Shown here piece after piece: positions 1 through 64,000 of a stretch of 64,000 nucleotides of DNA. Position numbers and translations under genes: made by a program. A model generated the notes under the pieces. It was not told the origin of the DNA. It ran no database searches and saw nothing but the letters and a program-made list of their open reading frames with translations. The DNA is from Nocardioidaceae bacterium SCSIO 66511 (lineage in GTDB: Bacteria > Actinomycetota > Actinomycetes > Propionibacteriales > Nocardioidaceae), in the NCBI GenBank assembly GCA_023100825.1, contig CP095846.1:4340001-4404000 (forward strand). The letters run 5' to 3'. Numbering within the stretch: position 1 is the first letter of the stretch; every line of letters starts with the position of its first letter.

Positions 1-426
1 CGTGGGGTGCTCCGGAGGGATCCCGTCTCGCTGGTTGGGCTCGCCGATCGGCTCGGGAAGACCGCCGGGGATTCGGCCGGGATGCCGTCCGGTGTACAGC
101 GCGACCCGGTTCGGCGAGCACACCGCCGAGGCGGCATACCCGTGGGTGTACCGGACACCGGATCGCGCAAGGCGATCGAGGTACGGCGTACGGATCTGTG
201 GCGAGCCGAAGCAGCCCAGATCGGCCCAGCCGAGGTCGTCGGCGAGGATCACCAAGATGTTCGGCTGCCGAAGCCGGCGCCCCGAGTCCATCGGTGCAAA
301 CGGCTGCTCGATCGTGGCATTGGCGCCGGACGTACCCACGCCAACGGCCGCGCCGGCCGTGACCGCGCCCGCAAGTCCGGTGAAGCGCCGGCGCGTCAGC
401 GAGGCTCTACTCCTCATGCGATCCAT
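1..426 (-). CDS. Tat-exported type I sulfatase, N-terminal part (truncated by window edge)
   Basis: First 142 codons of a secreted sulfatase; the remainder lies left of the window. The sulfatase signature CSPNR is at residues 103-107, and its Cys would be converted to formylglycine. ILADDLGW near residue 60 carries the paired Asp metal ligands. TRRRFTGLAG at residues 11-20, followed by an Ala/Gly-rich stretch, is a twin-arginine export signal. The ATG at 426 has GGAGG four bases upstream; an in-frame ATG at 417 would have a 13-base spacer and is second choice. The gene diverges from the gene at 561. The sulfate ester substrate cannot be told from this fragment. The family call is secure. Confidence 0.9.
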   Translation of the reverse strand, partial: MDRMRSRASLTRRRFTGLAGAVTAGAAVGVGTSGANATIEQPFAPMDSGRRLRQPNILVILADDLGWADLGCFGSPQIRTPYLDRLARSGVRYTHGYAASAVCSPNRVALYTGRHPGRIPGGLPEPIGEPNQRDGIPPEHPT

Positions 427-560
427 CGATCCTCCATTAAGTCGCGTTGTTTACTGTACTTTACTCGTACGGCTCTGACTCGTCGATAGCGCGAGGGGAG
501 TTGACCGATAGCCGAGACCAACGGTGACGCACCGTAATCGGTCTGGATAGTCTTTTGCGC

Positions 561-1349
561 ATGACGATCCAGGACTCAGTCGACGCTTGGTACGACTGCG
601 CTAGACGCGTGGTCGAACTCCTGCGTTCCCTCCCCGACGACGAATGGGCGCGACCGACCGACTGCTCGCGATGGACGGTCCACGACGTCGCTGCACATCT
701 CGCGGCGATCGAGACCGAACTCGTCGGCGGCGAGGGGTACGACCCCGACCGCGCGATCACCGACGTCACCGACGACTACACGCAGCAGGGCGTCGACGCG
801 CGCGCCGATCGTCCGGCGGCAGCGATCGTCGATGAGCTCGAGTCGTCCGTCGAAGCTCGACTCGCACAGCTGCGCGACCTCGACATCGACCCCGACTCGA
901 CACCGCAGCGCACCCCGGGCGGCGTCGGCTGGACCTGGCAGCGGCTGCTGTCCAACCGAGTGGTGGATCTCTGGGTGCATGAGCAGGACATCCGCACAGC
1001 AGTCGAACGCCCGGGCGGCGAGGACAGCGCGGCCGCCGCACACACCGTCGCAGTATTCGGCGGCTCACTGCCGTTCGTACTCGGCAAGCGCGTCGCGCCC
1101 GAACCCGGTACGTCCGTGCGCTGGATCGTCTCCGGGCACGGTGGGTTCGACAGCACGGTCCGAGTCGGCGACGACGGGCGCGCCAGAGCGGCCGACGATG
1201 CTGACCCGACGGCACAGCTCGACCTCTCGCAACACGCGTTCACCCGGCTTTCGGCCGGTCGGCGCACCCCGGACGAACTCGACATCACGACTCGCGGCGA
1301 CGCCGACCTCGCCCGGCGTGTGCTCGAGGCAATGCCGGTGATCGGATGA
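561..1349 (+). CDS. maleylpyruvate isomerase / mycothiol-dependent family protein (DinB-like fold)
   Basis: A 262-residue protein of the actinobacterial MDMPI/DinB-like family. The N-terminal helix bundle includes WARPTDCSRWTVHDVAAHLA (residues about 33-52), the usual family opening in which a W-x-V-x-D-x-x-A-H-L motif supplies a metal-binding His. A C-terminal sterol-carrier-like domain is suggested by the end, where D-L-S and R-R-T-P-D-E-L patterns occur. Known members act on thiol (mycothiol) adducts or isomerise maleylpyruvate, but most are of unknown function, so no reaction is assigned. ATG 561 is preferred over an in-frame TTG at 555. Its stop overlaps the start of the next gene by four bases, so the two are co-translated. 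Confidence 0.75.
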   Translation: MTIQDSVDAWYDCARRVVELLRSLPDDEWARPTDCSRWTVHDVAAHLAAIETELVGGEGYDPDRAITDVTDDYTQQGVDARADRPAAAIVDELESSVEARLAQLRDLDIDPDSTPQRTPGGVGWTWQRLLSNRVVDLWVHEQDIRTAVERPGGEDSAAAAHTVAVFGGSLPFVLGKRVAPEPGTSVRWIVSGHGGFDSTVRVGDDGRARAADDADPTAQLDLSQHAFTRLSAGRRTPDELDITTRGDADLARRVLEAMPVIG

Positions 1350-2281
1350 AGTGGTCGGTCAACAACATCCCAGACCTGCATGGCACCTGGACGATGATCA
1401 CCGGCCCCACCGGCGGACTCGGCACCCACGTCTCGCTCGAGCTCGCACGGCGCGGCAGCAACATCATCCTGGCCGCGCGCAATCTCGAGCGCGCCCGCGA
1501 GCTGGCGAGCCAGATCCACGCGACCGCACCGGGCGTCGCCGTCAGCGTCGTACCACTGGACCTCGGCGAACTCACCTCGGTTCGCAGCGCCACGGACCTT
1601 ATCCGGCGCGATCACAAGCACATCAACGTACTCATCAACAACGCAGGGGTGATGGCGCCGCCCGACCGCCGCACGGCCGACGGGTACGAGCTGCAGATCG
1701 GCACCAACCACATCGGCCACTTCGCGCTGACTGCTCGCCTGTGGCCGCTTCTCGAAGAGAGCAAATCGCGGGTCGTCACGGTCTCGTCGCTGATGCACAC
1801 GATCGTTCGCGGCATCGATCTGAGCTCACTGGACCTCTCCAGCGACAATCGCCGCTACCGGCGCTGGCGTTCGTACGGTGAGTCCAAGCTCGCCAACCTG
1901 ATGTTCAGCCAGGAGCTCCATCACCGCTGCACAGAGAGCGGCAGCGGAGTCGTGAGCGTCGCCGCTCACCCCGGGTTCGCGGCGACCGGCCTACAGAAGA
2001 CCGGGCCAACTCTCGAGGGTCGCACCGTCGGCTCGGTCGGCCTCGGCATCGTGACCCGCATCTTCGCCCAACCAGCACATGCCGGCGCTTGGCCGCTCCT
2101 GATGGCGGCGACGACTCCCATGCTCGCGGGCGGTTCGTACGTCGGGCCGGGCTCGATGCGCCAGTCCAGAGGTGCGCCGCGGTTGGTCGGAATGTCGAGC
2201 GCAGCACACAGCCGCGAGCGCGGCGAGCAGCTGTGGGCGGCGACGGAGAAGGCCATCGGGGAGCGCTTCAGCCTGAGCTGA
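1346..2281 (+). CDS. short-chain dehydrogenase/reductase, retinol-dehydrogenase-like
   Basis: A 311-residue classical SDR. TGPTGGLG at residues 19-26 is the nucleotide-binding glycine motif, NNAGVM is the structural NNAG motif, VVTVSS contains the active-site Ser, and SYGESKLAN holds the catalytic Tyr-x3-Lys. The length and the C-terminal extension resemble the retinol-dehydrogenase/WW-oxidoreductase-like branch that is common in Actinobacteria and usually NADP-dependent. It starts with ATG overlapping the stop of the MDMPI-family gene (ATGA), so the pair probably works on related, possibly thiol-adducted or lipophilic carbonyl compounds; that is inference. The substrate is unknown. Confidence 0.85.
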   Translation: MKWSVNNIPDLHGTWTMITGPTGGLGTHVSLELARRGSNIILAARNLERARELASQIHATAPGVAVSVVPLDLGELTSVRSATDLIRRDHKHINVLINNAGVMAPPDRRTADGYELQIGTNHIGHFALTARLWPLLEESKSRVVTVSSLMHTIVRGIDLSSLDLSSDNRRYRRWRSYGESKLANLMFSQELHHRCTESGSGVVSVAAHPGFAATGLQKTGPTLEGRTVGSVGLGIVTRIFAQPAHAGAWPLLMAATTPMLAGGSYVGPGSMRQSRGAPRLVGMSSAAHSRERGEQLWAATEKAIGERFSLS

Positions 2282-2283
2282 GA

Positions 2284-2299
2284 CCTGCGTACGCGCAGG
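2284..2299 (+). terminator. short hairpin after the SDR gene
   Basis: CCTGCG-TACG-CGCAGG forms a six-pair stem with a four-base loop, three bases after the SDR stop codon. There is no T-tract. It may be a weak terminator or 3' stabiliser; its small size makes chance plausible. Confidence 0.3.
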
Positions 2300-2384
2300 C
2301 CCGCGTTGCGCAGACATCCGGGTGTTCTGCGGCTAAGGTGACTTCGGCTGGGGAGACCCAGGTCACATCTGCGAAAGGCCCGTT

Positions 2385-5141
2385 GTGCGTCCACACTTCG
2401 TCCGCATGGTCACCGCTGCTGCCGTCAGCGGCCTCGTCGTCACCCTCGCACCGTCGGTCGTCGCGACCGCCGAGCCCGCACCGGCGCCCGCAGCCGAGGA
2501 CTATTGCGAGGGTCAGTGTGACTACATCCTGCCGCCCGGCGAGGCCGGAAACGCGACACTCCCCCAGCTCCTGGCCTTCCTGCAGACGGGCAAGCGCCCG
2601 CCGCACTTCTCCGATCAGCTCGGCAAGTACGAGGATCTCGTCTACGGCTACAGCGGGCTGACCGACGACCAGCTCGACCGCTACTTCAACGAGGAGTCCT
2701 TCGGCGTACCGGATGATCAGATCGAGAGCACGATCTCACCGCGCGACGATGTCACGATCGTCCGAGACAAACGCGACGGCGTACCGCACATCACCGGGGA
2801 GACCCGCGCAGGCACGATGTACGGCGCCGGCTATGCAGGTGCCGCCGACCGGTTGTTCGTGATGGACGTGTTCCGGCACCTCGGGCGCGGCAATCTCACC
2901 TCTCTCGCCGGTGGCGCAGTCGGCAACCGCGAGTTCGAGCAGTCGATCTGGCGCATCGCGCCGTACACCGATGAGGAGCTGCAACGTCAGTTCGACGACC
3001 TTTCCGATCTCGGCGAGGTCGGCGTACGCATGCAGAAGGACGCCAAATCCTGGGTGAAGGGCGTGAACGCCTACATCAAGGAGGCTCGGGTGGCCGCCAA
3101 GCTGCCCGGCGAGTACGCAGCACTCGGCCACCCGAAGGGTCCGACGAAGTGGAAGGTCACCGACATCCTCGCGACCGCGGCCGTCGCGGGCGGCATGTTC
3201 GGAAGCGGCGGAGGATCCGAGGTGCAGTCGGCCATCGCCCTGATCGAAGCCCGCGCACGTTTCGGCAAGACCCGGGGAACCAAGATGTGGAAGACCTTCC
3301 GCGCCGCCGACGATCCCGAGACCGTCACGACGGTCGACGAGACGTTCGAGTACGGCACCGACGCACTGACCGACGGTACGGTGCTCCCCGACCGCGGCAG
3401 CGTCAAACCGGCCACCTGGGTGACGAACCGCAAGGGCAGCGCGAAGAGCAACCGGAGCACCCCTGCCGCCAGGTCGGCGGGCTCCCTGCGGGGGTTCGCG
3501 AACGGCGGCGTACTCCCCGACGGGTTCCTCGACGAGCCCACCACGATGATGTCGAACGCGACGATGGTCAGTGGCGAACACACCGAGAGCGGCAATCCCA
3601 TTGCTGTCTTCGGCCCGCAGACCAGCTTCTTCGCGCCCCAGCTGTGGATGGTCCAGGAGCTACAAGGGCCCGGCGTCAGCGCATCGGGGGCATCGTTCGC
3701 CGGCCTGAACTTCGCCGTGCTCGTCGGCCGAGGCCAGGACTACGCATGGAGTCCGACGTCGGCGATGCAAGACATCACCGACTCGTACGCCGTACGTCTG
3801 TGCAAGCCCTCCACCGGCGAGCGCGGAACTCTCAAGTCGCGCGGCTATCGCTTCCGGGGCAAGTGCCTGCCGATTCGCCGGGTGAAGCGCCACAGCGCAT
3901 GGAAGCCGTCGCTTGGTGACCAGACGCCGAAGGGGTCGTACACGCTCGTCGCAGATCGTACGAAGCTCGGCATCATCACCCACCGCGCGACCGTGTACGG
4001 CAAAGCGACTGCGTTCACCTCACTGCGTAGTACTTTCATGCACGAAGGAGATGCGGCGGCCGCGTTCCTCGCCATGAACGACCCGGAGCAGGTCAAGTCC
4101 GCCGAGGACTTCCAGCACGCGGCGTCGGGCGTCAACTACACGTTCAACTGGTTCTATGCCGACGACGAGGACATCGCGTACTTCAACTCGGGCGCTAACC
4201 CCGTACGTCGTCCGGGCACGGACGCCAACCTGCCGACAGAAGCGCGTCAGCGTTACGAGTGGAAGGGCTGGAAGCCCGGCGACAACTCTGCGCGTTACAC
4301 GTCGTTCGACAAGCACCCGCAGGTCATCGACAAGGACTACATCGTCAACTGGAACAACAAGCAGGCGCCCGGGTACGACGCGGCCGACGGCAACTTCATG
4401 TTCGGCGCCGTGCACCGAGCGCAGCTGCTCGACGACCGCGTACGCGAGCGGATCGATGCGGGTGAGAAGTTCACTCGCGCGTCATTGGTCGGCCTCGTCG
4501 AGGAAGCGGGGCTCGAAGACCCTCGGGCCGACCGTCCACTCGGCTTGATGCTCGAGGTCATCGGCGACCGCCCGATCAAGAACCCCGACGTCGCTGCGGC
4601 AGTGCAGAAGCTCCGCGCGTGGCGAGACTCCGGCGGCCTTCGTACCGCGGGTGCAGCGGGGAAGACGAAGTTCAAGCGCAGTGGGGCTCTTCGCCTCCTC
4701 GACGCTTGGTGGCCGCGCGCGGTGAAGGCGGAGTTCCGGCCTGCCATGCGCAAGAACCTCTACGCGACGATGCGTCAGACGGCCCCGATCATGGGCGGAT
4801 ACTCCCATCGCGGCAACGCCAGTGCCGACTCGTGGAGCAGCTGGATGAGCAAGGACCTGCGCCGCATCCTCGGACGTGACGTCGAGAACCGTCTGCCGCG
4901 ATGGTTCTGCGGCAAGGGCACCGTGTCGAGCTGCCGCAGAGTGCTGCTCGACTCATTGAAGTCGGCGCTCGCCGTACCGAAGAAGCAGGTCTACCCGGCC
5001 GACGGGACGTGCAAGGCGGGCGACCAGTACTGCGCGGCGCAGACGTTCCACCAGTCACTCGGCGGGATCACCCAGGATCCGATCCACTGGCAGAACCGCT
5101 CGACGTTCCAGCAGGTGATCGAGTTCCCGAGCGGACGGTGA
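2385..5141 (+). CDS. secreted penicillin acylase family Ntn-hydrolase (S45)
   Basis: A 918-residue secreted amidase precursor. An N-terminal hydrophobic signal (residues about 8-29, ending VVATAEPAPA) is followed by the alpha-chain region (DVTIVRDKRDGVPHITGET), a spacer and the beta chain. The family's autocatalytic Ser is most likely Ser390 in MMSNATMVSGEHT, followed by GNPIAVFGPQ where most homologues read GKPLLA-DPH. Known relatives include penicillin G acylase, cephalosporin acylase and acyl-homoserine-lactone acylases, so cleavage of an acyl amide outside the cell is expected but the substrate is open. The GTG at 2385 follows GAAAGG by seven bases; an ATG at 2406 is possible but shortens the charged region before the signal. 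It ends 11 bases from the convergent HIT gene. Confidence 0.88.
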   Translation: MRPHFVRMVTAAAVSGLVVTLAPSVVATAEPAPAPAAEDYCEGQCDYILPPGEAGNATLPQLLAFLQTGKRPPHFSDQLGKYEDLVYGYSGLTDDQLDRYFNEESFGVPDDQIESTISPRDDVTIVRDKRDGVPHITGETRAGTMYGAGYAGAADRLFVMDVFRHLGRGNLTSLAGGAVGNREFEQSIWRIAPYTDEELQRQFDDLSDLGEVGVRMQKDAKSWVKGVNAYIKEARVAAKLPGEYAALGHPKGPTKWKVTDILATAAVAGGMFGSGGGSEVQSAIALIEARARFGKTRGTKMWKTFRAADDPETVTTVDETFEYGTDALTDGTVLPDRGSVKPATWVTNRKGSAKSNRSTPAARSAGSLRGFANGGVLPDGFLDEPTTMMSNATMVSGEHTESGNPIAVFGPQTSFFAPQLWMVQELQGPGVSASGASFAGLNFAVLVGRGQDYAWSPTSAMQDITDSYAVRLCKPSTGERGTLKSRGYRFRGKCLPIRRVKRHSAWKPSLGDQTPKGSYTLVADRTKLGIITHRATVYGKATAFTSLRSTFMHEGDAAAAFLAMNDPEQVKSAEDFQHAASGVNYTFNWFYADDEDIAYFNSGANPVRRPGTDANLPTEARQRYEWKGWKPGDNSARYTSFDKHPQVIDKDYIVNWNNKQAPGYDAADGNFMFGAVHRAQLLDDRVRERIDAGEKFTRASLVGLVEEAGLEDPRADRPLGLMLEVIGDRPIKNPDVAAAVQKLRAWRDSGGLRTAGAAGKTKFKRSGALRLLDAWWPRAVKAEFRPAMRKNLYATMRQTAPIMGGYSHRGNASADSWSSWMSKDLRRILGRDVENRLPRWFCGKGTVSSCRRVLLDSLKSALAVPKKQVYPADGTCKAGDQYCAAQTFHQSLGGITQDPIHWQNRSTFQQVIEFPSGR

Positions 5142-5152
5142 GTGGCGCCGGG

Positions 5153-5650
5153 TCAGCCTTGGGTCGCTGCGACCTGGCGTTCGAGCTCGGCGGTCAGCTC
5201 CGCGCGCAGTTCGTCGTGCGCTGGGCCGAGCTCGTGCGCGCCGCTGTCCACGCGACCGGCCCAGAAGGGCACCGCCGCCGGCCATCCGACGATGTCGGGC
5301 GGCTCCCACGCGTACCGCGGCGTGACATGAGCGTGCAGGAACGCGTCGGTGTTGCCCTGGATCTCGAGGTTGATCCGACGGAACTCGGGATCGCGGCGAC
5401 CGCACACGACAGCAACCGTTCGTCCGAGGATCGCCATGTCCTCCAAGAAGGCGAGTTGGCGATCCGCAGGTAGGTCGATGAGCTGGTCGGTGCCGGGTGT
5501 ATCCGTGATCAGCACGCAGTAGCCAGGGAGCCGCTGGACGTCACCGATCGCTGCGAACCCGGCTTTCATCCGGCGCATCACCGTCGGGTTCGTCCCAGCG
5601 ATCGCGCTGCCGACCCGGTCGGCCTTGAAGTCCGCGTCTGTCTTACCCAT
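5153..5650 (-). CDS. HIT-domain nucleotide-binding protein
   Basis: A 165-residue protein with a histidine-triad-like active site, DAFLHAHVTPRYAW at about residues 101-114, preceded by INLEIQGN. HIT proteins hydrolyse or transfer nucleoside monophosphates from dinucleotides, adenylated amines or similar phosphoesters. The motif has the H-x-H part followed by V-T-P-R rather than the full H-x-H-x-H, as in several diadenosine-polyphosphate-type or divergent HIT proteins; which His is the nucleophile cannot be settled here. It stands alone between a convergent amidase and a codirectional molybdoenzyme. Confidence 0.8.
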   Translation of the reverse strand: MGKTDADFKADRVGSAIAGTNPTVMRRMKAGFAAIGDVQRLPGYCVLITDTPGTDQLIDLPADRQLAFLEDMAILGRTVAVVCGRRDPEFRRINLEIQGNTDAFLHAHVTPRYAWEPPDIVGWPAAVPFWAGRVDSGAHELGPAHDELRAELTAELERQVAATQG

Positions 5651-5680
5651 GTCGCAATCTTGCCCGCGAACGGTCCCTGG

Positions 5681-6892
5681 TCACACCACCGTGACCGGGT
5701 GACGTACGACCGCCCAGAACAGATAACCACCGTCGTTGTACGGAACCTCCATGGGTTGCGTACGACCGGCAGTGTCGGTTGCCCGCGCCATCAGCTCGTA
5801 CCGACCGCTGCGGCGAGGTCGCCAGTCGTACGACCACCTGACCCAGCGCGCGTTCGGATGTCGGCGCTCGAACCGAACGCCGTCCCAACTGGCACCGCCA
5901 TCGGTGCTGACCTCGACTCGCGCGATATCAGCGGTGCCGCTCCAGGAACGTCCGGTCAATCGGGTGCGGCCTCGGCGTAGGCGTGCGTCCAAGGGCAGCT
6001 CGAACGCGCTCTTCACGGGCAATGTGGTGAGTGCGGGTGAGTCATCCGGGTACGCTCCGCCGGTCATCCGGTACCACTTGGTGTTCCACGGTGACTCGAG
6101 CGCTCGGCTCGAAACCTCCAGCGAGCCCAGCCACTTGATGTTCGCAATCCCGACCCAGCCGGGCAGCACCAGGCGTACTGGGAAGCCGTGGTCGGGAGGC
6201 AACGGTCGGCCATTGGCCTCGTAGGCGAGCAGCGCATCGTCGAGCGCCTTCGAGATCGGGAACGGCCGCCGTACGTTGCCGTAGTCGACGCCGTCGCTCA
6301 CGTACCGCGCATCGAGCCCAGTGGCCATCACGTCGAGGGCTGCTGGGGACAATCCGATCTTCTTCAGTACGTCGGCCAGCGGCACCCCACGCCATTGAAC
6401 GACGCCGACGCCTCCGAGCTTCCACGGTGTGCCGCTGACCGGAGTGCCCTGCTGGGTGTCGAAGTAGCTGCGCCCGTTGTCCGTGCACTCGAGCACCGAC
6501 ACGGTGGTACGTGAACGCATCGCCCGCAGCTGTTCGTACGACAGCGTGACGGCGTGGTCGGCCGTCAGCGGGTTGGCCAGCCCGTCGCCGTAGATGCGTA
6601 GCGAGTAGTCCGCGGCAGCGATACGTGGCGTCGACGTGTGGTCACGTACGAACAGCCTCGACAACGGAGTCAGGTAGCCCGGATGCACGGAGCCCCAGCG
6701 CATCTCGGCATTCGTGCCGTAGTCGTAGAACCACCGCTCCGGCAGGGGTTTGACGATCGGCCCCGCAGCCGGGCGGCGCGGAGTTGCACCTGCGTAAGGC
6801 GCAACGGAACCCGTGGCTCCTGCGGCGACCGCCGCCACTCCCGTCGCGCCCAACCGCAGGACCGTTCGACGACTCGTCGTGTACTGACTCAT
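5681..6892 (-). CDS. Tat-exported molybdopterin-dependent oxidoreductase (sulfite oxidase fold)
   Basis: A 403-residue protein exported folded by the Tat system: TSRRTVLRLG (residues 6-15) precedes an Ala/Gly-rich segment. The sulfite-oxidase molybdopterin domain is present with VLECTDNGRS, whose Cys136 should ligate molybdenum. It is followed by GTPWKLGGVGVVQWRGVPL and PGWVGIANIKWL, both typical of the family, and by a C-terminal Mo-cofactor dimerisation domain (TDIARVEVSTDGGASW-type segment). No haem domain is seen, so it resembles bacterial SorA/YedY-like enzymes that pass electrons to a separate partner; none is encoded nearby. An upstream in-frame ATG at 6919 would add nine residues; ATG 6892 leaves a normal Tat leader and is preferred. 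The substrate (sulfite or other) is unresolved. Confidence 0.87.
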   Translation of the reverse strand: MSQYTTSRRTVLRLGATGVAAVAAGATGSVAPYAGATPRRPAAGPIVKPLPERWFYDYGTNAEMRWGSVHPGYLTPLSRLFVRDHTSTPRIAAADYSLRIYGDGLANPLTADHAVTLSYEQLRAMRSRTTVSVLECTDNGRSYFDTQQGTPVSGTPWKLGGVGVVQWRGVPLADVLKKIGLSPAALDVMATGLDARYVSDGVDYGNVRRPFPISKALDDALLAYEANGRPLPPDHGFPVRLVLPGWVGIANIKWLGSLEVSSRALESPWNTKWYRMTGGAYPDDSPALTTLPVKSAFELPLDARLRRGRTRLTGRSWSGTADIARVEVSTDGGASWDGVRFERRHPNARWVRWSYDWRPRRSGRYELMARATDTAGRTQPMEVPYNDGGYLFWAVVRHPVTVV

Positions 6893-6956
6893 GCACGCCA
6901 CCATACATGAGTAATCCACTCAACTTAATACCTGCTCCGTACGCGCGGGTCCGCGA

Positions 6957-7040
6957 AATACCACGGGCCCATAGCAAACCGCGCCACTCACCACCAAACT
7001 TGCTGGGTAGCGGCGTGGATTGCCATGGGCCCGTGGTATT
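6957..7040. repeat. 84-bp inverted repeat with 20-bp arms, each arm nearly palindromic
   Basis: Bases 6957-6976 and 7021-7040 are inverted copies matching at 19 of 20 positions, separated by 44 bases. Each arm centres on GGGCCC and is itself almost self-complementary (CCACGGGCCCAT against ATGGGCCCGTGG). It lies between the 3' end of glpD and the 5' end of the molybdoenzyme gene, both on the minus strand, so it could terminate glpD transcription. It has no T-tract, and the symmetry within the arms also suits a repetitive extragenic palindrome or a protein site. Confidence 0.7.
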
Positions 7041-7052
7041 CCACAAGCTCGC

Positions 7053-8567
7053 TCAGACCGCAGCCACGTCGAGCGCAGCGAGGGCGGCGGGGTACGCGCG
7101 CTCGCGGTCGTCGGCGACCAGGCCGAGGCGCGTACGCCGGTCGAGAATGTCGTCGACGGTCAGGGCGCCTTCGTGGCTGACGGCGAATGCGAGCTCGGCC
7201 GCGCACACGTCGAGCCCGTCGGCTACCGGCGCCACACCTGCACGCTCGGACGCAACGGCCGCCGCCTCATTGCCGTAGCGCATCACCAGGGTCACCGGGA
7301 GCCTCGGCGACGACGGGCCGGCACCGACCAACGGGAGACGAGCGGTACGCGACGGCACGGCGTCGATGCCGGCGCGTGCGACCGCGGCGTCGACTGCGTC
7401 CTGGGCCATGCGTCGGTAGGTCGTCAGCTTGCCACCGACGACTGTCAACGGGCCTCCGGGAGACGGATGCACGACATGTCGTCGCGACAGGTCCGATGTC
7501 GACCCGCCGTCCTCGGTATCCAGCAATGGGCGCAACCCGGCGAACGCACCACGCACATCTGCCCGGGTCACCGGCTCGCGCAGCACCCGCCCGATCGTCG
7601 CAAGCAGCATGTCGATCTCGGCGTCGCTGGGCTCGGGAACCTCCGGCACCGGCCCGGGCGCAGGCTCGTCGGTCAAACCCACGTACACACGGCGATGCTG
7701 GGCAGGCAGCGCCATCAGGAAGCGGTTGCGCTCGCCCGGCAAACTGACGGTCAGGATCGCGTTCAGTCCCCTGAACGTCGATGCGTCGAACACCAGATGC
7801 GTGCCCCTGCTGGGTCGCAGCCGGATCTGGGGATCGACGGCGCCCGCCCAGACACCCGTCGCGTTGACGACAGCCCGGGCGCGTACGTCGAAGCTCTGCC
7901 CGCCGAGCTCGTCGTGGAGCGTCGCCGAGGTGTCCGTGACGTCACTCGCGGAGACTCGCGTGAGGACTCGCGCACCATGCGCAGCCGCCGTACGAGCAAC
8001 GGTGACGACGAGCCGCGCGTCGTCGACCAGCTGGCCGTCCCAGCCGAGGAGCCCTCCCGACAAGCCGTCTTCGACCAAGGACGGTGCGAGGCGGAGCGTC
8101 TCGGACCGGGTGATCCGACGCGAGCGGGGTAGTACGTGCCGGCTCGTGCCCGACACCTGACGCAGGAGGTCGCCGGCGTGCTGGCCAACGCGGATGAGCG
8201 CCCGCTGACCTTGCCTCAAGTCCGAGGTGAGCGGGATCAGCTGTGGCATGGGGCGTACGAGATGCGGTGCGGTGCGGGTCATCAGGATGCGGCGTTCGAC
8301 GGCACTCTCGTACGCGATGCCGACATCACCGGACGCGAGGTACCGGAGACCACCGTGTACGAGCTTCGAGCTCCATCGGCTGGTGCCGAACGCCAGGTCG
8401 TGCCGCTCTACGAGCACCGTACGAAGGCCTCTCGATACCGCATCGAGTGCGACCCCGACACCGGTGATGCCGCCGCCGATGACGAGCAGATCGATCGGGT
8501 CGCCGGCCGCAACCTCCTCGAGTTCGCGACTGCGACGCGCAGCGTTGAGCGCGGATGATCCTCTCAT
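7053..8567 (-). CDS. glpD: FAD-dependent glycerol-3-phosphate dehydrogenase
   Basis: A 504-residue flavoprotein that oxidises sn-glycerol-3-phosphate to dihydroxyacetone phosphate at the membrane, passing electrons to quinone. The dinucleotide-binding GGGITG is at residues 31-36. ERHDLAFGTSRWSSKLVHGGLRYL-type residues (about 54-77), HLVRPMPQLIPL and VVNATGVWAG are characteristic of GlpD/GlpA, and GGKLTTYR is near the C-terminal third. Its start overlaps the stop of the upstream TetR gene by four bases. The divergent neighbour is an alkyl-DHAP-synthase-like flavoenzyme, so DHAP made here may feed an ether-lipid or related reaction rather than plain glycerol use; no glycerol kinase or facilitator is adjacent. 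Confidence 0.9.
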   Translation of the reverse strand: MRGSSALNAARRSRELEEVAAGDPIDLLVIGGGITGVGVALDAVSRGLRTVLVERHDLAFGTSRWSSKLVHGGLRYLASGDVGIAYESAVERRILMTRTAPHLVRPMPQLIPLTSDLRQGQRALIRVGQHAGDLLRQVSGTSRHVLPRSRRITRSETLRLAPSLVEDGLSGGLLGWDGQLVDDARLVVTVARTAAAHGARVLTRVSASDVTDTSATLHDELGGQSFDVRARAVVNATGVWAGAVDPQIRLRPSRGTHLVFDASTFRGLNAILTVSLPGERNRFLMALPAQHRRVYVGLTDEPAPGPVPEVPEPSDAEIDMLLATIGRVLREPVTRADVRGAFAGLRPLLDTEDGGSTSDLSRRHVVHPSPGGPLTVVGGKLTTYRRMAQDAVDAAVARAGIDAVPSRTARLPLVGAGPSSPRLPVTLVMRYGNEAAAVASERAGVAPVADGLDVCAAELAFAVSHEGALTVDDILDRRTRLGLVADDRERAYPAALAALDVAAV

Positions 8568-9148
8568 TGCGAACCCCCAGCGAGATAGCCGCCGATCGCC
8601 AGCGCGAGCTCTCGGTCGAGATCCTCAGGTGGCAGCGTGTCTTCGACCATCCGCGCGGACTGCACCGTCGACTGCACGATCAGCAGCACCATCGTCGCCA
8701 ATTGATCGGCGTCGCCCTCACGTACCGAACCGTCGGCCTGACCTGCACGGATCGCGGCTGCGCACAGCTCGATTACCTCGTGCTGCGACCGACCGAGCCG
8801 CTCGACGATGTAGGTGAGAAGGAGATCGGTGTCGGCGTGGAAGATCTTTACGAAGACCGGATGGCTGCGGATCCGCCGGGCGCCCTCGATGACACCCGTG
8901 ACGATTCGCGTACGCGCATCGGGACCGTCGGGCAACGCCCCGGCGACGGCCTCGCGGAACTGGCGCGCGATCAGCTCACCGACCAGACTGTCGGTGTCGG
9001 CCCAGCGGCGATAGACAGTCGGTCGGCTCACCCGCGCACGCCGAGCGACCTCGGCCAACGTGGTCTTTCGTACGCCGAAGTCGAGTACGCAGGACCGCGC
9101 GGCATCGAGGATTGCGGCTTCGACGTCGGCCGGGTCGGTGCGAGGCAT
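8564..9148 (-). CDS. TetR/AcrR family regulator
   Basis: A 194-residue one-component regulator. The N-terminal helix-turn-helix reads TTLAEVARRARVSRPTVYRRW (about residues 29-49, given in part), followed by a variable helical ligand domain. ATG 9148 is preceded by GGAGAGGG. It is the first gene of a two-gene operon with glpD (ATGA overlap) and is transcribed away from the FAD-oxidase gene at 9197. An inverted repeat in the 48-base gap is the natural operator. TetR proteins usually repress; the inducer may be a glycerol- or lipid-derived metabolite, which is inference. Confidence 0.88.
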   Translation of the reverse strand: MPRTDPADVEAAILDAARSCVLDFGVRKTTLAEVARRARVSRPTVYRRWADTDSLVGELIARQFREAVAGALPDGPDARTRIVTGVIEGARRIRSHPVFVKIFHADTDLLLTYIVERLGRSQHEVIELCAAAIRAGQADGSVREGDADQLATMVLLIVQSTVQSARMVEDTLPPEDLDRELALAIGGYLAGGSQ

Positions 9149-9161
9149 GACCCTCTCCTTC

Positions 9162-9186
9162 GTTACACATTGACGCTGTATGTAAC
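9162..9186. promoter_or_regulatory. candidate TetR operator between divergent genes
   Basis: GTTACA (9162-9167) and TGTAAC (9181-9186) form an inverted repeat with a 13-base spacer, and a second TGTA lies inside. It sits 14 bases upstream of the TetR start and 11 bases upstream of the ATG at 9197, where bound repressor would block both promoters. Confidence 0.55.
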
Positions 9187-9196
9187 ACTGTATCGC

Positions 9197-10798
9197 ATGA
9201 GCGAACAGCCCATTGGCCGCCTGCCACTCGCCTGGGATGCCTGGGGAGTGCCCGACCGCGCACAGCCCCTGCCCGAGCGGGTTCGCGCACTTGTCGCCGC
9301 CGCATTCGCGCTCGGCGACGACTCCGTCCCGAGGATCGATGCCGGCGACGTACGTCTCGCCCCGAGCCGGTTGGACCCGGCCGACCTCGAGGCACTTGCG
9401 GCGATAGACGGCGTCGCGTCCGTGTCGGCCGATCACCAGACGAGGCTCGACCACGCCGGCGGTAAGAGCACCACCGATCTCCTGCGTCGGCAGGAGGCGG
9501 AGCAGGACGCTCCCGACGCCGTCGTCGAACCGACCACCCACGAGTCGGTCGTACGCGTACTCAAGCACTGCACCGACGTGAAGATCGCGGTCGTCGCGTA
9601 CGGCGGAGGTACGAGCGTCGTCGGTGGACTCGACCCCGTGCGCGACGGATTCTCTGCCACGGTCTCGCTCGACCTCCGCCGACTCGATCAGCTCACGGCC
9701 CTCGACGAGACCAGCCTGCTCGCCACCCTCGGCGCCGGCATGACCGGGCCACGAGCTGAAGCGCTGCTCGGCGACCACGGCCTCTCGCTCGGACACTTTC
9801 CGCAGAGCTTTGAGCACGCCAGCATCGGCGGTTTCGCCGCAACCCGCTCCTCCGGCCAGGCATCGAGCGGCTACGGCCGGTTCGACGACATGGTGCATGC
9901 AGTCACGGTGGCGACACCACGTGGCACGTTGCGGCTCGGCCGCGCGCCGGCATCGGCCGCCGGACCCGACCTACGCCAGCTGTTCCTCGGGTCCGAGGGA
10001 GTCCTCGGCGTGATCACCGACGTGACCCTACGCGTGCACCCGCGCGCAGAGCACACCGCGTACGCTGCGTGGACGCTTCCCGACTTCACCGTCGGCGCGA
10101 ATGCCGTGCGTACGCTCGCGCAGCGCGGTTGCCGGCCGACGGTTCTACGCCTCTCCGACGAGGCGGAGACGGCGATCAACGCAGCCGTCGCCGGCAACGC
10201 CGATGCGCCGTCCGGTTGCCTCGCGATCGCAACCTTCGAGGGTGAGACCGAACGCGCTGAGGCCGAGCTCACGTACGCTCGCAACATCGTCGAGTCGGCG
10301 GGCGGGCAATGGCTCGGCGCCGACGTCGCCAAGGCATGGGAACGCGGGCGGTTTGATGCGCCATACCTGCGTGATTCGCTGCTCGGTGCGGGCGTACTCG
10401 TCGAGACCCTCGAAACTGCGACGACCTGGACGACCCTCGACGCGCTACGAACTGCCGTGACCGGCGCGCTCACCGCCGCCCTCGGCGCGGATGGCACAAC
10501 ACCGCTTGTCATGTGCCATATCTCGCATACGTACGCGACTGGAGCGTCGCTCTACTTCACCGTCGGAACCGCTCGCGGTGACGAGCCGATCCAGCGATGG
10601 GCGCAGGCGAAGCGCGCCGTCGGCGATGCGATCGCAGATCTCGGAGCGACGATCAGTCACCATCACGCTGTCGGCCGCGATCATGCTCCGTGGATGCACC
10701 GCGAGATCGGTGACCTCGGCATCGAGGCCATCGGTGCGGTGAAGGACGCCGTCGACCCCGCAGGCATCCTGAACCCGGGCAAACTGATCCTCAGATAG
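9197..10798 (+). CDS. FAD-binding oxidase, alkyldihydroxyacetonephosphate synthase-like
   Basis: A 533-residue member of the VAO/PCMH flavoprotein family. The FAD-binding loop AYGGGTSVVGG is at about residues 134-144, and HFPQSFEHASIGGFAATRSS (200-219) with GQASSGYGRFDD (220-231) is close to the AGPS signature. C-terminal HHHAVGRDHAPW matches the AGPS active-site His cluster, and PAGILNPGKLIL the family end. AGPS swaps the acyl chain of acyl-DHAP for a fatty alcohol to make ether lipid precursors. Many actinobacterial homologues are unproven and annotated only as FAD-binding oxidases. Its place opposite a TetR-glpD operon supports a substrate derived from DHAP or glycerol phosphate. Confidence 0.85.
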   Translation: MSEQPIGRLPLAWDAWGVPDRAQPLPERVRALVAAAFALGDDSVPRIDAGDVRLAPSRLDPADLEALAAIDGVASVSADHQTRLDHAGGKSTTDLLRRQEAEQDAPDAVVEPTTHESVVRVLKHCTDVKIAVVAYGGGTSVVGGLDPVRDGFSATVSLDLRRLDQLTALDETSLLATLGAGMTGPRAEALLGDHGLSLGHFPQSFEHASIGGFAATRSSGQASSGYGRFDDMVHAVTVATPRGTLRLGRAPASAAGPDLRQLFLGSEGVLGVITDVTLRVHPRAEHTAYAAWTLPDFTVGANAVRTLAQRGCRPTVLRLSDEAETAINAAVAGNADAPSGCLAIATFEGETERAEAELTYARNIVESAGGQWLGADVAKAWERGRFDAPYLRDSLLGAGVLVETLETATTWTTLDALRTAVTGALTAALGADGTTPLVMCHISHTYATGASLYFTVGTARGDEPIQRWAQAKRAVGDAIADLGATISHHHAVGRDHAPWMHREIGDLGIEAIGAVKDAVDPAGILNPGKLILR

Positions 10799-10808
10799 CG
10801 TCGGGTCC

Positions 10809-12263
10809 ATGTCACTACGCACTCGGGCGACGGCAGCACTGTCCATCGGTCTGTTGGTCACCGCGTGCTCGACCGCGTCAGACCAGACAGACGAGAGCGG
10901 CGGCGACGCCGGGCCCCCGACAGACCTGGCTGCTGCGGAGTCTCAGCCCATCGATGACCCGTATTACCCGCAGCACGGCGAGCCGTATTTCGACGCGCTC
11001 GCGTACGACCTCACGCTCGACTGGGAGCCCGCGCAGGCGACACTGACCGGCAAGGCGAAGATAAAGTTCCGTCTCACGGAGCCGCGCGACGAGATTGCGC
11101 TCGACTTCGCCAAACCGCTCGAGGCAACGCGGGTCGCGCTCGACGGCGACCGGATCGAGTCGACCGAATCCGCCGAGCAACTGACGCTGAAGACCGGCGC
11201 CATCAAGGCCAATGAGCAGCGCACCTTGACGATCGAGTACTCCGGGCAGCCGGAGCCGGTGGCCACTGCGGCCTCGCGCGGCGACCTGAGCAAGGTCGGC
11301 TGGACGACCGAGTCCGACGGCAGCGCCTGGACGATGCAGGAACCGTGGGGCGCGTACACCTGGTACCCGGTGAACGACCATCCGTCCGATAAGGCCTACT
11401 ACAACGCAGACATCACCGCCCACGGCGGGATGTCAGGGGTCTTCAACGGCGAGCTCACCGACATCGAAGAGGGCGACGACACGACGACGACCACATGGTC
11501 GCTCGACGAGCCGGCCGCGTCGTACCTCATCACGATCGCAGTCGGTGACTACACGGCAACGACCGACGAGGGCCCGGACGGCCTTCCGTTGACGTACTGG
11601 ACCCGACCCGGCGACGAACGCCAACTCTCCCAGCTGAAGAAGTCACCAGAGATCCTCGACTGGCTCGAAGAGCAGCTCGGTCCGTACCCGTTCGACACCG
11701 GCGGGAGTGTGATCGTGCCTTCTCGATCGGCGATGGAGACCCAGACAATGGTCACGATGGGCACGCAGGTCAGGTACATCGGCGACGAGTACGTCGGCGT
11801 GCTCGCCCACGAGTACGCCCACCAGTGGCTCGGCGACACCGTCACGCCCGACAACTGGAAGGACCTCTGGCTGAACGAAGGTCTCACGATGTACGTCGAG
11901 GCGCTCTGGAACGACCACATGGGCACTGCGTCGTACGACGAGCAGATCAAGGACTGGGCCTCGTACGAGAACTCGAGCCGGGCGAGCGAAGGCCCGCCCG
12001 GTGAGTACCGCAAGAACCAGTTCGCGTCCGGGATCGTCTACTACAGCGGTGCAATCATGCTCGACCGAATCCGCGACGCCGTCGGCGACGAGGTGTTTGC
12101 CGAGGCGTTGCGAGGCTGGCCGCAGGAGCACCGCAACGAGTCCGTCGACAGACAGGACTTCATCGCGTACTTCTCCGAAGCGACCGGCACCGATATCGGT
12201 CCGTTCGTCGAGAAATGGCTGACGGCGCCGACGATGCCGAAGGGACCCGTCGTCGACGGATAG
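10809..12263 (+). CDS. M1 family zinc metallopeptidase, lipoprotein
   Basis: A 484-residue zinc aminopeptidase-type protein anchored outside the membrane. The lipobox LLVTAC places the lipidated Cys at residue 20. The M1 beta-sandwich domain runs to about residue 250. The catalytic domain has AHEYAHQWLG (zinc ligands His334 and His338) and WLNEGLT (third ligand Glu357), 18 residues on as the family requires. SAMETQTM stands where most M1 enzymes have GAMEN. The protein is shorter than typical aminopeptidase N (about 850 residues) and lacks the C-terminal helical domain. It begins ten bases after the flavoenzyme gene, so probably shares its transcript, and meets the next gene tail to tail with one base between stops. 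Confidence 0.9.
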   Translation: MSLRTRATAALSIGLLVTACSTASDQTDESGGDAGPPTDLAAAESQPIDDPYYPQHGEPYFDALAYDLTLDWEPAQATLTGKAKIKFRLTEPRDEIALDFAKPLEATRVALDGDRIESTESAEQLTLKTGAIKANEQRTLTIEYSGQPEPVATAASRGDLSKVGWTTESDGSAWTMQEPWGAYTWYPVNDHPSDKAYYNADITAHGGMSGVFNGELTDIEEGDDTTTTTWSLDEPAASYLITIAVGDYTATTDEGPDGLPLTYWTRPGDERQLSQLKKSPEILDWLEEQLGPYPFDTGGSVIVPSRSAMETQTMVTMGTQVRYIGDEYVGVLAHEYAHQWLGDTVTPDNWKDLWLNEGLTMYVEALWNDHMGTASYDEQIKDWASYENSSRASEGPPGEYRKNQFASGIVYYSGAIMLDRIRDAVGDEVFAEALRGWPQEHRNESVDRQDFIAYFSEATGTDIGPFVEKWLTAPTMPKGPVVDG

Positions 12264-12264
12264 C

Positions 12265-13596
12265 TCAGCGCTGTGCGGTGAGCACGCGGCCGCCCGCACG
12301 GAGTTGTTCGTACGCGTGCGGGTCGCGTGCGGCGAGATCGGTACGTGCCTTGCGCCGGTAGCGGATGATCTGCGTCGCGCCGATGCCCCAGAGGACGTAC
12401 TGGACGCACATCGCCGTGGTGAACGAACTCGCAGAGTACGCACTGCTCGTGCCCGGGGTTAGCACGTCGAGCACCAGGCCGATCGACAGGATCGCGATCA
12501 GACTGGCGATGAAGCCACCCTGGTTGACGATTCCGGTGGCGCTGCCGAGTCGCTCCGGCGGGTTGAACGTACGAGCGAAGTCGAACGCGACCATCGACCC
12601 CGGCCCGCCCACTCCGACTGCGCAGACCAGGATCACGAGCAGCCAGACGGGCGCCGGGCCAGGCCAGGCGAGTACTGCGGTCCAGGCGGCGATCAGCGCG
12701 CCGAGGATGCCGAGTACGAGCGTCGAGCGGTGAAACGGACGTCGACCCACGAGTACGCCCACGATCGGCCCGGAGATCATGGTGGCGACCGTGAGAAGGG
12801 TCAGCAGCAGCCCGGCTGTGGTCTCCGAGGTGCCTTGCCCACGTACGAAGAACGGGAAACCCCAGAGCAGCGCCAGCGTCGTCGCGCCGTACTGGAGGCT
12901 GAAGTGCGTCCAGAACGCCAGCCGTGTGCCGGGCTGGCGCCATGACTGCTTCAGCCCGTCGACGACTGCCTCAACGGAGATCGCAGGTCCGCGTACGACC
13001 CGCTGCTCGGGTGTGTCTCGGACGATCAGATACAGCCATGCACCGAGCACGACACCGATACCTGCGGCTACGAGGTAGGTGTCGGTCCAGCCGAACCGCT
13101 GAAAGGCCATGGTCATCGGCACCGCCGCGGCGACGGCGCCGAGCTGGCCGACCAGTCCGGTCAGCTGCGTGACGACGGGAATGCGCAGCGGCGCGAACCA
13201 CGTGCTCACGAGCCTCAGCACGCTGATGAAGATCATCGCGTCGCCGATGCCGACGAACACCCGCGCCGCGATGCCCGCGCCGTACGTGCCCGCGAAGGCG
13301 AAGGCGAGCTGGGCGATAGTGAGGATGCCCAGACCGACCAGAAGCATCCGGCGCGGGCCGAACCGGTCGAGCATCAACCCGACCGGGATCTGCATCGCCG
13401 CATAGACCAGCAGCTGGACCATCGTGAAGGTCGACAGCTGCGATGCCGTGATGTCGAACCGGTCGGCGGCAATCAGGCCGGCGACCGAAAGCGAGGAGCG
13501 GTGGAACACCGCGAGCAGATACACCGCGACTGCGGCGGCCCACACGTTTACGGCGCGGCCCTTGGTCTCGGGCTGCGCGATCGTGGTTGACGTCAT
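12265..13596 (-). CDS. MFS transporter
   Basis: A 443-residue, 12-helix major facilitator. The loop 2-3 motif reads GLMLDRFGPRRML (about residues 73-85), matching G-x-x-x-D-R-x-G-R-R. The opening WAAAVAVYLLAVFHRSSLSVAG resembles the nitrate/sugar-phosphate or MFS_1 family group in which FHR follows helix 1. It is translationally coupled (four-base overlap) to the GntR regulator upstream, so its substrate is probably the effector of that regulator or a precursor of it. The direction (import or export) is not evident from sequence. Substrate unknown. Confidence 0.85.
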   Translation of the reverse strand: MTSTTIAQPETKGRAVNVWAAAVAVYLLAVFHRSSLSVAGLIAADRFDITASQLSTFTMVQLLVYAAMQIPVGLMLDRFGPRRMLLVGLGILTIAQLAFAFAGTYGAGIAARVFVGIGDAMIFISVLRLVSTWFAPLRIPVVTQLTGLVGQLGAVAAAVPMTMAFQRFGWTDTYLVAAGIGVVLGAWLYLIVRDTPEQRVVRGPAISVEAVVDGLKQSWRQPGTRLAFWTHFSLQYGATTLALLWGFPFFVRGQGTSETTAGLLLTLLTVATMISGPIVGVLVGRRPFHRSTLVLGILGALIAAWTAVLAWPGPAPVWLLVILVCAVGVGGPGSMVAFDFARTFNPPERLGSATGIVNQGGFIASLIAILSIGLVLDVLTPGTSSAYSASSFTTAMCVQYVLWGIGATQIIRYRRKARTDLAARDPHAYEQLRAGGRVLTAQR

Positions 13597-14231
13597 GCGC
13601 TCGAACGCTCACTGATGTTGTGGCGGGCGCGGTCGAGGTGCTCCTGGGTGGCGACGACGAACGCGTCGACGTCGTCTCCACGAAGTAGCTCGACGAAGCG
13701 AGCGTGGTCGGCGATCGCCTGCTCCATTCGTGCCGCGGACGCGCGCATGGACTTGGCGTTGATGCACACCTGTCGTTCGCGCAGGCCGTGGTAGAGCCGG
13801 GTGAGCACTGCGTTGCCCGCTGCCGACACGATCACCTCGTGGAAGCTGCGGTCGGTCTCGCTGAAGGCAGTCACGTCGCCTGCAGCGAAGGCCTCGCGCA
13901 TGCGCTCGGTGAGCGTGTCGAGCTCGTCGGCGATCTCGGATCCGTGCTCGAAGGCTCGGGTCGCGGCCCACCCCTCGACCAAGGCGCGTGCTTCCCAGAC
14001 ATCCGCTGCCTCTTCGGCCGTCACGGGTACGACCAGCGCGCCCTTCTTCGGGAAGAGCTTGACGAACCCTTCGCTCTGCAGCCGGAGCAGTCCCTCGCGT
14101 ACGGGCGTACGGGAGCAGCCGACGGAGTCGGCGAGGTCTCCCTCGGTGAGCAGCTCGCCACCGGGGTAGGAGCCGTCGAGGATTGCAGACTTCACGTGGT
14201 CGTACACGCGATCCGGGGCAGATGTACGCAT
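13593..14231 (-). CDS. GntR family regulator, FCD (FadR) subfamily
   Basis: A 212-residue regulator: a winged helix (residues about 8-72; LADSVGCSRTPVREGLLRLQ is the recognition region) followed by an all-helical FCD effector domain, with the FHEVIVSAAGN segment carrying a His of the metal/acid ligand site. FCD domains bind small organic acids, often through a metal. The gene precedes and overlaps the MFS transporter. No Shine-Dalgarno sequence is visible upstream of ATG 14231, and A/T-rich hexamers lie directly before the start, so the message may be leaderless. A perfect 13-base palindrome overlaps that promoter region, suggesting autorepression. Confidence 0.87.
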   Translation of the reverse strand: MRTSAPDRVYDHVKSAILDGSYPGGELLTEGDLADSVGCSRTPVREGLLRLQSEGFVKLFPKKGALVVPVTAEEAADVWEARALVEGWAATRAFEHGSEIADELDTLTERMREAFAAGDVTAFSETDRSFHEVIVSAAGNAVLTRLYHGLRERQVCINAKSMRASAARMEQAIADHARFVELLRGDDVDAFVVATQEHLDRARHNISERSSA

Positions 14232-14236
14232 GATGT

Positions 14237-14249
14237 ATCTATGTTAGAT
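14237..14249. promoter_or_regulatory. candidate GntR operator
   Basis: ATCTA-TGT-TAGAT is a perfect palindrome beginning five bases upstream of the GntR start codon. It overlaps the only plausible promoter -10 sequences (TAACAT or TAGATA on the minus strand), as expected for an autoregulatory site. Confidence 0.5.
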
Positions 14250-14318
14250 GCAAGAGGCCGGCGCTGTCGCGCTAGAACTCTGTGAGCCTCGCCGCATGCG
14301 CCCCCCAAACCGCGCTGA

Positions 14319-14370
14319 GCCGCACGTTTCGGCCCTATTGAAACGGTTCAGAGGGGCGGAAACGTGCGGC
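14319..14370 (-). terminator. large hairpin overlapping the end of the permease gene
   Basis: Bases 14319-14336 pair with 14352-14370 (GCCGCACGTTTC against GAAACGTGCGGC, plus AGGG/CCCT), with an inner TGAA/TTCA stem in the loop. The right arm is inside the last codons of the APC permease, whose stop is at 14335. The hairpin lies just after the coding end in the direction of transcription, as a rho-independent-like terminator without a T-tract. Confidence 0.55.
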
Positions 14371-15612
14371 CCAGCGGTAGGCGAGCGCGGCGACGGCCAC
14401 GAGTACCGGTACGACGATGTAGCCCGCGGCGAACGGCGCGATGGCCGCCGTGAGCAGGAACGCGACGCCTGCGACGACTCGGGCACGCCCCGACAGCAGG
14501 CGTACCGCGGCCGCGGTGCCGATGAGGTACGTGACCAGTACCAGCGCAGCGGGGACACCGACGATGTCCTCCGCCCCACCTCCGGCGACGTACGTGGCAA
14601 TCAGCCCGGCTGCCCCGAGCGCAGTCACGACGAGCACACTCGCGGCCGGCACCGCTCGGGCGTTGAGTCGGCTCATTGCGCTCGGCATCCACCCGTCGCG
14701 ACCGAGTGCGTACCCGAGTCGCGAGATCGATGCCATGAACGCGTTGGTCGTACCGAGGCTGATCACAAATGCGAGCACGCCCGAAGCAGTGGCGGCACTG
14801 ACGCCGATTCCGTCGCCGAGCACTCGCCCGACGGAGGTACGGTCGAGTGCCTCCGTCCCGTAGCTCGACGTGGAGACGACTGCGAATGCCACACCGAGAT
14901 ACAGCACCAACACGATGACGACCGTCATCAACGTCGCGCGTCGCAGGTCCCGGCGTACGTCGTCGAACTCACCCGCAAGGTGCGCGATCGCCTCCCAGCC
15001 GGCGAAGGCGAAGAACAGCACGACTGCCGCTTGACCGATGCCTGGGAGCCCATGCGGAGCGAACGGAGTGAGGTTGTCGAGGTTGGCCTGCGGGATCGCC
15101 ACCAGCGTCGCAACAAGCAGCAGCAGGGCAACCCCCGCCGCGACCGCGAGCTGCAGGCGAGCACTGAGACGCAGGCCCGCGAGGTTGGCCGCACACGCGA
15201 GCGCGAGGATGGCGGCCGCCGCCACGAACGCGAACCCCCCGCCCTGATCGCACGCCACGGCGATGTAGTAGCCGCCCGTCAACGGCACGATCACATGCCC
15301 GAGAGCAACCGCGACGTAGTAGAACCACCCCGCGACGCCGCCGGCGTTCGGGCCGAACGCCTTCGCCGCGTACGTAGCGATGCCACCCGCGTCGGGATAC
15401 TCGGTCGCGAGCGCGGCGAACGTCAATGCCAGCGGGAGCCCGAGCAGTCCGAGGAAGAGCCAGGCGAGCAATGCCGATGGGCCCGCGAGCGATGCGGCCT
15501 GACCGGGTAGGACGAGCACGCCCGCACCGAGCACCGCACCCGTGTAGAGCGCGACCGCCTGACCGAGACCGATTCGGTGTGGTGCCGACGGCGTGGCCGT
15601 ACGCTGGGCCAT
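14335..15612 (-). CDS. APC family amino acid permease
   Basis: A 425-residue, roughly 12-helix permease of the amino acid-polyamine-organocation superfamily. The first helix holds GAVLGAGVLVLPG (residues 26-38), the unwound substrate-binding motif of APC transporters. YPDAGGIATYAAKAFGP is typical of the loop after helix 2, and FAGWEAIAHLAGEF matches helix 6 with its F-x-G-x-E substrate-site motif. It starts three bases after the Lrp-type regulator's stop, and both face away from an arginase-like hydrolase. Uptake or exchange of an amino acid or amine controlled by that regulator is a fair inference. The exact solute is unknown. Confidence 0.87.
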   Translation of the reverse strand: MAQRTATPSAPHRIGLGQAVALYTGAVLGAGVLVLPGQAASLAGPSALLAWLFLGLLGLPLALTFAALATEYPDAGGIATYAAKAFGPNAGGVAGWFYYVAVALGHVIVPLTGGYYIAVACDQGGGFAFVAAAAILALACAANLAGLRLSARLQLAVAAGVALLLLVATLVAIPQANLDNLTPFAPHGLPGIGQAAVVLFFAFAGWEAIAHLAGEFDDVRRDLRRATLMTVVIVLVLYLGVAFAVVSTSSYGTEALDRTSVGRVLGDGIGVSAATASGVLAFVISLGTTNAFMASISRLGYALGRDGWMPSAMSRLNARAVPAASVLVVTALGAAGLIATYVAGGGAEDIVGVPAALVLVTYLIGTAAAVRLLSGRARVVAGVAFLLTAAIAPFAAGYIVVPVLVAVAALAYRWAARFRPSEPFQ

Positions 15613-15615
15613 CGG

Positions 15616-16083
15616 TCAGTCACCAGGCTCGAACGCCACTGTCAGCGGCCGCTCGAAAATGGTCTTCAACACGATCGTCGTACTCGTACTGTGCACCGAC
15701 GGGATCGCGCGAAGTCGGTCGAGCGTATCTGCGAGATCCGCGGTCGTTGCGACGCGGACCTTCACCAGATAGCAGTCGTCACCGGCGACCTCATGCACCT
15801 CGAGGACGCAGCGCTCCTTCTCCAGCGCGGTATTGACCTGCGCCTTGGCGTCGTCGGGGCCGAAACGCAACGACACGTACGCCGCGGTTCCGCCGCCGAC
15901 AGCCTCGGGCGCGAGGTCTGCATGGTATCCGCCGATCACATCGTCTCGCTCGAGCCGCAGAATCCGATCACGGACGGCCGGCTCCGACATCTCGATCTCG
16001 CGGGCGAGCGCTCGTACGGTCGTGCGACCATCCTGCGCGAGCAGGTCCAGCAGCGTTCGGTCAACATCATCCAGATGGCGCAT
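15616..16083 (-). CDS. Lrp/AsnC family regulator
   Basis: A 155-residue feast/famine regulator. The N-terminal HTH (LDDVDRTLLDLLAQDGRT, then REIEMSEPAVRDRILRLE, about residues 3-46) is joined to a C-terminal RAM ligand-binding domain (VHEVAGDDCYLVKVRVATT). Such proteins form octameric discs and sense amino acids. The gene is cotranscribed with the APC permease (three-base gap) and diverges from the arginase-like gene. A clear inverted repeat lies in the 127-base gap. Control of both permease and hydrolase by one amino acid or amine effector is inferred from this layout. Confidence 0.9.
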   Translation of the reverse strand: MRHLDDVDRTLLDLLAQDGRTTVRALAREIEMSEPAVRDRILRLERDDVIGGYHADLAPEAVGGGTAAYVSLRFGPDDAKAQVNTALEKERCVLEVHEVAGDDCYLVKVRVATTADLADTLDRLRAIPSVHSTSTTIVLKTIFERPLTVAFEPGD

Positions 16084-16094
16084 GTCTTGAGCAT

Positions 16095-16126
16095 AAGTTA
16101 GGCCATAGTCGGATTCAACCTAACTT
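16095..16126. promoter_or_regulatory. candidate Lrp/AsnC operator
   Basis: AAGTTAGG (16095-16102) and CCTAACTT (16119-16126) are perfect eight-base inverted repeats 24 bases apart centre to centre, 11 bases upstream of the regulator's start. A further CTAGGTCA follows at 16129. Multiple spaced half-sites suit wrapping by an Lrp-type octamer. Confidence 0.55.
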
Positions 16127-16210
16127 TGCTAGGTCATACGGCATTTAATCCTACTCATTCTCGATCGCCGGATCTTGCGGATACGATCCTTGGCCTAGCG
16201 AGGAGAGCAC

Positions 16211-17104
16211 ATGAATCGACAGCCGGCCGTCCTGGATGCACCGTCCAACCTCGGACTGCGTCCACCCGCGCCGGGAGTCGTGCCGGGCTGCTACAAATTG
16301 GCCGGCGCGTTGCGCGACTGCGGCATCGTGAGCCGAATCGGCGCCGACGACGCCGGCTGTGTCACGCCACCCCGATACGACCGCCACGACTGGTCACCGG
16401 GCGACGGCGTCGCCAACTCGAGCGGCCTGCGTACGTACACGATGCGACTCGCCGATCGAGTCGGCGCACTCCTCGATGAGGATCGCTTTCCGATCGTGCT
16501 CGGTGGTGACTGCAGCATCCTGCTCGGCGCCGCACTGGCTCTGCGACGGCGCGGCCGATACGGCCTGGCGTTCCTGGACGGCCACTCGGACTTCCGCCAC
16601 CCGGGCAACTCACCGTCGGTCGGCTCCGCCGCCGGCGAGGATCTCGCGCTGGTCACCGGCCGCGGCCAGTCCGACCTCACCGATCTGGAGGGCCGTGGTC
16701 CGTACGTCCGCGACAGCGACGTATCCGTGCTCGGCATCCGCGACGACGATGAATGCCGCGAGGAGCTGCGTACGTTGGCGATCGAGCACTCAACGGTCGC
16801 AGACGTACGCACCGATGGCCCGGTGTCTTGCGCGACGAACGCCCGACGACGGCTGGAGACCGACGGGCTCGACGGCTTTTGGGTGCACATCGACGCCGAC
16901 GTCCTCGACTCCGGGGTGATGCCCGCGGTCGACAGCCCGGCCCCCGACGGCCTCGGCCACGACGAGGTACGCGACCTGCTGCGCACGTTGCTGGCGTCGG
17001 ATCGGTGCGTCGGCTTGGAGGTGACTGTGTTCGACCCAGATCTCGACCCCGACGGCCGACTCGCGGCCGAGTTGACCGACACCCTTGTCGCGGCGCTGCG
17101 CTAA
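16211..17104 (+). CDS. arginase/agmatinase/formimidoylglutamase-fold hydrolase
   Basis: A 297-residue ureohydrolase-fold protein. Metal-site motifs are in order: VLGGDCS (96-102), FLDGHSD (121-127) and HIDADVLD in the last third. The second and third motifs keep the D-x-H-x-D and D-x-D ligands. In the first, the usual GGDH is GGDC, so the first Mn ligand would be Cys101 instead of His; this occurs in a divergent subgroup of the family and makes a true arginase uncertain. Ureohydrolases split urea, formamide or guanidine-type groups from amino acid derivatives. The divergent permease and Lrp regulator support an amino acid or amine substrate. Its stop overlaps that of the convergent membrane protein gene. 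Confidence 0.8.
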   Translation: MNRQPAVLDAPSNLGLRPPAPGVVPGCYKLAGALRDCGIVSRIGADDAGCVTPPRYDRHDWSPGDGVANSSGLRTYTMRLADRVGALLDEDRFPIVLGGDCSILLGAALALRRRGRYGLAFLDGHSDFRHPGNSPSVGSAAGEDLALVTGRGQSDLTDLEGRGPYVRDSDVSVLGIRDDDECREELRTLAIEHSTVADVRTDGPVSCATNARRRLETDGLDGFWVHIDADVLDSGVMPAVDSPAPDGLGHDEVRDLLRTLLASDRCVGLEVTVFDPDLDPDGRLAAELTDTLVAALR

Positions 17105-17727
17105 TAGCGCGTACTCGTCACCACATGCCCACTTACGGCTCGCGCGCACACGCCGAACGCACCAGCGACAGCCACCAGCCCGACAACCAGGATCGCAACG
17201 TCGGCTTCGAGGTCGACACTGTCCGTGGGCTTCGTCGGCGCCCGGCCATCGGGATCGACGAACACTTCGATGGTGCTGCCCTCCTCCACACCGTCGAAGC
17301 CCCCCTCACCGCGGTACTCCATGGGTTCTTCGATCGGCTGCCCGTCAGTGCGTTCCAACGTGTAGCGATGCGTGTACGCCTTACTCGTCCGTCCCTTTCG
17401 CACCACGTCTCGTACCTCAACCGAGTGATCGACGACGACCGCCTCAATTCGTTCGCCGGACTCGGTGAGAGCGAGGTCCTCCCCCAGCATCACGGCGCCG
17501 AGGCCGGCCAGGCCGGCCGTGGGAAACACCAGCCAGATGACCCAGCGGCGGCCGATGCCCCAGTACGCCGCGCCGGTGATGCCGGCGACCGCGACGAGTG
17601 CGGCGCCGATGGCAAGGAAGAGTTCCTGCGGGAACGCCAGACTGAGTACGAACGCCACCGCCAGGCCGACCAACAGCCACACCGCCAACGTGAGCATGGT
17701 CAGCGGCCGCGGGTTACGCAGGCTCAT
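17101..17727 (-). CDS. four-helix membrane protein, DUF3592-like
   Basis: A 208-residue protein with three N-terminal membrane segments (about residues 10-33, 36-59 and 63-82), a soluble beta-rich stretch of about 85 residues (ERIEAVVVDHSVEV through GSTIEVFVDPDG) and a final membrane segment near residue 175. The soluble part resembles the domain of DUF3592 proteins, which lack a known function. It is monocistronic, convergent with the arginase-fold gene (the TAA and TAG stops share bases, within GCGCTAATAGCGC, a small palindrome) and upstream of nothing related. I assign no role. Confidence 0.65.
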   Translation of the reverse strand: MSLRNPRPLTMLTLAVWLLVGLAVAFVLSLAFPQELFLAIGAALVAVAGITGAAYWGIGRRWVIWLVFPTAGLAGLGAVMLGEDLALTESGERIEAVVVDHSVEVRDVVRKGRTSKAYTHRYTLERTDGQPIEEPMEYRGEGGFDGVEEGSTIEVFVDPDGRAPTKPTDSVDLEADVAILVVGLVAVAGAFGVCARAVSGHVVTSTRY

Positions 17728-17837
17728 CTGTCTCCTCGACCCGAGATCCGAATCGGCCGCATCCTGTTCTCATCGGCCGCCGCACGATCCTATCGAGGAC
17801 GAGGAGCACCCGGGCCCTGCTCGGTCGCTCCCGCCCG

Positions 17838-19922
17838 TTAGGTGATCAGCGCGTCGGGTCGGAGATCGACTCGCCGCAGAAGCTGCGCGTTGAGTGCCAC
17901 GACGATCGTGGACAGCGACATCAGGACCGCTCCAGCGGCCGGAGACAGTACGAACCCGACCCCGGCCAGCACGCCCGCCGCGAGCGGCACGGAGAACAAG
18001 TTGTAGCCGGTCGCCCAGGCGAGGTTCTGCAACATCTTCCGATAGGTCGCCTTCGACAGCTCGGTGACCGACAACACCGCCCGCGGGTCGTTGCTGGCCA
18101 GGACGACACCGGCCGACTCGATCGCTACGTCGGTACCGGCGCCGATGGCGATGCCGACCTCGGCACGCGCAAGCGCCGGAGCGTCGTTGACACCGTCGCC
18201 GACCATCGCGACCTCGAGCCCACGCTGTTGGAGCTCGGCGACCTTCGCGTCCTTGTCCTCCGGCAGGACCTCGGCGAACACCTCGTCGATGCCGAGTTGA
18301 CGCCCGACGTTGTCGGCGACCTGGCGGGCGTCGCCGGTGATCATCGCGACCCTGATGCCGTGCTCGTGCAGTGCGGCGATCGCCTGGCGCGACTCCTCGC
18401 GTACGGCGTCCTCCAGCGCGAGCGCACCGACGACGTCGCCGTCACGTACGACGTGCAATACAGAGGCGCCTCGATCGATCCAGGACCGCGTTGACTCAGC
18501 AACGTCGCTCGGTACGGCAGCCTCCGACTCGCGCAGCAACGCTGGTCCGCCGACCATGACCCGAGCGCCGTCGACAACCGCCGAGACGCCGCGTCCGGCG
18601 TGCGACTCGAACCCGTCGACCGAGTGCCCGCTCGTCGTATCCGCCGCGGCGACTATTGCCCGCGCGAGCGGATGCTCACTGTCGGCCTCGACGGCGGCGG
18701 CGAGCCCGAGGAACTCCGCACGATCGAGGCCGCTGTCGGAAGCCACGACGACGTCGGTGACCTGATGTGCGCCCTGGGTCAGCGTGCCGGTCTTGTCGAA
18801 CAGCACGACGTCGACCGTACGCATCCGCTCCAGGGCGAGCCGGTCCTTGATGAGCACGCCTGCCGATGCTGCGCGCTCGGTGGAGATGGCAATCACCAGC
18901 GGGATCGCCAGGCCGAGTGCGTGCGGGCACGCGATCACCAGAACAGTGACGGTACGAGTGACTGCGTCGTCGGCATCGCCCATGGCCATCCAGACGACGA
19001 AGGTGATCAGGGCGACGATGGTCGCGAAGTAGAACAACATGCCCGCTGCGCGATCCGCCAGCGCTTGCGCGCGTGACGACGATGCCTGGGCATCTGCAAC
19101 GAGCCGTTGGATACCGGCGAGAGCGGTTTCCTCGCCGACCGCGCCGATCTCGACTCGGATCGCCGTGTCGGTGGCGACCGTGCCGGCGACCACTCGATCG
19201 CCGACGTCGCGGCGTACGGGTGCGGATTCGCCGGTGATCATCGACTCGTCCAGGTTGGCGCGACCTTCGACGACGACGCCGTCGGCGGGTACGCGACCTC
19301 CAGAACGCACCAGGACAACGTCTCCGACCACCAGGTCGGCGACTGTCGTTTCGACTGGTTCGCCATCGACGATCTTCTCTGCCGAGTCGGGCAACAGCGC
19401 CGCCAGCGCGTCGAGTGCGCCCGATGCGGCTCCGAGGGCGCGCATCTCCAGCCAGTGCCCGAGCAGCATGATGTCGATCAGTAGAACGAGCTCCCACCAG
19501 AAGTCGAGGTCGAAGCCGCCGATCTCGAGACTGGTCGTCCACGACGCCACGAACGCAACCAGGATGGCCATGGCGATGAGCAGCATCATGCCGGGCTTGC
19601 GCGATTTGAGCTCCGACCAACCACCGGTGAGGAACGGCGCACCGCCGTAGGCGAACACGATCGTGCCGAGCACCGGGGCGATCCAGTCGACCCCGGTGAA
19701 TGTCGGCCGGTCGTACCCCAACAGATCCGCGAACATCGGGCTGAAGAAGACCACCGGTATCGACAGGACGAGGCTCAGCCAGAACTTGTCCCGGAACTGC
19801 GCTGCATGATCGCCGTGGCCACCGTGGGAATGACCACCGTGGGAATGGCCACCGTGCACCTCGTGACCCTCGTGCGAATGCTCGCTCTCGCCGGCGAGGT
19901 TGGTGTGATGAGAGTGATCCAT
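17838..19922 (-). CDS. copB: CopB-type P1B heavy-metal ATPase
   Basis: A P-type ATPase of about 694 residues that exports copper (or a related ion) at the expense of ATP. The cytoplasmic N-terminus is a His-rich tail (HGGHSHGGHSHGGHG, about residues 24-38) instead of an HMA domain. TGES (actuator, about 231), CPH in helix 6 (333-335), DKTGTL (phosphorylated Asp, about 377), and GDGVNDAPAL near the end are all present. CPH with a His-rich N-terminus defines the CopB/P1B-3 group. Two ATGs are adjacent; the one at 19922 has GGAGG four bases away, the one at 19925 only one base away. It is last in the copper operon, 17-20 bases after copA. Confidence 0.9.
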   Translation of the reverse strand: MDHSHHTNLAGESEHSHEGHEVHGGHSHGGHSHGGHGDHAAQFRDKFWLSLVLSIPVVFFSPMFADLLGYDRPTFTGVDWIAPVLGTIVFAYGGAPFLTGGWSELKSRKPGMMLLIAMAILVAFVASWTTSLEIGGFDLDFWWELVLLIDIMLLGHWLEMRALGAASGALDALAALLPDSAEKIVDGEPVETTVADLVVGDVVLVRSGGRVPADGVVVEGRANLDESMITGESAPVRRDVGDRVVAGTVATDTAIRVEIGAVGEETALAGIQRLVADAQASSSRAQALADRAAGMLFYFATIVALITFVVWMAMGDADDAVTRTVTVLVIACPHALGLAIPLVIAISTERAASAGVLIKDRLALERMRTVDVVLFDKTGTLTQGAHQVTDVVVASDSGLDRAEFLGLAAAVEADSEHPLARAIVAAADTTSGHSVDGFESHAGRGVSAVVDGARVMVGGPALLRESEAAVPSDVAESTRSWIDRGASVLHVVRDGDVVGALALEDAVREESRQAIAALHEHGIRVAMITGDARQVADNVGRQLGIDEVFAEVLPEDKDAKVAELQQRGLEVAMVGDGVNDAPALARAEVGIAIGAGTDVAIESAGVVLASNDPRAVLSVTELSKATYRKMLQNLAWATGYNLFSVPLAAGVLAGVGFVLSPAAGAVLMSLSTIVVALNAQLLRRVDLRPDALIT
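19817..19861. repeat. three tandem 15-bp units inside copB
   Basis: Three consecutive 15-base units (19817-19831, 19832-19846, 19847-19861), differing at few positions, encode the His/Gly repeats of the CopB N-terminus. Copy-number change would keep the reading frame and alter the number of His residues. Confidence 0.7.
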
Positions 19923-19942
19923 CATTCCTCCATAGAGCCGAG

Positions 19943-22231
19943 TCAGCTGTCGCGAGCGGTGCTCAGCGCCTTGAACCGCCTCAACCGCAGGCTGTTGGAG
20001 ACCACGAAGACGCTGGAGAAGGCCATTGCGGCACCAGCAATCATCGGATTCAGCAGCCCCGCGGCCGCCAACGGCAGTGCCGCAACGTTGTATGCGAAGG
20101 CCCAGAACAGGTTGCCCTTGATCGTGCCCAGTGTCCGTCGCGAGAGCCGGATCGCATCGGCGGCAACGCGCAGGTCACCACGTACGAGGGTCAGGTCGCT
20201 GGCCTCGATGGCGACATCGGTTCCCGTGCCCATCGCGAGACCGAGATCGGCCTGCGCCAGTGCCGCAGCATCATTGACGCCGTCACCGACCATCGCCACG
20301 ACCTTTCCGTCAGCTTGGAGCTTCTTTACGGCGTCTACCTTGTCTTCGGGCATCACCTCGGCGATCACGGAATCTTCGGCGATCCCGACCTCGGCAGCGA
20401 CAGACTTGGCCACCTCGGCGTTGTCGCCAGTCAGAAGCACAGGGGTCAGGCCGAGGTCGCGGAACTGTGCGATCGCTTGGGCCGATGTCTCCTTGATCGC
20501 ATCAGCGACGACGAGCACGCCGCGTGCCGCACCGTCCCAGCCAACGGCGACCGCCGTCTTGCCATCGGCTGCCGCGTCAGACATCGCGCCTTCCAAGTCT
20601 GCCGGCAGCTGCTGCGACCACTCGGCGAGCAACCTCGCGCGCCCGACGAGCACAGCGTGGCCGTCGACGACCCCCTGCACACCGAGTCCTTCGACGTTCG
20701 CGAAGTCCTCTGGCGCTGGCAGCTCGCCGACCCGCTCGGTCGCACCGGCCGCGATCGCCTGGGCGATCGGGTGCTCTGACGAGTCCTCTAGTGCACCCGC
20801 GAGGCGTACGACCTCCTCGGCGTCCTCGCCCGCGGCGGGGATCACGTCGAGCAGGGTCATCCTGCCCGTCGTGACCGTCCCGGTCTTGTCGAGTACGACG
20901 GTGTCGACCTTGCGCGTCGACTCCAGGACCTCGGGTCCCTTGATCAAAATTCCGAGCTGAGCGCCGCGACCCGTGCCGACCATCAGCGCCGTCGGCGTCG
21001 CCAGACCCAACGCGCACGGGCAAGCGATGATGAGCACGGCGACCGCCGCCGTGAAGGCTGCGCCGCTCCCGCCGTCGGCACCGAGCCAGAAGCCGAGCGT
21101 CCCGACCGCCAACGCGATCACGATGGGAACGAAGATGCCCGAGATCCGATCAGCCAGCCGCTGGGCCTGCGCCTTACCGGTCTGGGCGTCCTCTACGAGC
21201 TTGGCCATCTGCGCCAGTTGCGTCTCGGCACCGACTCGGGTCGCACGTACGACGAGGCGGCCTCCGGCGTTGACCGTCGCGCCGACGACCGGATCACCGA
21301 CGCCGACCTCGACCGGAACCGACTCACCAGTGACCATGGACGCGTCGACCGCCGAGGTGCCCTCGACGATCTCGCCGTCGGTGGCGATCTTCTCGCCCGG
21401 GCGGACGACGAACTGATCTCCCACGTGCAGCTGGTCGATGGGGACCCGCTGCTCGCGACCGGCACGAAGGATCGAGACCTCCTTGGCGCCGAGTTCGAGC
21501 AGTGCTCGGAGCGCCGCACCGGCGCGGCGCTTCGCCCTGGCCTCGAAGTAGCGTCCGGCCAGGATGAACGTCGTGACGGCCGCCGCAGCTTCGAGATAGA
21601 TGTTGCCCGAGCCATCGCTGCGTTCGATCGTGAACTCGAACGGGTGACGCATACCCGCCATCCCGGCGGTGCCCCAGAAAAGGGCGTACACCGACCAGCC
21701 GAGAGCGGCAATCGTGCCCATCGAGATGAGCGTGTCCATCGTCGCCGTTCCGTGGCGCAGGTTGGTCCATGCCGCCTTGTGGAACGGCCATCCTCCCCAC
21801 ACCACAACCGGCGCTGCCAATGTCAGTGACAGCCACTGCCAGTTGTCGAACTGGAGCTTGTCGGTCATCGCCATCGCTACGACCGGGATGCTGAGCGCAG
21901 CAGAGATGAGCAGGCGCTGCCGGAGGTTACGGGTCGGGTCGTTGTCCTCCTCCGACGCCGAGCCGTCGTCACGGTCGGCCTCCTCCACCGGCACGGCCGC
22001 CGAGTAGCCCGCCTTCTCCACGGTGGCGATCAGGTCATCGGTCGAGACGTTGTCACCGAAGTCGACGCGCGCCTTCTCCGTCGCGTAGTTGACGCTCGCG
22101 GTGACGCCGTCGAGTTTGTTCAGCTTGCGCTCGATCCGGTTCGCGCACGACGCGCACGTCATCCCGCCGATCGTCAGATCGACGTGCTCGCGGGGTTCTA
22201 CGGGTGTCACGCGATCGGTGCCGGAGCTCAT
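19943..22231 (-). CDS. copA: CopA-type Cu(I)-exporting P1B ATPase
   Basis: A 762-residue Cu(I) exporter. One N-terminal HMA domain carries GMTCASC (residues 23-29), and helix 6 holds CPC (in [13 protein letters not shown]). Later come [16 protein letters not shown], the HP motif (SSEHPIAQ) and [18 protein letters not shown]: the complete P1B-1 set. Helices 7 and 8 contain [15 protein letters not shown] and [15 protein letters not shown], the usual Cu(I) transport-site residues (Tyr-Asn, and Met-Ser-Ser as M-x-x-S-S). GGAGGAGCA precedes ATG 22231. It lies between the secreted copper protein and copB in the CsoR-controlled operon, and CopZ is the likely donor of Cu(I). Confidence 0.95.
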
Positions 22232-22264
22232 TGCTCCTCCAAAACTGGTTGAGTCGGGTGTCGG

Positions 22265-23251
22265 TCAGTTGCCGTGACCGTGCTCGGATTCACCGTGCTC
22301 TGCATCGCCATCTGCGACGGGCGCATCCGGCGTACCCTCGTCTGCACGTACGGTGAACTCCGCCGTTCGGACCTCGTTGCCGTGCTTGAAGTCGAGGAAC
22401 AACCGGTAGTCGCCTACGGACGGCACCTCGGCGAAGAATCGGATCTGCGGGCCCGGCTCGGTCTTGCCGTCGCCCGGGCTTCCGTCCGGGTGAACGTGCA
22501 GGTACGCCAGGTCGGAGTCGCGTAGTGCGACGAGGTGACCGTACGCCTCGAGGTACGGCTGCAGATCGGTGACCGGCTTGCCGTCCTTGCTCACCGAGAG
22601 CGTGAGCAACGAGCTCTCACCGGGAACGAGCGCTCCGTCGAGCTTCACCTCGTACCCGTCGACCTGCACGGTGCGTACGGGGTCCGGCAGCGCGCGTGGT
22701 TCGTACGAACCGCCCGCGGACAGGTCCGCGCCGAGCGTGAGCCCGTCGCCGCCGGCGGGCTTGAAGTCGGCGAACACGCGGTAGACGCCGGCAGCCGACA
22801 GGTCGACAGCAGCGCTCCACGTACCGTCGGCGCCGAGTGTCGGGTGTACGTGCTGGTAGCCGACCATGTCTCGGCGGACCACGATCAGGTGGAGATCCTT
22901 GCCGTGCTCGCGCTCGTACTCGGTCACCGGTTCACCGTCGGGTCCGAGGATCCGGAATCGGACTGGCGTGTCGGGCGAGGTCGCGACCTGGCGCTCGGAG
23001 AGCGCCAACGTGTAGCCGCCGTCGGAGACCATGAGTCCTCCTGGTAAATCTGCCACGCCACCGATATCGGCCTCGTGGCTTGCTTCTTCGGAGTCGTGTT
23101 CGGCGCCGGTATCAGTACCGTGGTCGGCCATCTGCTCGCTCGACGTTGAGACCTCGTCGATCGGACCGGCCGCGTTGCCGATACCCACCGCGCCCGCAAA
23201 CACAGCCGCGGCGCCGACGGCGAACGCGGCGAGCTTGGTCGGGGCGTTCAT
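22265..23251 (-). CDS. secreted, acidic/His-rich protein of the copper operon
   Basis: A 328-residue exported protein of a kind often seen in actinobacterial copper loci but without assigned activity. A signal-type helix spans about residues 5-28. A charged spacer follows (GTDTGAEHDSEEASHEADIG). The body shows two similar beta-domains, each with a dihydrophobic H-V-H-P motif: VGYQHVHPTLG (about 130) and LAYLHVHPDGS (about 252). Each is followed by an F-x-F-K/D-F-K segment (FADFKPAGG; LFLDFKHGN). The C-terminus ends EHGESEHGHGN, a possible metal tail. The tandem HVHP motifs and context point to extracellular or surface copper binding. That is inference, and family membership needs a profile search. 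Confidence 0.7.
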   Translation of the reverse strand: MNAPTKLAAFAVGAAAVFAGAVGIGNAAGPIDEVSTSSEQMADHGTDTGAEHDSEEASHEADIGGVADLPGGLMVSDGGYTLALSERQVATSPDTPVRFRILGPDGEPVTEYEREHGKDLHLIVVRRDMVGYQHVHPTLGADGTWSAAVDLSAAGVYRVFADFKPAGGDGLTLGADLSAGGSYEPRALPDPVRTVQVDGYEVKLDGALVPGESSLLTLSVSKDGKPVTDLQPYLEAYGHLVALRDSDLAYLHVHPDGSPGDGKTEPGPQIRFFAEVPSVGDYRLFLDFKHGNEVRTAEFTVRADEGTPDAPVADGDAEHGESEHGHGN

Positions 23252-23264
23252 CGATCGCCGACCG

Positions 23265-23489
23265 TCATGCAGTCGAGGCGGCGAGCTGGTAACCCGCTTC
23301 CTCGACAGCTTCGCGGATGGTTGACTCGGCGACCGGCTCGTTGCTGGTCACCTTCAGGCCGCCGCTGGCGAGGTCAACATCGACGTCGACGACGCCCGGG
23401 ACCTCGGTCACTTCCTCGGTCACCGACGAGACGCAGTGGCCGCAGGTCATTCCGGTGACGGTGTAGTTCGAGGTGATCGTTTCGCTCAT
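23265..23489 (-). CDS. copZ: CopZ-type copper chaperone (HMA domain)
   Basis: A 74-residue single HMA domain. VTGMTCGHCVSSV (residues 11-23) is the Cu(I)-binding M-T-C-x-x-C loop, and the remainder fits the beta-alpha-beta-beta-alpha-beta fold (VPGVVDVDVDLASGGLKV; IREAVEEAGYQL). It should carry Cu(I) in the cytosol to the CopA N-terminus or hand it to CsoR. ATG 23489 follows GGAAGG; upstream in-frame codons lack a better start. The gene is second in the operon, 43 bases after csoR and 13 bases before the secreted protein gene. Confidence 0.93.
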   Translation of the reverse strand: MSETITSNYTVTGMTCGHCVSSVTEEVTEVPGVVDVDVDLASGGLKVTSNEPVAESTIREAVEEAGYQLAASTA

Positions 23490-23532
23490 GGTGCTTGCCT
23501 TCCAGCTTCGTTGTTGCTCTGTTGGACCTACT

Positions 23533-23829
23533 TCAGGAGCGGACGAGTCGGGCGATGGCGTCGGAGGCTTCCTTGAGTTTCTCGTCGGCCTCGGGCCCAC
23601 CCGCGGCGGCCGCATCGCGTACGCAGTGGTTCAAGTGCTCGTCGAGCAGACCGAGCGAGACCGACTGCAGCGCCTTCGTCATCGCAGACACCTGCGTGAG
23701 GATGTCGATGCAGTACTTCTCCTCTTCGACCATCCGCTGCAGGCCGCGGGCCTGCCCTTCGATGCGTCGCAGCCGCTTCAGGTAGTCGTCCTTGTTGCCG
23801 ATGTACCCGTGGGTCGCGTGCTCGTCCAT
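23533..23829 (-). CDS. csoR: CsoR copper-sensing repressor
   Basis: A 98-residue DUF156 repressor. The Cu(I) ligands are C40, H65 and C69; the 25- and 4-residue spacings equal those of the characterised mycobacterial CsoR. LKRLRRIEGQARGLQRM is the conserved helix-1 region. AAGGAG precedes ATG 23829 by five bases; an upstream in-frame ATG at 23925 lacks one and would overlap the operator. As the first gene of the operon it should repress itself, copZ, the secreted protein, copA and copB, and be released from DNA by Cu(I). Confidence 0.95.
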   Translation of the reverse strand: MDEHATHGYIGNKDDYLKRLRRIEGQARGLQRMVEEEKYCIDILTQVSAMTKALQSVSLGLLDEHLNHCVRDAAAAGGPEADEKLKEASDAIARLVRS

Positions 23830-23900
23830 GTCAGCTCCTTGTCTCGGTAACACATCTGGCAGCATACCTCTGCCAGGTATCCGTACCGACAGATGCGACT

Positions 23901-23923
23901 GTATACCCCCTAGGGGTACATAC
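23901..23923. promoter_or_regulatory. CsoR operator
   Basis: TACCCCCTAGGGGTA, flanked by GTA and CATAC, is a near-perfect copy of the established CsoR pseudo-palindrome (TACCC-N-GGGTA type). It lies about 75 bases upstream of csoR. A second inverted repeat, ATACCT-N5-AGGTAT at 23864-23880, is between it and the gene and may be a promoter element or an auxiliary site. Confidence 0.9.
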
Positions 23924-23938
23924 ACAAGGGAATGAAAG

Positions 23939-24000
23939 CGCCGAGGTACGGATCCCCTCCCATGGCGGGGCGCACGTGGGAGGGAATCCGTACCTCGGCG
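23939..24000. terminator. strong hairpin with 24-bp arms
   Basis: Bases 23939-23962 and 23977-24000 are inverted copies with one mismatch and a 14-base loop. The structure follows the end of the racemase gene (minus strand, stop at 24017) and lies upstream of the copper promoter, so it would insulate the two operons. No T-tract follows, as is common for actinobacterial terminators. Confidence 0.75.
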
Positions 24001-24016
24001 GAGGTGTGCGGGGGCG

Positions 24017-24727
24017 TCAGGTCTGGTCGGCTGTGCGACCCGCCGCGATCACCGTACGGCGGGCCAGCTCCTCGGCTGCGTCGACGACTCGGAGGTCGGT
24101 ACGTACGTCGTCGACGACGACGGACAGCTCGGTGCAGCCGACGATCACACTCCCAGCACCATGCGCGGCCAAAGAGGCGAAGATCGCCAACAGGGCGTCG
24201 CGTTCGGACTGTCCGTGATCACCCGATTTGACCGCGTGGATGATCCGCATGAGCTCGGCCTGCTCCGACGGCGACGGAAGCACCGCTTCGCGTCCGGCCG
24301 CGAGCAGTGCCCGTTGATAGAGCTCGGACTCAACCGCGCCGTCGGCGGCGACCAAACCGACCTTGCGCTCCTGATCGGTCACATCGACTGCCTCGACCGC
24401 TGTGTCGATGATGCTCACGAACTCGACCCCAACACCCGCCATGACCGCGGGCAGGAACGCATGAACGGTGTTGCAGGGCGAGACGATGAGCTCAGCGCCC
24501 GCCTCCTGCAGCCGGCGTACGCCGTCGGTCAGCCACGGCGAAGGATCCGTGCCGGCGCCGCGTACTGCAGCGAGCCGATCCGGCACGGTCGGGTCGGCCC
24601 ACATCACCACGCGCAGATGGTCCTGGTCGGTACGAGCCGGAGTCGCCCGGACGAGCTTGTCGTAGAAGTCGACGGTCGCTGCCGGACCCATACCGCCGAG
24701 GATCCCGACGATCCGGGACGGCTGCAT
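24017..24727 (-). CDS. aspartate/glutamate racemase family protein
   Basis: A 236-residue cofactor-independent racemase-type protein. The two catalytic Cys are present: SPCNT (Cys85) and VIVGCTE (Cys198). The opening IVGILGGMGPAATVDFYDKL matches aspartate racemases. These enzymes interconvert D- and L-amino acids by two-base proton transfer. Its ATG directly follows the TAG stop of the D-cysteine desulfhydrase homologue, so the two are coupled. The substrate could be aspartate or glutamate or another amino acid that feeds the neighbouring PLP enzyme. It is the last gene of the NhaC-desulfhydrase-racemase operon. Confidence 0.87.
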   Translation of the reverse strand: MQPSRIVGILGGMGPAATVDFYDKLVRATPARTDQDHLRVVMWADPTVPDRLAAVRGAGTDPSPWLTDGVRRLQEAGAELIVSPCNTVHAFLPAVMAGVGVEFVSIIDTAVEAVDVTDQERKVGLVAADGAVESELYQRALLAAGREAVLPSPSEQAELMRIIHAVKSGDHGQSERDALLAIFASLAAHGAGSVIVGCTELSVVVDDVRTDLRVVDAAEELARRTVIAAGRTADQT

Positions 24728-25738
24728 CTACTCGGTCCCGGTACCGAGTACGGCGTCCTGGTACGCGTACAGCGCGGGAGATCCGCCCGTGTGAACGAAG
24801 ACGACATTGCTGTCGCGCTCGAACGCGCCGCTGCGCGCCAGATCGACGAGACCGGCCGCAGTCTTGCCCGTGTAGACCGGATCCAGCAGGATGCCTTCCG
24901 TACGCGCGAACAGCTGGATCGCCGCCGTCATCTCCGGGGTGGGCAGCGAGTACCCTGGGCCGACGTACTCGTCGCGGACCCGGACCGCCTCGGACGGGAC
25001 CGCTCGGTCGGCGCCCGCCAGCTTCGACGTCGCGTTCGCGAGGTCCAGCAGCTTCGCCTCTTGTGGCGCCCGCTCGGCCCGGACACTGATCCCCGTCACC
25101 GGAATGCCCGCCTGGTTTCCGTACAGACCCGCAACCAGCCCGGCGTGCGTACCTCCCGAGCCGCTCGCACACACGACATGGTCGATCGGCAACGACTCCT
25201 CGAACGACTGCACAAGGAGCTCCTCAGCGCAGGAGACATAGCCGAGCGCACCAAGAGCGTTGGAGCCACCACCCGGGACGATGTACGGCTTACCGCCGCT
25301 CGCGGCGACGTCGGACGCGACGTCTTGCATCGCCGCCTCGAGGTCGGTGCCGCCCTCGACCACGGTGATGTCGTCGGCACCGAGCAGCCGGAACAACAGG
25401 TTGTTTCCGCTGGCGTCGGGGCTGTACGAGCCGGCGACGCGCTCCTCGAGTACGAGCCGGCAGCGCAGGCCCTCCTTGACCGCCGCGGCCAAAGTGAGCC
25501 GGCAGTGGTTCGACTGCACCGCGCCGGTCGTGATGATCGTGTCGGCGCCCTCGGCCAGTGCATCGGCCATCAGGAACTCGAGCTTGCGGGTCTTGTTGCC
25601 GCCGGCGCTCAGGCCGAGCAGATCGTCGCGCTTGATGAAGATCCTCGGTCCGCCGAGCTCCTCGCTCAGGCGCGGCAGGAGCTCGAGTGGGGTCTTTCCG
25701 GGCGTGTACGTCCGGCGGGGGATACGTGCGAGATGCAT
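24728..25738 (-). CDS. dcyD: D-cysteine desulfhydrase / ACC deaminase-like PLP enzyme
   Basis: A 336-residue fold-type II PLP enzyme. SAGGNKTRKLEF contains the PLP Lys49, TGAVQSNHCR (about residue 76-85) is the N-binding loop found in D-cysteine desulfhydrase and ACC deaminase, and SGSGGTHAGL is the phosphate-binding loop. It should convert D-cysteine to pyruvate, sulfide and ammonia, or a similar beta-elimination or deamination on another D-amino acid or on 1-aminocyclopropane carboxylate. GAGGAA precedes ATG 25738. It lies between an NhaC-type antiporter and the racemase. The gene symbol is by similarity only. Confidence 0.85.
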   Translation of the reverse strand: MHLARIPRRTYTPGKTPLELLPRLSEELGGPRIFIKRDDLLGLSAGGNKTRKLEFLMADALAEGADTIITTGAVQSNHCRLTLAAAVKEGLRCRLVLEERVAGSYSPDASGNNLLFRLLGADDITVVEGGTDLEAAMQDVASDVAASGGKPYIVPGGGSNALGALGYVSCAEELLVQSFEESLPIDHVVCASGSGGTHAGLVAGLYGNQAGIPVTGISVRAERAPQEAKLLDLANATSKLAGADRAVPSEAVRVRDEYVGPGYSLPTPEMTAAIQLFARTEGILLDPVYTGKTAAGLVDLARSGAFERDSNVVFVHTGGSPALYAYQDAVLGTGTE

Positions 25739-25755
25739 TGCAGTTCCTCTTCGGG

Positions 25756-27162
25756 TCAGATCGTGGTGCGGGACAGATCGGCCTCGGATGCGAACTTCCT
25801 GTTCCATCCGGTGAAGATCGAGATGAGTAGGACGATGAGCAGCGCCCACGAGTACGGGTTGAGCGCGGCCGCGCCGATCGACGGAGCGGGCAAGTCGTAC
25901 TCCTTCGCCGTGGCGGCGACCGTGGAGAACCACACAATCACAGCGTTGTGCCAAGGCAACATGTAGAACGCCGTGTTGGCACTGCAGTCCATCAGGTTGG
26001 CGGTCCGGGCCGGAGCCAGGTTGTACTTCTCGCCGAGCGGCCGCCCGAGGGTCGGGCCGACCAGCAGGATCGCCGGCGCGTTCGCGCCGAGTGGGATCGT
26101 GAACACGAGCGTGATCATCGAGATCGCGAGCTCTGCACTGCGTACGCCCCGAGCCGCGTGGGTCTCGAGTCGCCGCAACAGTCGTGCCATGAGACCGCTG
26201 TCGGCGAGAACCTGCGCCAGCGCGAGGATGAACAGGACCAGCACGATCGCACCGGTGACCTTGGCGATACCGTCCTCGATCAGCCCGGTGGAGGCGCCTT
26301 CGGCGTCCGGCACAGAGAAGACGTCGCCCGGCGACATCTGACCCGTGACGATGCCGAGTGCGATCGTCGCCAGACTCCCCCACGTGAGCGCGGTGATGAT
26401 GTGCTGGCCGCGCATCGCCAGCACGATCACCAGCAGGAACGGCGCGATCATGATGAGCCCGAGCGCTGTTGCATCAGCACCGACGACCCGCTCACTCATC
26501 TCTCCCCCGCCGCCGAACACCGCGAACACCACGGCGGCGACAGCAGCCGCCGACAACGACAACGGAAGACGAGATCTGACCACGTCGCCCATTCGGGCAC
26601 CCGCGGTGTACGCGGAGCTGATGGTGGTGTCGGAGACCGGCGCGATGTTGTCGCCGAACGCTCCGCCGGCGATGATCGCAACCGCGAGCATCGTGGAGTC
26701 GGCGCCGAGGAACACGCCGGTGGGATAGAGCACCGGGGTCATCGCGATCACGGTGCCGACGCTGGTGCCAGTGCCGGCGGCGAACAGACAAGCGAGGACG
26801 AACGCCAGCACCGTGAAGGCGCTGCCCTGCACACCCGTCTCGAGCCCGAACCACAGCAGGCCGTCGACGAGGCCTGCGCCTTGCAGCAGGGCACCGAAAA
26901 CGCCGGCAAAGATGAACGCGGTGATGATCACCGCACCGGTCTTGTCGCTCAAACCGCGGAGCAGCGACGCGGCGTACTCGCTCTTCGTCGTCGTGAGGAG
27001 GAAGCCGACGACGACCGCCGCCCAGCCTCCTACCCAGAAGCCCGAGATCGTCGCTCGCTCTGCGATGGACAGCACGACGAGAACTGCCACGAGTACCAGC
27101 GCAGGCACCACCGCCGTCGCTGGTCCGCCCACCATCCGTAGTCGGGGTTTCGACTCGGTCAT
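25756..27162 (-). CDS. NhaC family Na+/H+ antiporter-like transporter
   Basis: A 468-residue membrane protein with about 11-12 helices. GTGTSVGTVIAMTPVL and GGAFGDNIAPVSDTT (about residues 130-170) are the discontinuous-helix motifs of the NhaC/ion-transporter superfamily, mirrored in the second half by GANAPAILLVGP and NLMDCSANTAFYMLPWHNA. Family members exchange Na+ for H+ or couple it to malate/lactate or amino acids. As the first gene before a D-cysteine desulfhydrase and a racemase it may well carry the amino acid that they consume (inference). ATG 27162 has GGAG nine bases upstream; ATG 27177 overlaps the operator and is less likely. Confidence 0.82.
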   Translation of the reverse strand: MTESKPRLRMVGGPATAVVPALVLVAVLVVLSIAERATISGFWVGGWAAVVVGFLLTTTKSEYAASLLRGLSDKTGAVIITAFIFAGVFGALLQGAGLVDGLLWFGLETGVQGSAFTVLAFVLACLFAAGTGTSVGTVIAMTPVLYPTGVFLGADSTMLAVAIIAGGAFGDNIAPVSDTTISSAYTAGARMGDVVRSRLPLSLSAAAVAAVVFAVFGGGGEMSERVVGADATALGLIMIAPFLLVIVLAMRGQHIITALTWGSLATIALGIVTGQMSPGDVFSVPDAEGASTGLIEDGIAKVTGAIVLVLFILALAQVLADSGLMARLLRRLETHAARGVRSAELAISMITLVFTIPLGANAPAILLVGPTLGRPLGEKYNLAPARTANLMDCSANTAFYMLPWHNAVIVWFSTVAATAKEYDLPAPSIGAAALNPYSWALLIVLLISIFTGWNRKFASEADLSRTTI

Positions 27163-27175
27163 CACGGTCGTCTCC

Positions 27176-27198
27176 ATTTTAGATTTTTGATCGAAAAT
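27176..27198. promoter_or_regulatory. candidate GntR operator, 23-bp interrupted palindrome
   Basis: ATTTT-A-GAT (27176-27184) and ATC-G-AAAAT (27190-27198) are inverted with a five-base centre. The A/T-rich site stands out in this GC-rich region and lies 13 bases upstream of the antiporter start and 48 bases upstream of the divergent GntR gene. Confidence 0.6.
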
Positions 27199-27246
27199 GA
27201 GATTACGGCGAAGATCCGGGGTCGTCAAGGTTGATATCTTGATGCC

Positions 27247-27912
27247 ATGATGATCGCGCCGAGACATCAGCAGCTCAGCTACGTCTCGATCGCCTATCAG
27301 GAGATTCGCTCGCTGATCCTGTCCGGAGAGCTGCAGCCGGGCGCCCGGGTGACGGTACGCCCGCTCGTCGATCGGCTCGACCTCTCGCCGACCCCGATCC
27401 GAACCGCGCTCGCAACGCTGGAGCGCCAAGGGATGCTCGAGATCCAGGAGCATCGAGGCTACTTCGTACCGACTCTCGGCCGCGAGGACATGATCGAGAT
27501 CTACGAGCTGCGCGAAGCGGTCGACAGCATCGCCTCGAGGCGGGCTGCACGCGCGACCGAACGCGACACGCTCGTCACCCAACTCACCGAGCTGCTCGAA
27601 CAGCAACGCGTCTGCGTCGAGGCTGGAGACGTCGACGAGTACGCCGAGCTCGACATGCGCTTCCATCGCGCGATCTGGGACAGCTCAGGCAACGGCCGGC
27701 TCGCGACGATCAGCGAGAACCTCATCGGCCAGCTGCGCATAGGCAACAACATCTCGGTCCACGCGCCAGGTCGACCGCAGGCGTCTCTCGAGGAGCACCG
27801 CGTCATCATCGACGCGATCCGCAACGGCGATGCGCCGGCCGCCGAGCGCGCCACGCGTCGACACGTACGCCGGGCAAGCGCCGCGCTCGCCAAGCTCCTC
27901 GACGCGAAGTAG
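27247..27912 (+). CDS. GntR family regulator, FCD subfamily
   Basis: A 221-residue regulator with a winged helix (residues about 14-75; LSPTPIRTALATLERQGMLEI is in the recognition region, quoted in part) and an FCD effector domain. ELDMRFHRAIWDSSGN and LEEHRVIIDAIRNGD hold the conserved Asp and His ligand residues. It diverges from the NhaC-desulfhydrase-racemase operon, with a marked palindrome in the 84-base gap, so it very likely controls that operon. Its effector is probably the imported amino acid or a keto/organic acid product. Confidence 0.88.
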   Translation: MMIAPRHQQLSYVSIAYQEIRSLILSGELQPGARVTVRPLVDRLDLSPTPIRTALATLERQGMLEIQEHRGYFVPTLGREDMIEIYELREAVDSIASRRAARATERDTLVTQLTELLEQQRVCVEAGDVDEYAELDMRFHRAIWDSSGNGRLATISENLIGQLRIGNNISVHAPGRPQASLEEHRVIIDAIRNGDAPAAERATRRHVRRASAALAKLLDAK

Positions 27913-27922
27913 TGCCGAGAGA

Positions 27923-27978
27923 GCTCGGTGCGAGCTGCACAGCCGCCCGACCTGCGAGCGGTGCACCTCGCACCGAGC
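27923..27978. terminator. bidirectional hairpin between convergent genes
   Basis: Bases 27923-27940 pair with 27961-27978 (17 of 18; GCTCGGTGCGAG against CTCGCACCGAGC, plus GTGCAC). The hairpin lies 11 bases after the GntR stop and 12 bases beyond the E2 gene's stop, so it can end transcripts from both sides. Confidence 0.7.
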
Positions 27979-27990
27979 CCTCCCGTGGCC

Positions 27991-29433
27991 TCAGTAGAGC
28001 AGGGCAGTCGCGGGATCTGCGAGCAACGCGCCGACATCGGCGAGGAAACGCGAACCCTGCTCGCCGTCGACGATGCGGTGGTCGAACGACAGCGCGAGCG
28101 TGGTGACCCAGCGCGGCTCGATCCGCTCGCCATCGGCGTCGTCGACCACCCACGGCTGCCGTTTGACGGCGCCGAACGCGAGGATGCCCGACTCACCGGG
28201 GTTGAGGATGGGCGTACCCGCATCGACGCCGAAGACACCGACGTTGGTGATCGTGAAACTGCCGCCCGACATGTCCGCCGGCTGCGTACGCCCGGAACGC
28301 GCAACGTCCACGAGCTCACCCAGCGCAGTGGCCAGCTCGAGCATCGACAGGGAGTCGGCGTTCTTGATGTTGGGAACGACGAGCCCACGCGGGGTCGCCG
28401 CCGCGATGCCGAGGTTGACCGCGCCCTTGAGCACGATCTCCTGAGTGGCGTCGTCCCAAGCGGCGTTGAGCTCCGGCGTACGCCGCGCTGCGAGACACAC
28501 GGCCTTCATGACGACTAGCAGCGGCGATACGCGTACGTCGGCGAACTCGCGCCGGCGCTTGAGCGACTCGACGAACTCCATCGTCGGCGTGACATCGAGG
28601 GTCAGCCACTCGGTGACATGCGGTGCGGTGAACGCCGACTGGACCATCGCTTGCGCCGTCATCTTGCGGACGCCCTTGATCGGGATGCGCACGTCGCCTG
28701 CCGCACTCGGCGCCGTCGGTGTCGGCGTCGCCTGCGCACCCGCCGCATGCGCCTCGACATCGGCTCGGGTCACGACCCCGCCGTCGCCGCTGGGCGTGAC
28801 GGCTGTCAGGTCGACGCCGAGATCCTTCGCGAGCTTGCGTACGGGCGGTTTGGCGAGAGCACGCAACCGTGGACCGGTCGGGGCGGACACCGGCGCAGCT
28901 GCCGGAACGCTCTCCTCAGCACGCTCGACCGGTAGCTCCGGTGCGGGCGCGGGAGTCGTCGAGAACGCCTGCTGCACATCGGCCCTCGCGGTCGCTGCCG
29001 CCGGTGTGGCCGAGCGCCGTGCACGACGCTTGGTCGCCGCCTCCTTCGGGCCGGTGCCGACGAGCATCTGCTTCTCGCTGCCGCCGGTGGCGGCCGGGTT
29101 CGACATGTCGATCTCGTCGCTCGACGCCTGGTCGGCGAGGTGGATGTACGGATCGCCTTCGCCGCGCTGGGCACCACCGCCGGTGTCGGGATCGTCGGCG
29201 GTCGCCACCGCGATGATCGCGGTGCCGACGTCGACCGTCTGCCCCTCTGCCACGAGCAGATCCGCGACCGTACCGTCGTACGGGCTCGGCAGCTCGACGA
29301 GCGACTTCGCTGTCTCGATCTCGACGATGATGTCGTTGACCGCGACGGTGTCGCCGGCCTTGACCTTCCAACTCACGATCTCTGCCTCGGTCAGACCTTC
29401 GCCGACGTCGGGCAGCTTGAACTCTTGTGCCAC
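27991..29433 (-). CDS. bkdC: branched-chain 2-oxoacid dehydrogenase E2 (dihydrolipoamide acyltransferase)
   Basis: A 480-residue E2 core protein. One lipoyl domain occupies residues 1-78 with IETAKSLVE (lipoylated Lys43). A long Ala/Pro/Ser linker follows, then a peripheral-subunit-binding domain (RALAKPPVRKLAKDLGVDL, about 195-213) and the acyltransferase domain from about 255, ending with LALSFDHRIVDGEQ, the catalytic His-Asp motif. It transfers acyl groups from E1 to CoA and forms the complex core. It is third in the E1alpha-E1beta-E2 operon, 21 bases after E1beta. No E3 lies in the window, so the cell's shared lipoamide dehydrogenase is presumably used. Confidence 0.93.
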   Translation of the reverse strand: MAQEFKLPDVGEGLTEAEIVSWKVKAGDTVAVNDIIVEIETAKSLVELPSPYDGTVADLLVAEGQTVDVGTAIIAVATADDPDTGGGAQRGEGDPYIHLADQASSDEIDMSNPAATGGSEKQMLVGTGPKEAATKRRARRSATPAAATARADVQQAFSTTPAPAPELPVERAEESVPAAAPVSAPTGPRLRALAKPPVRKLAKDLGVDLTAVTPSGDGGVVTRADVEAHAAGAQATPTPTAPSAAGDVRIPIKGVRKMTAQAMVQSAFTAPHVTEWLTLDVTPTMEFVESLKRRREFADVRVSPLLVVMKAVCLAARRTPELNAAWDDATQEIVLKGAVNLGIAAATPRGLVVPNIKNADSLSMLELATALGELVDVARSGRTQPADMSGGSFTITNVGVFGVDAGTPILNPGESGILAFGAVKRQPWVVDDADGERIEPRWVTTLALSFDHRIVDGEQGSRFLADVGALLADPATALLY

Positions 29434-29454
29434 GAACTTCTCCTTGTCGGCAGG

Positions 29455-30429
29455 TCAGAACGACCGCGTGCGGTCGACGGCATCGAGGATCCGGTCGAGA
29501 TCGGGGAGATACTCCTCCTCGATCCGGCTCGCTGGGTACGGCGTGTCGAAGCCGCCGACGCGCAACACCGGGGCTTCCAGCGAGTAGAAGCAGTTCTCGG
29601 TGATCCGGGCTGCGACCTCGGCGCCGATGCCGAGGTTGGCGTGCGCCTCGTGCACGACGACGGCCCGACCGGTCTTTCGTACCGATTCGTAGACGGGGCC
29701 CATGTCGAGCGGCGAGAGCGTACGAAGGTCGATGACCTCGAGGCTCGTGCCGTCCTGCTCGGCCGTCGCCGCCGACTGGAGCGCGGTCTTCATCGTCGGT
29801 CCGTACGCGAGCACCGTGGCATCGGTGCCCTCACGTACGACTCGCGACGAGAACAGCGGGGCGGGCGTCGCCGTGACGTCGATCTCGGCCTTCTCCCAGT
29901 AGCGTGCCTTCGGCTCCAGGAAGATCACCGGGTCGTCGGCCTTGATCGCCTGCTGGATCATGAAATACGCGTCGACGGGATTCGAGCACGCAACGACCTT
30001 CAAGCCCGGCGTGTGCGCGAACTGCGCCTCCGGACTCTCCGAGTGGTGCTCGACACCGCCGAACCCGCCGCCGAACGGGATGCGCACGACGATGGGCATC
30101 GGCACCTTGCCCTTGCTGCGGAAGTGGATCTTCGCGACCTGGCTGACGATCTGGTCGTACGCCGGGTAGACGAAGCCGTCGAACTGGATCTCGCACACCG
30201 GCCGATATCCGCGCATGGCGAGGCCGACGGCGGTGCCGAGAATTCCCGACTCCGCAAGCGGAGTGTCGATGACTCGGTCTTCACCGAAGTCCTTCTGCAG
30301 GCCGTCGGTCACCCGGAAGACACCGCCCAGCTTGCCGACGTCCTCCCCCATCACGAGGACCTTCGCGTCGTCCTCCATCGAGGCCCGCAAGCCGTTGGTG
30401 ATCGCCTTGCTCAATGTCGTCTGGCTCAT
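29455..30429 (-). CDS. bkdB: branched-chain 2-oxoacid dehydrogenase E1 beta subunit
   Basis: A 324-residue transketolase-like subunit. MGEDVGKLGGVFRVTDGL (about 27-44) and DTPLAESGILGTAVGLAMRG are hallmarks of E1beta. IPFGGGFGGVEHHSESPE carries the HHSES motif that distinguishes branched-chain from pyruvate E1beta, and the C-terminal fold includes VVVHEAHANLGIGAEVAA. With the alpha subunit it decarboxylates 2-oxoisovalerate and related oxoacids with thiamine diphosphate. Its ATG overlaps the alpha-subunit stop (ATGA), so the two subunits are translationally coupled for 1:1 assembly. Confidence 0.93.
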   Translation of the reverse strand: MSQTTLSKAITNGLRASMEDDAKVLVMGEDVGKLGGVFRVTDGLQKDFGEDRVIDTPLAESGILGTAVGLAMRGYRPVCEIQFDGFVYPAYDQIVSQVAKIHFRSKGKVPMPIVVRIPFGGGFGGVEHHSESPEAQFAHTPGLKVVACSNPVDAYFMIQQAIKADDPVIFLEPKARYWEKAEIDVTATPAPLFSSRVVREGTDATVLAYGPTMKTALQSAATAEQDGTSLEVIDLRTLSPLDMGPVYESVRKTGRAVVVHEAHANLGIGAEVAARITENCFYSLEAPVLRVGGFDTPYPASRIEEEYLPDLDRILDAVDRTRSF

Positions 30430-31610
30430 GAGACGGCTCCCTGCTTCTCCGCGTCCTCGAATGAGGCGAGGTACTCGGCGTAGCCGTCGCGCTGCGCGGC
30501 GAGCTCCTCGGTCTGCTCTGCGTACACGTTGTCGAAGATGTCGAGGATCTGCGGCTCGGGAAGCGCTCGGCAGCCCGTACGCAGGCGCTTGGCGACCTCG
30601 TCGGCCTCGGCCTCGACGTCGGCGAAGAAGCTCTCCTCGACCCCGGCATGGCGGGTGAGGTACGCGCGTACTCGCTCGATCGGATCCTTCAGCTTCCAGT
30701 GCTCGAGGTCGGTCGACAACCGATAGCGGGTCGGATCGTCGGTGGTCGTGTGCGCACCCATGCGGTAGGTGTACGCCTCTACGAAGGTGGGCCCGCTGCC
30801 CTCTCGCGCGCGTTGCAGCGCGGCCTGGGTCACGGCGTGGCACGCCAGCACGTCGTTGCCGTCAACGCGTACGCCTGGGAAACCGAAGCCGAGAGCTCGT
30901 TGATACAGCGGGATGCGCGTCTGCCGCTCGATCGGCTCGGAGATCGCCCACTGGTTGTTCTGGCAGAAGAACACGACCGGCGCCTGCGAGACGCTTGCCC
31001 AGATGAACGACTCGTTCACGTCGCCCTGGCTGGTCGCGCCGTCGCCGAAGTACGCGATGGTCGCCGCATCGCGGCCGTGGTCACCGGTGCCGACAACGCC
31101 GTCGCGGAGCTGGCCCATCGCGTAGCCGGTCGCGTGCAACGCCTGTGCACCGATCACGATCGTGTAGAGCGCGAAGTTGTTGTCGGCGGGGTTCCAGTTG
31201 CCGTGGTCGACTCCGCGAAAGAGCCCGAGCAGTGCGAGCGGATCGACTCCTCGGCACCACGCGACGCCGTGCTCGCGGTAGGTGGGGAACGCCATGTCCT
31301 GAGGCTCGAGCGCGCGACCGGAGCCGATCTGAGCGGCCTCCTGGCCGAGGAGCTGTGCCCAGATGCCGAGCTCGCCTTGGCGCTGCAGTGAGGTGGCCTC
31401 GACGTCGATGCGTCGGGTCAGCACCAGATCGCGGAAGAAGCCCTTGATGGTCTCGTCGTCGCCGTCGAAGGCGAACTCGTTGTGCTCGACGCGCTCACCT
31501 TCGGGGGTCAGCAGCTGCACGAGGTCGTGCTGATCATCGGGCGACGCGGGTCCGAAAACGGCACCGAGCTTCTCGGCGCCAGCCTCGGGTGCGGGCAGGT
31601 CGTTGCTCAT
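30426..31610 (-). CDS. bkdA: branched-chain 2-oxoacid dehydrogenase E1 alpha subunit
   Basis: A 394-residue TPP-dependent E1alpha. The TPP/Mg motif runs from GDGATSQGDVNESF to CQNNQWAIS, with the N in the expected place. PTYREHGVAWCRG is the conserved substrate-side loop, and YRMGAHTTTDDPTRYR is the phosphorylation-loop-like region that orders on TPP binding. AGGAGTGCCT precedes ATG 31610; longer in-frame forms lack ribosome sites. It is the first gene of the bkd operon. Products supply branched acyl-CoA starters for iso/anteiso fatty acids and catabolism of Val, Leu and Ile. An exact CRP-type palindrome lies about 100 bases upstream. Confidence 0.93.
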   Translation of the reverse strand: MSNDLPAPEAGAEKLGAVFGPASPDDQHDLVQLLTPEGERVEHNEFAFDGDDETIKGFFRDLVLTRRIDVEATSLQRQGELGIWAQLLGQEAAQIGSGRALEPQDMAFPTYREHGVAWCRGVDPLALLGLFRGVDHGNWNPADNNFALYTIVIGAQALHATGYAMGQLRDGVVGTGDHGRDAATIAYFGDGATSQGDVNESFIWASVSQAPVVFFCQNNQWAISEPIERQTRIPLYQRALGFGFPGVRVDGNDVLACHAVTQAALQRAREGSGPTFVEAYTYRMGAHTTTDDPTRYRLSTDLEHWKLKDPIERVRAYLTRHAGVEESFFADVEAEADEVAKRLRTGCRALPEPQILDIFDNVYAEQTEELAAQRDGYAEYLASFEDAEKQGAVS

Positions 31611-31711
31611 AGGCACTCCTGGTGTCATGGCCTGCGGGGTCTCCGCAGCTGGCGGGAGTATCCACACTCCGCCTCAGCTATGGGTGTTTGCGTACGTGCG
31701 GCGCGTGGTGC

Positions 31712-31727
31712 TGTGACTGCTGTCACA
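31712..31727. promoter_or_regulatory. CRP/GlxR-type operator upstream of bkdA
   Basis: TGTGA-CTGCTG-TCACA matches the CRP-family consensus TGTGA-N6-TCACA at every specified base. It is centred about 110 bases upstream of the bkdA start in an otherwise gene-free stretch, suggesting cAMP-dependent control of branched-chain oxoacid oxidation. Confidence 0.65.
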
Positions 31728-31879
31728 ACATGCTCAGGCTATCGTCCGCGTGGCCGCAGACAAAACTCGGGCCTACCTGAACCCGTCCGAACGTTCGGTG
31801 TGTTCGATACCCGTGCGGTCGTGGGTCAGGCGGCCATTCCGGCGAAGACGATCGCTTCGTTGTTCGGTTTCGGCGTCAC

Positions 31880-32025
31880 TCCCGTACCGGTGGTCGCTGG
31901 TGTACCAGCGCGCATGGAAACCGGTCACTGTGCACGGCGTACTTGCCGTGCAGGGTGGAGTGTTGCCGCGCAAAGCGCGGAGGAAGTGGTGGTTCACCAT
32001 GTCTACTTGGTGAAGCACCACCGGC
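31880..32025 (-). repeat. hairpin-rich intergenic element, copy 1
   Basis: Read on the minus strand, this stretch aligns with 51499-51612. Its hairpins in that order are 32021-32008/31999-31986 (13 of 14 pairs, loop AGTAGACA), 31980-31975/31971-31966, 31952-31945/31938-31931 (TGCACGGC against GCCGTGCA) and 31910-31905/31900-31895. The first hairpin core TTCACCA/TGGTGAA and the block GACCGGTT are shared with copy 2. No convincing reading frame is conserved between the copies. It lies in the gap between bkdA and the subtilase. Confidence 0.7.
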
Positions 32026-32254
32026 CGACCCCGCATATTCAAGCCGGAACGAGCAAGCCGGCAGCGAGCCCCAGCCCGAAACTGCCGATCCCGCGTCGCC
32101 GCGTCTTTTCCCAACCGGACGAAGCGGGAAGGCCGACAACGAACGGAACTCGAGCGGACGGATGTCGCCGTAGAACTACGGAACGCCGACAGCGCACCTC
32201 AACCGAAGCGGCGGGTTGTCGCACCGTCAGGCCCTACTCTCGGACGCAGAAATG

Positions 32255-32295
32255 CGCCCGGCGGGCCGAGCACAGGGAACTCGGTCCGCCGGGCG
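32255..32295 (-). terminator. hairpin terminator of the subtilase gene
   Basis: CGCCCGGCGGGCCGAG (32255-32270) pairs with CTCGGTCCGCCGGGCG (32280-32295), 15 of 16 positions, with a nine-base loop. It lies 42 bases beyond the subtilase stop on the minus strand. Confidence 0.75.
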
Positions 32296-32337
32296 GTCTT
32301 GCAGCAGTACTCCGACGAGTACGCGGCTATGCGCCTC

Positions 32338-33543
32338 CTAGAAGTCCTGCGGGTAGTTCAGCAGCAGGTTCGCCGTACCCTCGGGCAGACCCTGGATCGC
32401 GTCCGGGACTGCGCCGTCGACGAGGCCCTGGCTGACCGCGGCCGGGTCGGCGTCGGGGTTCGCCTCGAGGTACAGCGCGGCGACTCCGGCAACGTGCGGC
32501 GAGGCCATCGACGTACCGCTGATCGTGTTCGTGGCGTCGTCGCCACCGATCCAGTCCGACGTGATGTCGGTGCCCGGAGCGGCCAGGTCGACGCAGGAAC
32601 CGCCGTTCGTGAAGTCCGACGCCGAATCGTCGTCGGCAGTCGACGCAACCGTCAGCGCGTCCGGAACCGCCGCTGGCGACGACTCACACGCATCCGCGCC
32701 GTAGTCGTTGCCGGCCGCGACCGCGTACGTCACGCCCGCCTCGATCGAGCCCGCAACCGCGTCGTCGAGGGCCGGATCTGCCGGACCGCCGAGGCTCATG
32801 TTCGCGACCGACGGACCACTGGCGTTCTCGGTGACCCAGTCGATGCCCTTGACGACACCCTCGGTCGAACCGCTGCCGTTCGCGTCGAGTACGCGTACGG
32901 GCTCGATTGCGACCTCCTTCGCGAGTCCGTGCTCGGTGCCGCCGACCGTGCCGGCAACGTGCGTGCCGTGCCCGTTGGCGTCATCCGTGCCACCGTCGAC
33001 CGCGGAGAATCCTTCGCCGACCCGTCCCTCGAAGTCCTGGTGCGTGGCGTTGATGCCGGTGTCGATGATGTAGGCGGTTACGCCCGCACCGGTCTCGTTG
33101 TAGGTGTACGAATCGTCGGCCGGCAGTGCCTCCTGGTCGACCCGGTCGAGACCCCAGCTCGGAGTCGGCGTCTGGGTCTCGGTGGCGTGGACCTCCTGGT
33201 TTGCCTGGACGTACGCGACGCGCGGATCGGCGCGCATCTCGTCTACTGCGGACTTGCTCATCGACGCCGAGAAGCCAGTGAGCGCGCTCTTGTACTCCTC
33301 GCGCACCGTGGCGCCGGCGTCGGCGGCGATCGAACTCACGGAGTTCCGTGCGGCGATCCCGGCGTCGTCCTTCAGCACCACGATGTACTTACCCGGAATG
33401 GCCGACTCGCTCTTCGCTCCGTACAGCGGAGCCATCGCGTCCGAGCTCGGTGACGACGGAGCGGCGTGGGCAACCATCGGGGTTGCCAATGCGAGTGCCG
33501 AAACCGAACCGATCGCTACCCTGGTAATGACCTTTGTGAACAT
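32338..33543 (-). CDS. secreted subtilisin-like serine protease (S8, proteinase K-like)
   Basis: A 401-residue preproenzyme. A signal peptide spans about residues 1-28 (cleavage after AHA). An I9 inhibitor propeptide follows at about 50-121 (GKYIVVLKDD to VAYVQANQEV), and the S8 domain starts near residue 128 (PSWGLDRVDQ). Catalytic residues are Asp161 (IIDTGIN), His192 (GHGTHVAG), oxyanion Asn279 (AAGND) and Ser345 (GTSMASPH). Two Cys (C286 in GADACESS and C317 in GGSCVDL) may form a disulfide as in proteinase K relatives. A general extracellular protease for nutrition is likely. It stands alone with its own terminator; a regulator-like gene lies upstream on the same strand. Confidence 0.95.
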   Translation of the reverse strand: MFTKVITRVAIGSVSALALATPMVAHAAPSSPSSDAMAPLYGAKSESAIPGKYIVVLKDDAGIAARNSVSSIAADAGATVREEYKSALTGFSASMSKSAVDEMRADPRVAYVQANQEVHATETQTPTPSWGLDRVDQEALPADDSYTYNETGAGVTAYIIDTGINATHQDFEGRVGEGFSAVDGGTDDANGHGTHVAGTVGGTEHGLAKEVAIEPVRVLDANGSGSTEGVVKGIDWVTENASGPSVANMSLGGPADPALDDAVAGSIEAGVTYAVAAGNDYGADACESSPAAVPDALTVASTADDDSASDFTNGGSCVDLAAPGTDITSDWIGGDDATNTISGTSMASPHVAGVAALYLEANPDADPAAVSQGLVDGAVPDAIQGLPEGTANLLLNYPQDF

Positions 33544-33630
33544 GTACGTCCCTCGATTGCTCGCGGATTGCGGACAACACGAGGCTGCCCGTCGGATCGC
33601 GGTTCAATCGCGCGGAAGTTACTTAACAGT

Positions 33631-34530
33631 TCAGGTCGTCGCGTACGCAGGGTCTTGCGTCCACCGCACCGCGTAGCGACCCGGCGGGAGATTGTGCCGG
33701 ATCACGCGTACGCAATGCGTGCTGTCGACGGCAATCGGCGCATGGACCTCATCGCTCCCGTCGAGCGTGCTCTGCACCAGCTCGCACGCTGTCGGAAGCG
33801 CGTCGGGGTCGAACTGGATCTCGAGTACGAACTCACGCAAAGACGCCCTGCGCGCCGTTGCATACTCCATATCCGAGGGCGGGCCGCCGAGCGCGTACTC
33901 GACGATGATCGACTCGCCACGGTCCAGAACCCGGTCGAGTAGGACCTCTTGGGCGATCAGCGACGACCGATGGTCGGTGTACGTCTCACCCGCCGCACAG
34001 TGCAGTAGCGGCTCGAACGTCGGGTCGGGCCCATCAGGGTCGCGTTTGACCCGGAGCACCAGGAAACGGTCGGCACCGTCGACCTCGGAGTTCAGTACGC
34101 GGCGTACCCACCGCGAACGCATCCGGCACGACTCGTCCACATGGATCGTGCAGTGGTCGCTCATGATGTCGAGCATCTCGCGCAGCCGAGAGTCGGCGCG
34201 TAGCAGCCGCTCGGACATCGGGTCGCCGCTGTCGAGGATGTCGCGCAGCAGGGTGCTCGCAGCATTGGTGCGCGTACGAACCGTGCGACCGAGATGTGCC
34301 TGCAGCTCGCCCGCGGATAGCCCGAGCAGCTCCTCGATGTGCGGAAGAGCGGCGACGCTGGCCCGGCGACCCGGCTCGCTGCGTCCCGACTGCCAGTAGC
34401 TCAGGGTCGCGACGCTGATGTCGACACCCCGCTCGCCGAGGCGGGCTTGGATCCGCTCCAGGCTCAGCCCGCTGTCGGCGATCGCCGAGCGCAGAATCGG
34501 CGCGAACCCGCTCTTCGTACGTTCGCTCAT
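33631..34530 (-). CDS. HTH regulator with uncharacterised C-terminal domain
   Basis: A 299-residue protein with an N-terminal Cro/C1-like helix-turn-helix (about residues 14-75; LERIQARLGERG then ISVATLSYWQSGRSEPGRR). The remaining 220 residues show no family I recognise. They contain DHCTIHVDESCRMRSRWVRR and repeated strands such as RFLVLRV, ESIIVEYAL and FVLEIQFDPD, suggesting a beta-sandwich sensor or effector domain. Two nearby Cys and His (H122 and C123 in SDHCTIH) could bind metal. It lies 87 bases upstream of the subtilase on the same strand; a link in regulation is possible but unsupported. I assign no effector. Confidence 0.75.
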   Translation of the reverse strand: MSERTKSGFAPILRSAIADSGLSLERIQARLGERGVDISVATLSYWQSGRSEPGRRASVAALPHIEELLGLSAGELQAHLGRTVRTRTNAASTLLRDILDSGDPMSERLLRADSRLREMLDIMSDHCTIHVDESCRMRSRWVRRVLNSEVDGADRFLVLRVKRDPDGPDPTFEPLLHCAAGETYTDHRSSLIAQEVLLDRVLDRGESIIVEYALGGPPSDMEYATARRASLREFVLEIQFDPDALPTACELVQSTLDGSDEVHAPIAVDSTHCVRVIRHNLPPGRYAVRWTQDPAYATT

Positions 34531-34596
34531 CGATCCCCGACCCAGCCACAGCCCCCCGAAGGCGTGTCGATCATGGCAGGCCCTTCCGCAGCGTTA

Positions 34597-34613
34597 CTTG
34601 TCCGTGACACAAG
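34597..34613. promoter_or_regulatory. possible operator upstream of the orphan HTH gene
   Basis: CTTGT-CCGTGAC-ACAAG is an inverted repeat, extending imperfectly to GTTACTTGT/ACAAGGTAC, 67 bases upstream of the HTH start in a 163-base gap otherwise without a visible feature. It may be an autoregulatory site. Confidence 0.35.
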
Positions 34614-34693
34614 GTACCCGGCCACCGGGCGACCGGGGAGACCCGTGGTCGATATGCGGTCGGCGGCCGGTGTACGGGCGGCACACGCTGCGG

Positions 34694-36115
34694 CTACACC
34701 GCCCGTCGCGGAGCGAGCGAACGAGTGAGCCCGGCGAGGGCAAGGATGACCAGCGCGAGCGGCAACATGGTGAGGCCGAACGCATCGGACGCACCCCTGC
34801 CGTCGACGAGGCCGAGGTACAGCGAGCCGACGATCGCGCTGCCCATGCCGAGGCACATCTGCAGCGTCGTGATGAGTACGCCGCTGCCCAAGCCGGCGGC
34901 AGCGGTCGGTACACCGCTCAGCACGATGCCGAACAGCGGCGACCAGACCAGTCCGACCCCGAATCCGCAGACGAGCAGCGCCGGCAGGACCGTCGCCGTG
35001 TGCGATGGGTCGTCGTGCTGTACGGCGTAACCGACCGCCGCGTACCCGAATGCCGCCAGAACGGCACCGACCGTCAACACCACTACGCCGTACCGCGCCA
35101 CAAGTCGCCCGGCAACGATCGACGCTGCCAGGAACGCCAGCGACATCGGCAGCAGACTCACCCCGATCTCGAGCGGTGTCATCCCGCTCGCTTGCGCGCA
35201 GAGTGCGTACACGAACATGAACCCGCCGAACGCAGTGAAGAAGGGCGCGCCGATCGCGAGACCGACAGCCATGGTGCGCATCGCCACCATCGACGGTGGT
35301 ACGAGGGGCATTCCGCCGTGTCGCTCGGCGCGCTGCTGCCACCACCAGAAGCCGGCCGCGACAGGTACGAAGGCTGCGAGTGCGAGCCAGGTCCAGGCCG
35401 GCCAGCCGACGGCACGGCCCTCTGTGATCGGCCCGATCAACAACGTCATCGCCGTAGCGAGCAGAACCGCACCCACCAGATCGAGCCGCGGCCTCGACGC
35501 CCCGCGTACCTCTGGCACCCAGCGAGCAACGGCGAGCATCACGACGCCCGCGATCGGAGCGTTGACCCAGAAGACGGCGCGCCACCCGAGCCAGTCGAGG
35601 CCCGAGCTCGTCAGCGCGCCCGCGAAGAGGAACGCGACGGACGTGGCGACGCCCGCGGTCGCTCCGAACAGACCCACGGCGCGCTCACGGTGCCGGCCCT
35701 CGTTGCCGGCATGAATCATCGCAAGTACCTGCGGGGCGACCATCGCGGCAGCGACGCCCTGCGCCAGGCGAGCCGCGATCAACTGGCTCGGGGTCTGCGC
35801 AACGGAGGCGAGCACGCTGGCGAGCGCGAAGGAGGCGGAACCAATCTGCAGCATTCGGCGACGACCGAATCCGTCGCCGAGACGACCGCCGATGACCACC
35901 AGGCTGGCGTACGCGACGCCGTACGTCGCGATCACCAGTTGGAGCACCGCGGGAGACGCGTCCAGCTCGGCGCCGAGCTCACCGAGCGCGACGTTGACGC
36001 CGAAGAAGGACATGACGGGAAGCGTGGCCGCGGCCAGGATCGCGAACAGCGCCGGGAAGGACATACGTCTCGGCGCCCGCTGGTCGGCCGAGAGCTCGGA
36101 GAGGGAAACTGTCAT
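34694..36115 (-). CDS. MFS drug-exporter-like transporter (DHA2/EmrB type)
   Basis: A 473-residue, probably 14-helix exporter. GGRLGDGFGRRRML (about residues 77-90) is the MFS loop 2-3 motif. Helix 5 carries a G-x-x-x-G-P-like stretch in modified form (GLFGATAGVATSVAF), and the two extra central helices (LVGAVLLATAMTLLIG; WTWLALAAFVPVAAGFWWW) mark the 14-helix group. It should expel drugs or metabolites using the proton gradient. GGAAACTGTC-type sequence before ATG 36115 offers only a weak ribosome site. The gene diverges from an MmyB-like regulator, with three copies of CCTGGTA in the 100-base gap. Confidence 0.87.
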   Translation of the reverse strand: MTVSLSELSADQRAPRRMSFPALFAILAAATLPVMSFFGVNVALGELGAELDASPAVLQLVIATYGVAYASLVVIGGRLGDGFGRRRMLQIGSASFALASVLASVAQTPSQLIAARLAQGVAAAMVAPQVLAMIHAGNEGRHRERAVGLFGATAGVATSVAFLFAGALTSSGLDWLGWRAVFWVNAPIAGVVMLAVARWVPEVRGASRPRLDLVGAVLLATAMTLLIGPITEGRAVGWPAWTWLALAAFVPVAAGFWWWQQRAERHGGMPLVPPSMVAMRTMAVGLAIGAPFFTAFGGFMFVYALCAQASGMTPLEIGVSLLPMSLAFLAASIVAGRLVARYGVVVLTVGAVLAAFGYAAVGYAVQHDDPSHTATVLPALLVCGFGVGLVWSPLFGIVLSGVPTAAAGLGSGVLITTLQMCLGMGSAIVGSLYLGLVDGRGASDAFGLTMLPLALVILALAGLTRSLAPRRAV

Positions 36116-36137
36116 GGGTCGATCATGTTGCGGTCTG

Positions 36138-36185
36138 ATCCTGGTAGTAAGTGCTTGATTATCCTGGTATTGGGGGTACCTGGTA
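36138..36185. promoter_or_regulatory. three CCTGGTA direct repeats between exporter and regulator
   Basis: ATCCTGGTA at 36138-36146, ATCCTGGTA at 36161-36169 and TACCTGGTA at 36177-36185 are direct repeats in the gap between the divergent MFS exporter and the XRE-type regulator. They are the obvious binding sites for the latter. The third copy also forms GGTACC-TGGTAC with its flank. Confidence 0.6.
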
Positions 36186-36215
36186 CTGACCGCACGACCC
36201 GGCAATAATCGGATC

Positions 36216-37076
36216 ATGTCAACGAGGTCTGACAGTCGGCGTACCGAACTCGCCGACTTCCTTCGTACCCGCCGCGAGCGGATCACACCCGACGACGTCG
36301 GGCTGCCGTCAGGCGGGCGGAGACGTACGCCCGGGCTACGACGCGAGGAGGTCGCGCACCTCGCGGGCGTCGGCGTCACTTGGTACACCTGGCTCGAGCA
36401 GGGACGCCGGATCAACGCATCGGTTCAGGTCCTCGACGCGATCGCGCGCACCTTGCGCATGGACGCTCAGGAGCGCTGGCACCTGTTGAAGCTCGCCGGT
36501 GTGGCGATCGTCCCCGGCAACGCGCCGACGGCACCACCCGAAGGCGTCGAGACGATTCTGTCGCAGCTCGACCCGTTTCCCGCCTTCGTGATCTCGGAGC
36601 GATACGACATCCTCGCTTACAACCGGGCGTACGGCCTCATGGTCGGCGACCTCGACGAGGTCGACCCGGATGAGCGCAACCACCTCTGGCTGTACTTCAC
36701 CGACCCGTACTGGCGCCGCATCTGCATGAACCGCGCCCCGGCCGCGCGTCACCTGGTCAACAACCTGCGCGCAGCCATGGCCAACCACCTCGATGATCCG
36801 CTCTGGACGTCGCTGATCGGGCGTCTCACGGCCGCGTCGCCGGAGTTCTCGGACCTGTGGAAACGCCACGACGTGACGTCGACGGCGCAGCCGGAGAAGA
36901 GCTTCCGCAGTCCGTACGGCGTCCTCCATGTGCACGGCACCCGGCTGTCGGTCGGCGACGACGGGCTCAATCGGTTGCTGATCTACTCGCCCCGCGACAA
37001 CGAGAGCCGGATCCGGCTCGAGCGCCTCTGCAGCGAAGGGCTGCCAGCGGGCGTGCGAACCCCGGAACCAGTTTGA
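36216..37076 (+). CDS. XRE family regulator with MmyB-like ligand-binding domain
   Basis: A 286-residue regulator. The HTH is within residues 10-85, with the signature GRRRTPGLRREEVAHLAGVG (30-49) and VTWYTWLEQGRRIN. The C-terminal MmyB-type PAS-like domain begins near residue 105 (LDPFPAFVISERYDILAYNR) and includes RNHLWLYFTDP and LSVGDDGLNRLLIYSP. Members of this actinobacterial group commonly repress a divergent dehydrogenase or MFS exporter and respond to small hydrophobic ligands, possibly fatty acids. Here the partner is the exporter at 34694-36115. It ends 50 bases from the convergent ABC exporter genes. Confidence 0.88.
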   Translation: MSTRSDSRRTELADFLRTRRERITPDDVGLPSGGRRRTPGLRREEVAHLAGVGVTWYTWLEQGRRINASVQVLDAIARTLRMDAQERWHLLKLAGVAIVPGNAPTAPPEGVETILSQLDPFPAFVISERYDILAYNRAYGLMVGDLDEVDPDERNHLWLYFTDPYWRRICMNRAPAARHLVNNLRAAMANHLDDPLWTSLIGRLTAASPEFSDLWKRHDVTSTAQPEKSFRSPYGVLHVHGTRLSVGDDGLNRLLIYSPRDNESRIRLERLCSEGLPAGVRTPEPV

Positions 37077-37126
37077 CCCCGGCCGCTCAGCCAAGCCGAG
37101 CGCGCATGCATGCACCACGACTCGAC

Positions 37127-38989
37127 CTAGGCGAGCGAGGCGATCCAGGCATCGTGAAGATCGGCGTACCGCCCAGAGCCGGCGGCCACCAAATCTGCCG
37201 GAGCGCCGTCTTCGACGATGCGGCCGTGCTCGAGCACGACGACCCGGTCGGCCACCTCGACGGTCGTGAGCCGGTGCGCGATGATCACGGAGGTCCGGTC
37301 GGCGAGGATCGTGCGCAGTGCGCGCTGCACGAGGCGCTCGCTGGGTACGTCGAGCGACGATGTCGCCTCGTCGAGGATCAGCACCGCGGGGTCGGCGAGA
37401 AACGCACGAGCGAAGGCGATCAGCTGCTTCTGCCCCGCCGACAGCCGCCCACCGCGCGACTCCACTTGGGTTTCGTAACCGAGCGGCATTGCTTCGATGA
37501 ACGTGGAGGCACCGATGGCGTCGGCCGCCCGGCGCACCTCCTCATCGGAGGCGTCAGGTTTGCCCAGTCGGATGTTGTCGGCGATGGAGCCGGCGAACAT
37601 GAAGTTCTCCTGGGTGACCATCACGACGTCGTGGCGTAGGTCGTCGTCGGCGATATCGCGTAGGTCGACGCCGTCGAGGAGAACCCTACCCGCCGTCGGG
37701 TCGTAGAAGCGGGCGACCAGCTTCGCAATCGTCGTCTTGCCGGCACCGGTCGTGCCGACGAGCGCGAGAGTCTGCCCCGCGGGAATCTCCAGATCGAGCC
37801 CGGGCAGGACGGGCCGACCCTCCTGGTACTCGAACCGCACCTCGCGGAAGGCGACGTCGCCGTGCACCGTGCCGAGATCGACCGGTCGACTCGGCTCGGC
37901 GACGTCCGGCTCCTCTTCGAGCACTCCGGACAGCTTCTCGAGTGCGGCGCTGGCCGACTGGAAGGTGTTGTAGAACTGGCTGATCTCCTGCATCGGCTCG
38001 AAGAACTGCCGCAGGTAGATCAGGAACGCGGTCAGCACGCCGATCGTGACGGCGCCGTCGAAGACGCGGTACGCCCCGACGAACAAGACCGCCGCGATGG
38101 TGACGTTGCCGATCAGCTTGATGCCCGGCATGAACAGCGCGACGAGCCGGAAGGCGTTCTCGTTCGCGATCCGGTTGTCGTCGTTGACCTCCGCGAACAG
38201 CTCCTCGTTGCGGTGCTCCCGCCGGAACGCCTGCACGGCGCGGATGCCGGTCATCGACTCGACGAAGTGCACGATCAACGCCGCGATCGTGACCCGCGTA
38301 CGCCGGTAGGTGAGCGCGGACTGGCGCCGAAACCACGATGTGAGCAGCAGCAGGACCGGGAACGACAGTAACGAGATCAGACCCAGCTCGAGGTCGAGGA
38401 CGAGCAGCATGATCGCGGTGCCGACGAGCGTCAGCACGGCGGTGACCAGGCCGTCGAACCCGGTGTCGAGCATCTCCTCGATGGCATCGATATCCGAGGT
38501 CGAGCGGGAGATGACGCGACCCGAGGTGTAGCGATCGTGGAATGCCGGCGTCAGTCGCTGGAAATGCCGGAACAGCCGGCGCCGGAGTTCGAGCAGAGAC
38601 TGTTGACCGACGCGGCCGGCCATGATCAAGAACGCCTGCCGGGTCACGGCCTGCACGAGCACGATCGCGACGACGGAGACGATGACCCAGGTCAGGATCG
38701 TCGTGCCGTCGCCGGCCTTCATCGGGGGTATGCCCTCGTCGATGCCGACCTTGACGAGGTACGGGATGGCTAGCCGGGCGGCGTTCTCGACCAGGACGAC
38801 CGCGAGGATCGCGAAGAGCGTGCGCCGGTGCGGCGCCAGTAGCGAACCGAGCAGCCGGCGCGAGCGGTCGCGCAGCACGAGCGACTGAGTCGCCGCGACC
38901 TCGTCGATGTCTTCGGCGGCGACGCCCCTCCAACGGCTGTCGGGATCGGCGTCGTCGGAACGCGGCTCGTTCGTTTGTGGGTCGCTCAT
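37127..38989 (-). CDS. heterodimeric ABC exporter subunit (catalytically complete site)
   Basis: A 620-residue half-transporter: six-helix ABC membrane domain (about 50-345), then nucleotide-binding domain. Walker A GTTGAGKT, Walker B LILDEATSSLD with catalytic Glu, and the H-loop IIAHRLTT are canonical. The ABC signature is LSAGQKQ instead of LSGGQ. Signature and Walker motifs of partner subunits meet across the dimer, so this weaker signature pairs with the partner's degenerate Walker B, as in TM287/288- or TmrAB-like exporters. Its ATG overlaps the upstream partner's stop by four bases. It probably exports lipids, peptides or drugs; the substrate is unknown. Confidence 0.9.
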   Translation of the reverse strand: MSDPQTNEPRSDDADPDSRWRGVAAEDIDEVAATQSLVLRDRSRRLLGSLLAPHRRTLFAILAVVLVENAARLAIPYLVKVGIDEGIPPMKAGDGTTILTWVIVSVVAIVLVQAVTRQAFLIMAGRVGQQSLLELRRRLFRHFQRLTPAFHDRYTSGRVISRSTSDIDAIEEMLDTGFDGLVTAVLTLVGTAIMLLVLDLELGLISLLSFPVLLLLTSWFRRQSALTYRRTRVTIAALIVHFVESMTGIRAVQAFRREHRNEELFAEVNDDNRIANENAFRLVALFMPGIKLIGNVTIAAVLFVGAYRVFDGAVTIGVLTAFLIYLRQFFEPMQEISQFYNTFQSASAALEKLSGVLEEEPDVAEPSRPVDLGTVHGDVAFREVRFEYQEGRPVLPGLDLEIPAGQTLALVGTTGAGKTTIAKLVARFYDPTAGRVLLDGVDLRDIADDDLRHDVVMVTQENFMFAGSIADNIRLGKPDASDEEVRRAADAIGASTFIEAMPLGYETQVESRGGRLSAGQKQLIAFARAFLADPAVLILDEATSSLDVPSERLVQRALRTILADRTSVIIAHRLTTVEVADRVVVLEHGRIVEDGAPADLVAAGSGRYADLHDAWIASLA

Positions 38990-40773
38990 CGGCCGGCACC
39001 GACTTCGGCCTCGGCGTCTGCGGCAAGCAGCGAGCGGTACGCCGGGACGTTCGCGAGCAGTTCGGAGTGCTCACCCACATGGGTGAGCGTGCCGCCCTGC
39101 AGCAGTGCGACCTTGTCGGCCAGCAGCACCGTCGACGCCCGATGCGCGACCACGATGCCGGTCGCATCGGCAAGCACGTTGCGCAGCGCCGCTTCGACAA
39201 GAGCCTCGGTGTGTACGTCGAGCGCAGAAAGTGTGTCGTCGAGGACCAGGATCCGTGGCTGGGCGACGACCGCCCGTGCCAGAGCAAGACGCTGACGCTG
39301 ACCGCCCGACAATGCCATGCCCTGCTCGCCGATGCGGGTGTCGAGGCCCCAAGGAAGGTCGTAGACGAACTGGGCCTGAGCCGTCTCGATCGCGGCTGCG
39401 ATCTCGTCGTCGGTCGCGCCCGGTCGGCCGAGGGAGAGGTTCTCCCGCGCGCTCATCGAGAACAGCGTGGGTTCCTCGAAGGCGGTTGCAACCGTTGACC
39501 GAAGCGAGTCGATGGTCAGATCACGCACATCGACCCCGTCGATGGTGACCCGTCCACCGGTCACATCGTGCAACCGCGGGATGAGCCCGGTCAGCACGGT
39601 CTTGCCCGCGCCGGTCGCGCCCACGACTGCGACGGTCTCCCCCGGGCGTACGTCGAGGTCGACGCCGTCGAGGACGTCCTCGTCGCTGTCGGGGAAGCGG
39701 AACGACACCTGTTCGAACCGCAGATGCCCTTGCGGTCGCTCGAGGGTGACATCGCCGCCGACGATCGCGGGCCGGGTGTCCAGGATCTCGAGCACCCGAT
39801 CGGAGGCCGTCATCGACTCCTGCGCCATCGCCAGGATGATGCCGAGTGCCTCGACCGGCCAGATCAGGCTCAGCATCAAGGTGACGAAGGCGACGAGCGT
39901 GCCCAGCGAAAGGGCGTCGTTGCCGACGGCGATCGACCCGAGCAGCAACACGAGCACGAGGGCGAGGTTGGGAAGCACCTCGAGGAACGTCCAGAACCGC
40001 GCCGAGAGGCGTACCTGGTCCATCGACGAGCCGTACAGCTTGACGGCCCGCCGGTCGTACTTTCCGAAGGCGTACTCGCGGCGGCCGAAGCTGCGGATCA
40101 CCCGGATGCCGAGCGCCGCCTCCTCGACCTGGGTGGCCACATCGCCCTTCTCGTCCTGTACGCGGCGCGAGACCGTGGTGTACTTCCGCTCGAAGCGCAT
40201 CGAGGTGTAGACGATCGGGATGGCGGCGAGCACCACCACGATGCCGAGCGGCCAGTAGAGCCGAAGCAACAGCACGGTGGTCACGATCAGCTGCACGATG
40301 TTGATGATCAGGAACAGCATCCCGAAACCGGAGAACCGGCGGATGGTGGACAGATCGCTGGTCACCCGAGACAGCAGCTGACCAGACTGCCAGCGGGCGT
40401 GGAACTCCATCGGCAGGGCATTCAGATGCGCGTACAAATCGCCCCGGATCGCGGTCTCGACCCCGAGCACGGCGCGAGCCTGCACCCAGCGGCGGATCAG
40501 GATCAGCACCGCCTCTACGATGCCGAGCGCGAGCGCCAGGAGGCCGAGCCAGACGATCCCGGCGCGGTCACGGTCGGCGATCGGCCCGTCGATCACTGCT
40601 CGGGTGACGAGCGGAATCGACAGTGCGATGAACACGCCGACAAGGGCTGTCACCAGCATCGTCACGAGCCGCCACCGGTATGGCCAGAGGTACCCGCGAA
40701 GCCTCCACAACGACGTGGTCGAGCGGGTACGCGCGCCTGGAGGGCGGGGCTGAGTGACGGATCTTGGTGGCAT
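38986..40773 (-). CDS. heterodimeric ABC exporter subunit (degenerate site)
   Basis: A 595-residue half-transporter with six membrane helices (about 30-320) and a nucleotide-binding domain. Walker A GATGAGKT, signature LSGGQRQ and H-loop VVAHRAST are intact. In Walker B the catalytic Glu is replaced by Asp (LVLDDTLSALD), the mark of the non-hydrolysing site in asymmetric exporters. This site is completed by the LSAGQ signature of the partner gene, which is translationally coupled downstream. GGAGCAACC lies upstream of ATG 40773. The pair resembles the actinobacterial Rv1272c/Rv1273c-type exporters in layout. Confidence 0.9.
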   Translation of the reverse strand: MPPRSVTQPRPPGARTRSTTSLWRLRGYLWPYRWRLVTMLVTALVGVFIALSIPLVTRAVIDGPIADRDRAGIVWLGLLALALGIVEAVLILIRRWVQARAVLGVETAIRGDLYAHLNALPMEFHARWQSGQLLSRVTSDLSTIRRFSGFGMLFLIINIVQLIVTTVLLLRLYWPLGIVVVLAAIPIVYTSMRFERKYTTVSRRVQDEKGDVATQVEEAALGIRVIRSFGRREYAFGKYDRRAVKLYGSSMDQVRLSARFWTFLEVLPNLALVLVLLLGSIAVGNDALSLGTLVAFVTLMLSLIWPVEALGIILAMAQESMTASDRVLEILDTRPAIVGGDVTLERPQGHLRFEQVSFRFPDSDEDVLDGVDLDVRPGETVAVVGATGAGKTVLTGLIPRLHDVTGGRVTIDGVDVRDLTIDSLRSTVATAFEEPTLFSMSARENLSLGRPGATDDEIAAAIETAQAQFVYDLPWGLDTRIGEQGMALSGGQRQRLALARAVVAQPRILVLDDTLSALDVHTEALVEAALRNVLADATGIVVAHRASTVLLADKVALLQGGTLTHVGEHSELLANVPAYRSLLAADAEAEVGAGR

Positions 40774-40967
40774 CAGGTGTTGGTTGCTCCTCGCGACGAT
40801 CTGAGGATCAGAGTACGGCGCATCCCCGACAGGCCCGCAAACCGTTTTCTCGTCGGCCAGGGCCGCGTGACCAATCCTGAAACATCAAGCGAACTCGAGG
40901 TCAAGGGCAACCTGAACGGGGAGTTGGCCGTCTAGATGGGTGAGTCCGAATCGGGAGGAGACCCGCG

Positions 40968-41120
40968 ATGGCACCTGACACCCCCACCGGACACGCGCCC
41001 GCCCCGACGAGCAGCGAGGTCGGGCTGTCCCGGCGCCTCCGGGTGAGCCTCTGGGTGGTCGCCATCACTGCCCGAAGTGCCGTCGACGCCTTCCGGACGC
41101 GTAACGCGACGCATCCGTGA
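40968..41120 (+). CDS. putative 50-residue small protein
   Basis: ATG 40968 has a strong ribosome site, GGGAGGAG, seven bases upstream. The frame of 50 codons ends in TGA at 41120, 11 bases from the convergent S4 gene. The product starts MAPDTPTGHAPAPTSS, continues with a basic segment LSRRLRVSL and a short hydrophobic stretch WVVAITA, and ends in a basic tail (FRTRNATHP). Third codon positions are mostly G or C. I do not recognise a family. The 194 bases upstream hold no other gene. It is either a small basic, perhaps membrane-associated protein, or a chance frame behind a good ribosome site. Confidence 0.5.
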   Translation: MAPDTPTGHAPAPTSSEVGLSRRLRVSLWVVAITARSAVDAFRTRNATHP

Positions 41121-41131
41121 AAAGCGGGCGA

Positions 41132-41356
41132 TCAGCCGTGCGCCGCGACGCGTACGCTCTCGCCGCCGTACTCGACGACGTCACCGACCACCAACTGTCG
41201 GCCTCGCCGCGTTTCCAGCTCACCATTGACCACGATCTCACCGGCGGCGAGCAGCGATTTGACGTCCGAGCCCGAGTCGACGAGACCGGCCAACTTCAAC
41301 AGCTGTCCGAGCCTGATGGACTCGTCGTTGATCTCGATCGCGCGTAGGTCGGCCAT
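41132..41356 (-). CDS. S4-domain RNA-binding protein (YbcJ/RlbA-like)
   Basis: A 74-residue stand-alone S4 domain: IRLGQLLKLAGLVDSGSDVK then LLAAGEIVVNGELETRRGRQL and VGDVVEYGG. It lacks any catalytic domain. Such small S4 proteins bind structured RNA, often rRNA or tRNA, and are associated with ribosome quality control or assembly, though the role of this subgroup is unsettled. It lies 31 bases after the S9 peptidase stop on the same strand, so may be cotranscribed. Confidence 0.85.
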   Translation of the reverse strand: MADLRAIEINDESIRLGQLLKLAGLVDSGSDVKSLLAAGEIVVNGELETRRGRQLVVGDVVEYGGESVRVAAHG

Positions 41357-41387
41357 GGGTCGAGCGTAGGAGATGGCGCAGTACGCG

Positions 41388-43208
41388 TCACGCGGAGCCC
41401 TTGAGCTGCTCGGCCAGAAACGATACGACCGCCGGGTACGCAGTGAGCCGGTTGGCGCGCTTCGCGAGACCGTGACCCTCGTCGTCGAAGACCATCAGCT
41501 CACACGGTACGCCCGACTCATCGAGTGCCGACTTGATCTGCTCCGACTCCGTGAGCGGTACGCGTGGATCGTTCGCGCCGTGGATCACGAACAGCGGCGC
41601 AGAAATGTGGTCGAGGTACGTGATCGGCGATGCCGCCTCGAGGAACCTCCGGTCCTTCGCCAGCGAGCCGTACTCGCGTTCACGAAGTGCACGGCGATAG
41701 TCGGAGGTGTTCTCCAGGAACGTCACCAGTGACGACATGCCGACGATATCGACGCCCGCACGCCACGCCGGTGCCTGCATCGACAAGCCGGCGAGCACCA
41801 TGTAGCCGCCGTAGCTGCCGCCGTACAGCGCCACCCGGTCGGCGTCACCGCCGACGTTGGGCACCCATTCACGGAGTGCGAGCAGGTCGGCGACCGCATC
41901 GAGTCGCAGCCGCCCGTCGTCCATGGAGTACCAGCGTTTTCCGTATCCCGTGGAGCCGCGGATGTTCGGGACGAGCACCGTCATCCCGGCGCCCACCATC
42001 GCCTGGACGACAGGGTTGAACACCCGCTGCGCCTGCGCTTCGGGCCCGCCGTGGATGTTGATGACGACCGCGCCGGTCGCTGCACCCGAGTCGAGGTGCG
42101 GACGATAGACGAAACACGGAATCGCCTCCTCGTCGATCGTCTCGACGCGATGGACCGTCGGCTCCACGAGCGCTTCGATCATGCCGTCCGGTGCACCGTC
42201 ACCGGACGAAACCACCTTCTGTGCAACACCGCTGGCGACATCGAGGGTGAGAATGTCGCCCGGCACCCGCGGCGCGTTCAGGCCGATCACCGCGCGACCG
42301 GAGTCCGGCGACCAGCAGGCCGTGACCACACCTTCCGCGGGCAGCTGAACATCGCGTACGTGGCGTCCATCGGAGTCGTACACCGCGAGCTCGGTAGCGC
42401 CCTCGACGTGACGTACGACCAGCAGCACGACGCCGTCCGGAGATTGGAAGAAGTCGAGGTCGTGCTCATCGGACTCGACCAACCAGGTCCAGCTGCCGTC
42501 CGGGCGTACGCGCACGATGCCGCGGAACTCGCGATCGTGGTTCGAGGACATCAGCAGGCCGGTGCCGTCGGGTAGCCATTCGACACCGGTGTGCAGAGCA
42601 TGGTCGTCAGCTGCGGTGACGGCAGCGACGCCACCGTCGACGGCGATGCTGACCTGCGTAGAGCACGGCGGCGCCGACAGACAGGTCACTGCGACCTCGC
42701 GCCCGGACGGCGACAGAGCGGCGTCGGCGACGTAACCGCCCGCGTCGTACAACGTCTGCTCGGCGCCCGTCGCGGTGTCGAGCACGACCACGTCGAAGTC
42801 GACGCCGTTGCGCCGGTTGGTCGCGAACAGGATGCGGCGCTCTCGTACGTCGAGCAGGTTGTGCATGAACTCCGGGCGGCGGACGAGCGGTTCCAGGTCA
42901 TCGAGCGCCGCCGGACCCTCGCGGTCGAGGCGCAGCAACGACAGCTGGGTGTTCTCGTTGCCTCGGTCGTCGTGCTGTACGACAACGGCGCGTTCGCCGA
43001 CCAGATAGCGACCGGTGCAGCGGTGGTCCAGTGCGGTCAACTCGCGCAACGAGCCGTCCGTGCCGATCTCGACGAGCTGGGTGGTGCCACTGCCGTCGTA
43101 GCCGGCCAGAATCCGGCCGGCGTCGTCGACATCGAGCGGCTCCCAGACATGCAGGTCGAGCAGTGCGCGTACGTCTGTGACCGGGAACTCTGCCCGATGC
43201 TTGCTCAC
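41388..43208 (-). CDS. S9 family prolyl-oligopeptidase-type serine peptidase
   Basis: A 606-residue intracellular peptidase: an N-terminal beta-propeller (about residues 20-345, repeats such as RILAGYDGSGTTQLVEIGTD and VEWLPDGTGLLMSSNHDR) and a C-terminal alpha/beta hydrolase. The nucleophile is in VALYGGSYGGYM (Ser of G-x-S-x-G), with Asp in HGANDPRVPLTES and His in DDEGHGL. INIHGGPEAQ supplies the oxyanion side. The order matches acylaminoacyl peptidases and dipeptidyl-peptidase-like S9C enzymes, which trim short peptides. GTG 43208 follows GGGAGG by eight bases. No signal peptide. Confidence 0.9.
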   Translation of the reverse strand: MSKHRAEFPVTDVRALLDLHVWEPLDVDDAGRILAGYDGSGTTQLVEIGTDGSLRELTALDHRCTGRYLVGERAVVVQHDDRGNENTQLSLLRLDREGPAALDDLEPLVRRPEFMHNLLDVRERRILFATNRRNGVDFDVVVLDTATGAEQTLYDAGGYVADAALSPSGREVAVTCLSAPPCSTQVSIAVDGGVAAVTAADDHALHTGVEWLPDGTGLLMSSNHDREFRGIVRVRPDGSWTWLVESDEHDLDFFQSPDGVVLLVVRHVEGATELAVYDSDGRHVRDVQLPAEGVVTACWSPDSGRAVIGLNAPRVPGDILTLDVASGVAQKVVSSGDGAPDGMIEALVEPTVHRVETIDEEAIPCFVYRPHLDSGAATGAVVINIHGGPEAQAQRVFNPVVQAMVGAGMTVLVPNIRGSTGYGKRWYSMDDGRLRLDAVADLLALREWVPNVGGDADRVALYGGSYGGYMVLAGLSMQAPAWRAGVDIVGMSSLVTFLENTSDYRRALREREYGSLAKDRRFLEAASPITYLDHISAPLFVIHGANDPRVPLTESEQIKSALDESGVPCELMVFDDEGHGLAKRANRLTAYPAVVSFLAEQLKGSA

Positions 43209-43230
43209 GATCCGTCCCTCCCCGTTCCAT

Positions 43231-43255
43231 CGACGCAGCCGGGCGTGCTGCGTCG
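43231..43255 (-). terminator. hairpin between aminotransferase and S9 peptidase genes
   Basis: CGACGCAGC (43231-43239) pairs perfectly with GCTGCGTCG (43247-43255) around a seven-base loop. It lies 69 bases after the aminotransferase stop and just upstream of the S9 gene on the same strand, so it probably separates their transcripts. Confidence 0.55.
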
Positions 43256-43323
43256 GAGGGAGTCTAAGAGATCGCGACCGCTACGAGCTCGCGCGGATGG
43301 GGAACCGCCGGGCCAGCGAACCT

Positions 43324-44409
43324 CTAGCCGTGCGCGCGTCGCCACTCCTGTGCAACCTCGAGCACGATGTCGTTGGCCTCCGACTCGCCGATCGTGATGC
43401 GGGCTCCGTCGCCCGCGAACGGGCGGATCATCACACCCTCGGCTGCGCACGCCGCCGCGAAGTCCAGCGTGTCGGCGCCGAGCTCCAGCCAGAAGAAGTT
43501 CGCCTGTGTGTCGGGAACCGTCCAGCCTTGTCCGCGCAGCGCGTCGACGACCCGGGTGCGCTCGGCGACCAGCGCCTCGACCCGCTCGAGCAATGCGTCC
43601 TCCGCCTCCAGCGAAGCCGTCGCGGCGACCTGGGCGAAGTCCGAGACGCCGAACGGCAGCGATGCCTTGCGTACCGCCGCCGCGAGGGGCGCCGGCGCAA
43701 TGGCGTACCCGATGCGCAGACCCGCGAGGCCATACGCCTTGGAGAAGGTACGCAGGCAGACGACGTTGTCTCGATCGCGATAGAGATCGACGCCGTCGGC
43801 GACGTGCGGGTCGCGGACGAACTCGCGATACGCCTCGTCGATGACCACCACGACATGCGGGGGCACCCGGTCGATGAACTCGCTCAGCGCATCGCGGCGT
43901 ACGACCGGGCCGGTCGGGTTGTTGGGTGTGCACACGATGACGACCTTCGTGCGATCAGTGATCGCGTCGAGCATGGCGTCGAGGTCGTGCTCGGCCTTCG
44001 CATTGAGCGGCACGGTCACCGAGGTCGCGCCCGTCACCTGCACCGCGATCGGGTACGCCTCGAACGACCTCCATGCGTACACGACCTCGTCGCCGCGTTC
44101 ACAGACCGCCTGCAGCAGGTGATAGAGCACCGCCACCGAGCCAGTGCCGGCGGCCAGGTTGTCGACGGGCACCCCGAACCGCTCCGAGAGGCGTTCGTAC
44201 AAGTGCACGCTCCCCATGTCCGGGTAGCGGTTGATGCGCTCCGACGCGCCGGCGATCTTCTCGACAACACCCGGCAACGGCGGGTAAGGATTCTCGTTAC
44301 TGGACAGCTTGAACGTCGATCGGCCGGCCTTCGGCTCCGGCGGTTTCCCTGGCCGGTAGGTGGGGATCGTCTCGAACACGTCGCGGATCCGGGGCTGTCG
44401 CTCGCTCAT
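43324..44409 (-). CDS. histidinol-phosphate / aromatic amino acid aminotransferase
   Basis: A 361-residue fold-type I PLP aminotransferase. [12 protein letters not shown] (36-47) is the HisC N-terminal signature, [12 protein letters not shown] binds the cofactor phosphate, [10 protein letters not shown] contacts the ring, and [17 protein letters not shown] holds the PLP Lys and the substrate-binding Arg. Actinobacteria often carry one HisC in the his operon and a second homologue (Pat/AroT) for phenylalanine or tyrosine. With no his genes nearby, this is more likely the aromatic type, but the sequence alone does not decide. The ATG at 44409 lacks a strong ribosome site. Confidence 0.85.
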
Positions 44410-44680
44410 GAGGCCCGAGGGTATCCGAGCCCGAACTGTCGCTTTTGCGAATCCCTCCCCCTGCGCGCACCGCGCGGATATGCTGCTGAGCGTCTTGCCG
44501 CCACGGCGGCGCGGATTCGACAAGGAGTGCGCTGCGGCACGCACAGCTGCGTCGACTCGGGAGCATGTTCGCCGGGCAAGATCGGCAAGATGACGGGCAT
44601 ATTCGGTGACCACTACAAGAACGCCGAGCGGGTACGCATCCAGGTGGAGGCGTTCCGCAACTAGCGCACGGTCCGCGCCG

Positions 44681-45556
44681 TCAGGGCAACGCGCCGCGCG
44701 GCACGTCCACTTGGACGGCGAGTAGCACCCCGTCACGGGTGTGGCGTCGTTCGCGTTCGGCGAATGACGGCGCTGCGCACACATACAAGGTGCGTCCGTC
44801 GTTGCCACCGAGCATGCAGCCGTACGCCCCGAGCTTGCCGGTCGAGATCTCCTCGACGATCGCACCACGGAGGACGCGTAGCACCCGGTTCCCGAGCGCG
44901 TCTGCTACCCAGACGGCGCCTTCGACGTCCGCGCACATACCAACGGGCGCGGCAGGCGTCGATGCAGACGTACCGCTCGCCGCCTCGAGAGTCGCCCACG
45001 CACGGCGGTTGGTCAGGGCGCCATCGGTGCCGACGTCGAACTCCGTGACCCGATTGCCGAGTGTCTCCGCAACAAGCAGCGTGCTCTCGGGGGTGAGCAC
45101 CATTCCGTTGGGCAAGTACAGCCCGTCGGCGACGACATCGACGTCGCCGTCAACGGACACTCGATAGAGGCGCGCCGTACGCATCGGCCCGCCGCCCATC
45201 AGGTCGTAGCCGAAGTCACCGACGTAGGTGAACCCGTTGGTCGAGACGATCAGTTCGTTGAGGTGGCCGGCCGGGTGCAGCGGCGTGAGATCGGCGTACG
45301 TGACCAGCTCACCGGACGCCTCGAGCCGCAAGATTCGATGGTCGCGCATCGAGGCGACGACAAGCCGATCATCGGGGAGCCAGCCGATGCCCGACGGCTG
45401 GCCGGGTACTTCGACCACGTGCTCGACGGCGCCGCCGAGGTCGATCGCGAGCACGGCCGGCGTGTACATATCCGAGACCCACAGGCGGCCGTCACGCCAG
45501 CGAGGCGCAATGGCATAGGAGAACCCGTCGGCGAACACTTCGACCTGCCGACTCAT
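44681..45556 (-). CDS. SMP-30/gluconolactonase-like beta-propeller protein
   Basis: A 291-residue six-bladed propeller. [20 protein letters not shown] (about 12-31) is the SMP-30 opening in which a Glu usually ligates the metal; here the position reads Ala-Pro, a divergence. [33 protein letters not shown] and [20 protein letters not shown] carry the conserved Asn and Asp of the metal site. Members hydrolyse lactones, but many are unassigned sugar-acid or aromatic lactonases. GGGAGG lies upstream of ATG 45556. It follows the DDAH-like gene on the same strand after a hairpin, so cotranscription is doubtful. Confidence 0.8.
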
Positions 45557-45682
45557 CCTTCGTGCCTCCCTCGCGCACCACCGGCCCGCCGATACACACG
45601 CGTACTCGGCCGGCCAGGAGGCGAGCCGTTATCTGAACCTTAAGGCACGAGGTGCACCCGCGCGGTCGAATCCGCCAGCAGG

Positions 45683-45719
45683 CTGAGAGCGGCCGGACGC
45701 ACCGGGCAGCGGCTCTCAG
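45683..45719 (-). terminator. hairpin at the end of the DDAH-like gene
   Basis: CTGAGAGC (45683-45690) pairs with GCTCTCAG (45712-45719) around a 21-base loop. The right arm includes the DDAH stop codon, so the structure forms at the very end of that message. Confidence 0.5.
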
Positions 45720-46609
45720 GACGCGATGAGCTCCCCGCCGGGCACGGACGGCAGATCGCGGCCGATGACGATGTCGAGCGGGTTCGTCATGCACCGGATC
45801 GATCCGCCGCCCTTGTGGAACTCGCTCAGGTCGCACAGCTGCACGTCGAAGCCGGCTGCCTCGATCGCCTGGCGTACCCGCGGTGGGCAGTCGGGCATGA
45901 CGACCGTTCGATCGACGACCACCGAGTTGGCGCAGAAGGTCAGCGCCTCGTCGACGTCCAGCACGATCGGCTCCGGAACGACGTCGAGCAACGCCTTCGC
46001 ACTCGGCGCGTCGAACGCATCGGGGCAGACCATCGCAACGCGATCGTCGAGCGGGCAGAACGCGAGGTCGAGGTGGTACATCGCCGGATGCACGATGCGC
46101 AGCGCACGCACCCGTACGCCCAGCTCGGCCGCGAGCGACTTGAGACCGATCTCGTCGGAGCGCTTGCCGTGGCCGACCAGCAACGAGTCGCCGTACGGGA
46201 AGGCGTCGCCCGACTCGAAGTGGCCGCCGACGCCGCTGCGCCCGACGTACGCCGCTGCGTACCCCAACTCCGCGAAGAACTTCTCTGCGACCGGCGTCTC
46301 GGCGCGGCGCTGTTCGTACCGCATATGCGACATCAGCACTCTCGGCATCGAGGACATGTCGGTGACGGCGAGACCGAGGTTCATCGCGTACACCATGTCG
46401 GGCGAACCGGCCGCGCCCTCGAGCACGTCGACCCGGGCGCCGAGCGAACCGAGAAGCTCGCGCAGGCTCTGCCACTGCTCACGTGCGCGGATCGGATCGG
46501 GTTGATCGGCGAGGTCCATGAACGGGTTGATGCCGTATTCGATGCGGTAGTGGTCGGGGGTGACCATCGCGTAGTGGCGGCCCCAGGACAGGGTGTTTCC
46601 GCGGTTCAT
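45716..46609 (-). CDS. dimethylargininase / amidinotransferase-fold hydrolase
   Basis: A 297-residue pentein-fold enzyme. The catalytic Cys273 lies in KGGGSIRCMTNPLDI and the catalytic His179 in HPAMYHLDLAFCPL. VGGHFESGDAFPYGD (about 127-141) holds acidic guanidine-binding residues, and the N-terminus HYAMVTPDHYRIEYGINPFM matches bacterial DDAH-type proteins. DDAH splits methylated arginine to citrulline and methylamine; close relatives act on ornithine or arginine analogues. GGAGG precedes ATG 46609 by six bases. A GntR regulator diverges from it across a perfect FadR-type palindrome, so expression is probably substrate-induced. Confidence 0.8.
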   Translation of the reverse strand: MNRGNTLSWGRHYAMVTPDHYRIEYGINPFMDLADQPDPIRAREQWQSLRELLGSLGARVDVLEGAAGSPDMVYAMNLGLAVTDMSSMPRVLMSHMRYEQRRAETPVAEKFFAELGYAAAYVGRSGVGGHFESGDAFPYGDSLLVGHGKRSDEIGLKSLAAELGVRVRALRIVHPAMYHLDLAFCPLDDRVAMVCPDAFDAPSAKALLDVVPEPIVLDVDEALTFCANSVVVDRTVVMPDCPPRVRQAIEAAGFDVQLCDLSEFHKGGGSIRCMTNPLDIVIGRDLPSVPGGELIAS

Positions 46610-46623
46610 GTTCGCCTCCAATT

Positions 46624-46634
46624 TTGTCCGACAA
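46624..46634. promoter_or_regulatory. FadR-type GntR operator
   Basis: TTGTC-C-GACAA is a perfect 11-base palindrome that fits the FadR-subfamily pattern T-N-G-T-N3-A-C-N-A. It lies 14 bases upstream of the DDAH-like start and 80 bases upstream of the divergent GntR gene, covering the hydrolase promoter. Confidence 0.7.
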
Positions 46635-46714
46635 TCCGACACTCAGATCATAGCGGTCGACAGGCCCGGGCGGCGAACGAACGGGGTGATCGGCGATCGG
46701 GCAGAATCGGGGCC

Positions 46715-47380
46715 GTGTACGACGCACTCGAGTTCGAGCACAGCTCGACGGTCGAACGCGTTGCCGAGGCACTGCGGCACGCGCTGTTCGCGGGCGACCT
46801 CGTACCGGGAACCCCGCTGCGCGAGGTGGCGCTCGCCGACCAGCTCGGCGTTGCGCGCAGCACCGTGCGCGAGGCGCTGACCCAGCTCACCGGCGAAGGC
46901 CTGGTGACCCGCAAGCCGAACCGCGGAGTCGCGGTCACGTCGTACGACCGCGACCAGGTGCACGACCTCGTGGACGCTCGACTCGTCGTCGAACGCGCCG
47001 GCGCGCACTCCTGGGCCGATGCCGAACCCGCGCTTCGCGATGCCGTGCATGCGTCGCTGTCGCGGTACGAAGAGCTCGCGGAGTCCGGTGCCACGGCCCG
47101 CGACATCACCGAGGCACATCTGGACTTCCACCGCCGCATCGTGGGGCTCACCGGCAACGAACGCCTCTCAGCGCTCGCCGACCAGCTCTACGCCGAGATC
47201 CGGCTGGCACTCGCGCATCTCGACCGCCTGCGCAGTAACGCCCGGGCCCAGATCGCTGACCATCGCCGGCTGCTGGAGCTGATCGAGACGTCCGACGCCG
47301 CTACGGTCGATGCCGCGCTACGCGAGCACCTCGAGAATGCCGAGACGTCGATCCGCGACGCGCTGCTCGCCGACTGGTAG
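46715..47380 (+). CDS. GntR family regulator, FCD subfamily
   Basis: A 221-residue regulator with a winged helix (about residues 10-75; LGVARSTVREALTQLTGEGL is the recognition region) and an FCD domain with AHLDFHRRIVGLTGNERL and QIADHRRLLELIE. GTG 46715 is the only start that gives a normal N-terminus; the frame is open further upstream but that is antisense to the DDAH gene. It diverges from the DDAH-like hydrolase and most likely represses it through the TTGTC-GACAA site. The FCD ligand is probably an arginine derivative or a downstream acid. Confidence 0.87.
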   Translation: MYDALEFEHSSTVERVAEALRHALFAGDLVPGTPLREVALADQLGVARSTVREALTQLTGEGLVTRKPNRGVAVTSYDRDQVHDLVDARLVVERAGAHSWADAEPALRDAVHASLSRYEELAESGATARDITEAHLDFHRRIVGLTGNERLSALADQLYAEIRLALAHLDRLRSNARAQIADHRRLLELIETSDAATVDAALREHLENAETSIRDALLADW

Positions 47381-47472
47381 CCCACGTACGGACTCCTGCT
47401 GGATCACCCGGAATCCGTACTCACGCGGCAGGGCGCAGGGCGGATGATTGAACGGGATGCAAGTATGGTCGC

Positions 47473-47850
47473 GTGATTCGACTCATCGCCAGCTGGATCT
47501 TCAGCGCTGGAGCGATCGCGGTCGCGGCATGGCTGTTCGACAGCGTCGAGATCGGCGGCACCGACCGCAACGACGAGCTCATCACCCTCGCGATCGTGGC
47601 CGCGGTGTTCGCTCTGATCGATACGTTCGTCGCGCCGATCATCAAGCTGCTCTCGCTGCCGTTCATCATCGTCACGCTCGGGTTGGCGCTCATCGTCATC
47701 AACGCACTGCTGCTGATGCTCACCGCCAACATCGCCGACGCCGTCGGCGCCCAGTTCGTCGTCGACGGGTTCTGGGCAGCCGTATGGGGCTCGATCGTGA
47801 TCTCGATCGTCAACGCGATCCTGCACGCGGTCTTCGACGTCGGCGACTGA
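47473..47850 (+). CDS. phage-holin-4-like small membrane protein
   Basis: A 125-residue protein with four predicted membrane helices (about 2-20, 37-55, 60-87 and 98-118). LFDSVEIGG and ITLAIVAAVFALIDTFVAPIIKLLSLPF match the actinobacterial family called Mycobacterial 4 TMS phage holin superfamily IV. Despite that name the genes are chromosomal, widespread and of unknown role; this is not evidence of a prophage. GTG 47473 is used. The phosphatase gene begins ten bases downstream. Confidence 0.82.
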   Translation: MIRLIASWIFSAGAIAVAAWLFDSVEIGGTDRNDELITLAIVAAVFALIDTFVAPIIKLLSLPFIIVTLGLALIVINALLLMLTANIADAVGAQFVVDGFWAAVWGSIVISIVNAILHAVFDVGD

Positions 47851-47860
47851 GCGCTTTCCC

Positions 47861-48376
47861 ATGACGGCACTTCCACCACCACACGATCCCGACGGCCCGT
47901 ACCGCATCGCGGTCGTCTGCCTGGGCAACATCTGCCGCTCGCCGATGGCCGAGGTCGTGCTCACCGATGCGCTCGACGACGCGGGACTGAGCGACCGGGT
48001 CCACGTCGCATCGAGTGGCACGGGCGGCTGGCACTCGGGTGAGGGCATGGACGACCGCGCCGCGGCGACGCTCGAGTCGGCCGGCCACGACCCGAGCCGC
48101 CACCGGGCGCAACAGTTCGACGCCGGTTGGTTCGACGAGTACGACCTGATCCTGACCATGGACCACTCCAACTACCAGGACGTACGCGCCCTCGCCCGCT
48201 CCGCCGACGACGCAGCGCGAGTGCGGATGTTTCGCGCGTACGACCCGCAGGCATCCGAGGGCGACGACCAGGTGCCCGACCCGTGGTACGGCGGACGCAG
48301 CGGCTTCGACCGGGTGCTCGAGATGGTCGAACGCACAGCGAAATCGCTCACGGACCGGCTCGAGACCACGGCCTGA
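47861..48376 (+). CDS. low-molecular-weight protein-tyrosine phosphatase family enzyme
   Basis: A 171-residue LMW-PTP. VCLGNICRSP contains the C-x5-R loop (Cys20, Arg26), and the general acid Asp140 lies in VPDPWYGG. Relatives dephosphorylate protein tyrosine. One branch is reported to remove phosphate from protein-bound ribulosamine-5-phosphate and erythrulosamine-4-phosphate, preparing them for fructosamine-kinase-family enzymes. The fructosamine-kinase homologue 48 bases downstream makes that role attractive here. It follows the holin-like gene by ten bases. Confidence 0.9.
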   Translation: MTALPPPHDPDGPYRIAVVCLGNICRSPMAEVVLTDALDDAGLSDRVHVASSGTGGWHSGEGMDDRAAATLESAGHDPSRHRAQQFDAGWFDEYDLILTMDHSNYQDVRALARSADDAARVRMFRAYDPQASEGDDQVPDPWYGGRSGFDRVLEMVERTAKSLTDRLETTA

Positions 48377-48423
48377 GTCGGCGACATCAGCGCAGTTCCG
48401 CCCCGACCCGGTAACGTCGAGGC

Positions 48424-49305
48424 ATGGCAAGGATGTCTGGTATCGCTTCTCGGGCCGAGCGGCTGCTCGGCATCAGCGTCATCTCGACGACTCCCGTCGC
48501 CGGCGGCGACATCTGCACGAGCACTCGCCTGCGCCTGTCCGATGGGCGCAGCGCGATCGCCAAGACCCGACCCAACACCCCGCCCGACTTCTTCGCCCGT
48601 GAGGCCGCCGGGCTGCGGTGGCTCGCCGAGGCAGACAGCGCCCACGTACCCGATGTGCTCGGGGTCGCCGACGACTGCCTGCTGATCGACTGGGTCGAGC
48701 CGGGCAAACCCTCACCCGAGGCGGCCGCCGAGTTCGGCCACGAGTTGGCCCGAATGCATGCGGCGGGTTCTGACACCTTCGGCGCAGCTGACGACGGCTA
48801 CATCGGGCTCGCCCCGCTGCCCAACAAGCCCGCCGACACCTGGCCGGAGTTCTACGCCACCCGCCGGGTACTCCCGTACCTCAAGCTCGCCCGCGACCGC
48901 GACGCCATCTCCACCGACGACGCGGCACCGATCGAGACGCTGATGCAGCGCATCACGGAGTTCTCGGGCCCGGCCGAGGAGCCCGCCCGCATCCACGGGG
49001 ACCTGTGGTCGGGCAACATCGTCTGGGGCACCGACGGCGCCGTACACCTGATCGATCCCGCCGCACACGGCGGTCACCGGGAGACCGACATCGCGATGCT
49101 TTCGCTGTTCGGTGCACCGCATCTGCAGCGCATCCTCGAGGCTTACGAGGAGCAGGCGCCGCTCGCCGACGACTGGCGCGCTCGACTCCCACTGCATCAG
49201 CTGCACCCACTGCTCGTGCACGCGGCACTGTTCGGCGGCGGATACGGAGCACGCGCCGGCGCTGCGGCCGCATCCGTGCTCGACGGTACGGCCGGGCAGG
49301 AATAG
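48424..49305 (+). CDS. fructosamine/ribulosamine 3-kinase family protein
   Basis: A 293-residue aminoglycoside-phosphotransferase-fold kinase. GGDICTSTRLRLSDGRSAIAK-type N-lobe residues (about 27-47) match fructosamine kinases. HGDLWSGNIV (191-200) is the Brenner motif with catalytic Asp193, and LIDPAAHGGHRETDIAML (from about 209) holds the metal-binding DP and the family's GHRE. Bacterial members phosphorylate ketoamines (mainly ribulosamines and erythrulosamines) on proteins at O3, which makes them fall off and so deglycates the protein. Its stop is three bases before the response regulator start, tying it to the MprAB-like system. Confidence 0.9.
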   Translation: MARMSGIASRAERLLGISVISTTPVAGGDICTSTRLRLSDGRSAIAKTRPNTPPDFFAREAAGLRWLAEADSAHVPDVLGVADDCLLIDWVEPGKPSPEAAAEFGHELARMHAAGSDTFGAADDGYIGLAPLPNKPADTWPEFYATRRVLPYLKLARDRDAISTDDAAPIETLMQRITEFSGPAEEPARIHGDLWSGNIVWGTDGAVHLIDPAAHGGHRETDIAMLSLFGAPHLQRILEAYEEQAPLADDWRARLPLHQLHPLLVHAALFGGGYGARAGAAAASVLDGTAGQE

Positions 49306-49308
49306 ACC

Positions 49309-50010
49309 GTGGACGAGATGAAGGTGCTCGTCGTCGACGACGACCGGGCCGTACGCGACTCGCTGAGGCGATCACTGGAGTTCAACGGTTACGCGGTCGA
49401 CGTCGCCGCCGATGGCGCGGAGGCGCTCGCGCGAGTCCCCTTGATCGACCCGGACGCGATCATCATGGACGTGATGATGCCGCGGCTCGACGGGCTCGAG
49501 GCGACCCGCGCCCTACGCGATGCGGGCAACGACGTCGCGATCCTCGTACTCACGGCGCGCGACGCGGTCGACGACCGCGTCGACGGCCTCGATGCCGGTG
49601 CCGACGACTACCTCACCAAACCGTTCGCACTCGAAGAGCTACTCGCCCGCGTACGCGCGTTGCTGCGGCGCATGTCGCGTACCGCCGACGACGACGAGGA
49701 GTCGACCCAGCTCGCATTCGCCGACCTCACCCTCGACACCGCGACCCGCGAGGTCATGCGCGGCGAACGCGCCGTCTCGCTGACCCGCACAGAGTTCGCG
49801 CTGCTGGAGCTGTTCATGCAGCGACCGCGCCGGGTGCTCGAGCGGTCGTTCATCCTCGAGGAGGTGTGGGGATTCGACTTCCCTACATCGGCGAACTCGC
49901 TGGAGGTGTACGTCGGCTACGTACGCCGCAAGCTCGAGTCCGAGGATGAGCCGCGGCTGCTGCACACCGTACGCGGAGTCGGGTACGTGCTCCGCGAGAG
50001 CCCACCGTGA
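49309..50010 (+). CDS. mprA: OmpR-family response regulator, MprA-like
   Basis: A 233-residue two-component regulator. The receiver domain (4-115) has acidic VDDD, phospho-acceptor Asp54 (IIMDVMMP), Thr in VLTARD and Lys in YLTKPF. The winged-helix DNA-binding domain (about 135-230) ends [16 protein letters not shown] and VRGVGYVLR. The order MprA-MprB-HtrA is the same as in mycobacteria, where the system answers envelope stress. GTG 49309 has AGGAA at good distance; an ATG at 49318 is also possible. It overlaps the histidine kinase start. Probable targets are the direct repeats before htrA. Confidence 0.88.
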
Positions 50011-51461
50011 TCGAGATGGGTGAACGCGAACCGGACACTGCCCCCGCGGCATCCCAACCCGACCGCTCGACGGGCCTCGTACCCAGCCTGCGCGAGCAGG
50101 TATCCGACCGGGTTTCGCTCGCGGCCCGGATCACCCTGCTCACAACGGTGGCCGTCGGTCTCACGATCGCTGCCGTCGGGGTGACGATCTTCCTGACCGT
50201 ACGCACCGAGGTCAACCACTCGCTGGACACCTCACTGGTCAAACGTGCGCACGCCGTCGCCGACTCGCCGGAGGCCGCGGAGCAAATGCGCACGGGCGAG
50301 GTGCCGGGCGCGTTGGCCGCCGCCGACATCCTGATCGCACTCATCACACCCGATGGCACGTGGGCGATGGACGACCTCGGCCCCGCCCTCGGCGACCCGG
50401 AGCGAGCGGTCGCCAACGGCGTCAACGCCGAGTCGATCCGCACCGTGACGATCTACGACCGGCCGTACCGCGTGGTCGCCGTACAGTCCGGACACGGCAC
50501 CTCCGTCGTCGTCGCGCAGTCGATGCAGTCGAGTGCGCGTACGCTCGACCGGCTCGAGATCGCATTGTGGGTCGTCGGAGCGGCGGGCGTCATCGTCGCC
50601 GGCATCGCGGGGTGGCTGGTCGCCACCAACTCTCTGCGCCCCGTACGCCGGCTCACCCGTGCGGCCGAGCGGGTCGCCCGCACCGAGCAGCTCACGCCAA
50701 TCGAGGTGACCGGCGACGACGAGCTCGCGCGGCTCACCATCGCCTTCAACTCGATGCTCACGTCTCTCGATGCGTCCAAGCAACGCCAACGCCAGCTGGT
50801 GGCAGACGCCGGACACGAGCTCCGTACGCCGCTCACCAGTTTGCGTACGAACATCGAGCTGCTCAGCCAGGCCGAAGCGAAGGGCGGACTCGCGCCACGC
50901 GCACGCGGCGAGCTGATGGCCGACGTACGCGCTCAGATCGGCGAGCTGACCACCCTCGTCGGCGATCTCGTCGAGCTCGCCCGCGACACGTCGCCGAAGA
51001 GCGCGCCGGAGCCGATCGACCTGTCGGAGATCCTGATGAACTGCGTGCAGCGCGTACGTCTGCGCGCGCCGGGTATCGAGTTCAACGTCGAAAGCGAGCC
51101 TTGGGTGGTCGTCGGCGACGGCCAGTTGCTCGAGCGGGCCGTGACCAATCTGCTCGACAATGCCGCGAAGTGGAGCCCCCCGCTGGGCACCGTGACCGTA
51201 CGACTGCGCGACGGAGTCCTCACCGTGGCCGACACCGGCCCCGGCATCAACGAAGAGGACCTCCCGCATGTGTTCGAGCGGTTCTACCGTTCCCGCGAGG
51301 CGCGGATGCTGCCCGGGTCCGGCCTCGGCCTGGCAATCGTCGCGCAGGCGGCCGGCCGGCACGGCGGTGCAGTCACCGCACGTCGCGCCCCGTCGGGTGG
51401 CGCGCTGATGACGCTCACGATTCCCGGCAAGCCGCCGAGCCAGGTGCCCGACGACAGCTGA
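50007..51461 (+). CDS. mprB: sensor histidine kinase, MprB-like
   Basis: A 484-residue membrane kinase. The first membrane helix (about 40-66) and second (about 183-206) enclose a 115-residue extracytoplasmic sensor. HAMP follows ([18 protein letters not shown]), then HisKA with phospho-acceptor His270 in [10 protein letters not shown]. The ATPase domain has [10 protein letters not shown] (N box), DTGPGI (G1) and GSGLGLAIV (G2). It starts with GTG overlapping the regulator's TGA. A structured non-coding stretch of nearly 400 bases separates it from htrA. It presumably senses misfolded or damaged envelope protein. Confidence 0.9.
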
Positions 51462-51498
51462 TCGCTGGCTGCCACTCATGGCCGGCGGTTCGGACGGC

Positions 51499-51612
51499 GC
51501 CCGGTGGTGCTTCACCAAGTAAGCATGGTGAAGTACCGCTTTGCACGGCAGGAACACCGTGCAAAGCGACTGGTTGCCGCGCCCGTTGGTACGTACGTGG
51601 CCACCGTGGCAC
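51499..51612 (+). repeat. hairpin-rich intergenic element, copy 2
   Basis: Homologous to 31880-32025 read in reverse. Hairpin 1 pairs 51506-51517 with 51526-51537 (core TTCACCA/TGGTGAA, loop AGTAAGCA; copy 1 has loop AGTAGACA). Hairpin 2 pairs 51538-51548 with 51557-51567 (GCTTTGCACGG/CCGTGCAAAGC, 11 perfect pairs). Shared single-stranded blocks include GACTGGTT and GTTGGTAC. A competing GGTG/CACC stem could form with the left arm of hairpin 1. No protein frame is conserved between the copies. Confidence 0.7.
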
Positions 51613-51659
51613 AAGTCCTCTCACTCGTACCCGTCGCGCGTCGTCGGCGCCGACCGTGG

Positions 51660-51691
51660 TGCGGTTTGCCCTGGTACCAAGGCAAACCGCA
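51660..51691 (+). other. perfect 11-bp hairpin
   Basis: TGCGGTTTGCC (51660-51670) pairs with GGCAAACCGCA (51681-51691). The ten-base loop itself contains the palindrome TGGTACCA. It could end mprAB transcription or be part of the larger structured region. Confidence 0.65.
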
Positions 51692-51707
51692 GCCCGCAGC
51701 CGTACGC

Positions 51708-51770
51708 CCCAAGGCAAATGGTCACTGTCCCAAGGGACACTCCCCGTGGACAGTGACAACCGCCCTTGGG
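51708..51770 (+). other. nested hairpin upstream of htrA
   Basis: GTCACTGTCC (51721-51730) pairs with GGACAGTGAC (51748-51757), enclosed by CCCAAGG (51708-51714) with CCTTGGG (51764-51770). With the preceding hairpins it completes the structured part of the 393-base gap between mprB and htrA; nothing else gene-like is seen in that gap apart from the repeats at 51814. Confidence 0.6.
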
Positions 51771-51813
51771 AAGTAGGACGGAGTTCCGCAGATCTTCAGA
51801 CATGTCACAATCG

Positions 51814-51833
51814 CATCTCAGGCACATCTCAGC
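51814..51833. promoter_or_regulatory. direct repeats, candidate MprA-like response regulator site
   Basis: CATCTCAGG (51814-51822) and CATCTCAGC (51825-51833) repeat with an 11-base period, one helical turn, as OmpR-family dimers require. They lie 22 bases before the htrA start and downstream of the hairpins, so htrA probably has its own regulated promoter. Confidence 0.6.
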
Positions 51834-51854
51834 CACGCGGCACATCCTTGACGT

Positions 51855-53234
51855 ATGAGCGCTGGAGATAGGAACGCTGGAGACATGAACGACGGGCGAC
51901 CCCCTGAGCAGCAGCCGGCCTCCGAGCCGACGCCGCGACCGACACCCTCGCAGGCGTACGGTCCGCCGCCGGGTATGCCGCCCGGTCAGCCGAGCCAGCC
52001 CGCGTACGGCCGGCCGGAGCCGACGACGCAGTTCACGCATCGGTTCCCGACGGGCCCCGGCGTCGCCGAATCCGGTCAGCCGTCTGTTGGCCCCCAAGCG
52101 GCGCCCCAGTCCGAGCGCAATCGGCGACCACGCCTCGGACTGCTGGTCGGCGCGGCACTCGTCGCCGGTCTCGTCGGCGGCGGTGCGGGCGCGGCCGGGA
52201 TCAACGCGCTCAATGACGACAATTCGTCAGGGTCGACGGATACCGCCGTATCCGGTACGTCGCTGTCGCAGCAGGTGTCGTCGACCGACAAGAAGCTGAA
52301 GAGCGGCACCATCGAATCGGTTGCCGCGAAGGTGCGCCCGTCGGTCGTACAGATCAATGTCTCGGGCTCGGGCATGGCCGACAGCGGCACCGGCATCATC
52401 ATCAGCAAGGACGGCAAGATCCTCACCAACAACCATGTGGTCGAGGCCGCCGCAGAGAACGGCACCATCACGGTCGCGTTCGACGACAACACCACCGCGA
52501 AGGCCGAGATCATCGGCCGCGACCCGGTGACCGATATCGCGGTGATCCAGGCGCAGGACGTCTCCGACCTCGAGCCGGCAACTCTCGGCAAGTCCGCCGA
52601 TCTGAAGGTCGGTCAGGACGTCGTCGCGGTCGGCTCGCCGTTCGGCCTGGAGAGCACGGTGACAAGCGGCATCGTCAGTGCGCTCAACCGCCCCGTCTCG
52701 GCCGGCGACGGCTCCGGGCAGACGTCGAACGTCTACCCGGCGATCCAGACCGATGCTGCCATCAACCCCGGCAACTCGGGCGGTCCGCTGGTCGATATGA
52801 ACGGCAACGTCATCGGCATCAACTCCAGCATCCGCAGCAACTCCTCGGGCTCCGAGGCGGGCTCGATCGGCCTCGGCTTCGCCATCCCGATCGACCTCGC
52901 CCGCAACATCGCCAGCCAGGTGATCGACGGTCAGACCGTCCAACACGCGCAGATCGGCATCAGCGTCAAGGACTCGACCGGCTCGGACGATATGACCACG
53001 AACGGCGCGTTGGTCAGCAGCGTCGAGAAGGGCAGCCCCGGCGACGACGCGGAACTCAAGTCAGGTGACGTCATCACCAAGCTGAACTCCGATGTCATCA
53101 CCGGCTCCCAGTCGCTGGTCGCGACAATCCGCGGGTACGCTCCCGGCGACACCGTCGAGCTCACGTACACCCGCGACGGTGACGAGCAGACGACGGACGT
53201 CGAGCTGGGCTCCGACAGCGGGCAGGCTCCCTGA
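51855..53234 (+). CDS. membrane-anchored HtrA/PepD serine protease
   Basis: A 459-residue envelope protease. A Pro/Gln/Gly-rich cytoplasmic tail (1-90) precedes a single membrane helix (about 94-118). The trypsin-like domain has His194 (TNNHVV), Asp227 (DPVTDIAV) and Ser308 (GNSGGPLV), and one PDZ domain follows (about 365-455; ISVKDSTG to DTVELTYTRDG). It should degrade or refold damaged extracytoplasmic proteins. ATG 51855 is given, but ATG 51885 (MNDGRPP), which follows CTGGAGAC, is equally possible and changes only the disordered tail. Downstream of mprAB it matches the mycobacterial mprAB-pepD order, and the repeats at 51814 suggest control by the system. Confidence 0.92.
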   Translation: MSAGDRNAGDMNDGRPPEQQPASEPTPRPTPSQAYGPPPGMPPGQPSQPAYGRPEPTTQFTHRFPTGPGVAESGQPSVGPQAAPQSERNRRPRLGLLVGAALVAGLVGGGAGAAGINALNDDNSSGSTDTAVSGTSLSQQVSSTDKKLKSGTIESVAAKVRPSVVQINVSGSGMADSGTGIIISKDGKILTNNHVVEAAAENGTITVAFDDNTTAKAEIIGRDPVTDIAVIQAQDVSDLEPATLGKSADLKVGQDVVAVGSPFGLESTVTSGIVSALNRPVSAGDGSGQTSNVYPAIQTDAAINPGNSGGPLVDMNGNVIGINSSIRSNSSGSEAGSIGLGFAIPIDLARNIASQVIDGQTVQHAQIGISVKDSTGSDDMTTNGALVSSVEKGSPGDDAELKSGDVITKLNSDVITGSQSLVATIRGYAPGDTVELTYTRDGDEQTTDVELGSDSGQAP

Positions 53235-53247
53235 CGGTGCGATGAGT

Positions 53248-53286
53248 TGAGGAAGAGGATCCCTGCTCAGGGGATCCTCTTCCTCA
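53248..53286. terminator. perfect 16-bp bidirectional terminator
   Basis: TGAGGAAGAGGATCCC (53248-53263) and GGGATCCTCTTCCTCA (53271-53286) pair fully around a seven-base loop. The right arm ends in the stop codon of the convergent chorismate-enzyme gene, so htrA and that gene share one terminator. Confidence 0.85.
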
Positions 53287-55158
53287 TTTCAGCAGGTCGG
53301 TGACGACGTCGCGCACGATCGCGAACCCGTCTCGGGTGAGGATCGACTCGGCGTGAAACTGCAGGCCCCGATAGTGCGGGCCGGCGAGCGTGTGTACGTC
53401 ACCCGTCTCGGGATCGGTCTCAACCGTGACCCCCGTAGGGAGACCGGTGTCGGGTACGCGCGCGACGAACGTGTTGTAGAACCCGACGGTCCGCTCTCGC
53501 CCGCCGACGCTGAGAGTCGACTGCGTGCCCTGGAAGACGATGTCCTTGTACGCGAGGTCGAGCCCGATCGCCTTGGCGAGCACCTGATGCCCGAGGCAGA
53601 CCGCGAGGAACGGGCGCTGCGCATCGAGCAGGGTACGTACGGCGGCGTCGAAGACCCTGATCTTGGGGTCGAATTCTGCGCGTGGGTCGCCCGGGCCGGG
53701 TCCGACCACGACAAGGTCGTACCCGTCGAGCGCACCGGGGACGTACCGGTCGTGCCGGACGAAGTCGGTCGTCATGCCCAAGACGCCGAAGACGTGCCCG
53801 AGCATGTTCACGAAGTCGTCTTCACCGTCGAGTACGACCACTCGCTTGCCGCGTAGTGCCTCGACGGGTTCCGTACCCGCCTGGTCCGAGAGCCAGAACT
53901 GGCTCAACCGCTGGTTTCGCTCGCCGAGTGCGATCAGCACATCGTCTTCTGAGGTCAATGCGCTCAGGTCGGCGCTGCTGACGCTCGCGCCCTCGACCAG
54001 GCCGAACGCCGACAGCACGCCGGAAGCCTTCGCCCACGTCTCGGCCGTCTCGTACTCGGCATCCGAGTCGCGGACGAGCGTCGCCCCCGCGGACACCGTG
54101 AGGTTGCCGTCGAGGTCGACGTCGGCCGTGCGGATCAGGATCGGCGCATCTGCGGTCTGAGCGCCATCGGCATCGCGTCCGATCAACGCCGCGATCGATG
54201 CGTAGTAGCCGCGGCCGCGCGGCTCGTAGCGTCGGATCAGCCGGCAGGCGTTCTCGACCGGACTTCCGGTGACGGTCGCCGCGAACATCGTGTCGCGCAG
54301 CACCTCGCGTACGTCTCGGTGCGTACGCCCGGCGAGGAGGTACTCGGTGTGTACGAGGTGCGACATCTGCTTGAGGTACGGCCCGAGTACGAGGCCGCCC
54401 TCGTGGCAGATGTCGCACATCATCTTCAGCTCTTCGTCGACCACCATGAACAGCTCGTAGATCTCCTTCTCGTCCCGCAGGAAGGAGATCATCGCGTCCG
54501 TGCGTGCCGCATGGGTTTCGAGGCCGCGCAGCCGGAAGGTGCCGCTGATCGGGTTCATCCGCACCTGGCCCGCGTCGACGCTGACATGCCGCTCGGGACT
54601 GGCGCCGATCAGGAAACGGTCGCCGGTGAAGATGCAGAACGTCCAGTACGCGCCGTGCTCGCGCAGGAGCAACCGTCGGAGTACCGACCATGCGGCCCGG
54701 TGCCCCCAGTCGGCAATGCGCGCGCGATAGTGCCGCGCCACGACGAGGTTCGCGCCCTCACCGTCGCCGATCTCGTCGCGGATGACCTCGCCGACCATCC
54801 GGGCATACTCGTCATCGCCGGTCTCGAATCCACCGCGATCGGCGAAGTCCAGCTCTGCTTCGGGCAGCAGCTCCAGCAGCTCTGCAAGCGGCAGCTCGGC
54901 GTTCAGGCGACATTCGATCACCGACAGCGGCGTGCCGTCCTGGTGGGCATCGAAGCCGCGCTCGCGGGCCTGCGCGAACGGAACCACGACGAGCCGGTCG
55001 TACCTCGGACCCGACTCGGGTACGCCGTCCTCGACGGGGATGTCGGCAAGGCTCTCGACATCCTCACGTGGACCGGCGACGAGCGTGACCACATCGGTCT
55101 CGCGCTGCCGGATGATCGCGTACGCGGGATGGTCGAGCAGGTCGTCGAGGATGCTCAT
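53284..55158 (-). CDS. fused anthranilate synthase-type enzyme, PhzE-like (chorismate-utilising + GATase)
   Basis: A 624-residue fusion. Residues 1-415 form the chorismate-binding domain (PISGTFRLRG, DEELKMMCDICHEGG, FAATVTGSPVENACRLIRRYEPRGRGYY). Residues 437-624 form a class I glutamine amidotransferase with nucleophile Cys521 (AVCLGHQVLA) and His602/Glu604 (FHAES). Length and domain order equal PhzE, which makes 2-amino-2-desoxyisochorismate from chorismate and glutamine; a fused TrpEG is the alternative. No other phenazine or tryptophan genes, and no Trp-rich leader, are near. It may feed a tailoring pathway encoded elsewhere. The start at 55158 lacks a strong ribosome site. Confidence 0.83.
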   Translation of the reverse strand: MSILDDLLDHPAYAIIRQRETDVVTLVAGPREDVESLADIPVEDGVPESGPRYDRLVVVPFAQARERGFDAHQDGTPLSVIECRLNAELPLAELLELLPEAELDFADRGGFETGDDEYARMVGEVIRDEIGDGEGANLVVARHYRARIADWGHRAAWSVLRRLLLREHGAYWTFCIFTGDRFLIGASPERHVSVDAGQVRMNPISGTFRLRGLETHAARTDAMISFLRDEKEIYELFMVVDEELKMMCDICHEGGLVLGPYLKQMSHLVHTEYLLAGRTHRDVREVLRDTMFAATVTGSPVENACRLIRRYEPRGRGYYASIAALIGRDADGAQTADAPILIRTADVDLDGNLTVSAGATLVRDSDAEYETAETWAKASGVLSAFGLVEGASVSSADLSALTSEDDVLIALGERNQRLSQFWLSDQAGTEPVEALRGKRVVVLDGEDDFVNMLGHVFGVLGMTTDFVRHDRYVPGALDGYDLVVVGPGPGDPRAEFDPKIRVFDAAVRTLLDAQRPFLAVCLGHQVLAKAIGLDLAYKDIVFQGTQSTLSVGGRERTVGFYNTFVARVPDTGLPTGVTVETDPETGDVHTLAGPHYRGLQFHAESILTRDGFAIVRDVVTDLLK

Positions 55159-55228
55159 GGGCGTCCGTTCAAAGGGTTTGGAGGGAAGTGGCGCGCGAGT
55201 CCCGATAGTAGTGCGACCCCGCGTACGA

Positions 55229-55265
55229 CCGAGGGCCGCTCCCGGCATGTGGGAACGGCCCTCGG
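55229..55265 (-). terminator. hairpin terminator of the EmrB-type exporter gene
   Basis: CCGAGGGCCGCTCCC (55229-55243) pairs with GGGAACGGCCCTCGG (55251-55265) with one mismatch and a seven-base loop, 22 bases beyond the exporter stop on the minus strand. Confidence 0.75.
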
Positions 55266-55286
55266 CGAGGTGCTGTCGGCGCGGCG

Positions 55287-56810
55287 TCAGGCGGCCGGAG
55301 CTTCGATCTTCTCCTCCGGCTCGCCGTCGACCGGACCCTCGTACTTGCGCCGCGGCAGCATCGCCGCCGGCACCAGGGTGAGCACCATCAGCGCGAAAGC
55401 CACCGTGTAGGTGGAGCCGAATGCCTCCGCAGCATCGCGGAACCCTGCTGCGAGCATCTGCGGCGACAGCTGCTCGAGGATCTCTGGGTTCTGCCACGAC
55501 TGCGTCGCGGCGCCCGCGAAGTCGGAGTCCTTGATCTGGTTGGTCAGGACGACCGACATGATCGCCGTGCCGACCGACGCGGCGATCTGCTGAACGATGT
55601 TCATCAGGGTCGAGCCCCGCGCGATCGTGTGATCTCGCAGTGTCTGCAACGCCGCCGTCATCGTCGGCATCATGGTTGCGCCCATGCCGAGGCCCATCAC
55701 GAACAGCGCACCGAGCAGCACCCAGTAGGAGGTGTCGGCCTCGATCTGGGTGAAGACTGCCATTGCTGCGATGATCGCGACCAGGCCGGACAACACGATC
55801 TTGCCCGGACCCATCGTGTCGACCATGCGGCCGGCCAACGGCATCGTGAGCATCGCGCCGATGCCCTGCGGTGCGATCAGCAGACCGGCGTCGAGCGTGC
55901 TCTCACCGCGCACCTGCAGGAAGTACGACGGGATGAACAGAGTCGCCCCGAAGAACGCGACCGCGAACAGGAACATCGTGATCACGGCGATGCTGAGCTG
56001 ACGGTTCTTGAACAACCGCAGGTCGATCAGCGGATGTGCCGGGCGGAACGCGTGCCAGACGAACACCGCGATCAGAGCCGCGCCGACGATGGCCGGAATG
56101 AGCACCCGGTTGTCCATGACGGTGCCCTTCTCCGGAATCGAGGAGACACCGAACAGGAGCAGCGCGAGGCCCGGGGACAGCAGCAGCATGCCGATGAAGT
56201 CGAACGACTCCGACGGCTCCGGCGCGTCCTTCGGCAAGATGAGCAGCGCGTACACGAAGGCCAGGACACCGATCGGCAGGTTGATCAGGAAGATCCAGTG
56301 CCAGCTGGCCTGGTCGATCAGCCATCCGCCGAGGATCGGACCGCCGATCGGCCCGAGCAGCATCGGGATACCGAGGACGGCCATGACCCGGCCGACGCGG
56401 TGCGGACCGGCCGCGCGGGTCATGATCGTCATGCCGAGCGGCATCAACATGCCGCCGCCGAGGCCCTGTACGACCCGGAACCCGATCAGCGAGCCGATGT
56501 CCCACGAGACCGCGCAGAGCACCGAGCCGACGACGAAGAGCGTCAGCGCGAGCAGATAGAGCCGCTTCGTACCGAACCTGTCGGCCGCCCATCCGGTCAA
56601 TGGGATGACGGTGGCCAGCGCCAGGGTATAGCCCGTCATCGACCACGCGACATCCGCCGGGCTCGCCTCGAAGACATCCTGGAACGTCGGCTGCGCGACG
56701 CTGACGACGGTGATGTCAAGGATCGACATGATCGCACCGAGCACGACGACTCCGGCGATCTTCAATACTGCGCCGTCGAGTTTGTCGTCGGCGTCAGACA
56801 CAGCTGACAT
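55287..56810 (-). CDS. EmrB/QacA-type MFS drug exporter (DHA2, 14 helices)
   Basis: A 507-residue exporter. SILDITVVSVAQPTFQ in helix 1 is the DHA2 D1 motif, GWAADRFGTKRLY (about 77-89) is the loop 2-3 motif, and GIPMLLGPIGGPILGGWLI in helix 5 is the exporter motif C (G-P-x-x-G-G). It should expel lipophilic or cationic compounds with protons. It lies upstream of the PhzE-like gene on the same strand, separated by a strong terminator, so a common role (export of an anthranilate- or ADIC-derived product) is possible but not supported by cotranscription. The 255 bases upstream hold no gene I can support. Confidence 0.9.
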   Translation of the reverse strand: MSAVSDADDKLDGAVLKIAGVVVLGAIMSILDITVVSVAQPTFQDVFEASPADVAWSMTGYTLALATVIPLTGWAADRFGTKRLYLLALTLFVVGSVLCAVSWDIGSLIGFRVVQGLGGGMLMPLGMTIMTRAAGPHRVGRVMAVLGIPMLLGPIGGPILGGWLIDQASWHWIFLINLPIGVLAFVYALLILPKDAPEPSESFDFIGMLLLSPGLALLLFGVSSIPEKGTVMDNRVLIPAIVGAALIAVFVWHAFRPAHPLIDLRLFKNRQLSIAVITMFLFAVAFFGATLFIPSYFLQVRGESTLDAGLLIAPQGIGAMLTMPLAGRMVDTMGPGKIVLSGLVAIIAAMAVFTQIEADTSYWVLLGALFVMGLGMGATMMPTMTAALQTLRDHTIARGSTLMNIVQQIAASVGTAIMSVVLTNQIKDSDFAGAATQSWQNPEILEQLSPQMLAAGFRDAAEAFGSTYTVAFALMVLTLVPAAMLPRRKYEGPVDGEPEEKIEAPAA

Positions 56811-57065
56811 GAGTGGATCCCCCCACGGTCAAGAGCGGAATATCCGCACGAATTGTTCGTCGGCCGCCGACGTGGATAGCCACCACACCGGCCGTTGATG
56901 ATCCTCGCAGAGGCCGGTGACAGCGGTCCAAACGTTTTGTGACCGGTCCCGGACGTATTTTCCGGGCGAAAGTAGAGAACACCCCCAGAACCACGGATAT
57001 TCCCGGCCGGTGCGTACGAAGGTCGATTACCCGTCGTATGGCGAACGCCACACGACGGATCTGGG

Positions 57066-58733
57066 TCATTGCCCCTCGGCCTCGTCGGACTTATCGGATT
57101 CGCCGGATTCGTCGGTATCGTCCCCGGATCCATCGCGATTCTCGTCGGCGTCCTTCTTCGCCTGCTCGGCGTCCTTCTCGATCGACTTGTCGGTGACGAT
57201 CTCTTCGTAGTCGGCGACGTTGATCTGCCCGCCGGTCTCGAAATTGACCGGCTGGAGTCCGACCGGTCGGCCGTCCTCGTCGTAGGTGATCAGGGTGGCC
57301 TGCGCCGGACGGCGCAACTTGCTGCCGAGGGCGAAGGCGTACGCGGCACCGCCGGTCGTGCCGTTGGTGTAGGTGGTCGTCACGCCGTTCTCGCCGGTGA
57401 CGGTGTCGGGCCCGACCTGGCGATGCAGATGGCCGGAGACGATCAAGTCGACACATCCGGACCGTGCGACCTGCTCGCCGGTCGTGGGGCTGTGTACGAC
57501 GACGGTGCTGACGTCCTCGTCCTCACAGGCGACGTCGGTGAGCCGGGCGCCCTGCTCCTCGATTGAGCCCGAGTCCTCGCCGTAGCCGGCGGTCAGCCCC
57601 GAGCTACGCGGATCGCTCGCTCCGAGGAAGCGGATGCCTTCGACGTCGGTGGGCTCACCGTCGAGCACCGTGAACCCGGCATCGTCGAGCGCGTCCCGTA
57701 CGAAACCCCCCTTGTCGTGGTTGCCGGCGATCGCGACGACCTCGAAGTCTTCGTACGCGCGGGCCATCGAGTTGATGCTGAATGCCTCCCAAGACCCGCC
57801 GGTCGAGGTGTCGTCGCCCGCGTCGATGATCAAGTCGGCACGCGCTTCCCGCCCGATCGCGGCGATGACGGGATCCATGCCGATGTTGTCGTGCCGGTCG
57901 GACACCAGCACGGCGAGCTTCTGGTCCTCCTCCGGCATCCGGATGTCGTCGGCGATCGTCGGCACCCGGTCGGCCATGTCGCCGTAGAACTTCTGCGAGG
58001 TGCGGTACGTATCGAGCGCACCCTCGATCAGGGCGACGCCGCCACGGGTTGCACTGCCGGTCGACAGCTCGATGCGCTCCAGCTCGGGAGTGTCGTCGAC
58101 CCCGGGAATCACATCGGGCAACCGTCGCCAACCGCTCTCGGCCGCCGACTCCGGATCGGGGCCGGTCGGCACCGCGATCAGCACGATCGCCGTCGCGAAC
58201 ACGCCGATCGTTGCGACGCCGACAGCGAGCTCCTTGCGGCCAACCCGACGCGGATGTCGCAGACGTTGCACCACCAGCAGGCGGCGCTCTCGCCCGGTGA
58301 TCCGCCACGCGACCGCGATCAGCAGGGTCACGAGCAAGCCGACTCCAGCGCCGCGCAAGGCGCTGTCGACCGCCATCCCGACGAGATGGTTCTGTACTCG
58401 CGCGATCTCACCTTCGGGCTGTGCCGCGATCACCGCATCGCGGGCGATGAGCTCGTCGAGGTCTTCGACGTCGGTGTCACCGACGTCGATCGAAACGCCC
58501 AGGTCGAACGGCGCGTCGACCGGCATCCGCAGTTTGGGCAACATCGGCCCGAAGTCGAGCGTCGCGTGCTGGTCGAAGGTCGGCGAGACGGTCGTCGTAT
58601 GGGCGCCGATCACGACGGTGCGCTGATCATGGTCGAACATCCAGAGCGCCGTCGGGACGGTCACGACGAGCCAGACCGCGACAAGCGGGAGAGCCAACCC
58701 GAGGAAACGGCGCGTCTTCGCCAGCCGGGTCAT
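57066..58733 (-). CDS. membrane-anchored metallophosphoesterase
   Basis: A 555-residue protein. Membrane helices lie at about 9-30, 123-144 and 165-187, with a beta-rich extracytoplasmic segment between the first two. The calcineurin-like phosphoesterase domain covers about 255-480, with VLVSDRHDN (D-x-H), DAGDDT (GD), AIAGNHDKGG (GNHD) and SGHLHRQ (GHxH) in order. The C-terminal tail after residue 515 is extremely acidic and lysine-containing (DGSGDDTDESGESDKSDE). The catalytic domain is probably outside the cell. The substrate is unknown; phosphodiester or pyrophosphate bonds of envelope or nucleotide molecules are typical. It lies 42 bases beyond the HelD gene on the same strand. Confidence 0.87.
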   Translation of the reverse strand: MTRLAKTRRFLGLALPLVAVWLVVTVPTALWMFDHDQRTVVIGAHTTTVSPTFDQHATLDFGPMLPKLRMPVDAPFDLGVSIDVGDTDVEDLDELIARDAVIAAQPEGEIARVQNHLVGMAVDSALRGAGVGLLVTLLIAVAWRITGRERRLLVVQRLRHPRRVGRKELAVGVATIGVFATAIVLIAVPTGPDPESAAESGWRRLPDVIPGVDDTPELERIELSTGSATRGGVALIEGALDTYRTSQKFYGDMADRVPTIADDIRMPEEDQKLAVLVSDRHDNIGMDPVIAAIGREARADLIIDAGDDTSTGGSWEAFSINSMARAYEDFEVVAIAGNHDKGGFVRDALDDAGFTVLDGEPTDVEGIRFLGASDPRSSGLTAGYGEDSGSIEEQGARLTDVACEDEDVSTVVVHSPTTGEQVARSGCVDLIVSGHLHRQVGPDTVTGENGVTTTYTNGTTGGAAYAFALGSKLRRPAQATLITYDEDGRPVGLQPVNFETGGQINVADYEEIVTDKSIEKDAEQAKKDADENRDGSGDDTDESGESDKSDEAEGQ

Positions 58734-58775
58734 TGCTCTGGGGTTACTCCTCGAGACACTGGGGACAAGCCGGGT

Positions 58776-60923
58776 CTAGATCCGCGCCAGCCAGTCGTCG
58801 GTCGTACCGACCGATGTCAGCAACTGCGTTGCACGGGTCAACACGACATAGAGGGTACGCCAGCCAGCCTCCGACTCAAGGGTGATCTGGTCGGGTTCGA
58901 CGACAACGACTCCGTCGAACTCGAGACCCTTCGTGTCCAACCCGTCGAGGACGCTGACTCGGCCGGAGTACGCGCCGAGGGACTCGGACAGCGATGCGGC
59001 GAGCTCGTCGCGGCGTGCCGAGGCCGTGACGACTGCGACGGTGCCCTCGACCTGCCCGGCAATCTCGTCGACGGCCGTACGTACGGAATCGAGCAGCTGC
59101 GACGGGTCGACGACGCGGTGCTCCGGCGGCGTGCCCGTACGCCGAACCGCGTCGGGAAGATCGGGGTCATCGACGGCAACGCGCGCGACATCAGCGGCGA
59201 ACTCATAGATCTCCGCCGAGTTGCGGTAGTTGGTCGACAACCGGAAGTTGTGCTCGGCCTTACCGTCGAGAGCCGCGGCGCGTGCCTGTGCCGCCTCGTC
59301 GGGGAACGGCCACGACGACTGCGCGGCGTCACCGACGATCGTCCAGCTCGCGTACTTGCCTCGACGTCCGAGCATCCGCCATTGCATCGGCGAGAGGTCC
59401 TGTGCCTCGTCGACGAGTACGTGCGCGTAGCCGTCGTCTTCGATGCTCTGGGTCGTATGCACCCGGGAGGCCTCCTCGCGCTCGGCACGCTCGAAGGACA
59501 TCAGCTGCTTGGGTACGTCGGCGTCGTCCGAGCCCTGCTCCGCGGGCGCCTCGCCGAGCAGGTAGCGCAGCTCGTCGATCAGCGGAACGTCTTCGACGGC
59601 GGCGTCATCGGGATCGGTCCAGGACGCACGGAGCAAACGCTGCTCGTCAGCGTCCAACAGCCCGTCGCCGAATCGGGCGAGACGCTCGGGGTCGCGCAGC
59701 CATCGCCATACCTCGACAGCGTCGAGGACGGGCCACCACGAGTCGATGAACTCCGCGAGCTCATCGGACGACTGCAGCTCCTCGACGAACTCCTCCTTGC
59801 CGCGTTCGAGCGCCCGCTCACCGCTGACCTGACGCCACAGGGTGTCGATCAGGTGCCCGCGCACCTTGGGGTACGCGCGGTTGCGACGCTGGCCACCGCC
59901 GAGCAACTGCCGGCGGATCGCGTTGAGGTCGCGGTGCTCGAGACGCACCACGTCGTCGCGGTAGAAGTAGCGGAAGTCCTGCGGTGCGCCGGGCGTGTCT
60001 GCACGCACGGCGCGCGCGAGCACCTGCTGCATCCGGGCAGATCCCTTGACCGAAGCGACGTCACCGGCATCGTGCCGCACAGCCTTGACACCGTCGACGA
60101 CCTCACCGAGCGAGCGCAGGGTCACGCTCGTCTCGCCGAGGCTCGGCAGCACCCGGTCGATGTAGTTCATGAAGATGCCCGACGGGCCGACGACGAGTAC
60201 GCCGCCGGACTCGAAGCGCCTCCGGTCGGTATAGAGCAGGTACGCCGCGCGATGCAGAGCGACGACCGTCTTGCCAGTGCCCGGGCCTCCGCCGATCGTC
60301 GTCGCACCGCGACTCGGCGCACGAATCGCTTCGTCCTGCTCCTTCTGGATGGTCGCGACGACCGAATGCATCGTCGCGTCACGGGCTCGACTCAGCGAGG
60401 CGAGCAGGGCGCCTTCGCCGACGACGACCATGTCGTCGGGGGCGTTGTCGGCGTCGAGCAGATCGTCCTCGACACCGATGACGACCTCGCCGTGGCAGCG
60501 CAACACGCGTCGGCGTACGACTCCGGACGGCTCCTGCGCCGTCGACCTGTAGAACAGCGCCGCTGCGGGAGCGCGCCAGTCGACGAGCATCACCTCGCGG
60601 TCGGCGTCGCGTACGCCGATGCGGCCGATGTAGCGCTCCTCGCCGTCGACGAGGTCGAGCCGGCCGAACACCAGCCCGTCGTGGGCCGCGTCGAGCGCCG
60701 CAATCCGTTTCGATGCCTGATAGACCATCGCGTCACGCTCGACGAGCGCGCCCTCGTGACCGACGCTCGCGCGTGCGTGGCCTTCCGCAACCAGCGAGCG
60801 CGCGACCTTCGACGCCTCGTCGAGGCGCGCGTACACACCGTCTACGTACGCCTGCTCGTGCGCAATCTCGTCCTGGGCCTGCTGCTGCGACGCTGTGGGG
60901 CGCACCGATTCGCTCTCTGCCAC
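58776..60923 (-). CDS. helD: HelD-like ATPase acting on RNA polymerase (UvrD-type superfamily 1)
   Basis: A 715-residue SF1 helicase-fold protein. An N-terminal helical arm (1-75) precedes a unique domain (EERYIGRIGVRDADREVMLVD, WRAPAAALFYRST). The first RecA half has IGGGPGTGKTVVALHRAAYL (Walker A 211-219), a long insert (about 290-480), HVLVDEAQDLSP (Walker B) and IVGDAAQSSWPF. The second RecA half has LSTNYRNSAEIYEF and GLEFDGVVVVEP. This order is typical of actinobacterial class II HelD, which binds core RNA polymerase and frees stalled or drug-bound enzyme. GTG 60923 follows AAGGAG by four bases. No rifampicin-associated palindrome is visible upstream. Confidence 0.9.
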   Translation of the reverse strand: MAESESVRPTASQQQAQDEIAHEQAYVDGVYARLDEASKVARSLVAEGHARASVGHEGALVERDAMVYQASKRIAALDAAHDGLVFGRLDLVDGEERYIGRIGVRDADREVMLVDWRAPAAALFYRSTAQEPSGVVRRRVLRCHGEVVIGVEDDLLDADNAPDDMVVVGEGALLASLSRARDATMHSVVATIQKEQDEAIRAPSRGATTIGGGPGTGKTVVALHRAAYLLYTDRRRFESGGVLVVGPSGIFMNYIDRVLPSLGETSVTLRSLGEVVDGVKAVRHDAGDVASVKGSARMQQVLARAVRADTPGAPQDFRYFYRDDVVRLEHRDLNAIRRQLLGGGQRRNRAYPKVRGHLIDTLWRQVSGERALERGKEEFVEELQSSDELAEFIDSWWPVLDAVEVWRWLRDPERLARFGDGLLDADEQRLLRASWTDPDDAAVEDVPLIDELRYLLGEAPAEQGSDDADVPKQLMSFERAEREEASRVHTTQSIEDDGYAHVLVDEAQDLSPMQWRMLGRRGKYASWTIVGDAAQSSWPFPDEAAQARAAALDGKAEHNFRLSTNYRNSAEIYEFAADVARVAVDDPDLPDAVRRTGTPPEHRVVDPSQLLDSVRTAVDEIAGQVEGTVAVVTASARRDELAASLSESLGAYSGRVSVLDGLDTKGLEFDGVVVVEPDQITLESEAGWRTLYVVLTRATQLLTSVGTTDDWLARI

Positions 60924-61019
60924 CGAACTCCTTCACCGGGCGGAACGAACAAGTCTATGCGATCGGTCGTCGCATCCGAACGCCGTCTCACACGTCTCGT
61001 GAGACGTGCGGAGCGGGTA

Positions 61020-61793
61020 CTACGACGTGGACTTCTTTCGGTTCAGGAAGGCGATCATCGCTTCGCGTGCCTCATCGCTTGCGAACAATCGCGACGACTG
61101 CGCAGCGACCACATCTCCGAGGTCGTCGATGCGCTCGACGAGGGCGCGGTTGACCAGGGCCTTCGTCTCACGGAGCCCCTGCGGTGTGCCCTTCCGGAGC
61201 CCGGCCAGCACCGAGGAGATCGCTTTGTCGAGCTCGTCGTCGGGGACGACCTTGGTGACCAGACCGATCCGCTGTGCCTCCTCGGCGTCGAAGGTCCACC
61301 CGGTGAGGTACATCAGGGCGGCATCGCGCTCGGTCAGCCGGGGCAGCGTGGTCAGAGAGATCACCGCCGGCGCCAGCCCCAGGCGTACCTCGGTGAACGC
61401 GAACGAGACCGAGTCGGCCGCGACCACGACATCTGCCGCGCCGACGATGCCGAGCCCACCTGCGCGTACCGGCCCGTGCAGGCGTACGACCACGGGTTTG
61501 GTCGCGGTGGCGATCTGGCGCTGCAGCGTCACCAGAGCGCGAGCGCCCTCGTCCATTCCACCGTCGGCCGCCTCGGACATGTCGGCGCCTGAGCAGAACA
61601 CCGGACCCGCCGCTGCGACCACGATCGCGCGTACGCCCGAGTCGGCGTCGGCAACGCCGATCAGGTGCATCAGCTCGGTGACGAGCTGGCGGCTCAGCGC
61701 GTTGCGGTTCTGCTGGCTGTCGAGCGTGATCGTCGCGACCTCGGAGTCGACCTCGAGGCGAACGAGCGGCTCCTTGATGCTCGGCTCAGTCAT
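61020..61793 (-). CDS. enoyl-CoA hydratase/isomerase family protein
   Basis: A 257-residue crotonase-fold enzyme. FCSGADMSEAADGG (about 66-79) forms the first oxyanion segment, and VRLHGPVRAGGLGIVGAADV the second (G-G near 108). In the position of catalytic Glu, FTEVRLGLAPAV retains Glu (about 137), while the position of the second Glu is occupied by LTTLPRLTERDA, so full hydratase activity is not certain. It probably serves fatty acid or branched-chain acyl-CoA breakdown. GAGAGG lies nine bases upstream of ATG 61793. A PAP2-type gene precedes it with 13 bases between. Confidence 0.85.
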   Translation of the reverse strand: MTEPSIKEPLVRLEVDSEVATITLDSQQNRNALSRQLVTELMHLIGVADADSGVRAIVVAAAGPVFCSGADMSEAADGGMDEGARALVTLQRQIATATKPVVVRLHGPVRAGGLGIVGAADVVVAADSVSFAFTEVRLGLAPAVISLTTLPRLTERDAALMYLTGWTFDAEEAQRIGLVTKVVPDDELDKAISSVLAGLRKGTPQGLRETKALVNRALVERIDDLGDVVAAQSSRLFASDEAREAMIAFLNRKKSTS

Positions 61794-61806
61794 GCGCCCA
61801 AGCCTC

Positions 61807-62952
61807 TCAGACGCGCGTACCTGTGTGCTCACCGCTCACGTCTTCACGCTCACGGGCCGACGCGAGCGTACGACCACCGCCCGGGTAGATCGTCCAGCGC
61901 GCGAACAGCACCGACAATATCGCCAACACAATGCCCGCGATGTCGTCGACGACGAAGTGGTAGCCGAGGTAGAGCGTCGCGACGACCGTCGCTGCGAGGT
62001 ACCCGGTCATGACCAGAGTTGCGACCCGAAAACCGTAGTAGCGCAACATCAACACGATCATGCAGGTGAAGCCGACGTGCAGGCTCGCGAACGCACCGAT
62101 GCTCGCGAACGCATCGCTCGCCGACGGGTCCTCCAGCAGATGCAGCCGGTCGACCAGGAGCGTCTCCTGCTTGGAGTTGATGAACGTACGCGAGAGTCCG
62201 TCGAAGTCGCCCGGCGCCGATGCGAACGGACCGAGCGACGGGATCAGGTAGTACGAAAGCGTGCCGAGGATCCACGCCCAGATCGCCGCGGTCAAGAACA
62301 CGTACCCGTCACGGATGCGGCCTGCGAACACCAGTGCGGCAACGAACGAGATCGGCACGATGTACGCGAACGACTCATAGATGCCCGCGATGACGTACGA
62401 CCCGATGTGCTCGCCGAACAACCCGTGCAACAGCGACGCCGGCGTGTGCCCGAAGAACACGTCTTTCTCGAAGTCGTTCAGCGCGTCGTCGTGGTAGCCG
62501 CGGAAGACCACCCAGCTCTTCAAGTTGCGATAGAAGAGATAGACGAGGTGGTACGCGAGCAGTCCGCTGATCGCGAGCGCGAGTCGATCGGTCGGCCAGC
62601 GCCGGCGCAGCGTCGCGACCACCTTGCCGATGGAGATGCCCCGACGACCCGACCGGATCACGGCGTCGACCAGGCACAGAATCACGAACCAGAGCAGCGA
62701 CAGACCCATCCGGGTCCAGAACATCGCGCCGCCCGGGTCTCGGATCGGCACACCCACCTGGATGGAACGAGCGATCATGACCGCGCCGAACAGCGCGACG
62801 GTCACCCACAGGGTGATCACCCACCGATATGCGCGCCACCCTTTGGCGGGTGGTGCGTCGGTCTCGGCAGGTTCGGCGAAGAATCCGGCGGCTTGAATGA
62901 TGCGGTCCCCCATCATGACTGTGCTTGCTTCGTTGAGTTGTGGTTGTTTCAT
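61807..62952 (-). CDS. PAP2 / inositol-phosphorylceramide-synthase-like membrane enzyme
   Basis: A 381-residue protein with about seven membrane helices. The PAP2 motifs are in the C-terminal half: YYLIPSLGPF (about 243), FASLHVGFTCMIVL (His of motif 2, about 299) and YLGYHFVVDDIAGI (motif 3 with H-x3-D, about 344). The layout matches bacterial PAP2_3/Aur1-like proteins that transfer or remove lipid phosphate head groups. Neighbouring genes are a truncated GT39-like mannosyltransferase (upstream, 25-base gap) and an enoyl-CoA hydratase, suggesting envelope lipid or glycolipid synthesis. ATG 62952 is preferred; a downstream ATG pair (MMGDR) is possible. Confidence 0.85.
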   Translation of the reverse strand: MKQPQLNEASTVMMGDRIIQAAGFFAEPAETDAPPAKGWRAYRWVITLWVTVALFGAVMIARSIQVGVPIRDPGGAMFWTRMGLSLLWFVILCLVDAVIRSGRRGISIGKVVATLRRRWPTDRLALAISGLLAYHLVYLFYRNLKSWVVFRGYHDDALNDFEKDVFFGHTPASLLHGLFGEHIGSYVIAGIYESFAYIVPISFVAALVFAGRIRDGYVFLTAAIWAWILGTLSYYLIPSLGPFASAPGDFDGLSRTFINSKQETLLVDRLHLLEDPSASDAFASIGAFASLHVGFTCMIVLMLRYYGFRVATLVMTGYLAATVVATLYLGYHFVVDDIAGIVLAILSVLFARWTIYPGGGRTLASAREREDVSGEHTGTRV

Positions 62953-62977
62953 CGCTGGGTGCGCGGGCACACAGCGA

Positions 62978-64000
62978 TCAGTCGTAGTGCTGCAGCTTGG
63001 GCCAGACGGTCGTCCAGCCACCGGCGGGTCGCCGGCAGATGGTGATCGGCGCGCCCTGCTCCTGGTTGCCGACGCCGAGTTCGTTGTCCAGCCAGTCTGC
63101 GACCGAACACGAACCGAACAGCGGCTCCAACTGGCTCGGGCTGGTGCCGACGAAGATCGCAGTATCGGCGGACTCGGACGGACGCGCCTGGTAGTAGAGC
63201 TCGTTCTGGGCGCTGTACACCTCGTCCATGCCGTGATCGGGCCCATACCGCGCAATCGCACCCGCCTCGCCGTAGTTGTCGGCGATGACGACGGCCTGGT
63301 CGCGTTCATCGACCGCCAGCCGCTCACGTACGTCGGCGACCTGTTGGACGTACGCCGGCCAGCCGACCTGGTCTTGCGCGATCTGGTTGAACGTCGGGAT
63401 AGGTGTCGAGCCGAGAAGGTTCAGCGGTACGACCGGTAGCGCGATCAGCACCGAGATGACGGCGTTGGCCCCGACCGCACCGATCACCGTCCACGCCCGG
63501 CGGGTGGAGCCTGCGGCCACCCACTGCGCGACGACGACACAGCCCGCGGCCAGGAAAGCCGTCATCAGGCCCAACGGGTAGTAGACCTGCGACCCTCCGA
63601 CGAAGACCAGCACCACCACGACCGGCAGCGCGGCGGCGACGAAACGGACGGGTCGCCATCGCGGCGACCGGAACAACTCTCGCAGGCCGACCAGCCACAC
63701 CGGGGCCAGCGCCACTCCGAAGGTGACGAGCATGACCGGAATCAGCAGCATTCGTACCTGGCTGGCGTTGTGCTCGGCGAGCGCCTCGCCCATCGTCAGC
63801 TGTGGCCAGTCGTTCATCGCCTGGTAGATGAGATTGGGGAGCCCGACGAGCAACGCGATGGCGCCCGACGCCCATACCCAGCGCGACCGGAACAGGTCGC
63901 GCGGGCCGACGGCAGCGATACCGGCGGCGAGACCGACCAGGAGCACCGCGATCAGCAGCTTGTTGTACATGCTCAGGCCGGTCACCAGGCCCGCGAGCAA
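62978..64000 (-). CDS. GT39/ArnT-like membrane glycosyltransferase, C-terminal part (truncated by window edge)
   Basis: The last 340 codons of a polytopic GT-C glycosyltransferase; the N-terminal catalytic loops lie beyond the right edge. YNKLLIAVLLVGLAAG and the following helices correspond to the middle of PMT/ArnT-family proteins (SMYNKLL resembles the conserved stretch after loop 4). NLIYQAMNDWPQLTMGEAL and GSQVYYPLGLMTAFLAAG are typical too. A soluble C-terminal domain from about residue 215 (VVIADNYGEAGAIARYGP, SCSVADWLDNELG) is likely extracytoplasmic. The donor would be a polyprenyl-phosphate sugar; the acceptor is unknown. The catalytic Asp cannot be checked. Confidence 0.82.
   Translation of the reverse strand: MLAGLVTGLSMYNKLLIAVLLVGLAAGIAAVGPRDLFRSRWVWASGAIALLVGLPNLIYQAMNDWPQLTMGEALAEHNASQVRMLLIPVMLVTFGVALAPVWLVGLRELFRSPRWRPVRFVAAALPVVVVLVFVGGSQVYYPLGLMTAFLAAGCVVVAQWVAAGSTRRAWTVIGAVGANAVISVLIALPVVPLNLLGSTPIPTFNQIAQDQVGWPAYVQQVADVRERLAVDERDQAVVIADNYGEAGAIARYGPDHGMDEVYSAQNELYYQARPSESADTAIFVGTSPSQLEPLFGSCSVADWLDNELGVGNQEQGAPITICRRPAGGWTTVWPKLQHYD

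Follow-up and report, generated by a model that had tools for sequence, protein, structure and literature searches.

A predicted ketosamine-repair pair beside an MprAB-like stress module in an actinobacterial family, and probable coupling of kinase and regulator in one genus

When the genes of a predicted protein-deglycation pair end three bases from an envelope-stress operon, do the two belong to one response, or are they only neighbors? The question arises in a 64,000-nucleotide stretch of the Nocardioidaceae bacterium SCSIO 66511 genome (CP095846.1, positions 4,340,001 to 4,404,000 of a single 4.6-Mb contig), which we refer to as the window. To our knowledge, the control of protein deglycation in bacteria is poorly understood. 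The initial annotation of the window proposed that a low-molecular-weight protein tyrosine phosphatase (LMW-PTP) and a fructosamine-kinase homolog form a deglycation pair linked to envelope stress control, and that chemical repair of glycated protein and proteolysis of damaged envelope protein may be a single response. The reading that we favor, at a probability of about 60%, is that a repair pair stands beside a separate stress module, and that in the window's genus the stress regulator is driven from the kinase promoter. The locus offers a conserved setting, across a whole actinobacterial family, in which glycation repair can be tested against envelope stress.

The locus and its predicted enzymes

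The features of the locus are as follows, in window coordinates.

46643..47380, + strand: GntR/FCD regulator (PF00392, 67.1 bits; PF07729, 57.7 bits), outside the finding
47473..47850, + strand: small membrane protein of the 'Phage_holin_4_2' family (PF04020, 92.2 bits)
47861..48376, + strand: LMW-PTP, 171 aa (PF01451 LMWPc, 136.1 bits)
48412..48417, + strand: candidate -10 hexamer TAACGT of a putative leaderless kinase promoter, 12 bases 5' of the ATG
48424..49305, + strand: fructosamine/ribulosamine 3-kinase family protein, 293 aa (PF03881 Fructosamin_kin, 176.6 bits)
49309..50010, + strand: OmpR-type response regulator, MprA-like (PF00072 Response_reg, PF00486 Trans_reg_C)
50007..51461, + strand: HAMP/HisKA/HATPase_c histidine kinase, MprB-like, with a 4-base overlap with the regulator stop
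51503..51774, no strand assigned: interspersed repeat of four hairpins, lying 3' of the sensor kinase and 5' of the htrA promoter, outside the proposed system
51792..51834, + strand: tandem half-sites with 11-base spacing before htrA, from the CTCAG box scan
51855..53234, + strand: HtrA/PepD-like serine protease with a PDZ domain (PF13365 Trypsin_2, PF13180 PDZ)

The Pfam matches agree with the gene identities given by the initial annotation (LMW-PTP, fructosamine-kinase family, MprAB-like, HtrA), and its phosphatase and kinase coordinates and the three-base gap to the regulator all proved correct by ORF and Pfam check. The kinase stop occupies 49303-49305 and the next open reading frame runs from GTG 49309, leaving 3 bases between them, with an in-frame ATG at 49318 as an alternative regulator start. 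The phosphatase and kinase are separated by 47 bases. Upstream, the stop of the holin-like gene lies 10 bases from the phosphatase start, making this gene the first of a unit with the phosphatase; downstream, the spacing between the sensor kinase and htrA is 393 bases, hairpin repeat included.

The kinase, which is encoded by a single-copy gene in this genome, matches PF03881 well above the cut-off of 22.4 bits (positions 19-282 of 288). Among solved structures, it matches 3f7w at 282 bits and the plant ribulosamine 3-kinase 6oid at 102 bits; the match to 3f7w, a putative fructosamine-3-kinase, is nearly full-length and is a relation of sequence only. The HGDLWSGN catalytic loop aligns with those of the human and plant enzymes. 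In human FN3K, D217 and W219 are essential (PMC13223202, section 6), and the alignment places the Asp and Trp of the HGDLW loop of the kinase at the equivalent positions. This stretch (H191-G192-D193-L194-W195) shows no variation in alignment A1, while human I25, essential too, falls outside the aligned stretch of the kinase. Of the non-essential human contacts, H288 and F292 are identical in the kinase and N287 and H291 are not, in an alignment read by eye. Records from Aeromicrobium and Nocardioidaceae make up the named relatives of the kinase (65-70% identity), with the exception of one distant Niabella sequence at 42%, which makes it very likely that family f1 of our sampled genomes, hereafter the family, is Nocardioidaceae.

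Class I LMW-PTPs are recognized by a C-X5-R-S P-loop and a downstream DP(Y/W)Y acid loop. The phosphatase carries both, as CLGNICRS and DPWYGG, and arsenate-reductase models reach just 20-25 bits on it against cut-offs of 174-215. Two further PF01451 matches in the genome score below this phosphatase. Among solved structures, M. tuberculosis PtpA (107 bits) and slr0328 (105 bits) come closest to it. The substrate is not decided by the sequence, and with PtpA as nearest solved relative, the enzyme could be a plain phosphotyrosine phosphatase.

A known kind of pair beside an mprAB-pepD-like module

Gemayel and colleagues reportedly described in 2007 (FEBS J 274:4360) that bacterial kinase homologs act on ribulosamines, that some LMW-PTPs remove a 5-phosphate, and that LMW-PTP and kinase genes are often neighbors. 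The locus has the same two families, with the phosphatase gene immediately 5' and on the same strand, and the two genes probably form a ketosamine-repair pair like those known from other bacteria, with both activities predicted. As judged from the families, the phosphatase would take the 5- (or 4-) phosphate off protein-bound ribulosamine or erythrulosamine phosphates, which would themselves arise from ribose 5-phosphate or erythrose 4-phosphate. Phosphorylation at C3 by the kinase would follow, upon which the adduct would fall off. The locus differs from the previously described arrangement in that an mprAB-like operon follows, and, in the window's genus, the kinase lies nearer to the regulator than to the phosphatase (3 versus 47 bases).

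To place this pair in context, we drew 148 Actinomycetes genomes evenly and, with a minimum of 40 bits, obtained a kinase match in 55 from outside the family. A strong LMW-PTP (at least 94 bits) is encoded immediately 5' of the kinase, in the same orientation, in 36/55. The 137 non-family genomes divide into 51 with both genes, 4 with the kinase only, 32 with the phosphatase only, and 50 with neither (Fisher p = 4e-11, relatedness uncorrected); several of the genomes with a solitary kinase come from families f7 and f22. The adjacency noted in the initial annotation is thus real and exceeds chance. These counts also bear on whether the phosphatase is instead a PtpA-like phosphotyrosine phosphatase, leaving the kinase alone as the repair enzyme. 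Both the similarity to PtpA and the 32/137 genomes in which a strong LMW-PTP occurs without a kinase would fit such a division, but the phosphatase adjoins the kinase in genomes from many families, a strong LMW-PTP is present in 51/55 of the kinase genomes, and LMW-PTPs are reported to be active on both kinds of substrate. We consider a phosphatase uninvolved in repair to be rather unlikely, though the strongest of the alternatives discussed here.

The PF04020 holin-like gene, which was absent from the initial annotation, is conserved with the pair, and in several other families it likewise precedes the pair, sometimes about one gene away.

The genes that follow the kinase have a known counterpart as well. 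In mycobacteria, PepD is encoded directly downstream of mprAB and is regulated by MprAB, according to PMC3062566, and the window has the same order of OmpR-type regulator, HAMP sensor kinase, and HtrA. The best solved relative of the window HtrA is M. tuberculosis PepD (246 bits). For the regulator, the best solved relatives are PrrA (210 bits) and PhoP (208 bits), with MprA unnamed among the best 60 listed, and none of the 25 NCBIfam models listed reaches its cut-off. We describe the regulator as MprA-like. The phosphatase/kinase arrangement and the mprAB-pepD module are each already known; a title-level search of the literature returned nothing on a link between the kinase and mprAB.

Within the family, this juxtaposition is highly conserved. 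Besides the window, we compared 39 family loci. The regulator lies 3' of the kinase in the same orientation in 38/39, the sensor kinase is present in 36/39 (contig ends account for two of the three misses), HtrA is detected in 28/39, and the phosphatase is upstream of the kinase in 34/39. The gene order, whose conservation had been put forward as a check on the initial proposal, is thus kept across the family. The intervals are less uniform: eight relatives (L059, L062, L065, L071, L080, L081, L090, and L092) have an insertion of 0.4-3 kb between kinase and regulator, and four have one of 0.6-2.7 kb between phosphatase and kinase. The GntR/FCD regulator is the upstream neighbor in part of the family loci. 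Outside the family, none of 20 loci picked for having the pair (one of them, L124, short) shows the pair followed by regulator, sensor kinase, and HtrA; two (L128 and L129) have distant regulator-like matches upstream. The proposed link between the pair and envelope stress control is partly supported within the family, where it is backed by synteny and, in the window's genus, by a gap of 3 bases in the window and 4 in its sister species, and it is gone beyond the family border.

Promoter signals and the probable direction of coupling

If the pair were controlled by the stress regulator, its promoters might be expected to share a site with htrA. Before htrA in the window, we first noticed a tandem CTCAG box (CTCAG n6 CTCAG) with an 11-base period, and the 17-mer at 51816-51832 is the sole perfect TCTCAGN5TCTCAG in the genome. 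The same box is found approximately 31-83 bases 5' of the regulator across the family. We scored it with a weight matrix built from 18 strict regulator sites, with leave-one-out for these and the htrA sites untrained, at a threshold of 7.9 bits (the 99th percentile of 2,310 gene-body stretches). With the window included, 32/39 regulator upstreams exceed the threshold (18 of the 32 with strict and 14 with degenerate sites) and 7/39 fail, while 14/29 htrA upstreams exceed it. When the spacers between sensor kinase and htrA are scanned whole, 26/32 beat all 50 shuffles. No box was detected before the other genes: GntR (0/17), holin-like gene (0/33), phosphatase (0/33), and kinase (0/41). With the box at the regulator and htrA and none at phosphatase or kinase, the two repair genes do not appear to be among the stress regulator's targets. 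The box is a putative regulator site, and another regulator, read-through, or a degenerate site may serve the pair.

The htrA promoter of the window's genus apparently has four half-sites in 11-base steps, compared to two before the regulator elsewhere. An attempt to define a regulon by genome-wide search was abandoned, as at most two mismatches gave 112 matches versus 161 in the reversed control; the perfect htrA site alone stands out, and five one-mismatch sites (L105-L109), inspected for overlapping ORFs, show no clear promoter context. He and Zahrt reportedly described an MprA box of M. tuberculosis in 2005. The MprA motif of C. glutamicum, given as TKTTAAGAAM in PMC12113857, is a different motif from the CTCAG box.

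A -10-like [TC]AnnnT hexamer follows the box before the regulator in 29/39 loci (control stretch 5/39), and one of the same kind precedes the holin-like gene in 25/33 (control 1), while just 3/33 precede the phosphatase (control 2). Before the kinase, TAnnnT is found in 22/39 (control stretches 0-1/39); these hexamers are short, and the regulator pattern is looser than the kinase pattern. Across 45 kinase loci, a set that includes named loci and one duplicate, TAnnnT lies exactly at -12/-13 in 27, in 4 of which it is the phosphatase stop codon. Kinases lacking the hexamer mostly overlap or abut the phosphatase. The TAACGT hexamer of the window is identical in its sister species. These conserved signals suggest four units in the family: holin-like gene with phosphatase; kinase; box with regulator and sensor kinase; and box with htrA. 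The kinase would often have its own leaderless promoter, either standing alone or coupled to the phosphatase. Since the window kinase has its own -10-like hexamer, phosphatase and kinase, even as a pair, may be two transcripts there.

In a few lineages, the boundary between kinase and regulator is altered. The box and -10 of the family type are absent before the regulator in the window and in two relatives, L078 and L086, and the kinase stop lies 12, 2, and 15 bases, respectively, from the core ATG of the regulator; in the sister species (L057), it lies 4 bases from the regulator GTG. All four of these gap-closed loci keep the kinase -10 (TAACGT, TAACGT, TAAGTT, and TAGGTT). Box loss with a closed gap is not confined to one clade and falls in at least three separate places in the tree: L078 groups with L061 and L086 with L072/L089, and these relatives keep full or degraded sites. 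In a further locus, L074, the box is lost and the -10 kept. A box shifted to another position upstream was sought on both strands in the window, L057, L078, L086, and L074, over the interval from htrA back to approximately 700 bases 5' of the holin-like gene; of the four top-scoring sites in each, none outside the htrA spacer exceeds 7.9 bits, and we rejected this explanation.

With the regulator box and promoter lost in the window's genus, the kinase promoter probably also drives the regulator. On the simplest account, the leaderless promoter of the kinase would have taken over the regulator, yielding a likely transcript of kinase, regulator, and sensor kinase, from which phosphatase and htrA look like separate transcripts. 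Such coupling would place the stress regulator under the kinase promoter rather than the repair pair under the stress regulator. The locus thus presents units with and without a stress-regulator-type box, and in the lineages named above a single transcript for kinase and regulator seems likely.

How much of the single-response proposal survives depends on which part is considered. As a model in which the pair, the MprAB-like system, and HtrA form one damage response with the pair as a regulator target, it is consistent with the family-wide gene order, with the co-directional genes and short gap of the window, and with the loss of the regulator promoter in the genus, which would make the regulator dependent on an upstream transcript. 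Gene order and the likely kinase-regulator transcript are the parts that hold. Regulation of repair and proteolysis together is not supported: no box was detected before phosphatase and kinase, when most regulators have it and htrA has its own. The model also has to contend with the end of the association at the family border and the kinase-regulator insertions in several relatives, and, from general knowledge, repair substrates are expected in the cytoplasm but HtrA acts outside it. We judge it improbable in this form.

At the other extreme, the two units could be unrelated and conserved side by side by descent, uncoupled even in this genus. The separate promoter-like signals in most of the family and the absence of linkage outside it are what such an arrangement predicts, but the 3-base gap and missing promoter give the regulator no evident start of its own, and gap closure with promoter loss has occurred in at least three places in the tree. 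This reading seems to us unlikely, if somewhat less so than the shared response. A stronger version of the coupling is conceivable, in which the kinase is transcriptionally fused to the two-component system so that the demand for sugar-damage repair sets the level of the regulator and, via the htrA box, of the protease, with the fusion having arisen several times; we hold this to be as doubtful as the shared response.

In the sister species, the kinase (L057, 5066-5950) is frameshifted near its C-terminus relative to the window, producing an apparent kinase-regulator fusion in a 533-aa open frame. Another frame contains the tail and stop that would be expected, and we reject a fusion protein; a frameshift or a sequencing or assembly error is more likely.

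An interspersed hairpin repeat before htrA

A four-hairpin element of approximately 270 bp (fold z = -6.6) lies in the spacer that separates the sensor kinase from the htrA box. We find at least 57 blastn matches to it in the genome (40/188 candidates scored). Sixteen near-complete copies, query included, align at 74-100% identity, and many others keep approximately the first 104 bases. By a simple composition test, 13/16 of the aligned copies have no overlap with a coding-like ORF. A pattern for the first hairpin has 46 matches versus 0 for the reversed control, with both strands counted for what is a near-palindrome. In the sister species, there are two short partial matches only, and the element is absent at the htrA site. 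No Rfam family reaches threshold in a search with the element. Just 1/63 consensus pairs shows change on both sides, variation consisting mostly of G-U exchanges, so that the case for the structure comes more from fold and conservation than from covariation. The repeat is possibly a non-autonomous mobile element or a structured RNA element. A copy of the first hairpin also lies within the window, at 31988-32019 (G000:C1:4371988-4372019).

Follow-up and report, generated by a model that had tools for sequence, protein, structure and literature searches.

A REP-like double-hairpin repeat of Nocardioidaceae, represented by a hairpin cluster between mprB and htrA

REP elements rank among the most frequent repeats in bacteria, and RAYT transposases are linked to their dispersal. 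BOX elements of Streptococcus pneumoniae are modular, with a variable number of internal units. Two REP classes are named after their tags, GTAG and CGTC; the survey of the former lists no Actinobacteria, and that of the latter reports five phyla, Actinobacteria not among them (PMC3733652). In a survey of Y1 enzymes, the Actinobacteridae have the IS200 subclass only (PMC6006769). A further kind of palindrome, clustered hairpins past stop codons, has been proposed to depend less on a U-tract for terminating transcription (PMC8355165). We found no description of the double-hairpin element reported here in the open-access literature on actinobacterial REP-like repeats. The element was encountered in a 64,000-nucleotide stretch of the Nocardioidaceae bacterium SCSIO 66511 genome (the window; positions 4,340,001 to 4,404,000 of contig CP095846.1), where it lies between the sensor kinase gene mprB and htrA.

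The hairpin cluster between mprB and htrA

Positions 51499-51775 of the window contain four strong stems, H1 to H4 (Table 1), as had been predicted from the sequence, and the boundaries proposed at that time match those of the conserved core almost exactly. The 51450-51800 segment folds at -174 kcal/mol compared with -141.6 for its shuffles (z -5.7), and none of 100 shuffles equalled this value. The hairpins are real and well beyond chance, but they are not particular to the mprB-htrA gap. A further pairing, CCCAAGG with CCTTGGG, follows H4. The GGTG/CACC pairing, once put forward as an alternative to H1, does exist, but it encloses the consensus fold as a stem (columns 1-6 with 98-103) rather than forming a clear rival fold. 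H3-H4 is a second copy of the H1-H2 module, because the general covariance model (R3), which was made from other loci, also matches this half. Two independent models built from the two halves of the hairpin region found homologues in one and the same family. A 90-aa ORF (51504-51776) was ruled out as a gene since it is not common to the copies, whose indels are not multiples of three, which agrees with the earlier view that the region holds no credible gene. Rfam 15, searched at gathering and lax thresholds, gave no relevant match to the hairpin region.

Table 1. Features of the composite repeat in the window; matches are to models R2 and R3
Feature	Positions	Strand	Description	Evidence
Composite repeat	51503-51774	+	Retained core with two modules; lacks the inverted arms that other copies carry	
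Module 1	51506-51593		H1-H2-tail	
H1	51506-51537	+	Module 1; 12 pairs, one of them G-U	R3 match 51507-51569, 70.4 bits
H2	51537-51568	+	Module 1; 12/12 pairs	
Tail position	51572-51593	+	Module 1; GGTTGCCGCGCCCGTTGGTACG; arm repeat degenerate in this copy	
Module 2	51660-51773		H3-H4-tail	
H3	51660-51691	+	Module 2; equivalent of H1	R2 match 51660-51773, 75.2 bits
Linker	51692-51720	+	Contains the H3 3' arm a second time, CAAGGCAAAtGG; a short form of module 2 is without the linker	Sequence and alignments
H4	51721-51757	+	Module 2; equivalent of H2	R3 match 51661-51756, E 4.6e-8
Tail	51758-51773	+	Module 2; ends CCCTTGGGAAG; like the H4 3' arm	Comparison by eye
Second composite copy	31862-32230	-	Extra hairpin between H1 and H2	Locus L112

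With its strong fold, and with a sensor kinase gene on one side and htrA on the other, the cluster would suit a structured RNA that controls htrA in cis as an attenuator, ligand sensor or processing site, which was among the functions first proposed. We regard this as extremely improbable: 68 other loci carry the same element, Rfam offers no match, and the sister species (G001) has an mprB-htrA gap without the element, in which the sequence resumes at a conserved block upstream of htrA. Here, that block (51790-51846) intervenes between the element and htrA. Likewise, no element could be recognised ahead of the htrA homologue in the other genera inspected. A strong fold near a regulatory gene can, as a caution, be a repeat.

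The block at 51790-51846 features direct CTCAG-type repeats (ATCTTCAG, ATCTCAG and ATCTCAG) upstream of htrA; the sister species has conserved it, and some other genera have a similar block. It is likely to be a response-regulator operator of htrA. Since this operator-like block separates htrA from the hairpins, the latter probably precede the htrA promoter.

Copies, distribution and covariation

A search with 51490-51780 gave at least 60 matches in the 4.61-Mb single-contig genome, from the best 40 of 188 candidates scored, while patterns for the conserved core and for the arms matched 36 and 64 times, respectively, and reversed-pattern controls not at all. When pattern and search matches were merged, the composite repeat was found to be dispersed over at least 69 loci (L048-L116); this is a lower bound, as model searches identified further copies, including those at 77229, 338137 and 452379. 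The predicted recurrence of the element 20 kb away therefore stands, as the minus-strand copy at locus L112, but the element is far from a two-copy one. The L112 copy has a dehydrogenase E1-alpha-like gene on one side (30426-31667) and a subtilisin-like protease gene on the other (32338-33543), both on the minus strand; these functions were judged by eye from sequence. No match was found in a plasmid collection.

All-against-all comparison showed one repeat per locus, ranging from 126 to 824 bp but mostly 400-650, in which most cores are flanked by inverted arms composed of one to five ~75-nt tandem units per side. With their arms included, full elements in this genome are 400-820-bp foldbacks, whereas the copy between mprB and htrA has lost the long inverted arms and consists of the core only. 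Such large foldbacks could indicate a conventional MITE, whose long inverted arms would be transposon ends carrying the hairpins as passengers and whose mover would be a DDE-type transposase. This is very unlikely, given that the hairpin pair is the conserved part and that the bare module is dispersed alone in the inspected copies from the sister species and other genera, where no inverted arms were seen. In addition, element ends were ragged in the copies compared.

Related elements were identified throughout the family. A covariance model built from H1-H2 (R1) matched 39 of 197 family genomes from 14 of 26 genera, and R3 matched 146 of 245 family genomes from 21 of 26 genera, leaving 99 genomes without a match; many family genomes have at least 10 R3 matches each. 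In a phylum sample of 396 genomes, repeated R3 matches were restricted to two family members, and the only matches outside the family were three single weak ones that were unconvincing by eye. The R1 matches in other genera share a scheme in which H1 (GCGGTTTACCnGG / CCnGGTAAACCGC) is followed by H2 (CACTTnnCnnGG / CCnnGnnAAGTG) and then by the tail. In the sister species, the H1-H2 part corresponds to a ~93-nt, three-hairpin element with many copies (84 matches, both strands counted). Homologues of H3-H4 were found in another genus, in the MAG Nocardioidaceae bacterium MGR_bin191, one of whose loci (L125) has the same sequence as locus L033 of genome G015.

Some elements depart from this scheme. 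At L194, L211, L217, L236 and L254, all from other genera, an inverted H1 replaces the arm-repeating tail to give a symmetric H1-H2-H1' element, which is reminiscent of REPIN pairs. A related arrangement was found by exact-pattern match in Aeromicrobium (L119:2190-2295), where a third hairpin is placed between two GCGGTTTACC hairpins.

Covariation was assessed across genera using a gapless alignment of 31 sequences, which were retrieved with R1, a model that favours its own pairs; in this alignment, 89.2% of cells were paired, compared with 69.6% in shuffles and ~40% with slid partners. Cells changed on both sides numbered 144 versus 44 in shuffles, and none of 500 shuffles was as good. The covariance-model search called for in the original prediction therefore returned homologues with compensatory changes, with both-side changes at 22 of 24 pairs. 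Pairs that are not part of R1 also featured such changes: at columns 36-57, 30 of the 31 sequences were paired and both-side changes numbered 13, while columns 12-19 and 35-58 had 13 and 6, respectively. Identity over 63 nt was 83% within a genome and 55% between genomes. In many copies, a tail located 7 nt past H2 duplicates the H2 3' arm, and this tail is closer to the H2 arm of its own genome (8.3/12) than to the arms of other genomes (7.2/12; p 1e-4, one element per genome).

Within the SCSIO 66511 genome, copy-by-copy covariation was weak for the hairpins (z about 2) and left-right co-variation of the arms within copies was not detected, so single copies seem to drift after insertion. A strand test on H1 and H2 in this genome gave 147 G-U versus 39 A-C cells on the plus strand, an imbalance dominated by three columns. 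Across genera, the same test was near symmetric (42 G-U versus 34 A-C), which is easier to reconcile with a DNA hairpin, or with a function on both strands, than with an RNA specific to one strand, and which also counts against an RNA acting on htrA.

Placement, turnover and the terminator question

Convergent gene pairs flank 28 of 68 elements in the genome (p 0.007) and 25 of 37 elements in other genera (p 9e-6), compared with 5 of 34 element-free gaps, a small baseline comprising gaps >80 bp, with crude gene calls from a caller trained on the SCSIO 66511 genome only. Divergent placement was observed for 1 of 37 elements in other genera and for 9 of 68 in the genome, the latter not significantly low, while in the sister species most copies follow co-directional genes (10 of 18). 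Many elements lie 2-30 nt from stop codons.

This placement raises the alternative that the elements are host terminators foremost, a lineage-specific bidirectional hairpin design that spread by recombination or duplication and was selected without a mobile phase. The elements often occupy the few bases separating two convergent stop codons, and the proposal that clustered hairpins need a U-tract less (PMC8355165) would accommodate the sequence of the hairpin region, where no T run follows a G+C-rich stem between 51300 and 52000, contrary to the classical criterion for an intrinsic terminator. The terminator array suggested at the outset is accordingly plausible by position but is without a U-tract. 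Hairpin-cluster intrinsic terminators likewise have adjacent hairpins right behind stop codons (PMC8355165), whereas the copies of this element are all homologous and constitute one repeat family. The missing U-tract, the genome-wide rewriting of stem letters and the absence of copy-level covariation within the genome are further difficulties for selected terminators.

Comparison with the sister species also speaks against this alternative, since elements have been gained or lost at the sites compared. The sister-species gap between mprB and htrA is one such empty site, and in the reverse case a sister-species element (L171) is missing from the orthologous site here (L097). No element position is shared between the 18 distinct sister-species loci and the 69 loci in this genome. 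Overall, we consider host terminators without a mobile phase to be unlikely, while the dispersed copies and empty sites provide good support for the mobile palindromic element that was among the initial suggestions.

Relation to known repeat systems

The reading that we favour, and hold to be probable, is that of a RAYT-less, REP-like palindromic repeat that is spread by a putative factor and probably serves as a bidirectional 3'-end hairpin or terminator, with two modules in tandem between mprB and htrA. Its unit, ~85 nt in total, combines two hairpins of ~12 bp (H1 and H2) with a tail repeating the H2 3' arm, and every carrier Nocardioidaceae genome has a sequence version of its own, present in several to many copies at the 3' ends of genes. 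We infer that these copies spread as non-autonomous mobile palindromes, and that the putative factor would recognise the folded element, either single-stranded or as a cruciform. Hairpin pairs behind genes may then be tolerated, or kept as bidirectional terminators or mRNA 3'-end stabilisers. The observations behind this reading are the homology and kept pairing across genera, the greater likeness of copies within than between genomes, the placement at 3' ends and between convergent genes, and the empty sites between sister species; the negative Y1 search, the ragged element ends, the missing U-tract and the weak copy-by-copy covariation weigh against it. In the SCSIO 66511 genome, modules would have been linked and framed by inverted arms of tandem units to generate the 400-820-bp foldbacks, with the arms lost from the copy upstream of htrA.

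A more tentative proposal, which we would put forward as possible rather than probable, is that these are family-wide double-hairpin palindromes, free of a RAYT and of either REP tag, that are moved as folded DNA by a putative factor reading structure and a matching tail instead of a fixed sequence; the stem letters would be rewritten in concert in each genome while pairing is kept. The element forms an actinobacterial class: it occurs in 21 of the 26 genera sampled from one family, its pairs covary strongly between genera, and no Y1 enzyme was found in the 39 genomes searched. The presence of 146 carriers alongside 99 genomes without a match in a single family makes phylogenetic profiling for a putative mobiliser directly possible, and this contrast allows the question to be posed of whether palindromes at 3' ends act as selfish elements, as terminators or in both ways.

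By general description, the modularity of BOX elements can be likened to that of the arms, although BOX elements come from an unrelated host and the core of the present element is a covarying hairpin pair. GTAG REPs are tagged and RAYT-associated, whereas this element is a fixed two-hairpin unit with an arm-repeating tail, GTAG was present at the palindrome end in only 2 of 42 elements, and a transposase search covering PF01797 (Y1 transposase, RAYT/IS200) was negative in all 39 genomes, 32 of which are R3 carriers, with positive controls. CGTC-tagged REPs are likewise palindromic, 3'-located and without a known dedicated transposase (PMC3733652), but the element has no consistent CGTC tag (8 of 42 elements, at no fixed position) and a longer two-hairpin unit. 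In the broad sense of REP, its copies are dispersed extragenic palindromes, many per genome, located mainly between convergent or co-directional genes and downstream of coding regions. REPs, REPINs and BIMEs are similarly small palindromes with many copies, genome-specific versions and inverted pairs, which are found where convergent genes meet and at other positions downstream of genes (PMC3733652). The double-hairpin element therefore behaves like a REP, yet it stands outside both named classes, GTAG and CGTC.
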